Below, piece by piece: positions 1 to 64,000 of a DNA stretch of 64,000 nt. Position numbers and translations under genes: made by a program. The notes under the pieces were generated by a model. The model had not been told where the DNA came from. It saw only the letters and a list, made by a program, of their open reading frames with translations, and did not search any database. The DNA lies in NCBI GenBank assembly GCA_001574975.1, contig KQ965769.1, forward strand, positions 203,583-267,582. Reading direction: 5' to 3'. The stretch is from Gonapodya prolifera JEL478. Lineage: Eukaryota; Monoblepharomycota; Monoblepharidomycetes; Monoblepharidales; Gonapodyaceae. Within the stretch, counting starts at the first letter, position 1, and every line of letters begins with the position of its first letter.

Positions 1-471
1 ATCCATGACAGGTTGCGACGACGCGCCGGGAAGAGACGTTTGGGGCGGTGGAGCGGGTACGGGTTGTTGTTGCACGCCTGTGCCTTTTGACGATGCGGGG
101 GATGCAGCAGGTGCGGGTGCGGGTGCGGGTTGTGGGGGAGGTGGAGGGGGCGGTGTGGAAGGTGGCGGGGGACCACGCGCAGGCGGCGGGGGTGGTGGAG
201 GCGGAGGAGGCGGAGAAGGCGGAGGAGGAGGCGGAGGCGGAGGTGGGGGTGGTGCCGGAGTGGGCGAAGACGCGGCGGAGTCCGTCGCGGATGCGGTCGC
301 CTGCACATCTGCCGCGGTCTGCGTGGCACTCCCCGCGTCCGACGTCGCCGCCGCCGCCGGAGAAGACGCAGGCGCGCGGATCGTCAGGGGATCCGGCAGT
401 TGAATGTCCAGTCCCAGAATTCCTCCGTCGNCTCTCCTCTCCGCGCGCCCCCGTTGGTGTCCACCGCCCAT
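1..471 (-). CDS. Proline-rich protein, N-terminal part (runs off left edge)
   Basis: Reading the minus strand from an ATG at 471-469 gives about 157 codons open to the window edge. The frame starts MGGGHQRGRAERR, crosses an undetermined base at 431, then reads GILGLDIQLPDPLTIRAP. An Ala/Ser/Thr-rich stretch follows, then two long polyproline runs (about residues 70-112) and a Pro/Ala/Gln segment. Polyproline blocks of this kind are typical of FH1 or WASP-type actin regulators, but no diagnostic domain is inside the window, so the family is not assigned. The plus strand is also open here and would encode Gly/Arg low complexity; I prefer the minus frame because its start is followed by non-repetitive sequence before the proline runs. 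The GC-rich 472-700 stretch would be its promoter. Confidence 0.5.
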   Translation of the reverse strand, partial: MGGGHQRGRAERRXDGGILGLDIQLPDPLTIRAPASSPAAAATSDAGSATQTAADVQATASATDSAASSPTPAPPPPPPPPPPPPSPPPPPPPPPPPARGPPPPSTPPPPPPPQPAPAPAPAASPASSKGTGVQQQPVPAPPPQTSLPGASSQPVMD

Positions 472-779
472 CGTGCCGTCGCGTCTCTCTCTCCGCCTCA
501 CGCGTGTGTGCGATCCGCGCGCAGTCCACTTGCCGCGTCGCGTGTCGCGTGTGCGCGTGTGCGTGGTGTCGTCGGTCGCGGTGTGAGGTGAGATTGGTCG
601 ATTGCCGCACGATCGATCTGGCGTGGCCTCACGTGCGGCGCTAAAGGTATCCACACCTCCTCTATTTCGAACTTCTCCGCCGTAAAAGAGAAGAACTTCG
701 GAAGTAGAATGGACTGAAAAATGTTTGTCAGGGACTGCGCGGATTAAGGTTGAAGAGTCGGTGCGTGCGGGGTTCGGCG

Positions 780-3700
780 GGTTCGGCTTTGCAAAAGGTC
801 CCTCCACCCGATATTTTCTGCCTTCTTTCCCTGATTCGCGAGTCGCCCGGCCGACACACGAGCAACGCTTGCGATGTATTTTAGACGACTTTGAGGTCTC
901 TCCTGCTCAATAATTGAGTGGGGCCGTAGTTGTCAGCTTTCGACCGCGCCCCCTTGAACGGCCCGTGTGTCAACTATATTGGCACCCACAGCGCACATCA
1001 CCTAGAATCAGAGTTATTGGAACATTACTTGAAAGCCACACAGTGACTTCATACCTAGTTACTTTTATGAGCCTACCATGGAGAGACATGACTTGGTATG
1101 TCTTCCTGATAGAGTTCAAGTGTTGTCCCTTGTTTGCACATTGTGTGTGTTTCTGTCCAAAGTCATACTGGACACACTTTTAACTCTAACTAGGCCAAGA
1201 AGGACCTCACTACTGTCTACTCTTTTGGGAACTCCTAAGAACCTGTGAGACCACCATTGTCATTTTCCATTCATCAATTGTCAGTGGCCCAGCTGACACA
1301 TCACCAATGCTTGTGATGCATTTTGGACACCTTTAAGCCCTCCCACCCAGCCATTGAGTGGAACCAAGGTTTTCAATTTTGAAATCATCAGCTGGCCAAA
1401 AATGTTAGCTGTTTTTGCATCCATGGTACAGTTCAAAAGAAACCAAGCCAAATTTGTGAAAAGGATGTTGTTGGTGGTATCACTTTATTTTGCAAGCAGA
1501 TGATTGCATTTTTTCCTCTATGTGGTTAGAACTGCAATCTTCATGAATTGTGTTGAAAAACCTTTCAGTATCACTTCTCACAAGCATGGAGAGCATAATG
1601 GAGGTATCCTCACACTGTGAATATGTTTCCATTCATTTTCAATCATGTACTCACTGGTATTCTTTGTGAGTTGTGTTGCCAAACCATGATATCACCCATG
1701 GCCACAGTTGTTTGAACTTTATTGGAAAGCCACACAGTGCCTTCACACCCAGTAACTTTTATGAATTTACCATGGAAGACCAATGATTTGTTTCCTTTCC
1801 TGCTAAAGTTCAAGGCTTGTTACTAACTTGGCAAGAGTCAGAAGTGGGTCCAGAACAACCTTCACTGCAAAATAACTACACAAAATAATTGAGGCATATC
1901 ATCTCTGTTTACTCTTTAGCCAATCACCAAAAAGCTTGTCCCTGTTGTCATGCATTGCCTTTCTTCTTTGTTTTTTATCTTTTAAGCATGTCTCATTAAC
2001 TGATGCTGAGGAGGACTGTTTGAAAAAAAAAATCAAGTCAAACCTGAAATGCAGCAGTGCTTAATCACTTCTCAACCTGTTTTCCTTGGTCACCACAGGT
2101 TTTGTGTGTTTTCAGCTGAAGTTATACTGCACCCAACTCTTACAAAACCAGGTAATCTCATTAGCTCTGCCCACTCTTTTGTCAATTATCAAGAAGCTAT
2201 GGGACCTCTGGTGTCACCCACCATCCTTGTTTTTGTTTGTCTGGCTGACATGTGAGCAACTCTTGTGATACATTTTGGAAAACATCAAGCCCTTGCTCAC
2301 AGTAACTCTGTGTGATCAAAGTTGTCATTCTCAGGTTTGGTATCAGCACTGTTGGCACCCACATTCCCACATTACATTTCAAAGGGAATCAAGCCAAGTT
2401 TGTGAAGTGAATGGTGGTTGTGCTATCTTTTTCTTTTGCAAGCAGATAGTTGCAGGAGTTACCTTCACAGGGTTAGAACTGGATCTGCTTGAGTCATGGC
2501 AAGAAAGCCTTCATCATCATTTCTCACAATCATGGAGATCATTGCAGAGCTGTTGTGGCATTGGAAAAGTGTTTACATCAATTGTCAACCATGTAACTTT
2601 CATTCATTCCTGTTGAGTTATTCATCACAAGAATCAGTCTATTGCAGGGTTAATTGAATGTCACTCAGCAAAGTCAAACCCAAAGACTTTTTGAATCTGC
2701 AGTGAAAGGACATGACTTGGTTTCTCCTTGTGCTAAAGTTCAAGGCAGATATATTGATGCTTGTAGATAAGATTATTGTATGTTTCCAGTCAATGCAATA
2801 CTGCACCAACTCTTACCAAGCTAAGAAACCACATCTACCTGTTGTCTTGGGAGGTACACAAAAAACCTGTCTGAGATACACCAAAAACCATTTTGGACAA
2901 TTTAGAGTTCTTCCCACAGAAATTGTATGAGGATAAAGTTGACATTGTAGGAATTTGCTGGAAGCTTTGTAGGGACCCAGACTTTGACAGTACAGTTCAA
3001 AGGTAATGAAGCAAGACATATGCAGTGAGTTGTGTTTGCACTATTTACTTATTTTGCAAGCAGATGTTGGTAGCAGCTTCCTCCTTGGAGGTTTGACCAT
3101 GGGTCACAGCAGTTCACATTTGTCACATTCATACATAGTGCAAAATAGATATTCTAAGTTTGTAAATCAGTTTATATTCCTTGAGAACCATGTGCTCAGA
3201 TCTGTTCCTCATGAGTTGTGCATCACAACCATGACATGATCACCCAAAATCAGACTGCCATGAGCTTTATTTGGAAGCCATACATGGACTTCAAGGCAAT
3301 TACTTTTCTGAATCTGCCATGGAAGGGCATGACTTGGTTTCTCTTCCTCCTAAAGATCAATGACAAGGGAATGTAATTTGCTCATTTTGTGCTTCCAGCC
3401 AAAGTCATACTGCACCCAAATCTTACCAAGCAGAATTACATCTACCTCTTCTCTTGACAATGCACCAAGATCATTCATTCATCCCATGCATAGCCATAGT
3501 TGCCAACAATGAGGAAAAGGCATCTCTACTCTTTCTGAAAACACTTGATACTTCCTTCCTCCCCAAAATACAACAAGTCAGCCAACAAGACTCCTCTCTG
3601 TTTAGAGTCCACATTCAATGCACTCTCACAGCATGAGCCCCAAATTCCAGATGACATGCACATCCTTAGATATTTTCCTTACAATTACTTTGTTATTACA

Positions 3701-4580
3701 TCACCAACTGATATTACTTGTGCTTTTGAACTTCCAAGCCCATACACAATGTGACCAGACCAACTTACATTTTGGAATCTGCTGTGGAATGAACTGAGTG
3801 TTTGCTTCCTGGCAATGCTTTTCCCAATACCACTTTGTGGCAGAAGTTATTGTATGCATTGTCATGAGCCCATTCAACCAAGTTAATACCAACCAAACTA
3901 AGTCCTCACTTGCCTAATTTTTGTGTACCATATTGGAACCCACAAGGTGCCACCCCCCAATATTTTTCTCCCTTCTTACCCTGATTTGTCAGAGGCCCCA
4001 CTGACAGCAAACAATATTTACTCCCTTATATCCTTGATTTGTCCCAGACCTTGCCAACACACAAACAACAACACTTACAATTTTGAATGACATTGATCTC
4101 CTCTCCCAGTAGTTAGGCAAGGCCATAGTTGACATTACTGTGTTGGTCCTTGCTGGGAGTTTCTTTTGCAACCACTACTTGCTCAGTGGGAATCAAGTCA
4201 ACTTTATGAAGTAAATAGTATTTGCAGTATCTCTTTATTTTGCAAGCAGGTGGTTACAGGAGTTTCCTCCTGGCATTGAGGGGTTTTGCTAAGTTTGCTT
4301 GAATCAGGTCCATAATCAATCATGCTAATGCAAAGTACACAAGTCACAAGAGGGGAACATGTATCCATTAATGAAGCTTGTCTCTCAGACCAAATCTCTT
4401 TACTTACACTTCAGAATGATTGCTCTAACAAACCCTCAAAGATGCCAGATGGAGCAGCAATGCAATAATGACTATGTATAAACTCTCTTATTTCAATATG
4501 GTGTACCAATAGTTCATGTCACAAGTACTCATGAATATTGCATTTACTGTTCCAGCTTTGGGACATCACCTCTGATCTGC
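780..4580. repeat. Degenerate tandem repeat array, almost entirely CpG-free
   Basis: Diverged copies of the same landmarks recur in order. A block beginning gaaagccacacagtg occurs near 1031 and 1722, with a looser copy near 3277. The block catgacttggt with a following aaagttcaagg-like tail occurs near 1088, 2711 and 3328, with a variant near 1785. The block ttttgcaagcag occurs near 1490, 2434, 3052 and 4239. Spacings of about 620, 690, 940 and 1190 bp suggest a unit of roughly 0.6-0.95 kb with indels. The unit at 780-990 keeps CpGs; from 994 to 4579 there is no CG dinucleotide. Short ORFs here are not conserved between copies and are not called as genes. Confidence 0.75.
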
Positions 4581-4581
4581 G

Positions 4582-4915
4582 TAGTCTTTTGGTAATGACT
4601 AAGAAGCTGGTCACGGACCACTGTTGTCATTAACCATTCATTTTTGCTTTCTGAGAACATTGCAACTGCTTTAGTGACAGCAATCATTTCAAAACCACAC
4701 TTGAAATGAAATTTTGACCATTTTATTTACCACCCTCCTAACGCCTCAGCAGGTACTATACCTGAGTTTCAGATAAATACATCTGACATCTTGTGTCTTG
4801 AGGGTACTCTCGCCCTTTTGATACGATAGTTTTGGATGGGATTGTATGTCAGCAGAAGGAAGGGAATGTGTTGTGGTTTTGCTTATCCCTTCACTATCCG
4901 CCCATCTGCACCACG
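4582..4915. other. Intergenic, no gene seen
   Basis: This is the transition from the CpG-free array to normal-composition DNA and the upstream region of the 4916 gene. CpGs reappear from 4580 onward. I see no clear TATA box and no separate gene. Confidence 0.5.
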
Positions 4916-5971
4916 ATGCTGCGAATCGCGCGAGCCATTTCTGCACCATCCGCTCCCCTCGCTAGCTCCGTCTCCTGCCGGTCCCATCGTGGATTTTCGT
5001 TACTTTCCACTCGCTCGTTTGCATCGACGTCTTCACCTCGGTCGCTCACCACCCCACGTCCACTGGCGACCGCATCAAGCGTAAATCGACACCAAAGCGT
5101 TTCTTTGGCCCGATTCCTCTCTATTTCGGCGCCTTCCCTTGTACAATCCACCCGTCCAACCTCGCAATCCGACACGTTGGTCACATTCCCGTGGCGTCTC
5201 TCATCCGAGTCCCCTCTCCCCTCGCCCGAATCAAACTTCATTCGATCCGCCTACCTCTCTTTCATCGGAGCTCGCCGCGCGAAGAAACTGCTCAAACACC
5301 CAGTCTACCCAGTTCCTTCGGCCATCCTCCGCGACGCAGCGTCCTCCATCCACACTTACATCTACCTGTTGGACGAACTCGCTCGTGGGAAACGGCAACC
5401 ACCGGACGTTGCCGCTGACTTGCTCCGAGTGGCCTCCCCAATGCTCGTGGATCGTTGCCTCGCAGCGGCGGAACACAGCAAGAAGATTGGCATCCATGTC
5501 GAGTTTGAGTACCCCGCAGAAGCACCTGGCGGTATAGCTTTACACCGAAATACTCCCTGGCGGTTTGTCATTGGTCCACAGACTGCTGACGGTTCCCCCC
5601 TCCCTGGATATCGTGCTGAAGACTGGTTCGGCCACGCCACTTTCATGTTCCCCGACCCCTCCCCATCTTCCTTATCGCCTTCTTCTGAGTCAAGCGAGAC
5701 GAAATCAGACCCCGTGTCTGCCCACTCACGTGACCGCTCCCTCATTGCGGCAGCAGTGGAAGCTGGCTCGAAGATTCAAGTTTCCCTGAAGGTCACTGGA
5801 TGGCCCGTCACCATGCGCGTAAAAGAGGGCAACAATGTGATGTTGGAGGACAAAAAGACAGAGTTTGTTGTTGTCATGGAGTCACCTGTGATTCGTCCTG
5901 GAGACGAGGTGGTGGCGGTCGCAAATTTTGAATGGAAGGTGATGTCATGGGATGGAGTGGGTGGAGTCTGA
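4916..5971 (+). CDS. Mitochondrial-targeted protein, family not assigned
   Basis: A single-exon frame of 351 codons from ATG 4916 begins MLRIARAISAPSAPLASS and stays rich in Ser, Arg and Ala with almost no acidic residues for about 60 residues. This is a classic mitochondrial presequence. The folded part starts around residue 105 (FIRSAYLSFIGARRAKKLLK). It carries a helical region and then a beta-rich C-terminal half with two stretches, VSLKVTGWPVTMRV and TEFVVVMESPVIRPG, separated by a Ser-rich insert. The size and layout loosely recall Tim44-like/MRPL45-type inner-membrane proteins, but I see no motif that proves this. The frame is open upstream to 4832; I choose 4916 because the targeting signal begins there. 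Confidence 0.65.
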   Translation: MLRIARAISAPSAPLASSVSCRSHRGFSLLSTRSFASTSSPRSLTTPRPLATASSVNRHQSVSLARFLSISAPSLVQSTRPTSQSDTLVTFPWRLSSESPLPSPESNFIRSAYLSFIGARRAKKLLKHPVYPVPSAILRDAASSIHTYIYLLDELARGKRQPPDVAADLLRVASPMLVDRCLAAAEHSKKIGIHVEFEYPAEAPGGIALHRNTPWRFVIGPQTADGSPLPGYRAEDWFGHATFMFPDPSPSSLSPSSESSETKSDPVSAHSRDRSLIAAAVEAGSKIQVSLKVTGWPVTMRVKEGNNVMLEDKKTEFVVVMESPVIRPGDEVVAVANFEWKVMSWDGVGGV

Positions 5972-6212
5972 TTGGTACCTCGCTTATTACTATTGTCTGC
6001 AATAGCATTGTTATGCAGAAAAATTTGGCACCTAAACGTTTGGTAGACTTGGAATTCACTGTCAGAGTTACCGGATGGCCCTTCCTGAGTCCAGCTGAGC
6101 TCTCCTCTTTATTTTCCTGGAATACTGTGGCGAGTGGTGTACAAGTAATCTGGCATTTTGTGGTCTCCACGAGTTTCCATCCCTCACGACACATGAGCAT
6201 TCCCTCCTCGAA

Positions 6213-7514
6213 ATGGCTCCGATAACATCTGCGTGGACACGGCCCGCTCTTTCCACAGGTTCTCATCAGAGCTTAGGCAGCTCTCCCGCAATGATCCCGT
6301 CGTCGATTCCGAACCTGACAGGTTCTACCACGGGCTCACGTAATCTCGACGGCCCGCTTCCTTTCTCGCTGGTCTCTTCATTCCTTATGTTCGCCGTGAT
6401 GGGAGTCACAAAGGCGTGGGCTTTTAATCCCTTCCTCACCCGATCCTTTTGCGTCAAAGGGAACCGAGAGTTTACGGAACTAGTGAGGCAGCTAAGCAAG
6501 AGCAACAGGCAAAGTTACGCGAGAAATGAGGGAATGCGTCCTCTCATCACGTACAGCAACCACGTTGCGACAGTGGATGACCCAATCGTGAGTCTCAATG
6601 AGTCGTGAAGAGGAGGACGTCCACCTTCACATTTTCGAGTGCTAGACTTGGTCCACTCTTCCTATTTCGCTGATTGCCAACAACCGCACTTCTCGATGGG
6701 TCCCCTCCACTCGTGAAATCGTCTTCAACACACCTTTGAAATCTTGGTTCTTCGGGAACGGTCAATCTATCTGTATCGATCGTGGAGGCGGAATATGGCA
6801 GGAGGGCATGAACGCTTCTATCGAGAAGTTGAAACGGGGAGGTTGGATTCACATTTTTCCCGAGGGGAAGTGAGTACCACATCGGAACAGGAATGAACAA
6901 GCGTTGCCAGCATACTCAAGATTGGAACGCGTCCTCTCAGGATAAACCAACACACCAAAATCGCACGCTTCAAATGGGGAATCTCTCGCCTGCTCCACGA
7001 AGTACTCCATCTAAACCCAACAATCGTCCCCATTTACGTCCGCGGGATGGAGCAAGTCGTCCCTCTCGACCCCGTGACTCGCAATACCTACTCCCCTGTC
7101 AGAGACCGTGACTTGCTTGTTGCTTTTGGAAATCCTGTCGATGGGGCGGAGGTTGTGCGGTTGTCCGGAACAGATAGACGTGTCGATCACTCGACCGCTG
7201 GTCTGAAGGAGAACGAACGCGATTCAAGCCTCACCAAGACCGTCTCCGACGAAGTTTCCCATCTCGACTCCTTCGGACTTCCAATGTATTCTCCCCTGGA
7301 TGTCTCTTCACCCCCCGATGAAGGTTCTCCCCACCATCACCCATCGGACTCCCTGCGATCTCGAATCCAACGATCCTTAACCACCGACACACTTCGCACC
7401 AAGCTCGTGGAGCTCCAACGGAATGCAGAGTCTTGGTGGGAGGAAGAACTCAAGAAACGAGGGAAATGGCAAAGGAAGGGAGTGCTGGACGTGACGAAGT
7501 TCAGAGTAGACTGA
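6213..7514 (+). CDS. TAZ: Tafazzin (cardiolipin/phospholipid transacylase)
   Basis: Three exons: 6213-6587, 6646-6869 and 6941-7514, joined in phase, encode 390 aa. Introns start GTGAGT and end in AG. Tafazzin remodels cardiolipin acyl chains in mitochondrial membranes. Exon 1 ends in the acyltransferase HX4D motif (SNHVATVDDP, His and Asp both present). Exon 2 carries the glycerophosphate-binding segment and the hallmark GGWIHIFPEGK. Exon 3 continues INQHTKIARFKWGISRLLHE and PTIVPIYVRGMEQV, all strongly tafazzin-like. The N-terminal 50 residues are Ser/Pro-rich, followed by a hydrophobic segment (FSLVSSFLMFAVMG) that probably inserts into the membrane. The C-terminal tail is longer and more polar than in animal tafazzins. 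It lies 240 bp downstream of the mitochondrial-targeted gene on the same strand. Confidence 0.9.
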
Positions 7515-7911
7515 TAGAATCACATAACACTATTCAATTTTTGTTTTGAACAGTATGCCTCGCGTACGCGGTTGCAGCCTGTGTCCGTACTCGGCTGCTT
7601 TGGTTGCGTCCCCACACAGCCTTTGTCTGGGCACAAACAAACTAAAAGGTCTCACTCTCCGCAACTGTCCGCACCCGTCGAGCGCGGCCATCGTCAGCAT
7701 CTCGCTCGCCTTCCCTATCTCCCTGGGTCCTCCCCTGGCGCCGGGGAACCGTTCTCGCCTTTGTAGTCCACCCAGCACCGACTATACACCTCCGCAGACC
7801 CTCTCTTTTCCAACGCATACCGCCCGAATGAACTCCAGCGACCAATCAGTGTCTCGCAGTCCCTCTAGTCCAGCAGTCTGCCGTGGGTGGCTTCTTGCTA
7901 GAGGGGTCGAC

Positions 7912-9636
7912 ATGGTCGCCTCAGCCGCGTCAGGAGGGTGGCGACAAGCCGGACGGAGAAGGGGCACCGTTCTTGGACAACTATTTACGACACATCTAGT
8001 CGTAGCAGTAATTGCAATCGCTGCCCTCTTGTCGGGGTCGGGTGTTCAAGCCCTCAACACCCTGGGTGATGGAACAACCGTCGAAGGAACCCACCGTGAG
8101 TGCATGATGAAGTCCCCGCAAAACCCGAACCAAGTAAACGTCTCCTCCCCAAATGCACCAAGTGATCATTGGTGGCTCAAACACCAACGCCTCCTCTTTC
8201 CCTTACGTCGCCCTACTCCAAATCACCACACCCGTCGCTGGAAGCACCACCGTCAAGTCCGTCACGACATGCACGGGCACTCTCATCCAAACCAACCCCG
8301 TTCCCGTTATTGTGACCGCCGCGCACTGTGCCTCGAGTGGAGAGGAGCAGTACGCAAAAGCCTACGTCGGTCGCGAGAACCTCGCAGTCCAATGCTCAGC
8401 TGAGAGCACCTGTGCGGAATTCTCGGTCACCTCCATCATCACCCACCCTGCGTACAATCACTCGTCGGGCGTGGACACCACAGGGCATGATGTTGCTCTC
8501 TGGGTCCTCACCGCCTCATCGTCTTCCAAAGCAGGTTCCGTAACTCCCGCCGTTATGAACACCGACGCCAACTTCCCCACCGTGGGAGTTAGCAGCACTG
8601 CTCTTGGATGGGGATACACCAACCTCCACGGGGCTGCTGGTACCAACGCCACTCTGGCTTCACGACTTCAATCGGTTGGCCTGACCGTTGTGGATACAAC
8701 GAATTGTGAATCCACGTACGGTCTCTCTCCAAACTACCGCCCCAACTTCGAGTGCCTCAAAGGATCAGTCGTGAACGGCATTCAGACCTCCACCTGCCAG
8801 GGAGACTCTGGCGGCCCGCACATTGTCAACGGAAAGTTGCACGGTATCACCTCGTTCGGGCCGTCGCCGTGCGACGATGGCTCCCCGCTCGTGCTGGTTC
8901 GGCTCTCGGGAGTCGCAAAATGGATCAACGGAGTGTTCACCACCATCAACGCTGGCGGAACGTACAATGGAAGCTCTGATGTTTCTGTTGGCGTTGTGAA
9001 TGGTAATGTGGGGAACCAGACCATCCTCACTCAAACCACCGGCAACTTCTGGGAGTGGCCCGATTATTCGATTGGAAATGCCTCGTTCGTTCTGAAAACG
9101 GCAGCCGCCGCGGACTCGACCGAAGGATGTTGGTCGCAGTGCAGAAACACCAGCAAGTGCTGGTGGGCGTTGTTCGACTCAAACGCCAAGGTGAGGCTTG
9201 GTTGTTATTTTACCCTCTTTTGTGCATTTGGTTGAACCGAATTGCCTCAGTCCTGCACGCTCTACCGACCCAACTTCAGCAGCAGTAACAGCACCTACTT
9301 CTCGATCAAATTTGGCGAGTCGTATTACGTGTTCCGTGGTGTGGACATTCCTGACTACGGAGTCGTGAGCACAAATGTTTACATGGCGAACACGGACATC
9401 GTTACTGGGGAGCGTAACTGTCGTGAAGGATGCACGAGGATGGGCTTCAATTGCCACTTGTGAGTGTTCCGCGATTTGCGTTAGTCGACGTGATCCGATT
9501 GCAGGGGCATAAACTCAACACGCACTCAATTTTGCTTAGCTACGTATACAATCCGGACACATTAACTTGCACCTACAGGGCGCTTCAGTCTGCCACAGGA
9601 TCAGGGCTGACTCACGCATGGCGGATGGAGTTCTGA
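7912..9636 (+). CDS. Secreted or membrane-anchored S1 (trypsin-fold) serine protease with Cys-rich C-terminal region
   Basis: Four exons (7912-8095, 8163-9190, 9251-9459, 9540-9636) encode about 505 aa. The N-terminus is Arg-rich and then has a hydrophobic stretch (HLVVAVIAIAALLSG), a signal peptide or signal anchor. The zymogen junction reads LIIGG. The catalytic triad is visible: His in TAAHC, Asp in GHDVALW, Ser in CQGDSGGP. The residue six before the active Ser is Ser rather than the Asp of true trypsin, suggesting chymotrypsin- or elastase-like preference (inference). After the protease domain comes a Cys-rich region (CWSQCRNTSKCWWALF, then SCTLYRP, ERNCREGC, FNCHFY) resembling a PAN/apple-type module. 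The frame is open upstream to 7546; 7912 is chosen because it puts the hydrophobic segment near the N-terminus. Confidence 0.88.
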
Positions 9637-9788
9637 GGGCTAGAGATTGATACATTTGTGCAAGATTATGTAATTGGATAGTATCGCTGTTTCACATTGA
9701 TTTCCAACCTGTATAGATTCAAAATATGAATGGAGGCAAATGAAAGGTTTCTCCACGTGGTTTTCCACCGACACAGCCGAAACGCATC

Positions 9789-11515
9789 ATGTCCACCTCT
9801 GCCTCCTCTCGAGTTGCGCAGGTTACATCGCACGTTGCTGCATTTCCCGATAGGCAGAAGAGCGGCTTTCGGTACACGTTGGACGAGTTCTCGGAGGGCG
9901 TCTTGACCCACGAAGAACGGGCTTTTATTGAGGAGAACGGTGTGTACATGCAACCACAGTGGCGATGACGTCTGCCGCACTGACTTTCAACGTTTTCTCG
10001 ATGTCCCGTGTCCGTCTGGCGCCGTCGGAATCAACCGGCCTTATCACTCATCCACGCGGTGTCGGCTCTCCACTTGCCGCCGGGCATCGCAGGCTACATC
10101 ATACGGCGGAAAGTGATCGACGAAGACTTTGTGAAAGCTCTCAACGACCGTTTCGACGAGTATGCGTGAGTTCTGGAGGCGAGACCTCACTTCCGAGCTC
10201 GCGCGAAACAGAAGCAAACGCATGGCCCGCATTCCAGATCAGGTAAACGGGAAGTACCACCGTACATGTCGGTCATGAAAGGTCAGTATCAATTCAAGAT
10301 GTGTCGCCCGAGTGTCCCCGGGGATATTTGATTGATCAACTGTCAAATATTCACCCCATCAACAATACCCAGACATTGGCTTCCTTCGCCAGATTAAAGA
10401 GGGAAAGCTACCTCGAGAGCTTCTAAAATCGGAATGTGGTGTCTACAAAGTAACAAACTTTGATGAACTCATGTATTCTTGGGTGCAACACCCGGAGATG
10501 TTGAAAATGGCCAAGTGCTTTGCGGGAGGTGACATCAAGAGTCTCCACCACATGTACATTAACAAGGCAAGTTGTTCGTTTTATTCTCGCTGGACTCTGC
10601 ATCTTCATGTTGATTCCGGGCGTCGAACTAGCCCCCTGATGCAAACGCAACTGCCATCCATCCCCTTCACCAAGACATGGCGTACTTCCCTTGGACACAA
10701 GGCACCCGAACGATCGGAGCGTGGACTGCACTGGCTCAAGTGAACACTCAAAATGGATGCATCGTCGTCATCCCGGGATCTCACAAGCGGGGTCTCCTCG
10801 ACCACACGGTCCCGAACTGGATGCAGAATGGTTCGTCCAAGCATAGCACTCATAAAAAGTCATGAGACCTCACACAACCGTATCCTCAGCTGGGTTCCAT
10901 TCAGTCGCGGAGGTGGCAGACGTTCAGAACTTAAACGAAATCCAGAAAGCTCGTCTACCACTTCTTGCAGCGGAGCTTGGACCTGGTGATACACTCTTCT
11001 TTAGCCCTTACCTCATCCATGGAAGCGGAGTAAACCGGACAGACAAATGCAGGAAAAGCATCGTTTGTCACGTGAGACCCTCCATTACTACCATCGTTCT
11101 CTTTCATGGAGGCCATTATGTGACCTTCGAGTCTCTTCTTTAGTACGCAAGCGCGACGTCTCGATATACTGCCGATCGCTTCGAGCCTGCCCAGGATTTC
11201 ATCTCACAGGAGGTTATGGTATCGTTGAAAAGGGTAGGCAACACTGCACAGCATTCTTAGCGCCCCAGTCACGGTACCCAACCTCCTGCCTTTCTTTCTT
11301 TCCTTCCTTCATTGGTTCAACAGCTCAAAGACCAGCCTCTAGAGGTATCTCGTAAAGCCACCATTTTGAACTGGCAATTGACGGTGAGTTCACCCCTTGT
11401 CTACATGTGCGAGCCGCTCCAACGAAACGAAACCTACCTTGCTGTTCCCAGTCAAAACACGCTTGTGGAAAAGACTGGAGACGGGAGACTGGAGATGATA
11501 TGTACCTTTGAGTAG
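9789..11515 (+). CDS. PHYH: Phytanoyl-CoA dioxygenase (peroxisomal alpha-oxidation)
   Basis: Exons 9789-9939, 10093-10165, 10238-10281, 10373-10566, 10632-10830, 10890-11071, 11144-11218 and 11324-about 11515 join in phase to about 369 aa. The family uses Fe(II) and 2-oxoglutarate to hydroxylate phytanoyl-CoA. The iron ligands are visible as HQD (HPLHQDMAYFPW) and the later His in LIHGSGVNRT; the 2-oxoglutarate Arg is probably in CRKSIVCH. Other matches include FRYTLDEFSEGVLTHEER and IPGSHKRG. Intron 4 (10567-10631) begins GC, not GT, with the context AAG|GCAAGT. The 3' end is uncertain: a GTGAGT at 11384 could start one more intron, or the frame may read through to TAG at 11513-11515. No clear C-terminal SKL is visible in either version. 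Confidence 0.87.
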
Positions 11516-11675
11516 TGCGGCATTTGGGAGTATTTATACAAAAGTTCTATCGGCTGGTAGCTGAATAGAAACGAGTTACATAATGCTTGTCTCAGCTTGA
11601 GGGCGTCGATCCTGCCTGTTGGTGCTGACGACTGAATCCACGAAATAAAATTCTACCGGAGACTCACGAGACTGG

Positions 11676-14600
11676 ATGCTTTTGGTTGCACAGCGTCGTG
11701 TTCATCGCATTTTCGTGAACACACGCTCGACAGACTTTATTCAATCTCGGAACGTTGCGTCTTCGTCGCGATTCCAAATCGGCTTTCTCAGCAGAAACCC
11801 TTCCACGTCACGAACACCCTCTTCCCAGAACCAACACCGAACAATCATGGTCGCCTCCGATGCCAAGCCTCGACCAAATCCTCTGGACATGAGTCCGACT
11901 CCTGAAGGTGTTGAAACACTCGCGGACAGGCTCATTGCAGATGGGAAAGCCGTCGACGATGAAATCGCTGTGATCCCACTCGGTGAAGCGAAGGCGGACT
12001 TTTCTACGGTCTTTGAGAAGATGTCCGCTGTTGAGAATGTCATGGAAGTAAGCTTTCACCTGCCCCGTTCGTGAATGAATCTTTTGAAACGGTTTTCGAT
12101 TTGCTCGAAACAAAAGGCTTCCTCTGCGAACGTCCACTTCTGGCAGTACGTTTCGACCGAGAAATCTGTCCGCGAAGCCTCCATGGCGGCCGATAAAAAG
12201 ATGCGGGACTTTGCCGTTGAGAGTGGGATGAGAGAAGATGTCTACCTCAGGGTCCAGGAAGCGTTTCAATCCGTTAAGGCCAAGATCAATACACACGGCC
12301 CAGAAGACATTCGCTTTGCTGAGAAGGTGGAACTTGACTACAGGAGAAATGGACTGGCTCTGCCAAAAGATGTGCGGGAGCAGTTGACCGTGATGAAGGT
12401 GAGTGGCTATGTGACATGGGCAATCTAGGTGCCTCGTCGCTCTAACCTTTACTGGTGTTTTTAATGACGCTGTTTAGAAAAGGATGTCCGAACTTTCCAT
12501 CGCTTTCTCCAAGAATGTGAATGAAGATGAAACTTCGCTTCTTTTCACCAAGGAGGAACTTGAGGGAATGCCGGAAGATTATTTTGCGGGTCTCAAGAAA
12601 GAAGATAAGGATGGGAAGGAGTTTTACAGAGTCACTATGAAGGCAAGTGTCACCGCTGGCGTCTGTGGCGATGAATGTCGGCTCTAAACCACGGTGTGCT
12701 TCTTATATACTTGCAGTACCCCGACATTATCCCTGCCATGAGAATGTGCCGCCGTGAATCCACAAGAAAGGCGTTGGACTTTGCCAATACTGCTCGCTGT
12801 GAAGGTACGGGAACAGCAATGTCGTTCTCCAGTAATGAAATTTGCTTAATGTGTTCAATCCTCGAAAATGGGAAGCTAACGTCGAGAATATGACCGAAAT
12901 GGTCAATTTGCGACGTCGTGTCGCGAACCTCATGGGATACCCCAACCATGCGGCTTTCCGGCTTGAAGTGAAGATGGCGAAAACTCCCAAAGAAGTTAGC
13001 CTCGCGTTGATTCTTCACTTACCTTGACACTAACAGAATTCCTGCCTTGCTAGGTCACAGAATTCCTTGACGATTTAACCGCTCGTCTGATACCTTACGC
13101 CGAGAAGGAGCTCTCCGTGTTATTGGAGATTAAACGAAAGGAGAAGGAAGAGCGAAGAGAAGTGTACGATGGCAAGATTAATTCTTGGGACTGTGGGTGG
13201 CGTTTTTCACCGCAAACGCACCTGTGACTGAACAACTACTACTCTGTCCATCTAGTTAACTATTACAACCGTATGCTCCTTGAAAAGGTGACATCCTCGA
13301 CTTCGAGCGAACGCGAAGACCCTCTGTGTTGATTTCTTTTTAATGGAATCTTTTCAGGAGTACGAGGTCGATGATCAAGCAATCAAGCAGTAGTAAGAGT
13401 TTAAGTACTCACCGGTTTCCGTCATCCTGTCAGAACCGTTTTTTTTTCTCAGCTTCTCGCTCTCGACTGTAACAGATGGGATGCTCGATATATATCAAGA
13501 AGTTCTAGGGTTGAAATGTGTGGAAAGTAAGGAGACGCAATTTCTTGACCTCGAACTCCTTCCAACCTTTATGGATACACGAAGTCCCATCTGCCCCAAC
13601 TTGGCACCCGGACGTTAGACTGATTGAGGTTTCCGACGCTCTTTCTGGTGAATTCATCGGACAGTTCTACCTGGATCTTTTCCCCCGGGACAACAAGTAC
13701 ACACACGCGGCTTGTGTGAGTCATGTGTTCCTCGAGATTCAAACTTCTTCATTTCTTATCCACACTTTAAAACTCTTCAGTTTGGGTTGGTTCCCGGATT
13801 CGTTAGCAAGGATGGTTCTCGTCAACACCCCGTCGCTGCCATGGTCAGACAATGCGATGTATTCCACCAATTCATTCTCACAATTGCCTGAAATTTAAGG
13901 TTGCTAATTTCAGTAAACCGACAGCTGACAAACCTAGTCTTCTCAAGCATGACGAAGTCGTAACGTGAGTGCAATCATGAGTTAAACCAAAAAGGTTTCA
14001 ATCTGATAACAATAATGAATCCAAGATATTTCCATGAACTCGGACATGGTGAGTGCNNNNNNNNNNNNNNNNCTGAGCTCGTCAACATGTCACGTGACTG
14101 TACATTCTCCTAGTGTTCCACCAAATGCTTGCTCTCACCAAGCACGCCCGCTTCCATGGAACCAGAGTCGAAAGAGACTTTGTTGAGGCACCAGTAGGTC
14201 GCTTTATAGGATTGGGAGACTCTCTCAGTCTCTCATTTTGGTTTTCAGTCTCAAATGCTGGAGAATTGGTGTTGGCAACCAGAAATCCTTCACAGATTGA
14301 GCAAGCACCACGAAACTGGGGAGCACTTGCCCGCCGCAGTTGTTGAGAAGCTGGTCAGAGCCAAGAATGTCAACGCCGGACTTCTGAACCTCAGGTAGTT
14401 TCACGGTGCACTTGTGAGATGATTCATGATTCACAGGGTTATCGATCGTTCATCACCAGGCAAATCTTCTTTGGGCGATTTGATATGGCAATCCACACAC
14501 TCTCGTGAGTTGCTAATTGGATATGCCAAGGCGAAAATTTATGACAATTGGTTGTTTCTTCTTCACAACACGACTCAGTGATGAGGCTTCGGAAGATGCA

Positions 14601-15049
14601 TTAGACATCAAGAAGCTCTACCTCGACCTTCGCGAGAGTGTCACTTTGATTCCAGGCCAGCCAGAAACTTACGGGGCAGCCACTTTCGGTCACTTGATGG
14701 GAGGATACGATGCCGGCTATTACGGATACCTCTGGTCACAAGTCTTCAGTGCTGATATGTTCATGTCTCGCTTCAAGTCGGAAGGTATCCTCAACCCAGC
14801 AACCGGAAAGTCCTACAGGAGTGAAATTCTGCGACCAGGAGGAAGTAAAGGTTCGAATGGGCTCACCAGTCTCTTTTTACTGCGCAGTGAATCTGAATTG
14901 CATTTTTTGACACTCGTCATGAACACAAAACAGATGGAATGGACATGCTTGTGGGTTTCCTCGGTCGTCGACCGGAAATGGATCCGTTCCTTGTGAGCTT
15001 AGGGCTGAAATCTCTGCCCGCGGGTGTAGATAAGCGTGCTGCGTTATAA
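11676..15049 (+). CDS. M3-family zinc metallopeptidase (thimet oligopeptidase/saccharolysin type)
   Basis: Eighteen exons join in phase to about 748 aa: 11676-12047, 12117-12398, 12478-12642, 12717-12804, 12876-12994, 13054-13192, 13256-13287, 13358-13392, 13453-13526, 13585-13715, 13781-13843, 13900-13964, 14026-14048, 14114-14193, 14249-14394, 14460-14504, 14579-14850, 14934-15049. The HExxH zinc site (YFHELGHVFHQM) is split by the intron holding the N gap. The third ligand lies in ERDFVEAPSQMLENW. The substrate-binding C-terminal region reads FGHLMGGYDAGYYGYLWS. The enzyme cleaves short peptides in cytosol and mitochondria. From 11676 the N-terminus looks like a mitochondrial presequence (MLLVAQRRVHRIFVN), and a second in-frame Met at 11847 would give a cytosolic form. 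Intron 3 starts with GC. Confidence 0.93.
14057..14072. other. Assembly gap (16 N) inside an intron
   Basis: A run of N lies between a GTGAGT donor and the next acceptor of the metallopeptidase gene. The true length of this intron is unknown, but coding phase is kept on both sides, so the gene model is unaffected. Confidence 0.95.
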
Positions 15050-15155
15050 AATGGTGAAAACGAATGAATGGGGGCAAACCTCTGCCAAAACACAAAAGGG
15101 TCAGTTCACATTCCCGCTAATTTTTCACGACCATCAATCATTTCCGTTCGGCATC

Positions 15156-15991
15156 ATGAGCTTGGATCCCTTAGAAACGCTGCAAGCAGTTGCCATCGCC
15201 TTTGAAGCTCTGAACCCCGAGCATCTGGAACTCAAAGCCACCGCTGATGCCATTGGAAAAGTCGCTCCATTGTACAGTACGTGGTCTCAATAAACTTCCC
15301 GTCACTACTCGGTGGCTGACGCTCGCTTGATGTGATGCTCGGCCCTCATGCGATCGTCCCCGCGCCAATCACACATGATCGCTTTTCACAGCCATCTTTT
15401 TCAGCACAGGGAAGCTCACGGATATTCTGACGAATGATCTCATTGCACACAAGAATGAGCTCTTGGATCCAACGGAGAAGAACCAGCACAAACTCGCTGC
15501 AGAAGACATTGAGCATGGTCAACTCTTCCCAACATTACTGAAAGAAATCGAAGCTTGTGGAGGGAAAGATACCGTAAAGAAAGGTGGAACTGGTGAGCTG
15601 TCTGCTATCTCAGCTGTGCAAAGGATGGTATCTCAACCTTCCTCAACTCACAGCTACCGCCACATGGGGCGGTATCTGGTCGACACGAATTCTGCGATTT
15701 GTCGCCAACTTCATGCTAAATTTGCGAGATGCTTCCCGGTTCCCAACACCTCCTGCGTCCGCCAAGGCCGCATATAAGGATTCTATCGGAAAGTTCCACG
15801 GATTCGCAGTCTCCATGATTGTCAGCACCGCGATGAGCTTGGTACCTGGATCTAGGGACGACTTGATTAAAAAGTTTGGCGGTAATGATGAGGCGCTTGC
15901 AAAATTGGACAGGGCTTTCACAGCAATCGATAAAGTAACAACGGTACTAGAAAAGTGGCTCCAGGCTAACGTGGATGCCAAAATAGTGTAA
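15156..15991 (+). CDS. Glycolipid transfer protein (GLTP domain)
   Basis: Exons 15156-15276, 15392-15592 and 15654-15991 join in phase to 219 aa, close to the ~209 aa of GLTP. The family carries glycosphingolipids or ceramide derivatives between membranes in the cytosol. The fold is visible as TIFFSTGKLTDIL, the long acidic helix, the Trp-containing sugar-headgroup segment ATWGGIWSTRILRFVAN and the C-terminal AAYKDSIGKFHGFAVSM followed by SLVPGSRDDLI. The Lys-His-Gly/Ser-like element in that segment and the Trp correspond to headgroup contacts in the family. An ATG further upstream at 15036 is also in an open frame, but 15156 begins the conserved protein. It lies 107 bp after the metallopeptidase stop on the same strand. 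Confidence 0.88.
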
Positions 15992-16132
15992 TTTTCTTAG
16001 CGGTACCAGCTATTTACATTGGAACGAGTTAGCTATCGCTAAAAATATTCACGTTGAGGTTTTCGGGGACCGTAAATAAATTGCTGTATTGTGCTGCTGA
16101 TCCTTGACGATTGAAATCACCTTTCCTCAAGG

Positions 16133-16750
16133 ATGTCGAAAAAGAACACTGCTGAGACTCCCTTCCAACGTGCGAACGTGAGCCTGACGTCAATCAGTAA
16201 TCGCCTGCCAACAGTCTCGAATCGCAACCTTTGACATTCAATCACAACCTCAGGTCGCTGAGCGCGATGGAACGACTTGTCATCTCTAAACCTCTAAAGG
16301 AGGGATCCACAATCCTTAAGAAAGCGGAAGAAGAGCTCCAGGATGTTAATACAGCTGATTTGAATGACATGGCGTGGTGATTGGAATGCGCATTGACGTC
16401 AACCAACCAACATTGTCGGAAGGTCAAGAACGAATTGGAATTGGCAATCATAGAGGGAAATGCGAAGCCGGGCGGTTAGCCTCCAGCATTCACAGACTGG
16501 GAGAGAGTCTACGTCGCTGAGGAGCAAACTGTTAACCATATACATTAGCGCGACTGCCTCGATCGTCGGCGCTTCACTTCCTAGGCTATTCAGCAATCGC
16601 CGGACTTACAGTCGGACCGTCTCAGGGTTTGTTTCGGTATCTGTACGGGGAATCTGCAAAGTACCCTGTTTTGGAGTAGCGAACTTGGCAAAAGCTTCTG
16701 GAAACGTCATCTCAACGGAAGGAAGCTGAAGAAAAAGGGCTTACTGCTGC
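16133..16750 (+). CDS. Possible small multi-exon gene, unrecognised
   Basis: An ATG at 16133 starts MSKKNTAETPFQRANVSL. Splicing from 16189 into the acceptor before 16255 would continue LSAMERLVISKPLKEGSTIL and a charged helix ending NTADLNDMAW. Further on, separate short frames read VKNELELAIIEGN, PPAFTDWERVYVAEEQ and YGESAKYPVLE, suggesting more small exons. The phases do not all join cleanly, so the model is incomplete: either my splice choices are wrong or the gene is damaged. I recognise no family. About 480 bp with no gene signal follow before the PHF5A gene. Confidence 0.3.
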
Positions 16751-17230
16751 AGTGTAATTGATTAAAGAAAATTTTTCTTGTTCATCTCGGTAGTCACAAG
16801 CGGAAGTGTTCTCGCGGATGTTCACTACTTGTGCAAACCACACCACTGCATCACGCTTTCAATGTTCCTTTTATAGCGACACTCAGCGTGGACAAACGTA
16901 GAGCCCAAAGCCCCATTTACCCTCACGCATCTTTCACTGTGCTGGTCGACGATCACCAGCAAACAATACGTATAAACATCCAGCTTGCAAGATAATCAGT
17001 TCTCCCTGAACAGCAGCCCAGCACATCCAACTCTCCTGCTCTTAGTACTTCGTCTTAGCTCACCTCAGGATGAAGTTTGAAAGTGACGTCTGTATTAACG
17101 ATCGTTTCTTTTTCACAATGATAAAACACGTCAAAAACACCACGTGTCTCTGTCCACAAAAAGTTGTATTCCGGATGCAGATCCCCGCAGTCTGTCTGTT
17201 TCAACGTGATCAACGAAAACGTCCCAGTAC

Positions 17231-17867
17231 CTATTGGAAACCGCCACCTCCTCCGGACGCTTTGAAGCCGTACTTTTTCCGCTCATAGAAGAGGTCAGTC
17301 TTGGAAGACCCAAGATTGATGATTTTTGGACACCCGTCACGCTTCAAAGTCATCCAACAGAAGTCCGCTGTGTCAATACCCGAACCACCACCTCCAAGCC
17401 CGTCAAAGCACCCACATCCTTCTCCTGGAGAGTGCACTCCTTACAGTAATACGCGTCCGAAATACCCGGTCCACCACAGATCACACAGCGGCCCTGATAA
17501 GAACCATAGTTGCATTCGTCGCAGATCCTCACGAGGATGTGGGGCTTTACGTAAGAGTCGCAGATGACGCATTTACCGTCGTCCTTGAGTCCGTTAGCGT
17601 GTGTGCGGAGGGGAGGCCGACGAGCAAATACCGTTGCGGGTTTTGTAAGTTTCTCAATCGAGAAATGGTGGCAAATAACGTGCTGAGGCTTACCTTCTCG
17701 CACAAGCGTCCGATTGCTGTGAAGATTACCGTTCCCGGTCCGACGTTTCAATGTCGATGGATGTGCATTGAGCTTTCAGCAGCTCGGCACTAGAACGTCG
17801 CAGAGCAGCACTCACCGATTCCAGGCTGCTTGCGGCACATGACAAGGTCCGGGTGGTGCTTCGCCAT
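17231..17867 (-). CDS. PHF5A: PHF5A/Rds3 (SF3b subunit of the U2 snRNP)
   Basis: Four exons on the minus strand (17816-17867, 17694-17716, 17416-17583, 17231-17341) join in phase to 117 aa against about 110 in the family. This protein sits in the SF3b complex and helps recognise the intron branch point. The start [17 protein letters not shown], the segment IGRLCEK, the knot [36 protein letters not shown] and [17 protein letters not shown] are near-identical to PHF5A. Two points differ. The usual EKCDGKC reads EKDDGKC, losing one cysteine, and the C-terminus ends in a Gly-rich tail (ASGGGGGFQ). Only 23 nt make up exon 2. Confidence 0.95.
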
Positions 17868-18029
17868 CGCTGCAATTACAGTTGCTGCGCACAGAATTCC
17901 GCATCCAAATCAGCGTGCCAGTTTTATTGTACAACTCTCGACCATTTGAAGAGCGACCGACTTACCCGCCAGCGCGAACCATGCAGCATTTAAGTCGATC
18001 TACAGCTCAGTCTACAAAACACATGCATC

Positions 18030-20025
18030 CTACGTATTATTCGCCTCTGGGGCAGCAAAGTACCTCGCGACCTCCTCCCCCACTCGCTTTCCTTCTCTCG
18101 CACCGCCATGAGCATACCCGATCCCATCCTCGGGTCCTGCAGTCCACTCTCCTGCAAAGCGTAGCGTACCGACCGTCCCGGTGCTTGGAAGGATGGCTCG
18201 TAGGTTGGGGAGTAGAGTTTCGGACAGGGTTGAGACTGGCGCCGCGGCGTAGGAGCCGAGACTGAGCGGGGAGGAGATCCATGATGTGGACAGGACGTGC
18301 GTCGGGGTAGGTACCTGGGCGAGTGGAAGGATTAAGGAAATTGAAGTCAATACAAAACATGAGAAAGCGCGGCCGTGTCAAAAAGTATCCCATATCTGAC
18401 GACGCACCTTATCCTCCCCGTAACACTTGCGCAACGCCTCGACTGACCTCCGGGCCGCCTCTTCCGGATCCCTCTCCACTGCCCTGGCAACATCACCCCA
18501 GCAGAACCCCACCAGGGCATGCAACCGCTCGCCCACGTGGTCATCCGGGTAGGGCTCGGTAAGCCCCAAAGCCTCCGCCACGAGAAACGACGCCGGAAAG
18601 TCCCTCGGTGGCCGGGTGTGCGTGGTTTCGAGGACGAGATCGATCCCGCCGGCGCCAGGCGTCCAGAAGCGGTGCGGGAAGAGGAGAATGAGCTTGGAGA
18701 GGGTTCCTCGACCGAGGACGGACAGGGCGGATGTGAAGGCGGTGGGAAGAGGAGGGTGGAATGTCACGAGGCGGGAGAGAAGGACTGTGTGCGGGAAGGT
18801 GCATATAACGTGGTCTGCCTGGATCAGGGACGGTCATAATCATTTTCGCTTTGCGCCTAGGCAAGAGTTGCCCGTGGTCCAGCTCACCGTCCAGACTGTT
18901 CCGTCTTTCGTCCTCACAGAGCATCCATCTACAGCTCCGTACATGACCTCCTCGACATGCGCTCCAAACTGGACGGGAACGGATTCAAGAGCTGCGTAGC
19001 GCTTGACGACAGACGCGAGACCGCCTTCGACGGTGGCGTATTCGGAGCCTGTGGGTGAGTTGCCTGGGGAAGGCGGAGTGAAGTGAGAGATTTGATCGAA
19101 TTAGAAGACGAAAAGGGATAGAAGTGAAGAAACACGATATGCGACATCTGGCTGGGGTGCAACATTCCGGATAGTGACTGGCAATTCTTCTCGTGGGGAT
19201 GTTTCTCTCGATCTTCCTTGCCATGGCGAGTGTATGTGGCACTCCTCACCCAATATTGGGTTCTCCCGCTGCCACAACTTATCCTTCCTGACATAATCAC
19301 CCGTTGCGTTATATCTCCCCGAACGGCGACTCACCAATTTCCTCGAACTCCAAACTGGATACCTCCTCAAACGGCAACCCATCGTTTGGTTCTGTCGCTG
19401 CCTTCATCCGTGCGAGTGTAAGCCAATCTATACCCAGTACTTCGCCGTCTCCGCTGTCTCTATCTCTCAGTCCAGCCTCCTCCTGGAGCTTCTCGTCCAG
19501 AAGCTCAACAGCTTGAGCGAGCGACCTTCCGGGAGCTCCGAACTCGGCACGTACTCGCATCAGAAGCTTCGCCGCACGATCTGAGGCTCGAGCAAAGTCA
19601 GCCTGGGGGATGGGTTGAAATGAAGGATACGCAAAGGCGTCACTGATCTCCTCTGCAGCCGTTTCTGTCGATTCATCGACACCATCGGGTAGTTCAGAGC
19701 CCTGAGCGTCGTTTGTCGACCTGTCCGACGCCCCTTTGAACTTCGCGCCGACCTCTTTCACCATATGGACAAGGGCATTGTTTGAGAACCCTGTCACCCA
19801 GGCTCCACCGAGATCGAAGGGGCCTGGCGGGCACGGGAGCTCCTCAGGCGTTGACGTTTTCAGACGACCTCCGATTCTGTGCGATGCTTCCAGGACTGCG
19901 ACGGTTGGGCGAGGCAGGAGTTGCGACGTTGCGCGAAGAAACGATGCGGCAGCCGAGATGCCAGAGATGCCTGCGCCGAGCACAAGCAGAGAGAAACGCG
20001 AAGAGTCCGTCAGCGTGGGCGACAT
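18030..20025 (-). CDS. Flavin-containing amine oxidase (polyamine/monoamine oxidase type), probable frameshift
   Basis: Exons on the minus strand: 19335-20025, 18888-19063, 18408-18819 and 18030-18314. FAD-dependent oxidases of this family oxidise amines or polyamines. The dinucleotide-binding motif is VLGAGISGISAAASF near the start, followed by EASHRIGGRL and DLGGAWVTG. The middle reads EYATVEGGLASVV. The C-terminal FAD site reads LRFAGEWTAGPEDGIGYAHGG. In exon 3 the frame that gives ADHVICTFPHTVL must change by one base to reach VTFHPPLPTAF; the shift falls at a run of T (minus strand) around 18778-18786. All splice phases work otherwise. It is a 1-bp assembly error or a recent inactivating indel. 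Confidence 0.8.
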
Positions 20026-20126
20026 GGAATCCGTGAACGAACAGGGCGGATGAATGAGGTAACTTAACCGCTCGACCACTGCGCTCTGCTTCCTGCTTTC
20101 CTTGTTGAATTGAAACAACAATACAC

Positions 20127-21880
20127 TCAAGCGATAGCGCTACTTTTAATCGAAACTCCCCCTTTGGAGTGTTTTACACCCGCTGACACACGGTTATCAT
20201 CAGGTTTACGTCGCCATCTGATCATGACACCAAGATTGTCTCGAAGTGTCGAGCTCGAGTGCACCAGACTCAGCATCGTCAGTCCTGCATCCGCTGGATG
20301 GTGCGTCTCTGTCACTACCTCGTACACGATCCCTCCGGCCGAGTAGACACCCCACGTTCTATAAAACATTATAGCAACAAATAAGCACGTAACAGCGAAC
20401 TGAAGCTCGACCACCGAGTTGTTCTTTGACCCGTCGACGTGCTTTGTCACGGAAGCGTTTCGCAGAGTCGCCCTTATGCTGTGAATCTTCCAAGCAATTG
20501 GAATGTAGCTGAAAATTGGAGCAGACATTTATGTGACTGCGAAAGGAATGGCTAAAAATGCCGTTACACTCCTGGCGGTGGGATCACGAACTGAGAAGTT
20601 GCCAGTACACAGTTAGCATCCCAAAGGTTTAGATTGTTAGCTTGCGTTTTTGGCAAACGCTTCTGTCAGGGGGTGCGGGCGAGGGTGGCTGAGTGGGGCC
20701 GTGAGCACGCGGAGGGCGTGAGGGAGACGAGTACGAGAGTGAACCGAGAGAGGGAGAGCCGAGAGGTCACGCCAAGTGACCGGAGAGACGAGCGAGACGA
20801 GGGGACGAGATGAGCGAGCGAGAGTGAGGATCGAAGTCGGAACTTATTTTGTAGCAGTTTACATTCATTTATAAATCGCCAGATTCTAGTTTACGCTAAG
20901 AGGGTGAAGTCCAACAGCTGGGTGAAGTCCAAAAGCTTCCGGATTTGATGAATCGTGGTGCAAAGGTTGGCCACAGCAACTTGCGAGGGAGCTCGCCCAA
21001 GCCCCTCGCACTTCCCAACGCCAATATCAGTATAAAACAAAGGAAATGTACCATTGTTTCGGGATGCTGTTGTCCTCCATCGAGGAATGCGATCGGGATG
21101 AATACGAAAACACAATATACGCAGTAGTAACATATTATTTGCTTGTGGGTCGCGAGCTCGTACTTCCGCATTCTCACGACAATGTTGTATCGCTCCAACC
21201 CTACAGGAGACGGCTTGAAGTTAAAGCATTTGCTGCAGAACGAGGACTTGAGTGACACATTACCTATTTGAAAAATTGCAACGAGCGTGAGTACACTCGA
21301 AATCCCAACCATGTACGATTCCAAGTTGCACCGCCATTTTTCCACGGGGTCTACGCCCTCGATAAATCTCACTGTCAAGGAAACAAGCGCTATGACCAAA
21401 AGCAGTGTCTGAGACGTGAAGGGACTCAGGTAGATGACGTTCAGTGGCGTACGGATGTCCTACCAAGTGTTGAACGAGAAAATATAAATAATTTCTCCAG
21501 GCGGAATATCGTCGCAGAACTTGACGGGCCGGCGCACAGCTCACCTTCGTTCGCACGAAGTTTGCCCCGAGTACTGCCATCGCCAAAACCCCGAACGAGA
21601 TGATGACGAGGAGGATAGCACCTCAAGTCTGCTGCGCATGAAGATCCGACGGTGAAAGTTCATTTGACATGCAGATGCGTGTTGCGTGATCGATCAATGT
21701 AGCACCCAGGCAGCCAAGGACCGTTGCGTAAATGATCTTTCTATCCTGGACGGCATTCGTCAGCAATGCACAAGGAGAAAGAATCGAGGAGAGTCTGTCG
21801 ACGTGAGTGACATGAAACCCGCATACGAAAAAGGACGGGTGAATGCTGCATAAACCGCAACGCTCCACCACAGCAGCCAT
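20127..21880 (-). pseudogene. Seven-transmembrane (GPCR-like) protein, copy A, inactivated
   Basis: Minus-strand pieces encode hydrophobic helices in an order matching copy B at 21910. They are a first span near 21700, then ILLVIISFGVLAMAVLGANF and the third segment LLLVIALVSLTVRF with EKWRCNLESYMVGISS. After these come YNIVVRMRKYELATHK with HKQIICYYCVYCVFVFIPIA and, beyond an unusually long intron, FSYIPIAWKIHSIRATLRN, an aromatic sixth helix and the tail. Two in-frame stops interrupt conserved sequence: TGA at about 21626, just before ILLVIISFGV, and TAA at about 20530, where copy B reads SILAPIF. The presumed N-terminal exon starts only about 30 bp from the stop of copy B. The ligand and family are unknown. 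Confidence 0.65.
20640..20840. repeat. Strand-biased purine-rich insert
   Basis: About 200 bp with the plus strand almost all G and A, built of gag/gcgag-type words, lies inside the enlarged intron of 7TM copy A. Copy B has only about 80 bp at the same place. The composition is unlike either flank and suggests an insertion or satellite expansion. I see no inverted termini. Confidence 0.45.
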
Positions 21881-21909
21881 TCTCCTTTTTGAAATGAAGC
21901 AGCGATACG

Positions 21910-22875
21910 TTAGGCGACAGAGCTACTCTGAATCGGTACTCCATCATTTGCCCCTTTGAAAACTATATCTTCCGAAGGCTCACTTCTATCCGTCGTACTT
22001 CGCCATCCGATCATGATGCCGAGATTCTTTCGCAGTGACGCGTCAAGTGCTCTCACCAACACAATATCAAAGCTCGAGCGCACCAGACTGAGCATCGTCA
22101 GCCATGTATCCGCTGGATGGTGCGTATCTGTCACCATCTCGTAGACCACACCGCCCACACCGTAGACACCCCACGTTCCGTAAAACACAATTGCAACAAG
22201 CAATGACGTTGTCGGATACTGAAGTTCAATCAAGGAGTTGTTCTCTGATCCGTTGATGTGCTTCGTCACCGAAGCGTTTCTTAGAGTCGCCCTCATTCTG
22301 AGAATCTTCCAAGCAATCGGTATGTAGCAGAAAATTGGAGCCAAAATGGACGTGATTGTCAACGGCATGACCAGAATTACCGTGATGCCCTTGGCGATCG
22401 GATCGCGAACCAAGAAGTTACCAGTACACAGCTAATGAATTCGGCATTTGTCAGCTGGCGTTAGCCAAAGCACGCAAGAAGCGCATTGCCACTTATACAC
22501 AGCGGAAACACACCATGGCTCCAGGATGCCGCAGTCCCCCAGCGAGTAGTGTTATTGGCACGCATCCGAAAACGCAGTAGACCCAGTAGAAATACATTAA
22601 GCGCTTGTGGGTCGTAAACTCGAACTTTTTCATTCGCACGACGATGTTATATTGTTCCCACCCTAGTGGACACAACATACTACATGTAAGTCGCTCCGTG
22701 TACCAAATGAAACGATTTTGTGGTTCACACTACCAATATGAACTATTGCTGTGAGCGTGAGCCCGCTAGAGATCCCAACCAGGTGCGATTCGAAGTCGCA
22801 CTGCCATTTTTCCACGTGTTTGTTACCCTGGATAAGCCTCACTGTCAACGAAAACAGCGCTGTGACCGTCCCAGG
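21910..22875 (-). pseudogene. Seven-transmembrane (GPCR-like) protein, copy B, 5'-truncated
   Basis: The 3' exon (about 22433-21910) is intact: LCTGNFLVRDPIAKGITVIL, a fifth helix ending FCYIPIAWKI, the intracellular RATLRNASVTKH, a sixth helix around VAIVFYGTWGVYGVGG, the seventh and a polar tail. Upstream are the exon with EQYNIVVRMKKFEF and YFYWVYCVFGCVPITLLAGG (22680-22500) and one with LFSLTVRLIQG, KHVEKWQCDFES and VGISSGLTL (22875-22734). The frame between these two does not join cleanly. The first two helices are absent: conserved sequence stops near 22875, where an inverted fragment of the same family begins. It is about 60-70% identical by eye to copy A. Confidence 0.65.
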
Positions 22876-23077
22876 AGACGAAGGACTGACTCTACTGAGT
22901 CTTGTCATTCCGAGTTTTGATATTGTGCTAGTTACTGCACTTGACGCGTCATTACGAAGGAATCTCGGGATCATGCTCGGATGGCGAATGAACTCAGATG
23001 GCGGTATTAGAGAATCTGAGGGAGGCAAAAGGAGTTACAAGGGGCCAGCAAATAGTGGAGTGCAGAATCGAAAGTAG
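22876..23077 (+). pseudogene. Inverted C-terminal fragment of a third 7TM paralogue
   Basis: On the plus strand the frame reads GLTLLSLVIPSFDIVLVTAL, then DASLRRNLGIMLGWR. This matches the seventh helix and tail of copy B on the opposite strand (TMLSLVRSSFDIVLVRAL, DASLRKNLGIMIGWR). It is fused head-on to the 5' end of copy B with no spacer, so a rearrangement breakpoint lies at about 22870-22880. The fragment has no upstream helices and cannot encode a receptor by itself. Confidence 0.75.
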
Positions 23078-23177
23078 TTCTTTAACTTAATGCATTGTTG
23101 TAACGCAACAAAAACATGGTGGAGCCAAGTCAACAATTCAAGTCACCAACATCCAAGGTACAAAAAAGGACACGTAC

Positions 23178-24390
23178 CATAACCCGCCGTCAAAATGTGC
23201 GTCCTCGAGATACCTCCAAGTCGGGCTTTGAGCTCCGAGTACGTCGCCGCCGACGGGCTTGCTGTAATTTCAGCGGCACGTTGAGCGCGCTCAGAAGGCG
23301 AGAGAGGAGGTCCTTGGCCGTTCAGGTAGTGGTCGACGAACCAGATCATCGACTTGGTTTCTAGTCCTCTGAAGGAGTTGACGTGTTATGTGGTTGAGGT
23401 TAGAACGATGACTCTGTGCAGATGGAAGAAAATGGTGGACTCACAATCGCTCTGCATTTCGTAGGTACGAATCATACCCGTCCGGGTAGTACCGTAGGTC
23501 TGTAACTGGCTAATACAACCCTTTCATTGCGCCCCACACCAGTGAGGTCGGAGTGCGACAACTTACATAGACGAGAAGCTGGTGGCAAATCTTGACTCTG
23601 GACCGCCCATCACTAAGAGCAAGCGCGACAGCGGCAGCGAAGTTACCGCCAGCGGAGTCACCCCCGACAGCTAGTCGATTGAGTGAAGTACTCTGTCAGC
23701 AATCGGGGCATGTACAAAGCTCGTAGCTGACCATGGCACACACCGATTCGGGTACTGTCAACTCCCAAAGCAGCAGCGTTACTGTACACCCATTCAACGG
23801 CTTCCACACAGTCGTGTACGGGTGTCGGGTAGGGGAACTCCGGCGCCAGATGATACTTTTGCAAAACACACACCAACACAAGAAGCCAGAGACTCAACCA
23901 ATCCATTCTCGACTCCTCAAGCAAAAACTTACATCCACACTAACAACGACCCACCCCGCACCGGTCGTGTACCGCGTCGCCTGCGCCTCGTGCGTGTCCG
24001 TGGTGCCCACGACGAACCCCCCGCCGTGGACGTAGACGTAGACGAGTGCAGGAAAGGTGCCTGCGGACTTAGTTTCGGGGGTGTAAATCCGGCAATCGAT
24101 GGTCCCGGCGGGGTGGCTGACCGCGATCGGAACGTTGCAGACCGAACCGACGGGATCGCTTTTAGCGCGGGGTTGTGCGGTGACGTACAAACACACTCTG
24201 TCGGAAATTGAAATGGTGTGGTGGAACGAGGATGGCTCACATTCGAAGACCTTTCTCGCAGCAAGGTGGGATTTCGCCTGCCAGATGGGTTTCACGTTCA
24301 AGCGCTTGGCTTGGTCGAGATCGGCCTGGACACGGGCGTTGAGGGGAGCGGAAGGAACTTTGGGAGACGGAATGGGCGCTCATGACTGCG
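23178..24390 (-). pseudogene. Hormone-sensitive-lipase-type alpha/beta hydrolase, C-terminally truncated
   Basis: Minus-strand exons: about 24390-23933, 23855-23744, 23670-23567, 23509-23445 and 23368-23178, all in phase. The oxyanion-hole motif is YVHGGGFVVGT. Next come VDYHLAPEFPYPTPVHDC and the nucleophile elbow AVGGDSAGGNFAAAVAL, so the Ser is present. The family's catalytic Asp and His should follow in a further 80-100 residues. Instead the last recognisable segment (ISRTHILTAGYG, where the family has its beta strand before the Asp) ends at a donor-like GTACGT at 23177, and the next conserved sequence is the inverted 7TM fragment ending at 23077. No Asp/His exon is seen, so the enzyme is probably dead. 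The start codon is also uncertain. Confidence 0.7.
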
Positions 24391-24765
24391 CGTATGTAGT
24401 TGGATTATGATATCAAGTGACACGTTAAAATGTGGGCCGTATGACTTCACGTTGCCATTCCAAGAGCCCTAGGTTTGAAGAGACAATGCTCGCCGCACAG
24501 TGCAGCTCTCTTTAATTCTGTCCCGCCTGGACTGGAAATCAGAGAGCTCACGACTCGGTGTTTAAAAAGTGTTTTCGATTTCTGTACATGCAAAGCAAGG
24601 GCTAAAAAAGGGGGCAATACATACAGCGAAAAAAAAAACACGACCGAAACAATAGTACGTTACGCAGCAAACCCAAACCCAAAACCGTAAACCGTCCCCC
24701 GTCTCTCCCGGCATCACACTTCCTCTCTCACTCTGCCGAGAAACATGCTTCGTACTCAGACCGCT

Positions 24766-25666
24766 TCACCGCGCGACCCACTCGTCGTCCCACGGGCTTG
24801 GCCCCGGGTCCATGCCCATGCCACGGACCTCGACTTGCTGCCCGCCCATATCGCCCGGCGCCCACACCCCCAATGCGGCAGGAGGGACGCCCACGAGGTC
24901 TTGCGGAATAGAGCGGGACTTGAGTGGCGCTGTGGGTGGGCGGGGCGACATGACGTCGGATGGTGCATGTGCGTGGACGGGTGTGGAGGAAGGAGGCGCC
25001 GAGATGGTGATCCCCCGGCCGGCGAGGCGGCGCTCGAATTCGAGGGCGGTCCGGCGCTCGAAGATGGGTGTTGGGGCGGTGCGGTCCGAGACGCGGTAGG
25101 TGACGGAGTAGGGATCTGGATGGTGAAGTGCAGTTGCAGTCAGGAACATGCAAGGGGGGGGAGGGGGCGGGGCGGGCAGGTGGCGGAAGGGTGGCAAGGA
25201 GGGGATAGTGACAAGGGTGGAAGGGTTTGTGAGTGCGGGCGATGGTGGGGAGAGCGATTTCCTCGATGGATGAGCACCATGCTGGGACTTCTTCCGCCAA
25301 ACCCCCACCTCCACCCTCCTTTTCCACGGAAGAAAACTCACCAACCCACACCACCAACTCTCCTGGAAAACAGTCCAAGAGATCTTCCACCCTCCACTCC
25401 ATCGCTCCCTTGGGATCGTCCTGCTCCATCTCCCTCTTGACCTCCTGTCCAGCCCTCAGAATCGCGGGGTCAGGGATGTGGTGAAAATTGGTCAAGCAGC
25501 GGTAAGCGGAGCCTCGTAAGGGTGCGTTTGGGTACCAGTGACCGGTGTACCGCGACGCGAGGACCCCAGAGAGTGTGTGGGCAAAACGGTCGGCCACAGT
25601 GGACGGGAAGCGGGTGGAGATGTAGCGGGAGAGGAAGTGAGAGGCGTGATGTATTTCTTCGTGCAT
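24766..25666 (-). CDS. BTG/Tob-family antiproliferative protein
   Basis: Two minus-strand exons (25342-25666 and 24766-25115) join in phase to 224 aa. BTG/Tob proteins bind CAF1/CCR4-NOT deadenylase and restrain proliferation in animals; related proteins occur in early-diverging fungi. The domain starts at residue 1: MHEEIHHASHFLSRYIS. It continues with the box-A signature YTGHWYPNAPLRGSAYRC, an insert, then box B LLDCFPGELVVWVG spliced to DPYSVTYRVSD. The C-terminal half is Pro/Ser-rich and ends GPSPWDDEWVAR. The start is the only Met before the domain. The intron is 226 bp, long for this window, and has a G-rich (minus-strand C-rich) stretch. About 320 bp upstream to 25990 carry no gene. 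Confidence 0.88.
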
Positions 25667-27024
25667 GCGAGTGGGTGATTGGTGGATGCGAGTGATGAGT
25701 GATGGGATTGGGGACCGTGAGGATAGATATGGGTGGGAGTTGTGCAGCAGGGAAACGGGATGGGCACTCGGGGGAGTAACGATGGGTGTAGCGGTGAAAG
25801 AGATAGACTAGGGCGTAACAAGGAGAGCAATTGAGCGGGCAAGAGATGGAGAGGGGCAAGTGAGGCTCATGTGTGGCAATCCAGGCAACCAATCCCATCG
25901 CCGTGGATCCACCCCGCCATCGCGCGTACTCACTTCAGCAGCTACACTCCTAAGTCAGCGTAGACTCGGTCACCTGACTCGTCTGTTGTGCTGACAGCGA
26001 CTGGACTCTTTGACCCTTTTTGTAACCTTTGACGGGAACTCGAAAACGGCTGCTTTTCGTAGAGACGGAAGCGACGGAGTGTGTGTTGCGAGTGCAATCG
26101 ACTGCGTGTGTGTGTCTGTTTGGCGCGTCGATGCCTGTCGCATGTCACGGTTAGCAACAAGAAGGGTCGTTCCACACATCCGAGCTATGGACCGTGCGCA
26201 CAACGATCTTGGCACTAAAGCTTACTGGTTAGGTAATCAAAGAAAGATGACAGAAAGTCAACAGTGTCTTTGAATGTGCTATGTGAAACTTAAGTGGCAT
26301 TGTGGCGGTAGTGGGTCGGAAAAGGGACTGCTACCAATCTCAGCGAGAAAAGGTTTCAGCAAGACGTTTTACATGCGATTGATTCCGTGAGTGCACCCTG
26401 GGGAGTACAGTCGCCTCTCTCTAACTCGACTCTGCACAACTCGACTCTCTGCCTAAATCGTGTCAAAATCTTGCGGTTCATTAAAATTATATGTAAAACG
26501 AGGTATAACTCGATTCTCGATTCTCGTCTCCAAAATTGGTCAAAGTCGAGTTACAGAGTTTACTCACTTAGGGCTGGCCTTAAAATCACGACAAAACCAC
26601 TCCAAGAGGCGCCTCGACATAGCCAAAGTCAAGTAAAGTACCCAACCACGTTGCCGATCCTGGACATCTGGAGCGGTGGATTGCCCGCAAGGTCACGAGA
26701 TGACAAGAGTCAAAGGTAACATCGTGGTCTGGTCGTGACCACTTCGACGCAAACCTTGGTTCCTACGGAAGAAAAAGTTAGAGGGGACTGTTGCTGGGGT
26801 GCTGCGCCACAAACCAGTCCAACCCCATTCCAACACTCGGGAATCGATTCCCACGGTTAGCATTCAGTAACGGGGTCTCGGAATTGGCATCGTGGGCTTT
26901 TCTCACTTCGAATTCGCGTGTCATGTACACTTGTGTCAAGATCGCATCTCACTGATGAACAGTTTGAGCTATCGCTTCGTTTATAAATACACCATTTGCC
27001 ACTAAAAATCGACCCAAAATCAAT
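25667..27024. other. Intergenic, with a possible pogo-like terminal repeat near 26405-26560
   Basis: No gene is supported in this 1.36-kb gap. Between 26405 and 26560 there are repeated words of the type aactcgactct, clustered in both orientations (aactcgac and gtcgagtt). This resembles the termini of pogo/Tigger-type DNA transposons, but no full inverted repeat or transposase is visible. Confidence 0.35.
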
Positions 27025-28537
27025 TTATCGCGTCCCCGGATCAGCCGCAAACGAAATATTCGCCGCCTTCATCCTGTTCGCGTACACCGTCGGGTCCGTA
27101 ATATCACCTGACGGTCCACTGGGAGGAACATTGAGGAACATGGAGGAACATGAGCCACGAGATCCCCTGCTGCTCCATCAACTTGGTCAGGTCCGTGTGC
27201 TGGGACCTGTTGGAACACGCTCCGGTAGTGTTGGCGAACTCGGTCAGCACGACAGAGTACCCGGCTTTGTTTAGGGCCGTGACGGCGTCGGTTGAGTCCT
27301 GTGGGCCCCAGTAGCCTTGATGTGGTTGGAGGTGCATGTCAGTGGTCTTACAGCAGGGACAAAAATTTGAGATGGCACGTACCGTAATAGCAATGGCCTC
27401 ATTCGTCCACTTAGCGTTTGCATTCCGGAAAACCGCCTTACTAAACGCCTGTGCGTCCGCAACGGCACCAGCTGCAGACGCGCCACCCCCAAGAGACGCG
27501 TACGTGAACATGAGCACCGGTGTGTTTGGAGCAGCCGCACGAATGATCTTGTAACAGTCCACGTTTATGCTGACGGCGCCGGGGCTCTGTGTGGACGTGA
27601 GGTACGAAGGGCACATTGGACGGGCTCGTTGTGGATTTCTTAGATGACATGGGTCTTTGGAGTTTCGAGGTGGGTTCAAAAAGAGAGAACAAGTCATTCA
27701 CTGTTGATGAGTTCGTGAGTGTGGAGAAACCGCACCTCGTCTTTGTACCGCGCAGCATAGACCGTCCAAAAGTCGCGCGCATAGGCGAGGTTGTACTTGA
27801 CGTTGTTGTCCCCATTCGCTATCAAAGCAAGAAAGGATTATGTAATGAAGCTCCGGCAATCACATCGACCGCTCAACAATTCCCCCACGACACACTCCCC
27901 GACACACAACGCACCAAGCACAATAATCAGGTACACGTTCGCAGCCTTTGTCCTCGCCACGGCATTATCCAGCCACGCCGCTGCATACCCTGGAGTTCTG
28001 CCATTCCCCGTCCCGTTCGGATACGCGGGATTGAAAGTCTCGGCGTACAGGTGGACAGCGCTGAAGCTCTGGTTCTTCAGGTTGGCGATGTTGGCGTCGG
28101 GAACCAAGTCGGAATGCTCCGTCGACATGAAGTTGGTCATCCTCAAGAAGTCGTTAGCGGCGAAGAGTTAGAATGTTTCATTTTTGCTCAGTGTTGTGTC
28201 GGATGAGGATGTTGCCTGAACGAAAGTGAACATGTCGGGATGGCTCACACGAGACGCTCAAAAATGCCCGCGACCACACTTACAGGCCGATTGTGTCACC
28301 GTCCACCGTCTCGTATCGCGCCACGCTCCCAACCTCGCCCGACCGCCACGTCGTGGAGCACCTTAAACGCCTTTGGCAATGCCAAGTCGACATTTCCTGT
28401 CGAGGGTGGGCATGAACCTGTTGGAAACCTCCTTGCAGGGCCGGGAGACTAAATGTCCCAGAGACGGCGATTGTTCGGAGAACGCGGAGAAGTCGCGTGA
28501 TGATAAGTGGTATGAATGGAGTTCGGAATATTAGCAT
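27025..28537 (-). pseudogene. GH5-like (clan GH-A) glycoside hydrolase, inactivated
   Basis: Minus-strand exons: 28284-28537, 27915-28141, 27736-27818, about 27390-27670 and about 27025-27320. The N-terminus (MLIFRTPFIPLIITRLLR) is hydrophobic and may be a signal sequence. Recognisable are the acid/base region EIHNEPVQ, APNTPVLMFTY, the nucleophile strand YSVVLTEFAN, GISWLMF and a C-terminal DITDPTVYANRMKAAN. Three lesions break it. A TAA at 27640-27642 sits where the family has an aromatic before EIHNEP. A one-base shift is needed just after NEPVQ to reach PSYLTSTQSPG. A third unit of a 10-bp direct repeat at 27122-27151 shifts the frame before the C-terminus. The enzyme would have cleaved beta-glucans or a related polysaccharide. 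Confidence 0.72.
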
Positions 28538-28920
28538 CCCGCTCTCAAACAGACCGAAAAACTTGGTCGCGCCTCCACACAACCCACGCGAACAAGCAGG
28601 CTATGGAATAATTTGGAACATGCTCTTCGATCGTGAGGTTCGTGAATTCGGGGCAGTGAATGCAAGAAAGTTCTCTGCTGCGGTCGGCCTCGCGCCAGTT
28701 ACTTTGTGTCACGCTGTCCGTTTCGCCGCCCACCCTTCACCGTCCCCTGTCCCACACTCCACTCCACACACAGGAATCTCCTCCACCCACTGACCACCCC
28801 CGAATCCGTCCCGTCTCCCGCGCGTCTCCCCCCGACCCACCGCGACGCACCTGCAGGCATCCGCACGCACCGCGATTGCACGCCAACTCTCGCACACCGA
28901 ATGAATAGGATACGCACGCA
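28538..28920. other. Divergent intergenic region
   Basis: This 383-bp stretch lies between the GH5-like remnant (minus) and the transporter (plus). It is C-rich around 28740-28880 with no TATA box and no coding frame I trust. Confidence 0.4.
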
Positions 28921-31900
28921 ATGAATGCCAACGATGGGAGTCACGTGTCAGCCGCACGCCATTGGTGCATGCTTGGTGCGCTGTGCGTGTGCGTGCTGGG
29001 GACGTACTACTGGTGAGCGCACTCAAAGCGGCGACGGTCTGGAGTGGCACAGTCTGACGTTGCTCTGGACTCGAATTTGTGCGGTCACTCTCTTGGCAAA
29101 GCTACGACATGGTGAGTGCGCTAAGCAAACTCAGCTCGATCGATGTCACCTGACACTCCACCGGCAGCCCGCAGCACTCAACGTCAATCTGCGAGAACAT
29201 CTGGGTGCAGACTACGACGACTGGCAGTACAAACTCAACATTCTCTGTGCGTAGCTCTTGCCTGTTCCCTCCCTTATCACCAAAAACTGAACCCGGCCAT
29301 GGTAACCTTTGCGTAACCCTCCGACCTTCCACAGACACCGCCTACTCCCTCCCCAACACGCTCCTCCCCCTCCTAGGCGGCCTGCTCTCCGACCGCCTCG
29401 GCCCCGCACGCACACTCTCCCTCTTCTCCCTCCTCGTCCTCACCGGCCAAACCCTGTTCTTCCTCGGCGTCCACGCGCGCACATTCCCACTCATGCTCGC
29501 TGGTCGCGTGCTCTTCGGCGTGGGCTCCGAAACCGTCGACGTCGCACAAGTGAGCCTCGCCACCGAATGGTTCTCTCCTCCGTCCCCTTCCCCTTCCTCC
29601 GACTCCCCTCTCACACCCCGCCCCGCATCCCTCCCGGGCCTCGCCCTCGCCGTCGGGCTCAACATCGCCTTTGTCCGCACAGCGACGGCGCTCAACGACA
29701 TCCTCTCGCCCTGGATTGCCCAGACCGCCGGCGTGACCATTGCCCCACTCGCGGGGGTCGCGTGCTGCACGGCAAGTATCGTCGCGGTGGGGTTCGTCAG
29801 TTGGATGGACAGAGATGACGGCCGGCGCGCGGCGGGTGTGCCTGTGCGTGATACAGCGAGTGGGGGGAAGACGCGGAGGAGGAGGAGCTGTACGAGCGCC
29901 TTTGATGATGGCGCCAGCACCAGAGGAGGTGATGGTGGAGACGGACGTCACCCGCCTCACGGCCCGCGCCTCATTCTCACCTCGGACGTGACCAAATTCC
30001 TCTCCGATACCACAAGCAACGCCGACGCCGACGCTGACGCTGACGCTGACGCTGACGCTGACACGGCCGTGCTGGACAGGTCCGACGCAACCGCCGTGTA
30101 CCGATCCCCTCCTCACCTCCACTCCGAGACCACACCACTTCTTGTCGTCCGTGCTGGGTCCCCCGGCTACACCGAGGACGCGGAGGGGACGGAGGGAGGA
30201 GATAGGACGGAGGGCAGCTTGGTCTCAGTGGAAGATTCGGAGGAGAGCTTCGACGAGGAAGACGAAGGCGTACGGTGGGGTGAGGTTGCTGGGTTGGGTG
30301 GGAGGTTTTGGGGCATGGTGAGTTGCTTGGGTGTGTCTGGGTGGTGGGGTGGTCGAGGCGCGAGGAGGGCGGAAGACGGGGGGGNGGGAAGAAGGAAAAA
30401 GAGGGTGGTTGGGTGTGATGCTAATGGACGTGGAAGAGCGACATGACGTCCAACCACCTTGTCCGCCTCCGACACCCTGAAATGGATCTCTTTTACGCTG
30501 CGCTCACGATGCATGGGATACTAAAACCTTGCTCCCATTCCGTCCCTTCCTTCCCTCCACCCTCCCCCATCCTCCTCACCACTTCTCTCCCTTCCCCCGA
30601 CTCGCTCTCCACCAGTGCCTCGTCACCATCTGCGCCTACGGCTGCGTGAACCCCTTCTTCAACATCTCGTCCGACTTCTTCCAGGACGGCTGGTGGCCGG
30701 GCGATGCCCGGAGGGCGGGGGCCGGTTCGTTTGATGGGTCCTTGGCTCCTGTAACGTCACACACCCAAACAATCTGTCGAATCTTCCCCCAACCCAACTC
30801 TCCCCTTCTCCCCCACACGAACCAGCAATGGCCCTCCCCGACGTCCTCTCCGCCCTGCTCTCACCCCCCCTTGGCCTCCTCCTGGACCGGCGCCCCGCGT
30901 CTCGCTTTCCCGTACTCTTCCTTTCTCTCCTGTCCATCTTGTCCGCGCACGTGCTCTTTGGATGGACCCGCCTGTCACCCTTCGCGAGTATGGCGGTCTT
31001 GGGCGTCGGGTACACGGGGGCAGCGAGTGTGGTGTGGAGCGCCGTGCCGGGGTTGGTAAACGGCGGGGGGGTGGCCACAGGGTACGTACTTCCAAGGCCA
31101 GGTTCTGTGGTGGCTACTCACTAACCTATATTCACGCAGGTTCGGCCTCCTCACTGTGTGTCTCAATGGGTCTCTCTCGCTTCTCCCGATGATCGTTGGG
31201 CACGTACGTGCCGCGAATCCGTCATCGTGGCGGCCCGTCGAGGGGCTGTTCTGTGCTCTGGCTACCGTTGGAGCTCTTGCGGTGATTGGGGTGTGGTGGG
31301 CCGACGGGGTGGCAGAGGGCAAGGATGGACAGGAGGACGTGGAGGAGGAGTGGGAAGGGTTGTTGGAACATGTAGACCTTCACGATGAGGCTGATGTGGA
31401 GAGAGGCGCAGTGCGACATAGGGCAGCTGTGTATGTCCCCCACCGGCCACGTCGCTTGTCGGAGGAAAGTTGGGACCACATACGGGCGCATCCTGTGGAT
31501 GTGCGCAGGATCGCAATTTCGTTGCCGGGTGTGGGACAGGCAGTCGTGGCGCCTGAGACATGGTGAGTGGTGACTCAGGTGAAGGTCGGGTTGGTGTGGT
31601 CTGTGTGCTGATCATTTTGGACTTGTGATTTGTTCAGGATCCACCACCATCGGCACCACCGCCGGCACCGCTCGCACAACCCCTCGTCCTCACACGCACA
31701 ATCTATTCACGGTGTCGCTCTAGTGGGTGAGCCTCGTCGCGCAAGGCGTAAGTCGTGGGCGGGAGCGTTCATGGCCGTTGTAGGTCTCGGAGAGGAGACG
31801 ACTGGTGGGCACGTCGTTCAGAGGAGAGCGAGGTCGCGGTCACCCGAGAGGAGGGTAAGGTCGGCGGATGGGAGACGGGTGGGTGGGGGGAGCGCGGTGA

Positions 31901-31941
31901 GGGGGGAGCAGGGGATCGGACATCGCGACCCACGTTGGTAG
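28921..31941 (+). CDS. Major facilitator superfamily transporter, MFSD1-like
   Basis: Eight exons in phase give 751 aa: 28921-29012, 29102-29111, 29168-29246, 29335-30317, 30616-30724, 30826-31081, 31140-31562, 31638-31941. The MFSD1 signature follows helix 1: GTYYCYDMPAALNVNLRE. Helix 2 and the loop 2-3 motif read PNTLLPLLGGLLSDRLGPAR. MFSD1 relatives export dipeptides from lysosomes or vacuoles. A long cytosolic loop after helix 6 is acidic, has an Asp-Ala repeat and an ETTPLL-type dileucine motif suited to vacuolar sorting. The second half starts FWGMCLVTICAYGCVNPF and has PPLGLLLDRRP. The tail is His/Arg-rich. Exon 2 is only 10 nt. An N at 30385 is in the 298-bp fourth intron. Confidence 0.85.
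30021..30062 (+). repeat. Hexanucleotide repeat encoding Asp-Ala
   Basis: Seven units of gcYgac lie in the central loop of the MFSD1-like transporter and encode alternating Asp and Ala. The length is a multiple of three, so copy-number change would keep the frame. Confidence 0.9.
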
Positions 31942-32350
31942 TGGAGGAAGCTGGGCTTCCCCGAACCACTTGGCATTCACAAACACGAACACGACTACTT
32001 TGCAAACATACTGGCACGATGAAGCAAGGTTCTTCGACAACGGTCTCGGCTGTTCATCTACACTTCCTCGAAACGAACTCACCAACATTTGTAGTACACA
32101 CCACACAAGCTAATTCTAATTGTAGAAAGGCATTCAGAAAGTCGTGGATTAATGTAGTATGTATAATAGAATGATGGTCGCCGTCAAATATCGGTTGAGA
32201 AGCGATGACGGAAGGTATTCGTTGCGTTCAAGTGTTGACAGGTAGTTGCTTTGTGCCAAAAACACCGTCCGTGTGGCCGTGATTAGTTTTCCAAGTACTC
32301 TACTCAAATAAAAAAAGGGCGAATAACAATGGGAAAAAGTTCAAAATATC
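31942..32350. other. Intergenic, no gene seen
   Basis: The 3' flank of the transporter and the downstream side of the minus-strand tRNA. The sequence after 32300 is A-rich (aaaaaaaggg), which on the minus strand gives a short T run downstream of the tRNA, suitable for RNA polymerase III termination. Confidence 0.5.
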
Positions 32351-32431
32351 GTCGACTGCAGGATTCGAACCTACGCGGGGAGACCCCAATTGATTTCTAG
32401 TCAATCTCCTTAACCACTCGGACAAGTCGAC
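32351..32431 (-). tRNA. tRNA-Ser (anticodon AGA)
   Basis: The minus strand gives 81 nt with a perfect 7-bp acceptor stem (GTCGACT with AGTCGAC), the A-box region TGTCCGAGTGGTTAAGG and the B-box GGTTCGAATCC. The anticodon stem ATTGA/TCAAT closes the loop CTAGAAA, so positions 34-36 are AGA. A long variable arm (GGGGTCTCCCC) confirms a class II serine tRNA. No intron is present. Confidence 0.95.
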
Positions 32432-32524
32432 TTCTTCTTGTTCTTCTATTTAAATTTGCTTATATTATATAAATTTTAGAACGAAACTCAGAATGAGGTC
32501 CGCATGAATTGAAATGACATGTAC

Positions 32525-32710
32525 CATGGTCAGGGAAGGGTTAGAATTATAGTATCGCCTATAAAATCCTGCAGTGCATCACCATATTATGCAAAATTAG
32601 CAGAAAACAATGGCATGTAACATGGTCAGGGAAGGGTTAGAAATTTAGAATTATAGTGTAGCCTATAAAATCCTGCAGTGCATCACCATATTATGCAAAA
32701 TTATGCCTGA
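32525..32710. repeat. Two 96-bp direct repeats
   Basis: The block starting catggtcagggaaggg occurs at 32525 and 32621, followed in both by cctataaaatcctgcag and caccatattatgcaaaatta. Copy 1 reads tatcgcct where copy 2 reads tgtagcct, so a CpG in the first copy is absent from the second. These lie at the border of the CpG-poor island. Confidence 0.85.
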
Positions 32711-32935
32711 TGCAACCACTGCAATTCAAAACCATTTTCTGATGCAAAATTCTCCAGTGCATGTACCAGTTTCATTGTTAAAAGCATCTTTGAATGCCTC
32801 AGTGCCTGTTTCCTGGTTTTGATGATATGTTTGTGCACAGTGGATGTCCCTCTTTTATGATAGTACTCTTGGTCCTCACCAATCTCAAATGATACCTTTG
32901 TCCCTGCAGTTGCATTAAGCTTTGATACAAGTCCT

Positions 32936-33830
32936 GTCACACTGACATCCACTAACATGGAGTATATAGTGTAGTATGAGTGTTGGGTATTAGCTGCTGT
33001 GCCACTACTGTGGCCGCGGGTTTAGATGTGCACACCTGCAGGACGTGCCCTAAGTTTGGCATCACGTTCCTGCAGGTGAGTTCTATGCACATTACGTCTT
33101 GCTATGTACATTTGATCATATATACACGTTCCTGCAGTTTACAGGCTTGTGCAGCTCACCTAGGTTGTGTAGCAAGTCCCGCAATATCCTGTACTCCCTT
33201 TTCCTGTTGCTTGGGATGTGGTAGAACTGACACTCTGTCAGCCTCTTGGGATATGTCTGAAGGGTAAGTAGCAGTGTGGGACTGGAGAGAGAGTGGATGG
33301 TGATACAAGAGAGAGGCAGTGATGTGATGCATTGGTCTGGATGAATAAGGGCTGTGCACCTGGATAAATGCTACCTGAATGCTATATTATTGCCCCAACC
33401 TACCCAAAGGCTTTACAATTGGACTAACCCATTGCAAGTGTTAGTTCCACTACAGGGAGGCAATTGGTACCTCCCACCATTCAGAGGACAAATGGCAACT
33501 ACCTTGTTCAAACTGGGTGCCATTTGCACAAGTCCTTCCAGTAGATTGTTTGCTTTGAATAGATTCCCTGGCAGACTTATGCATTGCCTCTAAGCCTTAG
33601 TGCTACACAACCTAGGTGAGCTGCACAAGCCTGTAATCTGCAGGAACGAGTTTATATCATTAAAAGTACATAATGAGTTGGTTTATACATGGAACTCACC
33701 TGCAGGAACGCGATGCCAAACTTAGGGTGCATCCTGCAGGTGCACACATCTAATTTCGTGACCACAGTAGTGGCATGGCACCTAACACCTTGCATTATAT
33801 ATACCATGTCAATGGATGTCACCTGAAGCT
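32936..33830. mobile_element. Fold-back / MITE-like element with ~230-bp inverted repeats
   Basis: The left arm (about 32936-33185) and the reverse complement of the right arm (about 33600-33830) align along most of their length. Shared words include gccactactgtgg, cctaagtttggcatc, gttcctgcaggtgag, acaggcttgtgcag and ctcacctaggttgtgtagca. The central ~410 bp (33190-33600) is unpaired and has no coding frame I trust. Both arms repeat cctgcag words. CpGs are almost confined to the arms, several as CG in one arm and CA or TG in the other. Target-site duplications are not clear. The insertion splits the decayed minus-strand frames at 32701-32958 and 34024-34763. Confidence 0.72.
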
Positions 33831-34023
33831 ATGGTGACACTTAGCATCATTTGCTGTTATTTAAGTGTGGAGGACCTCAAGATGAGGGAATTTCAGGTAA
33901 CCATATACTTGTGGAGATGTCAGTTCTCATCCAAAAGCAGGATTATGGCTCAACCCAAGAACAGGGAACAACAGTTCACCAAAAATTCTCACATTTGGGA
34001 ACACAAGTGACCACTGTGCTATA

Positions 34024-34763
34024 TCAAGATCTACATATGCACCTCTTTCCACAACGTTGAAGCCCCCAAGTTTGGTCCTGAAGTGATGTTATCCTGTGTC
34101 TCATTGCACCCAGAACAAACTGAATCAGCTTATTCATTGACCCAATATCCACCTTCTTTAAGTTTTTTTCCAATGTTCTCACATTGGGACACATAAGTAT
34201 TGCCTCTGACAAAACTCTTGCCAATTTTGATGTTGCTGGATGCAGAAAGTCATTGTTCATGCACAGGTCAAGTGCTTGAAGTGCACAACAGAATCTGTTG
34301 AGCATTCCCCCAACACCTCATAGAGTTTGGCTACAGTTGCTGCTCCTTTGCATCTGAAGCTTGCAAATTGATTAAGTCTTACAAATGTAGTCACCATCTT
34401 GACAGCCATCAACAGGGTTGTAGAACCAGCATCTGTGTCACTATCAACTGCAATGTGCACTTCCACCTCACCAAACATAAGATCCACCAGCTAGTTACTT
34501 TTGTGCAGTTGCTCAATTACATTGGAAGACTCCACTGCCTTTCTCCAGATCAAGGCTTCCATCCCACTCATGGTGGCAATTGCAACACCTTGTTTAGTGA
34601 CAAGGAAATGTTGATGACAGCAATTGTTCCCACAGTCAATCTGTCTTTTGCCACAATCATTTTGACAGCTCTTTTGATCTGGATCAACCCACAAGAGCAA
34701 TTCACAGTCTGTGGGTACTCCTATCATAGGAGTACTGTCACATGTGACATCTGAGCTTACCAC
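34024..34763 (-). pseudogene. Decayed unrecognised gene in the CpG-poor island
   Basis: On the minus strand, a frame from 34763 runs to a single in-frame TAG (34491-34493) and resumes at once as VDLMFGEVEVHIAVDSD through 34300. There it shifts by one frame and continues ALQALDLCMNNDFLHPAT, KLARVLSEAILMCPNVRT and LEKNLKKVDIGSMNKLIQF to about 34080. Residue composition is protein-like, with regular leucine-rich helices. A further minus frame at 32958-32701 (TGLVSKLNATAGTKVSFEIG) may be another exon beyond the fold-back element. I do not recognise the family. Confidence 0.5.
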
Positions 34764-35639
34764 TCACAGTTGGGTGTGGGGGGCTCAGGGGTGGCATGGT
34801 CAGAAGGGAAAGGGAGCCCGTGTTAGACTAGTTAGGTTTACTTCTACAAGCACCATGTTCAGGTTGGTGTTATTAATGCTTTGCTGGTGTATTGGTGGAC
34901 TCATTATATTGTGTTCTGCATTCTTGGCTATCTTCACAGTGTGGGGACTCCCTGTTGTCACAAGTACTTTGCACTCAATAGTGACTGTACGTCTGGCACA
35001 GCCAGGGATGGCACAGTCAGTGGCTTCACAAATGGAGCAGAAACATAAGGGAGGGCACAGGAGAATGTCATTGGAGGGATGAGATGGAACATCTGGTTAG
35101 GAATTAACTTGGGGGAAGTCCATGTCCTAATTGGTCTCCTGATGTTGCTTTGGGGTTGGTATGGTTATGGCCAAGAATGGCCACAGTAATTAAATGTGTT
35201 GTTACTGGCTCACCCCACTTGGTACTTCATGGCCATCCACATGTAGCTGGTAGGGTAGTGGTTACACTGTTGTTTCAACAACATCAGCTCAATTGATCCA
35301 AGAGCTACCAGTGGGTGGTTGCAGTTCTGACATGGTAACACCAATCACAATGCTCCAGTACAAACAGTTCTCACCTGGAAAATACTCATATTGGATATCT
35401 TTTCAGCTTGCTGGCTTTGCAATTGAATTGGTGATCCTCATGGCTGGATTGATTGGCCATTTGACATGCATTCTCACTATCAGAGTCACCAAGAGTATAA
35501 ACACTATTCTTCTCTCCTCTGACCTTCCTGGAAGTCTTTGGCAACTGGACATTTGCACTGCTTTTCAGCTTTCCAGATTGAACAGTGTCACCCAGCTTCT
35601 CAAGTGGCCAATTTTTCTCCCGTTGGGTCTGGAGATATT
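34764..35639. other. CpG-poor stretch, no gene assigned
   Basis: Open frames at 35293-35811 (+) contain hydrophobic stretches but no motif. They may be the 5' part of the GT32 remnant that follows. Only about three CpGs occur from 34056 to 35580. Confidence 0.4.
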
Positions 35640-36565
35640 CTGCTCACCTGAGAACATAATGCACTTTGCTGAAGACAAATGCTATGATCACACGCTTGTT
35701 ATTCTCCCAGAGTCAGATGACATTGCCTGGGGATCGAACACTACAAGCCCTCATCAACATGTTGCCTCTCCTATCCTGGCTGTTATACATACAACTCAGT
35801 CTCTTGATTGAGCTATTATTCAGAATTTGGGCTATGTACTTGACTGGGCTGATTGACACCCTCACCATAGATATATTGCTTGGTCAGACACTTCCTTGCA
35901 TGCATTTATTTGTATCTGTGTTCCTTCCATCCTTCCATTTTATGACGCTGCACTTATTAATATCATGCAGTACAAGCTGGGACAATATCTTCTTCTCCTT
36001 GTTTTTGGTGGTGTTTGGGTTGACTGTGATGTGGAACCACGTTGTGCCATTGAGGATTGGTTAAACGGTGTGCAGAGACTCTATGGTGGAACAAAACTGA
36101 GACAAACAACATCAGGGTCATTGTTGGGATTGAGAACGACTCTTTTGGGTAGAAGAAATGGCAGAAGATGTATCCTTGGGAGGTTGGAGTTGCACAATGG
36201 CTTCCTCACCTCATCATCCCATCTTTGACGGCATTGTAGACACAGTTCTTGCAAACATAGGTGGAGTCTTGTGGCAAATGAAAGCGAAGAGGAACATAAT
36301 GGCCTCTGTCATCAAATCTAGTGTCGTCCATGTTGCGGGGCCAGGTCCATGGACAGACACTATTTGGGGTTATGTGGATTGCTTTCTATCCAATATATTG
36401 CCCATGGAAGCTTTCACAAACCTACTGCAGGGGATCTCAGTGGAAGATGCTTTCGTGCTGCCAATCAAGGTGTTCTTGCCTGGAGTTGGTCATATGGGCA
36501 CTGGAGGCAGGACGCATCCTAAAGCAAGAGTTTACCATGCCTTTCAAGGGAGCTGGAAGAACTGA
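35640..36565 (+). pseudogene. GT32 (OCH1-like) glycosyltransferase pseudogene
   Basis: The core of the family is visible in one frame at about 35960-36070: YLLLLVFGGVWVDCDVEPR, where the DxD-type sugar-nucleotide motif is DCD, followed by CAIEDWLNGVQ. The next segment (GIENDSFG, then KKWQKMYPWEVGVAQW) lies in another frame and has a TAG at 36152-36154 where a Trp is expected. A third frame gives ASSPHHPIFDGIVD, VHVAGPGPWTDTIW, LPGVGHMGTG and VYHAFQGSWK, all typical of the C-terminal half of fungal alpha-1,6-mannosyltransferases in the Golgi. At least two frameshifts and one stop make it non-functional. It sits on the edge of the CpG-poor island. Confidence 0.75.
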
Positions 36566-36788
36566 GATTGTTGGAGAAGGTGGTAGATTGAACATTACAG
36601 GTCAAAAACACTATTACAAACAAAACTCAATTTTCATTGCTACTATTGCAAATGCAATCCCTTGTCAGCTCATGCATCATCTGCATCTGATTTAAGTCAG
36701 TGACCTGGAAGTGGATCGGCTAGAGACAGGTCCACCACCCTTGCAGCTAGCTCCTCCATGGCTTCGGTCTCAACTGTTGTCCCTGACT

Positions 36789-39130
36789 TCATGTCTGCTC
36801 CAGAGTCGTAACGTGGGGTGCGCTTGACTTGGGTCTATCAGGAAGGAGACGTGCTTGGCATTTTGGGAGCTCTGCCGTCATGTGAATGACCTGTGGATTT
36901 GGCAAGTCTGAAGTTGATGGCACGTATGGAATGTTGTAGTGGAATGCAACGAGCTTAGTGACATCCTCAAGAGAAGTAGACAATGCTCTAAACTCCTTGG
37001 GGGAGTCTGTCACAGCTGTCGCGGGGTATCGTGGCAACATTGAAAGATGGATAAGATAAACCATAGAATAAAAATTACTCACCAAACCTTGTTGCCGATT
37101 TGGAAGTATCTCTGATGGGCAGCTGTAAGATTGGGCAACACTCGCCTGCACTGAAGAGGAATGCATTGGCGGGAAGCTCATTGTTTCGGGCTGGTCACCA
37201 GGTTTGGATCCCGAAGGTGTCGAAGCATCCGATTTCGTGCCCTTCTGTTTCCTCTCAGTATTGAAGTTGCAGTGAAAATCTAATATGGATGGGTGAAGTG
37301 GGCTCAAAAGGTGTTTGAAGAGTCAAAGCTAAGTTGAGCATACCTTGATTTTCTGGATTTGGCTCTAAAGCGATGCAGTCACGCAATTAATGGCATCAAT
37401 TACGATTTGGTACATTTCAAAGGCACCTACCCTGAAACGATCTGCCACAAACTTCAACACCTCTGTTGTGGAGAGGCCCTGGTGGGTTTTTCCCCGATTG
37501 AGCCCCACCAAGATTCTGTATGCTTGGGAAGGTCTTGTTCGGGTAATTTGAGAAAGTCCACGTGCACAGCTGTGGGTGACTGCAGTGGTGTCAGTGAGCC
37601 CAATCTTCTTGGGAACGTGATTTCTGGTAATGCAGCCTGTGTGATCCAAGGATGCTGGAGAGCTTCCTTTGCAGACAGCCGGAGCTCGGGATTTGGTGCA
37701 AGTAGCTTCTTGATAAAGTCAACGGTGAGAGAGTAGCGTGCCCATGGAGTTGAAGGAACTGCGGTAACACGCTCAAAGTGAGACGAGTTAAGCAGAAACC
37801 GTAGACTCGAGAGCTCACATTCAAGCTGTCCAGATATTATGTTTCGAGTCGCGGTAGAGGTGTCATTGTCCCAGAATGGATGCTGACCGGAAAGTCTTCA
37901 TGAAATAAATGGACGGCAGAGGAAGATGAAGTCAAATCTGAATGCTCTACGACTGAGGACTCACAAAAGGTAGATCATAACGTCGGTACTCCACAAATCG
38001 ACTTTCGCTGTGTACTGGTAGCCATGGTAGATATCGGGCGCCTAAGAAGAGGCGACGTCAGAACAAGCATTGAGCAAAGTTAAGCGTCTTATCCCCACTC
38101 ACCATGAATGCCATTGTCCCACACTGCGTCATCATTGCTTTCTTCTGCTGCGCGGCCACTTGAGAGAGACCAAAATCGGCGACTCTAATGTTCCGTTGTA
38201 GCACGAGGTCAGCTTTCCGTGTTGTTCTGGATAGAACGTCCAGAATAGTGGATGCGATCACTTGAACAGTATGCTCTTTGAGTGCTCCAAGCCAAAGAAC
38301 ATAGTCTGTGAGCTAGATCAACGAGGGACGGTCCCTTAGCCCTCAAGTCTTTCGTTTTGCCGAATGTGCGCAGGTCCTCACCTCCCCCCCAGCACAGCTG
38401 ATTTCAAGTTGAACGCAGTGTTCGATCAGAAAACGTCTACCGTATGATGCAAGGTGCTTCATCCACTACTCCATCTGCAGAATGAAATGCGTTTATGTTT
38501 CAAACTGCGGAAAGGTGATCGGAAGTCAGCAAGTCGTAAAACTATCTCCACTACTCATCAAATGCAGAAGCTTACTCGGTCAATATTGTTCAAAATATTA
38601 GGGTGGTGCACGTTCCATAGAATCGCGAACTCTGCGCACGAGAAAAGTGAGCCACCACTTCGGTTCAATGAAGACACCGCTTTAGATCTCACCGCGAAGG
38701 AGCATTTGAATGTCATCAAGGTCCTACAGAAAATCAAATATCCATTAAATACTATGTCATGAAACGTTTGATCTCGCAGATCAACAAACCCTGAATCGTG
38801 ACTTATCCAAGAACTTGAGCGCAGACGGTTCGTCGGTTTTCTGGACCTTCACCAAGTAAACCTTATGAGTACGGAGATGACAGTCACTTAGAGCATAGTT
38901 AGGAGCCTTCCGTGTCAGGTGCACGGACCTGTCCGAAAGATCCCCTAATACATACAGGAACGACGTCCCAGAGATTAGCAATCGACGTGAATGAGAACGG
39001 CCAAAACTCTTTTCAAACCCTCCTCAAAACTCACCACCCTAGTAACTTCTTAATCTTGAAAAGCTCTGAAAGATCCACAATATCGCACAGCTCGTCTTCT
39101 CTCCCTAGTCGACGCGAATGATGTCACCCC
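36789..39130 (-). pseudogene. CaMK-like protein kinase lacking the HRD catalytic loop, probably degenerate
   Basis: Minus-strand pieces follow kinase order: DIVDLSELFKIKKLLG and a Gly-rich loop GSFGQV near 39120-38925; VYLVKVQKT and the Lys of SALKFLDKSRF; FAILWNVHHPNIL; RFLIEHCVQLEISCAGGE; then IASTILDVLSRTTRKAD. That last piece runs directly into LVLQRNIRVADFGLS. About 14 residues that should contain HRDLKPEN are missing, although DFG, an APD (APE) segment, DLWSTDVMIYLL and the final PELRLSAKEALQHPWI are present. The Gly-loop and Lys frames also do not join in phase. The C-terminal tail to about 36789 is Ser/Pro-rich. Minor exon limits are uncertain. It is a pseudokinase or a decayed gene. 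Confidence 0.55.
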
Positions 39131-39652
39131 CACGTCACAAGTCCCCTGAAGAATAACTGGCGACACTGAACAGCAGGATATTTGAGTCCGGTGACGTCTC
39201 GTGACTCGAGGAGGTGGGCTTTGAATCCTGCAAAGAAGCGGCGGTTTATGAAGATGGAAGCAGTTCAAACCAATTGAACTGGGGTGCGGGCCAGAGGCGT
39301 TCAACACTCACCGATCAGAGGCCGAGACGCTGACGGACTGTACATGATCAGTTGCTTTCTGTTGGCTCTTCAAAGTCTGGGTTGATTGCGCCACAGCAAA
39401 AGTTTGGTGACGTGAAAAAGAATGGTGACACAGTATTTTTACTCCCTGATGACCCAACCCTAATTGAGCCTTTCCTTTAGCTTGAAGGGAAAGAGAAACA
39501 CAAAGACATATGTGGAAAAAATCGTATTACTCTTTTACAACCCAAAAAGATTATCCAACTTCTCTTCGATCCTCCTACAAATCCAAAAAAACATCTTCAA
39601 AGAACCCCACACAAGTACCAACAAGCTCTCATCTTTACTACGCAGCGGCTTA

Positions 39653-41511
39653 TTACTCATCCACCTGCACCTGTGGAGGCGGAATTGGGGGTGGATGTGC
39701 ATGCATGTTGTAATCAACAACATTACCGTACGGCTGCGGCGGAGGCGGAGGCGGGGCAGGGGACTGGCGGCGTGACGTACACGGTGGTCCCGACTGGAGG
39801 TGGAGGCTGGACCCAGATGGCTGTTCAATGGTGAGGAAGTGTTTCAGTGGCTTTTTGTCGACCCAGTTGCATTAGACCTATTAAAATACTCACTCCACTT
39901 GGGCGGTGCCGGCTGCTTCTGCGCAGCCTCGTAGTCGCTCGCGTATTGTCTGAGATCTTGCTTCGACGGCGGTCTACGATCAAAAGGGAACCTCCGTGAT
40001 TCACGCAATTCACAGTGTTATTCCAACCTGGAAAAAGGACTCACGCAGCCACGGCGACTTTGATGAAGAACGACGCGACTTCGAAGGCGGTCGCGATGCA
40101 TGCGAGGACAAAGCCGGCGCGGACGGACCTTTGTATTTCGAGTGAAGAGGCTAGAACGTCACCGTGAGGTAAGGTCTTTTGCCCGAGAGTGAACTCACCA
40201 GAAGCTGTGGGGAGCGTAGTACCGAAACACGAACGCGAAGTAAGACGTCTTCCGGTGCCGGTAGGATGGGCATCACTACGATTCAACAACGTAATGCAGG
40301 GGTGCGCACCATGACAAAAGCAGTAAACCAGAACAACGTCCCCAGCATGCTCAGCACGTATGCGCCGCGGCGCATGCCAAGTCCGATTTCGGAGGGGATT
40401 GCGCAGCAGCCTGTGAAAGCTGGTGCGTCGAGTGGCAGGTGTGGGCGGAGGGGTGAGGGACCGTAAGGAGGGGATAGAGAGAACAAGAGGAGAAAGAAAA
40501 TGTACCGAGAAGAACAATCGCGACGGTGTTGAGTGCGGGAAGGGCTTGGATGAAGGACATGCCGAAGAGGTCTGTTGCAAAGGGGACGTTCCACCTGATG
40601 TGCCCCAGGACCCGGGATGGGTAGAGATGTCAGGTTGTGTTGTTTGAAATACGGGGTAAGACACTACCACAGCTTACCAGTACTGGCAGAGACCAGTCTT
40701 GATCGGGGACCACGTTGACATGGAAAGTGGTCAGGCCTCTACGATGACAAGTTCTCGTTCCGAGGAGAGGCAAAAGAACTTACCCAGTAATTCGGCCAGA
40801 CATACCACCAACCTAATGCGCATCAAACCATCAACAACCCTTAGCACCTCACAACGCACCCACGGACCTCCCCACTCACCGCCCCACCAGAATCCCGCCG
40901 GCCAAGTTGTCCACGCCTGCCCCAAACATCCGGCCCAGACGCCGACGTTGAGCTCGTTCGGTGAGTTGAGAATGTTGTAGAATGTGATCCAGCCGGCGCC
41001 CCAGGAGAATTGGGCGCAGAAGATGAAGACTAGGAAGGGGGGGGATATGTGGGGTTGAGGAGGAGGGAGAAGGGAAGGAAGAGAGAAGAGAGGACAAGGG
41101 GACTCACGTGCGGCGATGATGTCAAGCACGACAGCTGGTCAGAGGGGCAAAAGGAGAAAGCTCAAACACCGACGTGACCGTAAAACGAAGCCCTCACGTG
41201 CTCACCAAGTTCGAGCATTGTCTTTCTCTTCTCGCTGAGTGCCACGGCGACTGGGTGGCACGGGTTCAGAAATGATGACGTGGGTTGGCATAAGAACGAC
41301 GGGAAAGGGGAGGAGGGAAACGAACCCCATTTCTTGAGCGCCGAGTCTATGTAGTGTTTAGGAATGGACGAGAGCGGGGGAGTGGGTAAGGGAGGTGTGG
41401 TGGGAGTGCGGATTTCGCGGCGGCGTCGACGCGGTCAGACACTGAACACCAAAGGCGGCAGGAGCCAAAGGGCGACTACCTTGAGCAGCACTTGACTCGT
41501 TTCTTGACATT
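39653..41511 (-). CDS. Multi-span membrane protein with Pro-rich cytosolic tail, family not assigned
   Basis: A minus-strand gene of about ten short exons starts at ATG 41511 (MSRNESSAAQ). Exons then read DSALKKWG, VAVALSEKRKTMLELAVVLD, and FIFCAQFSWGAGWITFYNIL, with NELNVGVWAGCLGQAWTTWP. Then come GWWYVWPNYW, LTTFHVNVVPDQDWSLPVL, NVPFATDLFGMSFIQALPAL, FTGCCAIPSEIGLGM with YVLSMLGTLFWFTAFVM, and IQRSVRAGFVLACIATAFEV. The tail is PPSKQDLRQYASDYEAAQK followed by a polyproline stretch ending PPPQVQVDE at 39653. At least four hydrophobic spans are clear. The layout suggests a plasma-membrane or trafficking tetraspan protein, but I cannot name the family. One exon junction in the tail is uncertain. 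Confidence 0.6.
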
Positions 41512-42254
41512 ACGGAAGCGCGCGGTTGGTGGGTGGTGAAGCGAGTGTGGTTCGAATGTTGTGTCGAAAAGTGGGTGTGTGTGAGAATCATGTCACCAGG
41601 GAGGCACCGATGACTCTTACACTATGGTCCGGTGACGGAGATGACACTTCGGATCAACTATGTCAATTCTGGGCAGCCAGGTGTTTGCACGCGATTACGC
41701 CCAGCATGATTGCAACGATCGTTAGGGTAGATGTCTCTACGGGAATATTCAAAGCATATTCACATCTGCCTCCAAAACTATCCAAAAGGTTCAATGTCCG
41801 AGTCAGACGCGTGCACTAACTTAATTAACATAAACGTAAGCGTGCACCTCGACAGTGCCCGTTGTCTTGCAATAGCCACATGACATAAATCACAGGACAC
41901 CCACATTCACATTAGTTCACCCAGACTGCACTGCCATTTCTCCACCGGAAGGCGGAACTCCCCCTACATTCCAAAAGTCCTCTCGACACACCTGCTTCTG
42001 CAACTTCCACCTTCTGGCACGCGCGTCACACTACATGGTAAGCTCGCACCGCGCACATGTCTTTCTCGGCGCCAAGTTGGCGCACCCAACTGCCACACAA
42101 ACAGATTCAGTGTCATTTTCCTTCACCGCCTTCCAATTAAATGAGCGTATTTCGCAGTTTCCTCCTGTATTCCGTCGACAGAGTGGCCATCAGGATAGTT
42201 GGGAAGAGAGAATTCCAAATTATACTGATTGCGCGCAACAGCGTCCGCAACATC
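41512..42254. other. Intergenic, no gene seen
   Basis: Upstream region of the membrane-protein gene. No conserved frame, TATA box or repeat is evident. Confidence 0.4.
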
Positions 42255-42849
42255 CTAAACAGCCTTGCCAAACTTTCTGTTGGACTTCACATTGTCGGCG
42301 TAGTAGGTAGCTGATTCATGGTTAACGTCAGACGAGATGGGCCCAAGACCATGAAAGAATTCGAAAGTTGCTCGTCGGGAGTCGTCGGGAGTCGTTCCAA
42401 ATTTACGGCCGGAACGACCGTCTAGAATATCCTTCAGCATTCCCGCCATAATGCGGTGCCGTCAATGAATCGGGGGAGCAAACCCAGAGCCGGCTCGAGG
42501 AGAATTCGGCGCAAGGCCCGGGACCTTTGAGTGAAATGGCCCACGTACGCGCACCTCGTGTACCAGTCGCCCGGTATTGTGGTGATCGAAAGCGAGTGCT
42601 TGACTATATCCCTACCGAATGAACTCGCGAAGAGGAGCCTCAAAACCTTGCGCTTGGATGCCCCCCCACGCTGATTGGGATCCCAAGGGACGTGGGACTT
42701 AGTGCCCCACAACTTGTGAGAAAAGCGTCGACGGCAATGTCAACTGCCTCCCCGATTCGGGCAGGGTCGTTTCTGACGGCGTCCGCGGCTCTCCACAACT
42801 GACGAAATTCCCCTATGGTTTTCCGGTATCCGTCCTCCCGGCGCCCCAT
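42255..42849 (-). pseudogene. Decayed unrecognised gene
   Basis: Three consecutive minus-strand frames look like one interrupted protein: KTIGEFRQLWRAADAVRND through CGALSPTSLGIPISVGG; then KRKVLRLLFASSFGRDIVKH through LLEPALGLLPRFIDGTALW; then MLKDILDGRSGRKFG through ISSDVNHESATYYADN. The first change of frame falls at a run of seven C (42661-42667) and the second near 42440. Either two indels inactivate the gene or short introns are being missed. No family recognised. Confidence 0.35.
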
Positions 42850-43029
42850 CAGCGCAAGCAGCTACACTGTTTGTCGTCAACTCCATCCCGGATTGATTCA
42901 CGCGCGAATGAAACAAAGGTGACGAGAGCAGAGTGTAAGTGTGGCCCGCAACGCCATCATGCACAACACAGGTCCGCAACTGGATATCATACGCAGTCTC
43001 TTTGGTCAGGTGACGGAGATTGAGAAAGG

Positions 43030-44372
43030 TTAACTCATCGGCTTTATAGAAGTCTTGCTCTGACTAGACAGTGCGATATTCGTTTCGATACATTGATTAA
43101 TACCAGGGTGGAAAAGGTCGACGACTTGCAGATGTTTGAAAAGGTGCTTGCGAGGTAGGGAAGAGGAAGATGTAGGAAGCTGCATGATGACAGTAGTTAT
43201 AGCTAATAAAAAGGTGATATTCCGTTCGGATTTCCGGGAGTGATCCGGTTGGTACATGCTACCGAACCCATCGTTTTTCAACGTATGCGATGAATGCCAA
43301 CGTTCGTATGAAGCCATCCTGGATACCACACCCGCCAGCGCCAAGAAATCGCCATCGCCGGAACGCCGGAGCCGGAGTCCCTCTCGACATGCTTCGACGA
43401 ACCATGCTGACGCGGGTCGATAAGATAGCCGGAGTCGAGAACGACGCGCGCACCGAGCCGGCCAGGGAGTAAAGGCGAAATCAGGCCGTTTGAAAGCTGC
43501 TGGGTATGGGTGACCTCGAAGAGGGCTCCGAAGAAGAACAAGGACGCAGAGTCCCGTGCCGAGTTCGAGGTCTCTGTCTACCTTGAGTGGCAAGTCGATC
43601 CCCTCCCCATCCCCGGAAACGAATCCGTTGACTTGGTGTAGGAAAGAAAACAGGGCTGCTGAGCGAGTCAAGCTGATAGCTCGGTCGGTTGCTTGAGGGC
43701 GCAATTGAAACGGGATTCCTCCAACGGTTGTGCTCGTCGTCGTCGGACGGACAAACCGTTGGAGAAACCGCTCGAACCAATTGATACAGAAAGCCTTACA
43801 TGAAATGGACTCGCAGTGAGCGAAACGTCGTTGGGGCTTGACCTCGATTTGGTATTGGAGGTGCCGGGCTGATGGAGGCCGAGGGGCAGCGAGGTGGACC
43901 TTGGTTGGAGTAGATGGTTGAGCAAAGTCGATCTGCGTAACAAGCTGTGGGCGAAACTTTGAAAGTCGGAGGGAGAGCTGCCGACGTAATCAAAGGATGG
44001 CATGCGATGCGTTTCGTTCAGGACAAGGACGAAGTTGTTACTGTGATCTTCAAGATCCTTAGAGTATCGTAATTGCTGCACTTTCTCATCCCGATTCAAA
44101 CCGATAGAAAAGGCAGAAGATGGCCGATGTCGAACGCAAAGAATGTTGACCACGCCAGAACTAGGTACCGCCGGCAGAATAATTACAGAACCCACCACCC
44201 AAAACATTCTGCGAAGGTGGCGCATCCACGACAACAGCGTAGCAAATGGGCATCCTGCGCCACAAACAGCAGACGCGAGCGTATAAGAGGACGGCGACGG
44301 ATTCCACTCCAGTCCCACAGTCAGCGACATCCGCACGACATATACCCAAGCTACAAGCAACCGATACCACAC
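43030..44372 (-). other. Long open minus-strand frames of unknown meaning
   Basis: Two overlapping minus-strand frames (44372-43668 and 43704-43030, 234 and 224 codons) and a third (43541-43278) are open. None shows a recognisable motif, and the upstream frame covers the likely promoter of the plus-strand gene at 44405. They could be parts of an unknown spliced gene or chance frames in GC-balanced DNA. Confidence 0.25.
44281..44290 (+). promoter_or_regulatory. Possible TATA-like box
   Basis: The word gtataagagg lies about 115 bp upstream of the ATG at 44405 in the intergenic side of the Gln-rich gene. It is only a sequence match. Confidence 0.3.
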
Positions 44373-44404
44373 CAGATACTCTTTATACCAACACTTGATT
44401 CATC

Positions 44405-46496
44405 ATGGGTCGCAAGCAGAACAACAACCAGGTGCGTACTCCATCCACTGCCGTCTACCCTTCCCCTTATCGCCTCCGATCCCAACTCCAACCACTCCAC
44501 TCCCAGGTCTCGTCCGCCGTCGCCCAGGCCAACCAGCAAATGAATGCCCAGTCGCAGATCAAGGCGCAGGTCCAATCCAACACCCAGCAGGCGCAGATGC
44601 AGATGCAGATTAAACAGCAGCAGCCCGCCCAACAGTCGCAACAGGCCAAGGCTACCACCGCCCCCCCCCAGCAGACGCAGGCCCGCCCGCAATCTGCCCA
44701 GCCCCAACAGCAACAGGCGCAGGCGAAGCCCCAGCAACAACAGGCTCAGGCCCAGAACCAAAGCCAGCAACAGCGCCAGTTCGGCATCCCGCTCGAGTTC
44801 TTGCTCGTCTTCGCCAACGCTACCGAGATCGCCCAGCCGTCCACGTTTAGGACTGGCGTGAAATGGATGGAGGTACGTCTTCCCCTTCTCTCTTCTCCTC
44901 GCACTTCCTCCAAACCCATTCCCTAATGTCTTCGTCGTTGTCTTCCGTCTCAAACCATTCACCAATTCCCCACCGCAGTCATCCAAAATGCAATCCACCC
45001 GCAAACCCGCCCAAGGCATGCTCTTCCGCGCCGACCGTCGCCAACTGGCTCGCAAGCAGAGGTCTCCTCGGAAGCAACAACAGCAACAGCGCCAGCAGAA
45101 CGGGAAGCAGCAAACCTCGGTAGCTGGGCCCCAGATCGCACAACCCCAGAACCAGGCCCGCCAGGGGCAACAGCAACAGCAACAAGCTCGTCCACAGACC
45201 GCCCAGCCGATGGCCAAGCCCCAGCAGCAACCTGCTCAACAGGCGAAGCCCCAACAACAACCCGCCCAGCAACAGGCCAAACCTCAACAGGCCCAGCAAC
45301 CCGCCCAGGCCCGTCCCCAATCCGCCGGGCAACAGTCGATGATCTCACCCATCCCGGCCGACTTCGCCGCTCTCTTCGCATTCGCGTCCGACATTTCGCA
45401 GATGTCGAGCTTTAGGACGGGTGTGAAGTTCATGCAGGTGAGATTTCAGTCCTTCTTTTCCCCTATTCCTACATCTTTCGCTCACACGTTCCCTACCCCG
45501 GCACTGCAATCTAGAACATCGCCCCCCTGCCCTCGCGCAAACCCGACCTCCGCTTCCGCTCCGAGCGGGTGCGCGCGCTGCGTGCTCGTCGGGAGCAGCA
45601 ACGTCAGCAACGCGGGGGAGCGTCGAAGCAGCAGCAGCAACAGCAACGTGCCGGAAAGACCGCGAGTGCGCAGCGCCAGCAATCTGACGCGGGTATGCAG
45701 AGGAGTCAGCAACAGGCGCAGGCTCCTAAGCAACAGTTTATGGCGAAGCCCCTGGAGCAACCCGCCCAGCAACAGCAACGCGCCCAATCTGCCCGTCCCG
45801 CGACCAACACCGCCAACGCCAGCAAGATGGACGGGTCCGTGAACGACGGTCTGTGGGGCCTGCAGTTCCTTTTTGGAGAGTCGAATTACCCGGGTGAGGC
45901 GCCCGCTCCCATGAGGCAACAACAACCCCAGGCGCAGAAGCAACAGGCCCAGCAACAAGCGCAGAGGCCGCAATCGGCGGCGGCGGCTCGTCCTCAACAG
46001 CAACAACAACCCGCCGCCAAGCAGCAATCCCCCGCCCAGCAGCAGGCCCGCCCCCAGTCTGCCCAGCAGCCCCAGCAGCCCCAGCAGGCCCAAAAGCAAC
46101 AACAACAACAGCCCATGATGGCCTCCGATGCCCAAACGCTTTCCCAGCTCCGCAACGACCTCGCCCAGCTCAAGAAAATGATGGACCAGCGCGACGCCAA
46201 AGTCGCCGAGTTGATGCGCGCGGTGACTGCTGAGAGGTGCGTTGGTCTCCCCTCGTTTCTGTTTCGCTTTCCCTCTGTTCCCGCTCACCCACACTAACCC
46301 TCGCCCCTCCTGTACTAGGAACAACTCATCCAAACGCTCCCGCTCCGTCTCGCCCCAACAACGTCAACCCATGCAGCAATCCAACGCGCAGGGTCGCAGG
46401 TCCCAGTCGCAGTCGGCCCAGTCCACGAGGCAGGCCGGAAACCCGTTCGCCGGAGATAGGCAGGGAGAGTGGGATGCGTTGAGGCCGTTGATTTGA
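44405..46496 (+). CDS. Gln/Ala/Pro-rich low-complexity protein with duplicated module and C-terminal coiled coil
   Basis: Five exons in phase (44405-44431, 44507-44872, 44979-45437, 45515-46236, 46319-46496) encode 583 aa. The protein starts MGRKQNNNQ and is dominated by Gln, Ala and Pro (prion-like composition). Two compact modules stand out. One is FGIPLEFLLVFANATEI then FRTGVKWME at the end of exon 2. The other is SPIPADFAALFAFASDI then FRTGVKFMQ at the end of exon 3. Each is cut by an intron right after the same residue. A third hydrophobic patch reads WGLQFLFGESNYPG. Near the C-terminus LSQLRNDLAQLKKMMDQRD is a heptad coiled coil, followed by an SRSVSPQQR-type basic tail ending DALRPLI. 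No known family; it may be an RNA-binding or condensate scaffold (inference). Confidence 0.75.
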
Positions 46497-46599
46497 GCAA
46501 GAGGCGGCGAGTAGTTGTTGAAGAGGTGATACCCTAATAATTCAGAAAAGGAAATACATAATGAGGGTCTAAAAGCAAAGTTTTTCATTTCGTCAGATT

Positions 46600-47582
46600 A
46601 TGTGGGCTGTCAGCGGATTTTTTGAAGTCTGCGTCGAAAGGGTGACGTCCGCACAATTCCCTTCGCACGTCCCAACCAAGTCACCACACCTCGGCCTCGC
46701 CGCCCCCGAGCTCGCCACCACCAACATCGACATTTGTGCCCTCGCCCGAGAATCCGCTTACACCAACCTACTACGCGACGGGCGCGTTCGCGTATGGGAA
46801 CTTGCGGTGTAAGTGTCGTGAGTCGCGTTTGTTCGGAGTTCCGGAGCTGCAGACTGACGGGCGACGCGGCCAATATTGTAATCCAAAAGCGCTCTGGGTA
46901 CAGATCTACGTGTTTCTTGCTATATGGACTCTGCTTTGGATTCTCGAGTTCGGTACGTCATCTCATAAAATCCCCCCCCCCCACACACACACGAGTCACC
47001 AGTGTCGACGGCGACCTACCTCCGACGATAAAAGGCGCCAAATACCGAGAGCGCCGTCGCCAGGAAATTACGATTCCGGGCAAGGAAATGGGACTGTTGG
47101 AGAAGCCCAAAGTTACCTTCGTGGGTTGACTGACGTTTCCACCGTACATCGAGACCTTGTTTTGACATTATTGGTGCACGTTCTTTTTTTTCTCTTGCCC
47201 GTTGACTGGGAGGGTAGAACGAGAAATGGTCCAACTCTCACCGCGTCACCAGAGACGCCTTCATTCTGATCCTTGTCGGCGTCATCGTACGTCGCGATTC
47301 TTTTCTCGTTTCCACTTGTCCCCCTCACATCCACTCTCCTTGTCCCCTTTCTCTACAGATCTCCCAAAACTCCCAACGCGCCTGGGGCGGCGCCATCGCC
47401 CTCCTATGGACGCAACTCGCCCTCTTCGCCGTCTGATCCTTCTCCAAGCTTGCCGTCGACAACGCCATTCTCGATTTTGTGCTCGGGTGTACGGTCATGG
47501 CTGTCGAGCTTGCGGTGTTCGGGATCGCGTTCAGGGGAGGCACTGGTGTGAGGGGGAGTGGCGCGGTGGGGACACCAAAAAG
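46600..47582 (+). CDS. Possible multi-exon membrane protein, unrecognised
   Basis: Exon-like pieces: a segment with YGNLRCKCRESRLFGVPEL, then YCNPKALWVQIYVFLAIWTL (a clear membrane span) ending at a GTACGT donor near 46955; a piece NEKWSNSHRVTRDAFILIL before a GTACGT at 47283; and a piece starting ISQNSQRAWGGAIALLW at 47360. The last frame meets TGA at 47434-47436, yet continues in frame as AVDNAILDFVLGCTVM and VELAVFGIAFRGG, another hydrophobic span. Either the protein ends at that TGA, or the stop is an inactivating change. The start codon is uncertain (ATG 46600 is in another frame from the membrane segment). Confidence 0.35.
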
Positions 47583-47972
47583 TACGCTGGTGTGAGGGTG
47601 GGAAGGAGTTTGTGGTGTAGATGTGTTCTTGGTAGTTCGAGATTTGGACCTTGAATCCATTTGAATGAGATTTTTTTTGACAAGAAAACACGTGACAAGA
47701 AATTAGCATCTGGCTTGCACGACACACCCCTTCTCAGCATCAAATCCCAATCTTGAACGCGATCCCTCAAAACTATACACAAATATGCGAGAAATACAAA
47801 TCGGTCCACATTTCAAAACTTCACTCGACATCGATTCACTCACCCGCCTCCTTGGAACAATCACTGCTGGACCCCGAGGAACAACCACGGCTCTTGGCCG
47901 AGCTATTGCAGCTCCGAGTAGCATTCCAGTGGCGACGCCGGCTGGTTTCGGAATTGGTGAAGCATAATATGA

Positions 47973-48486
47973 TCAAGACCGAAAAAGAAGCCGATTATCA
48001 CCCGCCGCTCCATGGTGAGGAACTGGTGCCGGTGCCGGTTTGGGCGCTTCTTGGACAATGACAGTCGTGGTGGAGACTGGAGATACAAGGTTTTCAGAAT
48101 GACGTCAATGAGGGAAATCGCATCTCTGACTCGCCTGGTTGCGCCGGCAGCGTAGCAGGGGCAGGCTGCGGAACATACGGTGGAGGAGGTGGCTGCTTTT
48201 GCGGAGGTGGAGGTGGGGGTACTGGGTTTGCCATTCGAGGATCGGTCCATGTCGTCTCGCCTATTCTTTTGTTGTCTTGATTGTAACATTCCGAAAGGCG
48301 CGTCAGCCGGCAGAAACGCTTTAAAGCTCATCAAATATACTCACAGAAGTACCACTTGCCGGTGGACGGATCGAAGACGGCGTCCCAGTCCGGAGGAAGA
48401 GAGTTCGGGTCCTGTGGGGGTGGGCGACCCCCTTGGGGAGGTGGAGGTGGATACGCTTGGGGCGATGCTTGATCAGGGGCAGACAT
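47973..48486 (-). CDS. Small WW-domain protein with proline-rich tail
   Basis: Three minus-strand exons (48345-48486, 48135-48275, 47973-48076) join in phase to 128 aa. The protein begins MSAPDQASPQAYPPPPPQGG. The WW domain crosses intron 1: LPPDWDAVFDPSTGKWYF spliced to YNKRIGETTWTDPR, with both signature Trp residues, the aromatic pair and the final Pro. A tail of PPPPPPQKQPPPPPY and PAPATLPAQP follows, ending NRLLFRS. WW domains bind Pro-rich ligands, and this protein also carries such ligands itself. Intron 2 starts with GC (CAG|GCGAGT). It is divergently arranged with the kinase at 48634, sharing about 150 bp of promoter space. Confidence 0.82.
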
Positions 48487-48633
48487 GGTTTTGCGTGCAA
48501 GAAAACGACTTCTTGATAAGCTTCTTGTGCGATGTCACGTGTCACCTTTTGTCCCTTTTTCGCATTATCTAACCGCAATTTTAGCCGGAGCTCTCTGACT
48601 CCAACATCCCATCACGCCCAAGACAGAGCAGCC

Positions 48634-50510
48634 ATGTCCTCGCAGACCGTCAAAAAGCGAACGTTGATGCAAGGGATGTTCTCAGAGTGGCTGGTGGATC
48701 CGGAGCCTTTCGCCAAAGGGGGATTCTCAAACGTCCGGCGAGCTGTCGAGCTAAGAACGGGCTTGAAGGTGAGCGGGGGTCGATGGACAGTCTCTTCTAG
48801 TCAAAAGGTCGGTCTGGTGCTTACTGGTTGGCGTCGATCGGCAGGCGGTAGCGAAAACGTCATCACTCGTGGTTCCGGACCACCTCGATCAGAGCAAGCC
48901 ATCATGGTTCCGTTTGCTGATGATGAGAGAGGTAACATTTCCCCTTTTTGCTTCCATCACTTGGTCTCGCAGTCCTCATTGACTTTTTCGTCTCTCAACG
49001 TACTCAGCTTTGCACCCTCGCTTACTTATCGACTGCGCCTCACCCATGTGTGGTCCGAGTTTACGACGCAGTGGTTTCGGGAGACAAGCTCATTCTTTTT
49101 CAAGAAGAAGTTGAGGGGATCGAGTTGGTGGACTACGTCCAGGTTTGTGTGCTGAAAGGGATGTGTTCGTTCTCAACGTTGTGACTCAGCAGTTGTAGCA
49201 ACAGTCCCTTCCCGGAAAGCTTGCGCCTTCGGAAGAAGCACGCTACATTGTGTATCAGCTGCTATCAGCAATTGAGCACATGCACAACGCTCGTGTCTTT
49301 CATCGAGACTGTAAGCATTTTACTCTTTTGTTTTTGCTTTTTATTCCTCGCTTTCAATCGCACCCCCATCAACTTCCTCAAACACCCCAGTAAAGCTCGA
49401 CAACGTCATCATCAACCCAAAAACACTCAGCGTCACCGTCATCGACTTCAACCTGTCCGGCTTCGCGGGCGCCGTGGGGTGCCAGGGCGAGTGCGTCGGG
49501 TGCATGCAGTACGTGAGTCCTCAAGTCGTCATTGGCGCGGCGTTCCGCGAGGAGTGGTGGGAGACGGGATGGTGCGATGTGTGGAGCGTCGGGGTGTGCG
49601 CTTATGTGAGTAGATGAATCGACCGCAGTGATGCAGACGTGGTGTGTGGAATTATTCGACCCAGCCCCGTTCTTTCAAGACGCTCCTGACCGGCCATTTT
49701 CCCTTCTTTTCGGACGCGGCCGACGCCCTCCTGCTTGAGCACAAAGCCCTCGGAAGCGGCGAAGAGCTCCTCTGGCCGCTTTACCAACCCATACCCCAGA
49801 CGGCCAAATCCTTCGTGCGACGCGTCTTGGATCCCATTCAGGGCCAAGCGCTCAAACCCGCAATTCTACTTCGTGACCCGTGGTTCGACGAAATCCGACA
49901 TGATCTGGCGACTCCTGCATCTGTCGGAACGCCTGCGAGCGCTGTTCTCCCATGGAGTCTCCCGCCGGCTTTACCGCTCGTGCTCCAGACGCCCGCGCTT
50001 TACGACCCGGATCACGTCGTGCAAGAATATGCCATCACCGAGTTCTTGGAAGTCGTTTGGCCGGCGATGGGAAGCGGAGGATGCACTCACAGGGTCGCAG
50101 CAGGACCGGCAAACTGTGTCCGCCCCGCAATCACACAGGAAGACGCATGTCGACCACCCCTCGAGAAAAAGACGGACTCTGGGATCGACGTCTCGTCCAC
50201 TCGCACTTCGTCCAGATACCGATGGAGAACGAAACCGGTCCAATCTCCGAGTCCACCTCCGCCGTCCAGCACCATCAGCCAATCTCGGACGTCCCCACCG
50301 ACGCGGCGAGGTGGTCGACGAGAAGATGTCGGCGAGTTTCAAACTCCGACAGGCCGAAAAGGCACCGCACAGCAGAAGCAGAGCCGGACGCCGAAACGTA
50401 AGAGCATGAGCAGCGAGAAGTGCTCCCAAGTGAAGGAGAAGGAAAACAGCTTTTTCAATGTCGTGGCGAAGAAGGCGAGGAAAGTCTTGGGTCTGAAAGA
50501 GAAAGCATAA
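48634..50510 (+). CDS. Protein kinase with DFN in place of DFG, paralogue 1
   Basis: Six exons in phase (48634-48768, 48845-48931, 49008-49142, 49199-49310, 49391-49605, 49680-50510) encode 504 aa. The Gly-rich loop reads FAKGGFSNVRRA, the catalytic Lys lies in AVAKTSS, and the catalytic loop is HRDLKLDNVIINP. The metal-binding motif is DFN (VIDFNLSGFAG), not DFG. The region after it has a CxxxCxxC-like insert (GCQGECVGCMQ), and the APE position reads VSPQ. Then come WCDVWSVGVCAY and the final Arg-containing helix. The C-terminal 200 residues are Ser/Thr/Pro-rich and basic. It matches the kinase at 58015 along the whole catalytic domain. Overall it resembles fungal Ser/Thr kinases of the CAMK/Ran1 sort, but the subfamily is not named. 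Confidence 0.82.
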
Positions 50511-51347
50511 GTCGAAGTAATCATGCATAGGTAAAACGAATGTCTTGTCATCTTGTAGCGTAAAGGCGTCAGTCATACATATCAGAGTCTTGATCAGTTT
50601 GATCACATATTCCTGTGCATTGCCGTTCGTTTCCACGAGTCGAGAAGGATGACAGGGGACTGTTATCCAAGAAAGATCGAACCGAGGGGTGGGTGTCGAG
50701 AGTAAGGCCAGAGTTTCGTCTCGAACAGGGTGCTGCAGGGCCTGGCGAACACGAAACGCTGAGTGGGAGAGTAGAGTGGGGGGCAGTGCGGATCATCTCT
50801 CTGGGTATCATGTCACCCAGGGAGACAAATCAATATTTGCAGGTAGCTGAAAGTATTGGTTGCATCAGCGTCCCAATGGGTCAACAATTCCAAGCTTCGA
50901 CCACCACGACTCGCACACACTCCAAGGCGACCATTACAACACCGGCGCATTTTCCCGTGCGCTCGAAATGACCAAACGCACAGGGAAACGGTGGGTGACA
51001 GACCGGGCCTCGGATTATGCCGTGTCTCATCGGCACGCCAAGCCGAACGGGAGGTTACCGCAGGACACAGGAGCTGAGTGTGGCTGAGTGTGGGGGACAA
51101 ATGAAAACGATGCACCGACATTAGAGAAACAGGGAATCAAATTCCACCCGAGCATGCAGCTGGTTGGTTCATGAAAGCGGTGTGTTTTTCCGCTCCCCGG
51201 GTCGAGGATGGGTGTGGTGGGTGACACTTGTGGGCGACACGGAGAACCCTTCGAATCCTATGCAACATGTCTCTATCCAACCAATGTCCCAACTCTTTGA
51301 AGAACTTGAGGGTTTCTGTCACCCGTTGGTAGTTCTGACCACACAGA

Positions 51348-51465
51348 GAAGATTACAACCGAGAACGGCGCACCACATGGATTATTACGGGCAGAGTTGA
51401 TAGTATGACGAGGCACTCTTCGGCGTGCACGCACTCAAACGAAATAAAAATATCGCGGTACTGTT
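51348..51465 (+). repeat. Direct repeat, copy 1
   Basis: Related to 52436-52565. Shared landmarks in order: gagaacggcgcac (copy 2 gcgaacggcgcac), tggattattac, gatagt.tga, cgcactcaaacga (copy 2 cctcactccaacga) and cataaaaata-type A-rich words. In both copies the first part can be read as a C-terminus with DYY then Gln shortly before a stop, so the repeat could be the 3' end and terminator of a duplicated gene. Confidence 0.6.
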
Positions 51466-52435
51466 GCAAACCACCGAGTTCACATATACCTTCCTCTCCA
51501 ACGCGTGGCCAGGTTGCTCAAAGCCGACCAGACCGACGATTTGAGATATATTACACACGGATGTTTAGTTTTGAAGGTCATTGGTATTCTGAAAAGTTGA
51601 TTTGCATGTACATATTCAACGCATCGATCACAAGTATCCAGTCCGGTGCTGAGAGCTTCGTCCAGCATAATTCCACATCACAGCGTCTAGTTTGGGGAAG
51701 TGTTCCGACAAATTAACACCAATAAATATTACAAGTACTTATGAGCAGTGGTTGTCGATCTGACGGACCTCTGGGTGCAGAATCGCAGAGTTTCTAAAGC
51801 GTCATTCGGAAAGAGCGAATGTCTATTCAGAAAAGGGGAATACAAGCCTTAAGGTACATTCTCATATCCAGCCGGCACAATTCGAGTCTCCCAGAATTCT
51901 ACATCACAGTGCCGGCTGATTCCCTTTATTCTCAACTCAATCTCAACACCTCGCATGATTCCCAACCAACACAGATAGTGATCCTGCATGGAACGCGCCA
52001 CGCACGAAATTGGACAAAAAGATCGCCACCCCTCAAAAATCGCACGACGCGTAACTCGAGGCAATAAAGCAAATAGGGGCAGGCGTCAGGGAGCAGCGTG
52101 CTGCAGATGATATCCGTTATGGTGGGAGTCCGTGAGGAGGAGTTGAAAGAGGTTGAGTAAAGTGGAGTGGAGTTTTCTGATAGTGATCAAGTTAAGGAAT
52201 CATTGTAACGATTTGATGAGTGCCCCAACAATCAATCCGAGCAATTGCAACACAAGTCGAGTCACACGAATGCAGCATGATGTCTACAAGACATTAATAC
52301 CGTCCCGCACCCCAAGAAAGGGAAAAGACGGCGCCTGGACGCAAAGATTTGCCCGGTTCCTGACAGATCTGAAAGCGCGTATAAACCAAGTGTTCGGTAA
52401 AACGTTATCCTACTTGCATTCACTCCATCTGACAG

Positions 52436-52565
52436 AGAAAGATTTCAACCGCGAACGGCGCACTACGCTGGATTATTACAGACAAAGAGGATAGTCTGAC
52501 ACGGTACTCTACCCACGCATGCAATACCCTCACTCCAACGACATAAAAATACAAACGAAATCGTG
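52436..52565 (+). repeat. Direct repeat, copy 2
   Basis: Second copy of the segment at 51348-51465, about 1.09 kb downstream. It closes a plus-strand frame ending FNRERRTTLDYYRQRG (52153-52494). Confidence 0.6.
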
Positions 52566-52620
52566 GCATTATGAGTTTACTGTCCCATCGGAGGAAGACG
52601 CCCTCTTGTTCAACGCTCCG

Positions 52621-55600
52621 TCACCCAGACGCCGCAACAGGAACACCGTTCGTGAAGGCCAGCGCGTGCGAGGGAGCAGGCGGCGAGGCGGGACGTCGTC
52701 GTGCACGGAGATCCGACGTTTCCGAGTTCACGTCGTCCGTGTTAGAACGTGTGGTGGTTTTCGGTGGTGCTATCCGAGTAGCCTGCATTGTCGACGCATC
52801 CCTCCCGTTGGTCCAAGCGTCGGCTCCCTTCGCAATACTCAGCTTCCCATTCGCTGTCGAATCCACGCCCAACCGTTTCTGCACAGACTTCAACCACCTC
52901 CCACCTCCCAACGGTCCCACAAGCGCCCACAGTCCAAGGAGCGCCACGTGCCCGATGTACCCGACCCTTGCAAGGGCGTCCACGGACTTGCCCCATTCGA
53001 GCAGAACAAACGCCGAGGCGAGGTAGTTGATGAAACCGACAGTCGCGAGCCACGTCGCAAAGTTGTACAGGGGGAGAAGATGGGCGTACGGCGAGGGAGG
53101 GTAGAGAAGGGGTCGGAGGGTGCGTCGGACGGTTTTGGAGACCTGCACTGCGAAGGAGGCAGAGAGGAAGAGAACTGGTGCAGGGAGTGTGTCGATAAGA
53201 TTTTTTGAGCGAGAGTACAAAGGACGTCAAGGGAGCGCGGAAGAACTCACTGTAATACCCCGGATAAAACCCATGCCAAAACGCAGATACAGCAAATGTC
53301 AACACATTCGCCTGTCCCCTTGTATCCTCCCTGCTCTTAGCCACACTCCCGTCGGTGGCGGCTCGCACCGTGTCATCACCAGTGTACCGCACGTACACGT
53401 TCCATCTGAGCCAGGACTGCGTCACGATGTTCCAGTTCTCGATCAGATCGCGCATGGAAAGGGCGAGCTCGATACCCAGGGGGCGAACGTTGGTGCAGCG
53501 GTCCCTGGTGGGTGGTGCTTACGCGTCAGGGGGGATTATTTGGGGCGGTGGAAGGTGGGGGGAACGTACCATTTGTGCTTCCCCGTTTTGGGATCAACGC
53601 CATTGTACCCGACCCCGCACAATACGCATACGCCCTCGGAGATCTTCCACAGTAGGTAGAACTTGCACCGCTGGTTGAACCCCGCGATATTGAAGTGGAT
53701 GAGCCTGCACGCGTCGGGCCGAATCAGAGACCGTATTCCCGCGGGGTGAGGTCAAGAACAGCAGGACTCACTTATACCCAAACCACAACGAATCGAACCC
53801 GGGTGTTAGCACGGCATGGTAGTCGTACCTGCCTAGAAGCAGGAACACGACCAAAAAGGCGAGTCCCTCACCGAGACATTTGAGGGTGGGGCGAAGGGAG
53901 GATACATTTGGTGGCAAGAGCTGCGGGCGGTTGTGAGGGTTGTGGGCGTCAGTATGGATGCGACGCGTACGAGTGAAGAGGAGTGCTGACTCACCGTGCC
54001 CTTTGCAAACCGGTCGTACGCGGAGTAGTCTACAGCCGGACCTGCGAGGAAGCCGCCAAAGAAAAAGGCGTAGCCGAGGAATGGGCCCAGCGAGGGGAAG
54101 GCGGATGGTGGGATTCGGCGGGATCGGAGGAAGGGGGGGAGGGTCTGGAGGAAGGTGAAGGGGGAGAGATGGAATTGGGGTGGAGTTGAGGTAAGAAGAA
54201 GATTTAGCAATGTCACGCCGTGCATACAAGGCGCGAGCAGCCCACTCAATCTCCAATACGCCGAGGCAACAGGTACCGCTACTGCTGAGCGGCAGCTAGC
54301 GGTCCCGGTCAAAAATCCGTCCGTGACGTTCCACGCTCACACCGACAACGTGCAGCGCGCCGCCAATCGCCTGGTATGTCACCCTGTTCCCATCAGTAGT
54401 AACACCTATCGTTTCCAAACGATGCGACACTTCGTGCCGACGGGTGTGTGAAACGGCAGCATCTGCTCACGAATCATGGTACCAGCAGTTGCGTCAAAGC
54501 AGTGCGGTGGTCCATGTCGAAATCCCAGTTCATATTGTTCCGCCCTCACACCCCAAAGGTACTTCTGCAACCTCACTCGTCCAGTTCACTGTTCAGCGTG
54601 CCGCCATCCGACTCCCCCCCTGATCAGTAGTACTGCTTATCCCTTCCAAACGATGCCATGTGCCAGTGCGAGAAAGGACACATCATGCTCGCATCGCAAC
54701 GCATCCCACAGCATTCGGTGTACTGCCAATCGACGCACGTCGCCCTGTTCCAATACTGTATATCGCTGACATCGAATGCGATGATTTAAGCCCTGGGATG
54801 CGTCATAGGTGAATCACCAAAGCCGCGGTTACAGGTACCAGCTACTGCCTCGAGGCAGTACAGTGAACCCTGTCAAAAATCCGTACACGACGTTCCGCCA
54901 TCACACTCAAAAGTTACAGCGTGCCGACAATCGGCGAGGGTCAGCATCATGGGTCGTTAACCGTCTCTCGCCCAAATATGGGACACATGGTGCGTTGCCA
55001 TGCACCGGTGTGTGAACGTATCCCCGCTACAGGGAACCAACTGCTGTCTTGAGACAGTTCAGCGGTCCCGGACAGAAAAATGAACCGTGATGTCTCGCCC
55101 TCAAGCCCATGGCCGAGCTGCATCCATCAGACGCGCAGTGGACGTCCACCACTCCTATCACCAGTACGGCATACTCCGTCCAAACGGTGCTTCACCCATC
55201 ACTCTCCCAAGAGGACTGGAAGGCACCGAATGGAGTTTCGCAGTCATAAAATGTCATGAATCCGAACGACTCCCGCGCCAGTCAACCCGTCTCGTCGCGC
55301 TCTCCGTCATATCAACCATCCTCGAAACGCCGTATCCCCCCCCCCCCCCCGTCCTCCCGCTCCCTCCTCCCACCGCAACTCACTTTCTCATCCCTGGTCC
55401 CGTCATACACGCTCCACGCGAAACTGGTCAGTCTGATGACGAGAACCATGAAGGGCGCTGTGTGGTCAAAGTTGGCGTGCTCGGTGCCGGGATTGTCCGT
55501 GAAGAGAAGAATTTGGTGTTGGAGGTGACTTTGGGTGGTTGAGTGGGGGGGTTGGGTGTGTGTGGGGGGCGGAAGGGGGGAAGGGAAGAGTGAGGAGTGT

Positions 55601-56140
55601 GAGATGGTGTCCATTCAGGAAACGATAAAGTGCGGTTGTTCAGAGTTGGAGGGCTCCGAGACTGGGGATGCTATGAATCAAAGCAAAAGTGCTCCGATCG
55701 TCCCTGAGCAGACCACCTTCCTGTCCTGGAGCGGAGCCGTCCTCTCTAACCAGACCAACTCACTTGTAGGAAAGCTGAGTCATGGTCAGCACCATGACCA
55801 GCACGGACGCCCACCGCTCCCTCCCGTACCACTTTGTCAGATAGTACGTGTAGAGCGCGGCGGAGAGGAGGTGCAAGTACCCTCGCCAGTCGAAAAAGAA
55901 GACGAACAGGGCCGTGGACGTCACCACGGCTGGTCGAGGGGTGAGACTGGAGCAGCCGGATGGATCGAGTCAGGGAGAACGAGACTTACAGAATAAGTGA
56001 CGGGCCGTTGTCCATGACGTGGGCAGGAAGGAGAACAACCAGGCGAGAGGGTATCCGGCGAACAAGGCGACAAGCCCGAGAACGTTGTCGACGGGAAGCC
56101 CAAAGTAGGCAGCCAGTGCAGCGACGGCGGATGCGACCAT
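52621..56140 (-). CDS. MBOAT lysophospholipid acyltransferase (ALE1/LPCAT-like)
   Basis: Eight minus-strand exons in phase (55990-56140, 55764-55929, 55384-55528, 53995-54144, 53772-53920, 53570-53704, 53251-53504, 52621-53174) give 567 aa, the size of ALE1-type enzymes. They re-acylate lysophospholipids in the ER. The N-terminus MVASAVAALAAYFGLPVDN starts the membrane helices. The family landmarks are FDHTAPFMVLVIRLTSFAW, LGYAFFFGGFLAGPAVDYS, the catalytic Asn region ENWNIVTQSWLRWNVYVR and the His in VSAFWHGFYPGYY. More helices and a charged Ser/Pro tail ending VPVAASG follow. The third intron (54145-55383) is about 1.24 kb, an order of magnitude longer than the others, because it holds a satellite array and a run of 15 C (55336-55350). 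Confidence 0.88.
54271..55260. repeat. ~200-bp satellite-like tandem array in an intron
   Basis: Diverged units begin near 54271, 54478, about 54650, 54832 and 55032. Recurrent words are ggtaccrgctactgc at unit starts, ggtcccggtcaaaaatccgt or a variant, gacgttccgc, cagtagtaacacc-like and ccaaacgatgc. The last word recurs at 54416, 54645 and, as ccaaacggtgc, at 55178. The period is about 175-230 bp. The array lies wholly inside MBOAT intron 3. Confidence 0.65.
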
Positions 56141-56551
56141 ATCGGAGTTGAGTTGTTTGCGGGGAGTGAGGGGAGGGGAGAGGGGAGTGTTGTCCTGTGT
56201 CGCTCAAAGCACGTGGCAGTCGAAACCCGCGGACGGAAGTTGGGAGACCAGAGCGGGCCGGTAGGAAGCGTAAGGACTGATTCCGAAGAGCGAGCGGGCT
56301 GCGAGTGCCGTCTGCTGTGATATTTCGTCCAGTGAGCGAACCTGTCAAGCGCGGGTAAATCACGCGACCTTAGTTCCGACCGTGGCACAGTCACCTTTTG
56401 GGGTTCACGTTTTGGGGAAACGTGGACACGTTCTGACCGTTTACAGAAGTGATGGGTAGTGGGCAGATCGAAGTGTTACATTGGAATACTGTAGAGTATT
56501 CTCGCCCTGTGTTATGAAACGCTTTCGTGGCTGCACTTTCGTAAGCGTGTA

Positions 56552-56560
56552 ATATATAAA
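56552..56560 (+). promoter_or_regulatory. TATA box
   Basis: The word atatataaa lies about 50 bp upstream of the ATG at 56608 in an otherwise mixed-composition region. It is the best TATA match in the window. Confidence 0.55.
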
Positions 56561-56607
56561 CGCAGAGAAGTGCAACACTGAATCCGTACCGTATCCACTC
56601 AACCCAA

Positions 56608-56889
56608 ATGTCAAATTATTCAATCAACATTACTATCGAGCACTACAGCTATTCGAGCTTTTCGTCTTCAAGCTCTGAAACACTCGCGACTGAACCAGCA
56701 TCGGGCCTTCTGGAACCGCCTTCGCAACCTCTGCACCGCCGAAACCACATTCGCATACCAAAATCACACGAGAAGGACTCCAAACTGCCTGTACAACTTG
56801 CCGGTCTCGATGTCGTGCCAGAATCTCCATTGGTGCAAACGCCGCTGGATAAATTGGGGTTGCCGCCCCTCCCGAAAGCAAGCTACTGA
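56608..56889 (+). CDS. Small Ser/Pro-rich protein, unrecognised
   Basis: A 93-codon frame starts at the first ATG after a good TATA box. The N-terminal 25 residues are Ser/Tyr-rich (YSYSSFSSSSSETLA); the rest is Pro/Leu-rich and basic (HRRNHIRIPKSHEKDSKLP) and ends LPPLPKASY. There is no signal peptide, membrane span or known motif. The promoter, single open frame and Ser-tract-free C-terminus favour a real gene, but chance cannot be excluded. It lies 467 bp from the divergent start of the MBOAT gene. Confidence 0.4.
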   Translation: MSNYSINITIEHYSYSSFSSSSSETLATEPASGLLEPPSQPLHRRNHIRIPKSHEKDSKLPVQLAGLDVVPESPLVQTPLDKLGLPPLPKASY

Positions 56890-58014
56890 ACGATAGAGAG
56901 AGGTGAGCGTTCGTATGGTCACTTGTATCACAGCCTTGGTTTTAAAGTGCACGTATGGACCACAGATCAATTATCCCGTTGTATTCCTTTGGAAGCGCGC
57001 GAAGCCGTATTTTTTAAACCCTGTATTTCACACGTTGCATATTTTTGTATATTTCTCAGATTTGAAATAACTTCAATAATGATGACCGGACCGGTCGTTC
57101 CACGCCCAATTCATTGTCCCTTTCAAACACCCAAAGATTTTCGTCATGCACGAGATATCTCACAAATCGCCGCAGCGGCGGTAGGGAGCTGGATCGCCAT
57201 TGGGACTGACGTGGCTCGGTGCATCGAAAGCACCCCTCCCTGCCGGCCATTGCACGTCATCATCTGAAAGCCGTGGAATGCGTTTCTCAGGACAACCAGG
57301 AGCAAAGTTGCTCTCAAAGATGTCTCAAAAGTCACGTTCGATCAATATCCTGGCGCACGTGTTGCCGGAGGTAGATGATCTTTGTATATCATTATATTCC
57401 GGGACCGGGGACCGGTGTGACGAATCTGTAGAAAATTTGCAAGTAAGTTAATTCCGATAATATATTGCTTATGTAGATCTTGCACATGTCTCCGCCGGCG
57501 TGTTCCAAGCAGACCCCCCCAGCTTGAGACTAAATACGAGTCCAATCGATACACCAACCGCTGTGGTAGCTGCTGGAACTTGGGTGCATCCCAATACTTT
57601 ATCGTTGGATTGTTGCGACTTGCGGGGCGCAGTTGTGAACAAACGAAAAGCACACGAACGAAGAACTTGTAAGTTGGTACATAACGTCAAATATGGACGT
57701 GATTGCAACGGTTGAAGAAAAGAGGGAAGCATAGTCGATATATCACGAGGGTGACACGAAAGTAAGTACGGCCCCACACACAATCGTACCTTCATCCCCA
57801 CCCCCTGGCATTCGAACTCTCAGACTTTGGGTCATCAAAAAAATGGAGAGCAAAAAATCAAACGATCAACAATTTACGTGAAAATACAAATGAATCTAAG
57901 ATCCTATACAGTGGCCCGCTCGCCCTCCAAGCAATTGCAACCAACTAAAGCACATATTTACACCCCTCGGTCCCTCAATCCAAAACCACAAAGTCCATCT
58001 TCCCGCCCTCTTCT
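56890..58014. other. Intergenic, possible short spliced gene not resolved
   Basis: Open plus-strand frames at 57080-57267 and 57500-57715, flanked by GTAAGT-like and AG sites, could be exons, but I could not join them into a protein with any recognisable feature. The interval also holds the 3' flank of the kinase at 58015. Confidence 0.3.
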
Positions 58015-59814
58015 TTAGGCCGCGGGAACCTGCGACTTCCACCCCGTCCCCGGCACCCCTCGCCGGGGGGACTTCGACTTCCCCCTACGTGGGGATCGCG
58101 GGGGCGGGACGGGCGCGGCGCGGTGTGGTGCGGGAGGGTCCACAATGTCAGTAGGCGGGGGAGGAACAGACTGCATCTCGGCATCGGCGGGGTCCACGGC
58201 CGCATAGAACATGCGCTCGCCGTCGCCGATCGTGGTCTCGCTCATGACGCTCTCGCACGTTCCCTCGCTCAGGACGGTTTCCTCGCTCGGGCATCGGCGG
58301 GTAGTTGCCGGGTCGGCGTCCAGATGGTCCAACCGGTCCTTGCACCCCCCGGGTGCGGTGGCTTCAAGGTGCCGCACGACGGCCGCCTCTTGCACGGCCA
58401 GGTTGGGCGAGACGAGTTCGGGGGTTGTCGAAACGACGGGGTCAAGCGGGTGAAAGAGGCGGGAGTAGGCGACTGCATTCCGCAGTGCTTGTGCGACAAG
58501 GGCGGATTCGAGCGCGGGTGTCTCGTGCTGTGCGAACGCGGTGCCCGTGATGAAGGGGTCGGCGAGCAAGGAAGCAGCGGAGATGCGGCCGAAGGATTCG
58601 AGGGAGAGGATGCGGCGGATGAAGGCTTGCGCAGCGGGGTGCACAGGGTGGTCGCCCACGAATTGCACGGGTCGGTCGCGGAGGGCGGTGTGTTCGGCGT
58701 AGAGTTTGCGGGCGTGTTCGGAGCGGAAGGGGAAGAAGCTGTGGTTGGGGAGGAGGGAGGGGTTAGTGAGTGATTGAGGAGGGGCGGTGGAGTGGCGAGG
58801 ACGCGTGAAACTCACCCGCACAGCATGCCGTACACAGTGACACCCAGAGCCCACAAGTCGCTCCACCCCATGTGTGCCTTGTAAGGTCTTCCGAATGCAG
58901 CCTCGAGGATTTGCGGGCTGGAGTAGTTGATGCACCCGACGGGCTCGGCCAGTTCGGACGCATCGGTGTAGAACGTGGACAGGTTGAAGTCGATGAGCGT
59001 CACGTGCAGCGTCTTTGGGTCCACGAGCACGTTGTCGAGCTTGATATCACGGTGAAGCACGTGGTGTGAGTGCATGAAGTGAAGGGCGGAGAGGAGTTGG
59101 GTGGTGATGTAGCGCACTTGGTGCACGGGGAGGCGGCCACCTTGTTGTTTCTGCATGGTCGGAGAAGAGAAGGCGCATGGGTGAGTATACAAGTGACGTA
59201 ATCGGAGGCAAGGTTTGCGTTTGAAAGCCGCTGACTCACGAGATAGTCAAACAGTTCGATCCCGCCCACGCGCTCCTGGATGATGTGCACCGTGTTTCCA
59301 ACAAAGGCCGCGTCGAAGATTTTGACAATGTTTGGGTGCGGTACCGCCATGAGGTGGGACAGCGTGGCCAGCTCTCTGTGGAACGTAGGCAACAAGGTTC
59401 CGGTGAATCCAAATACCAACGCTAAAATTCCCAGCCTCGTCTACAAACCTCAGTACATATAACTTGTGGTTCGCGTGCGAGTCCGGAACGATGGTGGACG
59501 ATTTGGCGACGGCCTGTTGATGTCACATGACGGGCGGTTACGAGATGCTCCCTAATACCCACACCCCACCAATCCGGCCGGCTCACCTTGAGACCCGTCC
59601 TGATGTCCTGGCACTTTCGGACCGTTGCAAACGACCCAGCGCCGAGGACTTTGGGTGCCAGCTGCCAGTCCCCGAAAGTCCCGCGTATGATTTCAGCGTC
59701 TCCATAGGGAAGTGAGGGTGCGGGCGGGGGAGTGACGAGGATTGATGGGACCATTGACTTTGCGTTTGGGAGAGCGTGCGGAGGAGTGGGCGTGACGTGG
59801 TGGATGGATGACAT
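58015..59814 (-). CDS. Protein kinase with DFN in place of DFG, paralogue 2
   Basis: Five minus-strand exons in phase (59587-59814, 59449-59513, 59240-59375, 58816-59150, 58015-58738) give 495 aa. The N-terminus is Pro-rich (TPTPPHALPNAKS). The Gly loop is LGAGSFATVRKC, the Lys is in AVAKSSTIVP, the catalytic loop HRDIKLDNVLVDP and the metal motif DFN (LIDFNLSTFY). The APE position reads SSPQ, followed by WSDLWALGVTVYGMLCG and a C-lobe with IRRILSLESFGRISA. The C-terminal tail is acidic then Pro/Arg-rich (VPPPRSPRRGKSKSPRR). The catalytic region, intron after GLK and the DFN substitution are shared with the kinase at 48634 on the opposite strand, so the two are paralogues. Confidence 0.85.
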
Positions 59815-62276
59815 CCGGTGGCGATTGGGTTCTCGGCAGAATGCGAGGATTGGTGTCTCGTGTCAGGGCGAGTGCGTGTGCGCTGCCGAATTGTTCAACC
59901 GAGGAATGTCCGCTGTCTCTTCGTCGAGTTCTGCGAATCGCGTTGCTGTTTTGTGCAGGTGTTTTGTTTTTGCCGGCACTTCTCGGGGTTTTGAAAAAAG
60001 GTCCCCACAAATTTTTGCATCAGGGCGGGGGCGGATATTCTACCGTCAACCGGATCCTGGCCACGACACAGCCATCGGGTCATACGTGGCGTATAAAGCG
60101 GTTTATACACTCGGAAGTTTCCGTTCCACCTCCGGAACGGGGAAAGCACGAGATTCCACATCGGATTCCGTTTCCCCCCAGTCCGGTGCCCGTTGCACGC
60201 AGATTCAGCGAGATGCGGGGTGTACCTGGGTGGCGTAAGAACTGGGTAACAGGCTAAACTCTGTCGACCCACGTCTCTTGACAAAGATTTTTCCTCGGCG
60301 GCGAACAACAGGTTTACGCGCGCTACGCAGCAGGTTTTTATTGGACCACGTGCCGATGAATTACGAATGTAGGTCCAAAATAGAGATTGATTGGGTGTGA
60401 TGTCACAATGCGTGATGAGACCAGGTCGCCGGGGGCACGAGAATTGGAACGCGAACGCCAGACACCGTACCACACGCGACGCGAACACCATTGGAGTAAA
60501 TCAATTAGATAACGTTGCCCCGAATATCACAGATGCGGGTTCAGTAATATTCAGGCCAAGTGGATGAGCTCACGCTCTTCATCGGCAGAGACGACCGCCT
60601 GAAACGTTGGAGATGCACAATCGAATCGAGCGACGTCACAGTATTACGGGAAAAGATATCGAACGAATTAAATCTAACGAATTCGATTTGATTGGTCGGG
60701 AAGACGCCGCTACGGATTGGTAAGCATCTTTTGAGTTTTGCTTCCCCAATCCCCCTGACTCACACATGACACAACACAACTCCCCAAAATTGCGCACAGA
60801 AAACAAATCGCAACTGTTTTCCGCAATCTTTCGTACATCTTGGCACCACCAATCCACTGCGTGTTTGTTTACACCCCCTGTGCCAAAAAAAAAGGCAGGA
60901 CACAGGTCGCCAAGACGCCCTTCACCCCTCACACCTCCCCAAAAACCTGCCACCTACGGAAGCTAAACACGGCTAAACAGATTGATATGTACGGTGGCGG
61001 TTTGGGTGCGGGGGGGGAAAACTGGATCGCGCGATTTGCGATCAATGCGAATACCGAATTTGCCGACAAGAGAGAGACCCAGCGACGTGGGATTGGTCTC
61101 GCTCATGGAATGCGGTCCGCAGAAGCCGACACTTGGCAACACAGGGCGCGACCTCGCGAGAATTCAGTTGAAGAGTTCGGAACCAGAATGTGCGGAACGA
61201 TTATAAGCCCTCGTGGGTTGACGAAACCGACGAGATAAGCACCAGCCTCCCTGACGATCGAAATCACGTGCTACCTGCAATCATTACTGTCGCGGGCCGT
61301 GGCTAGTCTCGTATGGAAGCATTGGGAGGGGAAGGAAAAGAAAATGGTCACTTAGCTATTTTTGTGCGGTTGTTGTTTGTACTGCAATGTCATTTTGGTG
61401 CAAACTATTCATGGCTTTTGCGCTGCCACCTGAGAAAGCAAACTTGCCGCAACTTTCGCTAAGCGCGTCTGTAGCGTGCCGCTCGAGTCGCCGAGGTGTT
61501 TGGGTGACTCTGTTTGTGCGCTCACACGTATACGTATTCAGCTGGCTCAAAGACACAACACCGTTGTTTGTTTTTCCACACATTTTATGTGCGCTCAAAC
61601 GAGAGCTGCAGTCTCTGCATCCAAAACACGTTTACTGCAGCGTGGAGCATGCAAACAAGCAGCTCTCGTCGGTCTCGTTCTGGTGCACGAGTTTTCTCTT
61701 TGCACGAGACTCGCATTCCGTGACTTAACGTGAAGGCTTTCTCGTAAGCTCAAACTGGTAAGAGCAGTCCGACGCCGGCGCATGAGATTCCTGTTTGCAC
61801 GCTTTATCTCTGCGTGCCCAAACTGAACCCAATGTTCCCGTGAACTCTTTTATTGTTCGTTTGTAGCGAGCAATGAATGTCCCATTTTGTTTGGCTGTTC
61901 ACTGCCGACCTCATACGTAGAGAAAGGGTACATATGCCGCTTGTGACCCTTTCCGCATGGTCACACAAAAAGCAGCGTTTTAGATATACAAAGCACGCTT
62001 ACTGCCACGTGCAAATCTCCAAACCGTTTGCCCTTGTTCTGCCGGCTTTGTTCGGGACCATTCACCCCACGCCGCCGCCCCTGAGCCTTCTCCATCATCC
62101 TGCACTCTGCCGCTGGAACAGATATTTTTGTCTCAAGCACTCAAAAAGCAGCCGTCGCTTCGGTCGCGCCACTCATTTAATTTTTGGTGCGCCCCATTGA
62201 AAACGCACGGTGCCCGACCGCAGCAGCCACCCTCCTTCCTTGATCGATTTCGCCACTCTGCAACATCCGCACCACA
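59815..62276. other. Large intergenic region, no gene seen
   Basis: The 2.46-kb gap between the minus-strand kinase and the plus-strand ankyrin-type gene has only short, motif-free frames. No TATA box is obvious before 62277; an A-rich stretch lies at 60887-60897. Confidence 0.45.
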
Positions 62277-64000
62277 ATGGCGACCGACAATCCAAACGTG
62301 CGACTCGTCGAGGCAATCGAGTCTGGCCGCATCGAGGGCGTCCAGGGGGCGCTGAGAGACCTCGCGGACGCGGCACAGGCCAGGAAGATGGTCACAATCC
62401 ATGTCAAGTTGGGGGTCCTGTCGGGCGCTCTCGTCGACACTCAGGGCTGTGAGCCTGCCCTGGCGCTGGCGGTGAGGGGGGCGAGGCCGGAGATAGTGAG
62501 GGCGGTGTTGCAGGCTGGTGAGTGGAGAAAGGGGTGGGGGGCCGGGTCAAAGGGGAGGAGTGAATGCTTGTTGGGGAAAGTTCCGGAGGGGGTTGGAACA
62601 CATTCGAACACTGTCTGTGAGACCAGGGAGGAGGGCGAGGATTGATGACAGCCGAGAGTCGAGCAGTGGTTTCCTCTTGTTCGTTTTCCGGACGTGTCGG
62701 TCGCCGCCAAGGCGGCGCACCGGTGGCATTCCGAGGCCACATCCACGTCCATGGCGCCATCGAGCATTTATTTTTACGTCTGGTTTATCGACTGGATGAC
62801 TTTCTTTGGTGTTGTGGGCTGGAGGATTGTCCGAATGCCACAGTGGAACAAAGGGGGAGCAGACCAGATTTTTCGGGGTTGAAGGCTCGTCGTCATTGTG
62901 TGGACGACGTCACTTCTTCTACCTCCAAGTTTGCTCCACTCTTCTTCTCCCACATCGCGGGATGACTTTTTTGGGGTGCTTGAACGTGGGGGGAAGAATG
63001 CCCGTGTGCCAAACTAGGAGTGACGTGGAGCAGAGCTAAACACCTCTTGTTCGCTTTCCGGGAAAGCTGTCTTCCGATACCATTTTCTGGTGTTTTCGTC
63101 GGATGTCTACTTTTACGTTCAGGGCACGTCCCTGATGTCTATTGGGGTGCTCGTGGAATGCAGGAGCGCCGGAATGCCAAACGAGGAACGAAGTGCAGCA
63201 CTGGTGTACACTCCTGGCACGTTTTCCAAGAGGTTGTCGGCGCTCGCCCGAGATGGTGAACCGGCAGTCTTCCGATTGGCCTTTTTGGTGGTGGTGGCAG
63301 GGTCTCTACTTTTACGTCCCGGGTATCGCCGGGATGAAAGTTGCGGGGTAGTTTGGAACTGGAGGAGCGCTTAAGTGTCGAAGCAGAACCCAAGAAGAGC
63401 AGTGGTATCCCGAGCTCGTTTTCCGGGAGGCAGTCGTTGCTCGACTGGACGGTGAACCGGCAGCCTTTCGAGGCCGACACCTTTCGGGACCTGTCATCGA
63501 AATCTAATTTTACGTCCAGGGCATCGGTCGGACGAGTTATTTTTGGTGTTTTGGGCGGAGGAGTGCCCAGCGCCAAATGGGGAGGAAATGGAAAGCAGAC
63601 CAGAAGCTTTGAGAAGGACCTACTCTGTCTTCTACCGAAGACATTTCTTCTTGTACTTCTTCTTTCGAGTCCTTTCTTTTTGGTGAAATGTTTCTGGGGT
63701 TTTGTGGGTGATTGTGGTCTGGCCAAGGAGGACCCGAGGAAGAACGAAGAGGAACAGATCGAATTTCCTTTTGCGAAGGAGGCTCGTTGGCTATTAGCGA
63801 ACGACGTTGCTTCTTCCAAGGAAGTCACGACACGAATCTCTTCGTTTCTTTATTCCTCACAGTTTTGCTCGACCCATCTTCCCCATCCCACCTCCCCACC
63901 CAGGCGCGGACCCCAACAAACCCCTCGCCTGGCGCACGCCCTACTGGTTCGACCCCTGGACCAAAGACAAGTGGCCCAAACGCTGGGGCATCTCCCCCTC
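62277..64000 (+). CDS. Ankyrin-repeat-type protein, 5' part (runs off right edge)
   Basis: Exon 1 (62277-62517) reads MATDNPNVRLVEAIESGRIE, then VQGALRDLADAAQARK, a hydrophobic GVLSGALVDTQG, CEPALALAVRGARPEIVRAV and LQAG. Splicing over a 1.39-kb intron to 63904 completes an ankyrin loop, GADPNKPLAWRTPYWFDPWT, and continues KDKWPKRWGISP to the window end. The pattern PALALAVRG...EIVRAVLQAGADPN is the helix-turn-helix and loop of an ankyrin repeat; these mediate protein binding. What follows the repeat is outside the window. The start is the first Met and is preceded by an in-frame region without coding character. Confidence 0.65.
62700..63620. repeat. ~199-bp tandem repeats inside an intron
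   Basis: The word ttacgtc or ttacgtt followed by a cagggcac-like word recurs at 62774, 63113, 63312 and 63511 (steps of 339, 199 and 199 bp). Other shared landmarks are ctcgttttccggg-like (62679, 63048, 63413), ggtgaaccggcag (63256, 63450) and tttttggtgtt-like words. All are inside the first intron of the ankyrin-type gene. Confidence 0.75.

Follow-up and report, generated by a model that had tools for sequence, protein, structure and literature searches.

A CpG-free tandem array in the flagellated fungus Gonapodya prolifera, probably the scar of CpG methylation and deamination

Introduction

Why would 3.6 kb of fungal DNA hold not a single CpG? The question is raised by a locus of Gonapodya prolifera JEL478, a zoosporic fungus whose genome assembly comprises 47.6 Mb in 207 contigs. 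We analysed the locus within a 64-kb stretch of contig C39, called the window here, with position 1 as its first letter. A first-pass annotation of this DNA had drawn attention to the tract and proposed a repeat-directed, CpG-specific mutation or methylation process. In profile searches the genome gave 72 matches to Fungal_trans and a match to IFT57 over the cut-off, and one of its kinases had yeast PHO85 as its closest solved structure.

Results

Positions 994-4579 (3,586 bp, GC 0.40) contained no CpG, exactly as the first-pass annotation had stated; the bounding CpGs lay at 992-993 and 4580. Base composition predicts 142.5 CpGs for this tract, giving a Poisson P(0) of ~1e-62, and the minimum count in 1,000 mononucleotide shuffles was 109, which bears out the claim that chance is unable to explain the zero at about 40% GC. 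An assembly gap or masking was rejected as the cause, there being no N within the tract. TG and CA, in which the tract had been called rich, together numbered 677, which is 249 more than the 428 expected. The observed/expected ratios (O/E) were 1.55 for TpG, 1.61 for CpA and 0.54 for TpA, with the twelve other dinucleotides present at 0.86-1.16.

These values bear on classical RIP, which in Neurospora prefers CpA and needs RID. A mutated tandem duplication studied in Neurospora in 1989 was reportedly degenerated by C-to-T changes, and the present locus is likewise a tandem duplication with C-to-T changes, which here, unlike there, affected CpG only. RIP would raise TpA/ApT and lower (CpA+TpG)/(ApC+GpT), whereas the tract had a TpA/ApT of 0.63 against 0.60 in 5001-32000 plus 39001-64000 and a (CpA+TpG)/(ApC+GpT) of 1.56 against 1.09 in the same DNA. 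CpA was enriched rather than consumed, and TpA was low. The dinucleotide indices therefore exclude a CpA-preferring process as the one that erased the CpGs, to which we assign next to no probability, and the distinction from Neurospora RIP drawn in the first pass was upheld.

The features of the locus are listed below.

1-471, minus strand: left neighbour, a proline-rich open frame with its first in-frame ATG near 469-471 (putative gene)
792-993, plus strand: outermost partial repeat copy with 17 CpGs retained (alignment, CpG count)
994-4579, no strand: CpG-free tract, bulk of the degenerate tandem array (CpG count and composition)
1009-1702, plus strand: array unit 1, limits approximate (repeat spacings)
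1703-2672, plus strand: array unit 2, limits approximate (repeat spacings)
2673-3289, plus strand: array unit 3, limits approximate (repeat spacings)
3290-4562, plus strand: array unit 4, the longest, limits approximate (repeat spacings)
4580-4809, no strand: soft right edge with 3 CpGs and O/E 0.35, of which 4582-4641 is still repeat-like (composition and alignment)
4916-5971, plus strand: right neighbour, a 351-aa open frame from ATG (putative gene)

On the left side, CpG O/E was 1.55 in 480-791 and 1.14 in 792-993 and then zero from 994, an abrupt edge. The right edge was softer, with 0.35 in 4580-4809, 0.68 in 4810-4915 and 1.02 in 4916-5968. The description of both sides as CpG-rich thus fitted the left side well and the right side only further out. 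GC was 0.55-0.60 in the flanks.

The tract is a degenerate tandem array. Local alignments among its pieces were 69-83% identical, three families of repeats over 40 nt, with four copies each, had spacings of 609-1,186 bp, and about four units with lengths of ~617-1,273 bp could be placed within 1009-4562; Tandem Repeats Finder reported no array at 994-4579. The left end of the array, 792-993, is not part of the CpG-free tract; it can be aligned with inner pieces (at 82.6% over 792-836) and keeps its 17 CpGs, and 4582-4641 on the right also resembles the repeat in alignment. The CpG-free zone therefore ends inside repeat sequence and not at the end of the repeat. The coincidence with a repeat array noted earlier was correct insofar as an array is present, but the array is degenerate and its left edge copy has kept CpGs. 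Flanking the array are two divergently oriented open frames, both of them predicted genes, one starting near 471 on the minus strand and the other at 4916 on the plus strand; the right one had no Pfam match and a protein search returned only itself. DNA searches of the genome with 780-4640 and 780-1000, which diverged copies can escape, matched no second array copy beyond the locus itself, and Rfam found nothing but one tRNA in the 64-kb window.

The edge copy was compared with four inner stretches. The 22 CpG cells in these alignments corresponded to 8 TG, 6 CA, 8 other and 0 CG, and at the non-CpG sites C>T was seen at 4 of 56 and G>A at 11 of 52. Loss of CpG that yields TpG and CpA, a feature of repeat islands decayed through 5mC, was accordingly found in 14 of the 22 cells, and the CpG-specific C-to-T change claimed for the tract was supported. 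A gain of CpGs by the edge copy is possible in principle, but the inner pieces compared against each other give the same picture: nine alignments with 1,115 aligned positions held 80 double differences, among which 10 were CA/TG and 1 was the mirror AC/GT. Reciprocal CA/TG pairs are the signature that shared CpGs would leave when decayed on opposite strands. The same data speak to the view that the tract is foreign or shaped by its composition (for example horizontally acquired and CpG-avoiding) and never had CpGs. Its GC, lower than that of the flanks, would suit such an origin. However, the outer copy of the same repeat holds CpGs, most of its aligned CpG cells read TG or CA within the tract, and the inner copies carry the reciprocals. 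On the outer copy and the reciprocals we rejected a foreign origin, which we consider very improbable.

We further surveyed 264 kb for comparable DNA, a sample that was not random and consisted of C39 from 1 to 170 kb, the 64-kb window and 30 kb around two methyltransferase genes. Of its 528 windows of 500 bp, 27 fell below an O/E of 0.45 and only 2 between 0.5 and 0.6, with the main mode at ~1.0, showing that the sample is two-state in CpG O/E. Two-state segmentation of the sampled contigs gave islands with O/E of 0.020 (the tract with its right edge), 0.042, 0.14 and 0.15. Apart from the tract, which measured alike gives 3,588, the longest run free of CpG in the 264 kb was 1,161, and one extra locus had a run of 1,272. 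Nine further loci, partly overlapping, were scanned around LTR-like copies and related repeats; ten stretches from at least seven of them had O/E of 0.09-0.37, and one of the nine had no island. The tract is the extreme of a series and was chosen for being extreme. That repeats are affected while genes and their near flanks are spared, with gene-bearing DNA CpG-normal, was found in the 264 kb plus the extra loci, as judged from 500-bp windows and segmentation without repeat or gene annotation.

A second island of the window carries the LTR-like repeat.

32558-36801, no strand: second CpG-poor island, O/E 0.14, 29 CpGs, LTR-like repeat inside (segmentation)
32935-33174, plus strand: 240-bp LTR-like dispersed repeat with 6 CpGs kept, found at 97-99% identity in at least 39 other places
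33601-33821, minus strand: diverged inverted copy of the 240-bp repeat (78%) with 4 CpGs kept (alignment)

This island begins ~130 bp past a tRNA-Ser gene (32350-32431, minus strand) and carries the two LTR-like copies in inverted orientation. Over 36001-38500 CpG O/E rises gradually, with 0.31, 0.36, 0.60, 0.73 and 0.86 per 500 bp, unlike the sharp edge at 993; the boundaries of islands differ in kind. The number of other places is a lower bound, as 40 of 425 candidates were scored, and several of the listed copies lie no more than 6 kb from the start of a contig. CpG content was compared in 14 copies, with 4 partial matches left out. Ten young copies, at least 97.5% alike, had 5-8 CpGs each, and four diverged copies had 3, 4, 6 and 8, two of them below any of the ten young copies and two not. 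Elsewhere in the window, at 30019-30062, an ACGCTG hexanucleotide is repeated in tandem 7.3 times within an open frame that by eye resembles a membrane transporter.

CpG loss was also followed in retroelement copies. Among 50 reverse-transcriptase matches, the 12 best-scoring loci had CpG O/E of 0.54-1.04; none was CpG-free and most were partly depleted, in a set that is best preserved, hence biased to young copies, and in which 3 of the 12 contain unread letters. In five pairs with at least 93% identity, CpG transitions made up 125 of 192, 47 of 82, 141 of 220, 16 of 28 and 64 of 129 differences. Per site, the excess of CpG transitions over other transitions was 12.6-29-fold in the five pairs, and it ranged from 6.3- to 29-fold when every one of the ten pairs with at least 88% identity was counted. 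When changes were polarised with an outgroup, one copy had more CpG losses relative to other changes in 6 of 6 pairs (p 6e-9 to 0.028, uncorrected), three of which share L035 and are not independent; counts came from trimmed copies, the ends of L044, L041 and L046 not being homologous. CpG losses to other changes were 103:75 in L039 versus 12:57 in L035, and 84:36 in L040 versus 17:33 in L045. Sister copies alike in their other divergence thus differed 2.8-8.6-fold in CpG losses, so that loss depends on the state of a copy and not on age alone. Such dependence is as expected if copies were methylated or unmethylated, or if a mutator struck some copies. L035 (match at C114:9543-10022) and L045 (match at C120:4915-5289) have CpG O/E of ~1.0, with sister copies at 0.57-0.84, and these two apparently stand outside the CpG-losing state.

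The idea of a repeat-directed process was weakened by these comparisons, in that the boundary of the CpG-free zone falls within repeat sequence, the best-scoring 12 reverse-transcriptase loci keep a CpG O/E of 0.54-1.04 and the ten young LTR-like copies keep 5-8 CpGs each. Both kinds of copies came close to being the CpG-normal repeats that would speak against it, and the sister copies suggest two copy states.

The losses had a sequence context. In five pairs without shared copies, CpGs were lost at 164 of 456 TCG, 86 of 396 CCG, 40 of 381 GCG and 46 of 399 ACG sites. The odds ratio (OR) of TCG versus the rest was 2.9-6.1 in each of the five, and 3.2 and 2.1 (p 0.026) in two pairs reusing L035; stratified by pair, codon phase and strand, it was 3.6 for the five. 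C-to-T changes in these transposable elements therefore have the TpCpG preference known as a Pucciniomycotina-type feature. Composition agreed with a TCG bias in decayed retroelements, partly the same copies, and in loci around LTR-like copies; in strongly depleted windows it agreed for ACG, and windows with O/E of 0.45-0.8 were without bias. Of the 7 pairs, 5 had TG and CA outcomes in nearly equal numbers and two were skewed to CA (22:36 and 3:11), and no clustering of the outcomes in strand runs was found in 7 of 7 pairs (p 0.11-0.82). A dedicated APOBEC-like cytidine deaminase acting on the tract DNA would fit losses that prefer TpC. Against it, the changes are restricted to CpG and without strand runs, and we regard such an enzyme as scarcely plausible; APOBEC_N had no match here, but none in any control genome either, so that this search was uninformative.

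An active RIP-like process would recognise repeats at some life stage and mutate their CpGs, TpCpG first, in bursts, with the tandem units of the array as a repeated target until they became too diverged. The TpCpG bias in 7 of 7 copy pairs, with its stratified OR over five of them, argues for such a process, as do the unequal CpG losses of L039 and L035 or of L040 and L045 despite similar other changes, a zero that exceeds what decay predicts, and the TpCpG RIP-like pattern described for Pucciniomycotina in PMC5381629. It is opposed by the lack of strand runs in the TG/CA outcomes, by multi-copy retroelements that persist at O/E near 1.0 (L035 and L045), by the reverse-transcriptase loci, none of the 12 best-scoring being CpG-free, and by an exon-wise search, able to miss a divergent gene, that placed PF00145 in only two genes, read as DNMT1 and DNMT2, without a RID-like third. 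On balance we consider it unlikely.

The methyltransferase genes were sought by an exon-wise profile search of the contigs, as the first pass had suggested looking for homologues. PF00145 matched three places in two genes, on C14 and C12. The C14 gene has, in successive open frames, an RFD over the Pfam cut-off, two BAH below the cut-off and an MTase over the cut-off; splicing of one intron yields the motifs PCQGF and ENV, and its BAH/MTase piece matched 23 solved sequences, all of them named DNMT1. The C14 gene is thus predicted to encode DNMT1, and with it a CpG maintenance methyltransferase. The C12 gene, which we take from its motifs to be DNMT2, is likely to be so. No third PF00145 gene, and hence no RID/Masc1 gene, was found in this search, which a divergent gene could escape. 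SRA matched on four contigs and Pre-SET over the cut-off on one. RdRP-domain matches were present on four contigs (C1, C13, C80 and C111), so that an RNA-silencing pathway may exist. Open frames at ~7834-10000 of L007 (plus strand), divergent from the DNMT2-like gene, presumably carry SNF2-like helicase motifs.

Discussion

With good though not full confidence, we read the tract as an old silenced repeat island whose CpGs were methylated and then deaminated to TG and CA. The array would have been recognised as silent chromatin and held in CpG-methylated heterochromatin with H3K9-type marking, DNMT1 assisted by SRA would maintain its CpG methylation, and methylated cytosines would deaminate to thymine, be poorly repaired and end as TpG or CpA. 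The gene-proximal edges (~100-520 bp) would remain unmethylated, like vertebrate CpG islands. In support of this reading we observed CpG-specific transitions, copy-state dependence, edges that keep CpGs and the presence of the enzyme genes. This reading does not call for a dedicated premeiotic mutator, although one could still be accommodated in view of the TpCpG preference. In the chytrid Spizellomyces, 5mC is described as confined to transposons (PMC12695648). A review, PMC13297926, states on the other side that in early-diverging fungi 6mA has taken the place of nearly all 5mC, and PMC12695648 reports no general link across its species between 5mC level and genome-wide CpG content.

Two observations on the losses themselves also stand against passive decay. 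CpG loss is not clock-like, as the sister copies indicate, and this would also fit occasional hits by a mutator. Moreover, the TpCpG preference is the reverse of the context preference of spontaneous methyl-CpG decay in mammals. The zero itself can be set against a prediction. By our own arithmetic, dividing half of the TG+CA count by the rate ratio gives the approximate number of CpGs at equilibrium; with the values from the five closest pairs this predicts ~10-27 CpGs in the tract, and a ratio of 20 predicts ~14-17, against 0 observed, and zero should need a ratio near 100 or more. The retroelement ratios are likely underestimates of the true ratio because copies spend time unmethylated, and the unpredicted zero is therefore a pointer to an extra process and not proof of one.

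The tract is a CpG-specific mutation scar of a known kind, here in a little-studied lineage and unusually complete. In the rust Austropuccinia psidii, PMC8063080 describes age-related CpG loss in transposable elements, in which these two indices likewise gave no sign of classical RIP, and ascribes it to 5mC deamination; the present case differs from that description in being a flagellated fungus with a locus-specific tandem array, zero CpG over 3.6 kb and copy-state dependence among sister elements. Retroelement CpG transitions with TpCpG preference are described for Microbotryum and other Pucciniomycotina in PMC5381629, whereas here the preference is graded (TCG > CCG > ACG, GCG) and the lineage distant. 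Fungi with only the Masc2 class of Dnmt1 (PMC4352252) resemble Gonapodya in the CpG C-to-T signature and in combining a single DNMT1-type gene with no RID found; the 10 genomes of that survey are described as belonging to Ascomycota or Basidiomycota, against a zoosporic fungus here. CpG hypermutation has also been described in Rhizoctonia (PMC4014442).

Vertebrate CpG islands are CpG-normal stretches within a methylated genome. Our locus shares with them the edges between CpG-normal gene-proximal DNA and CpG-poor DNA; in contrast to vertebrate genomes, most of the sampled DNA here is CpG-normal and islands alone are depleted. No paper with CpG loss in chytrid repeats as its subject was found by title and start of abstract in searches of open-access literature on chytrid and early-diverging fungi. 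CpG-directed loss in fungal repeats is already known, and the TpCpG bias and the exact zero may surprise a specialist. What is new and partly unexplained is the TpCpG bias in a zoosporic fungus together with a zero beyond the prediction from retroelement rates.

We entertain, tentatively and as unlikely, that zoosporic fungi carry a RIP-like, TpCpG-preferring repeat mutator run by DNMT1 and SRA without RID, which switches on copy by copy and is able to reach zero CpG. If true, such genome defence, or its independent invention, would extend outside Dikarya. In the array, edge and inner copies of one repeat lie side by side, and the direction of mutation and a sharp boundary can be read directly. 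The tract appears to preserve CpG methylation of a flagellated fungus as a fossil that can still be read, and the copy-by-copy, TpCpG-biased losses offer a way to test whether, outside Ascomycota, CpG mutation of the RIP-like kind amounts to passive decay of methylated DNA or to active defence.
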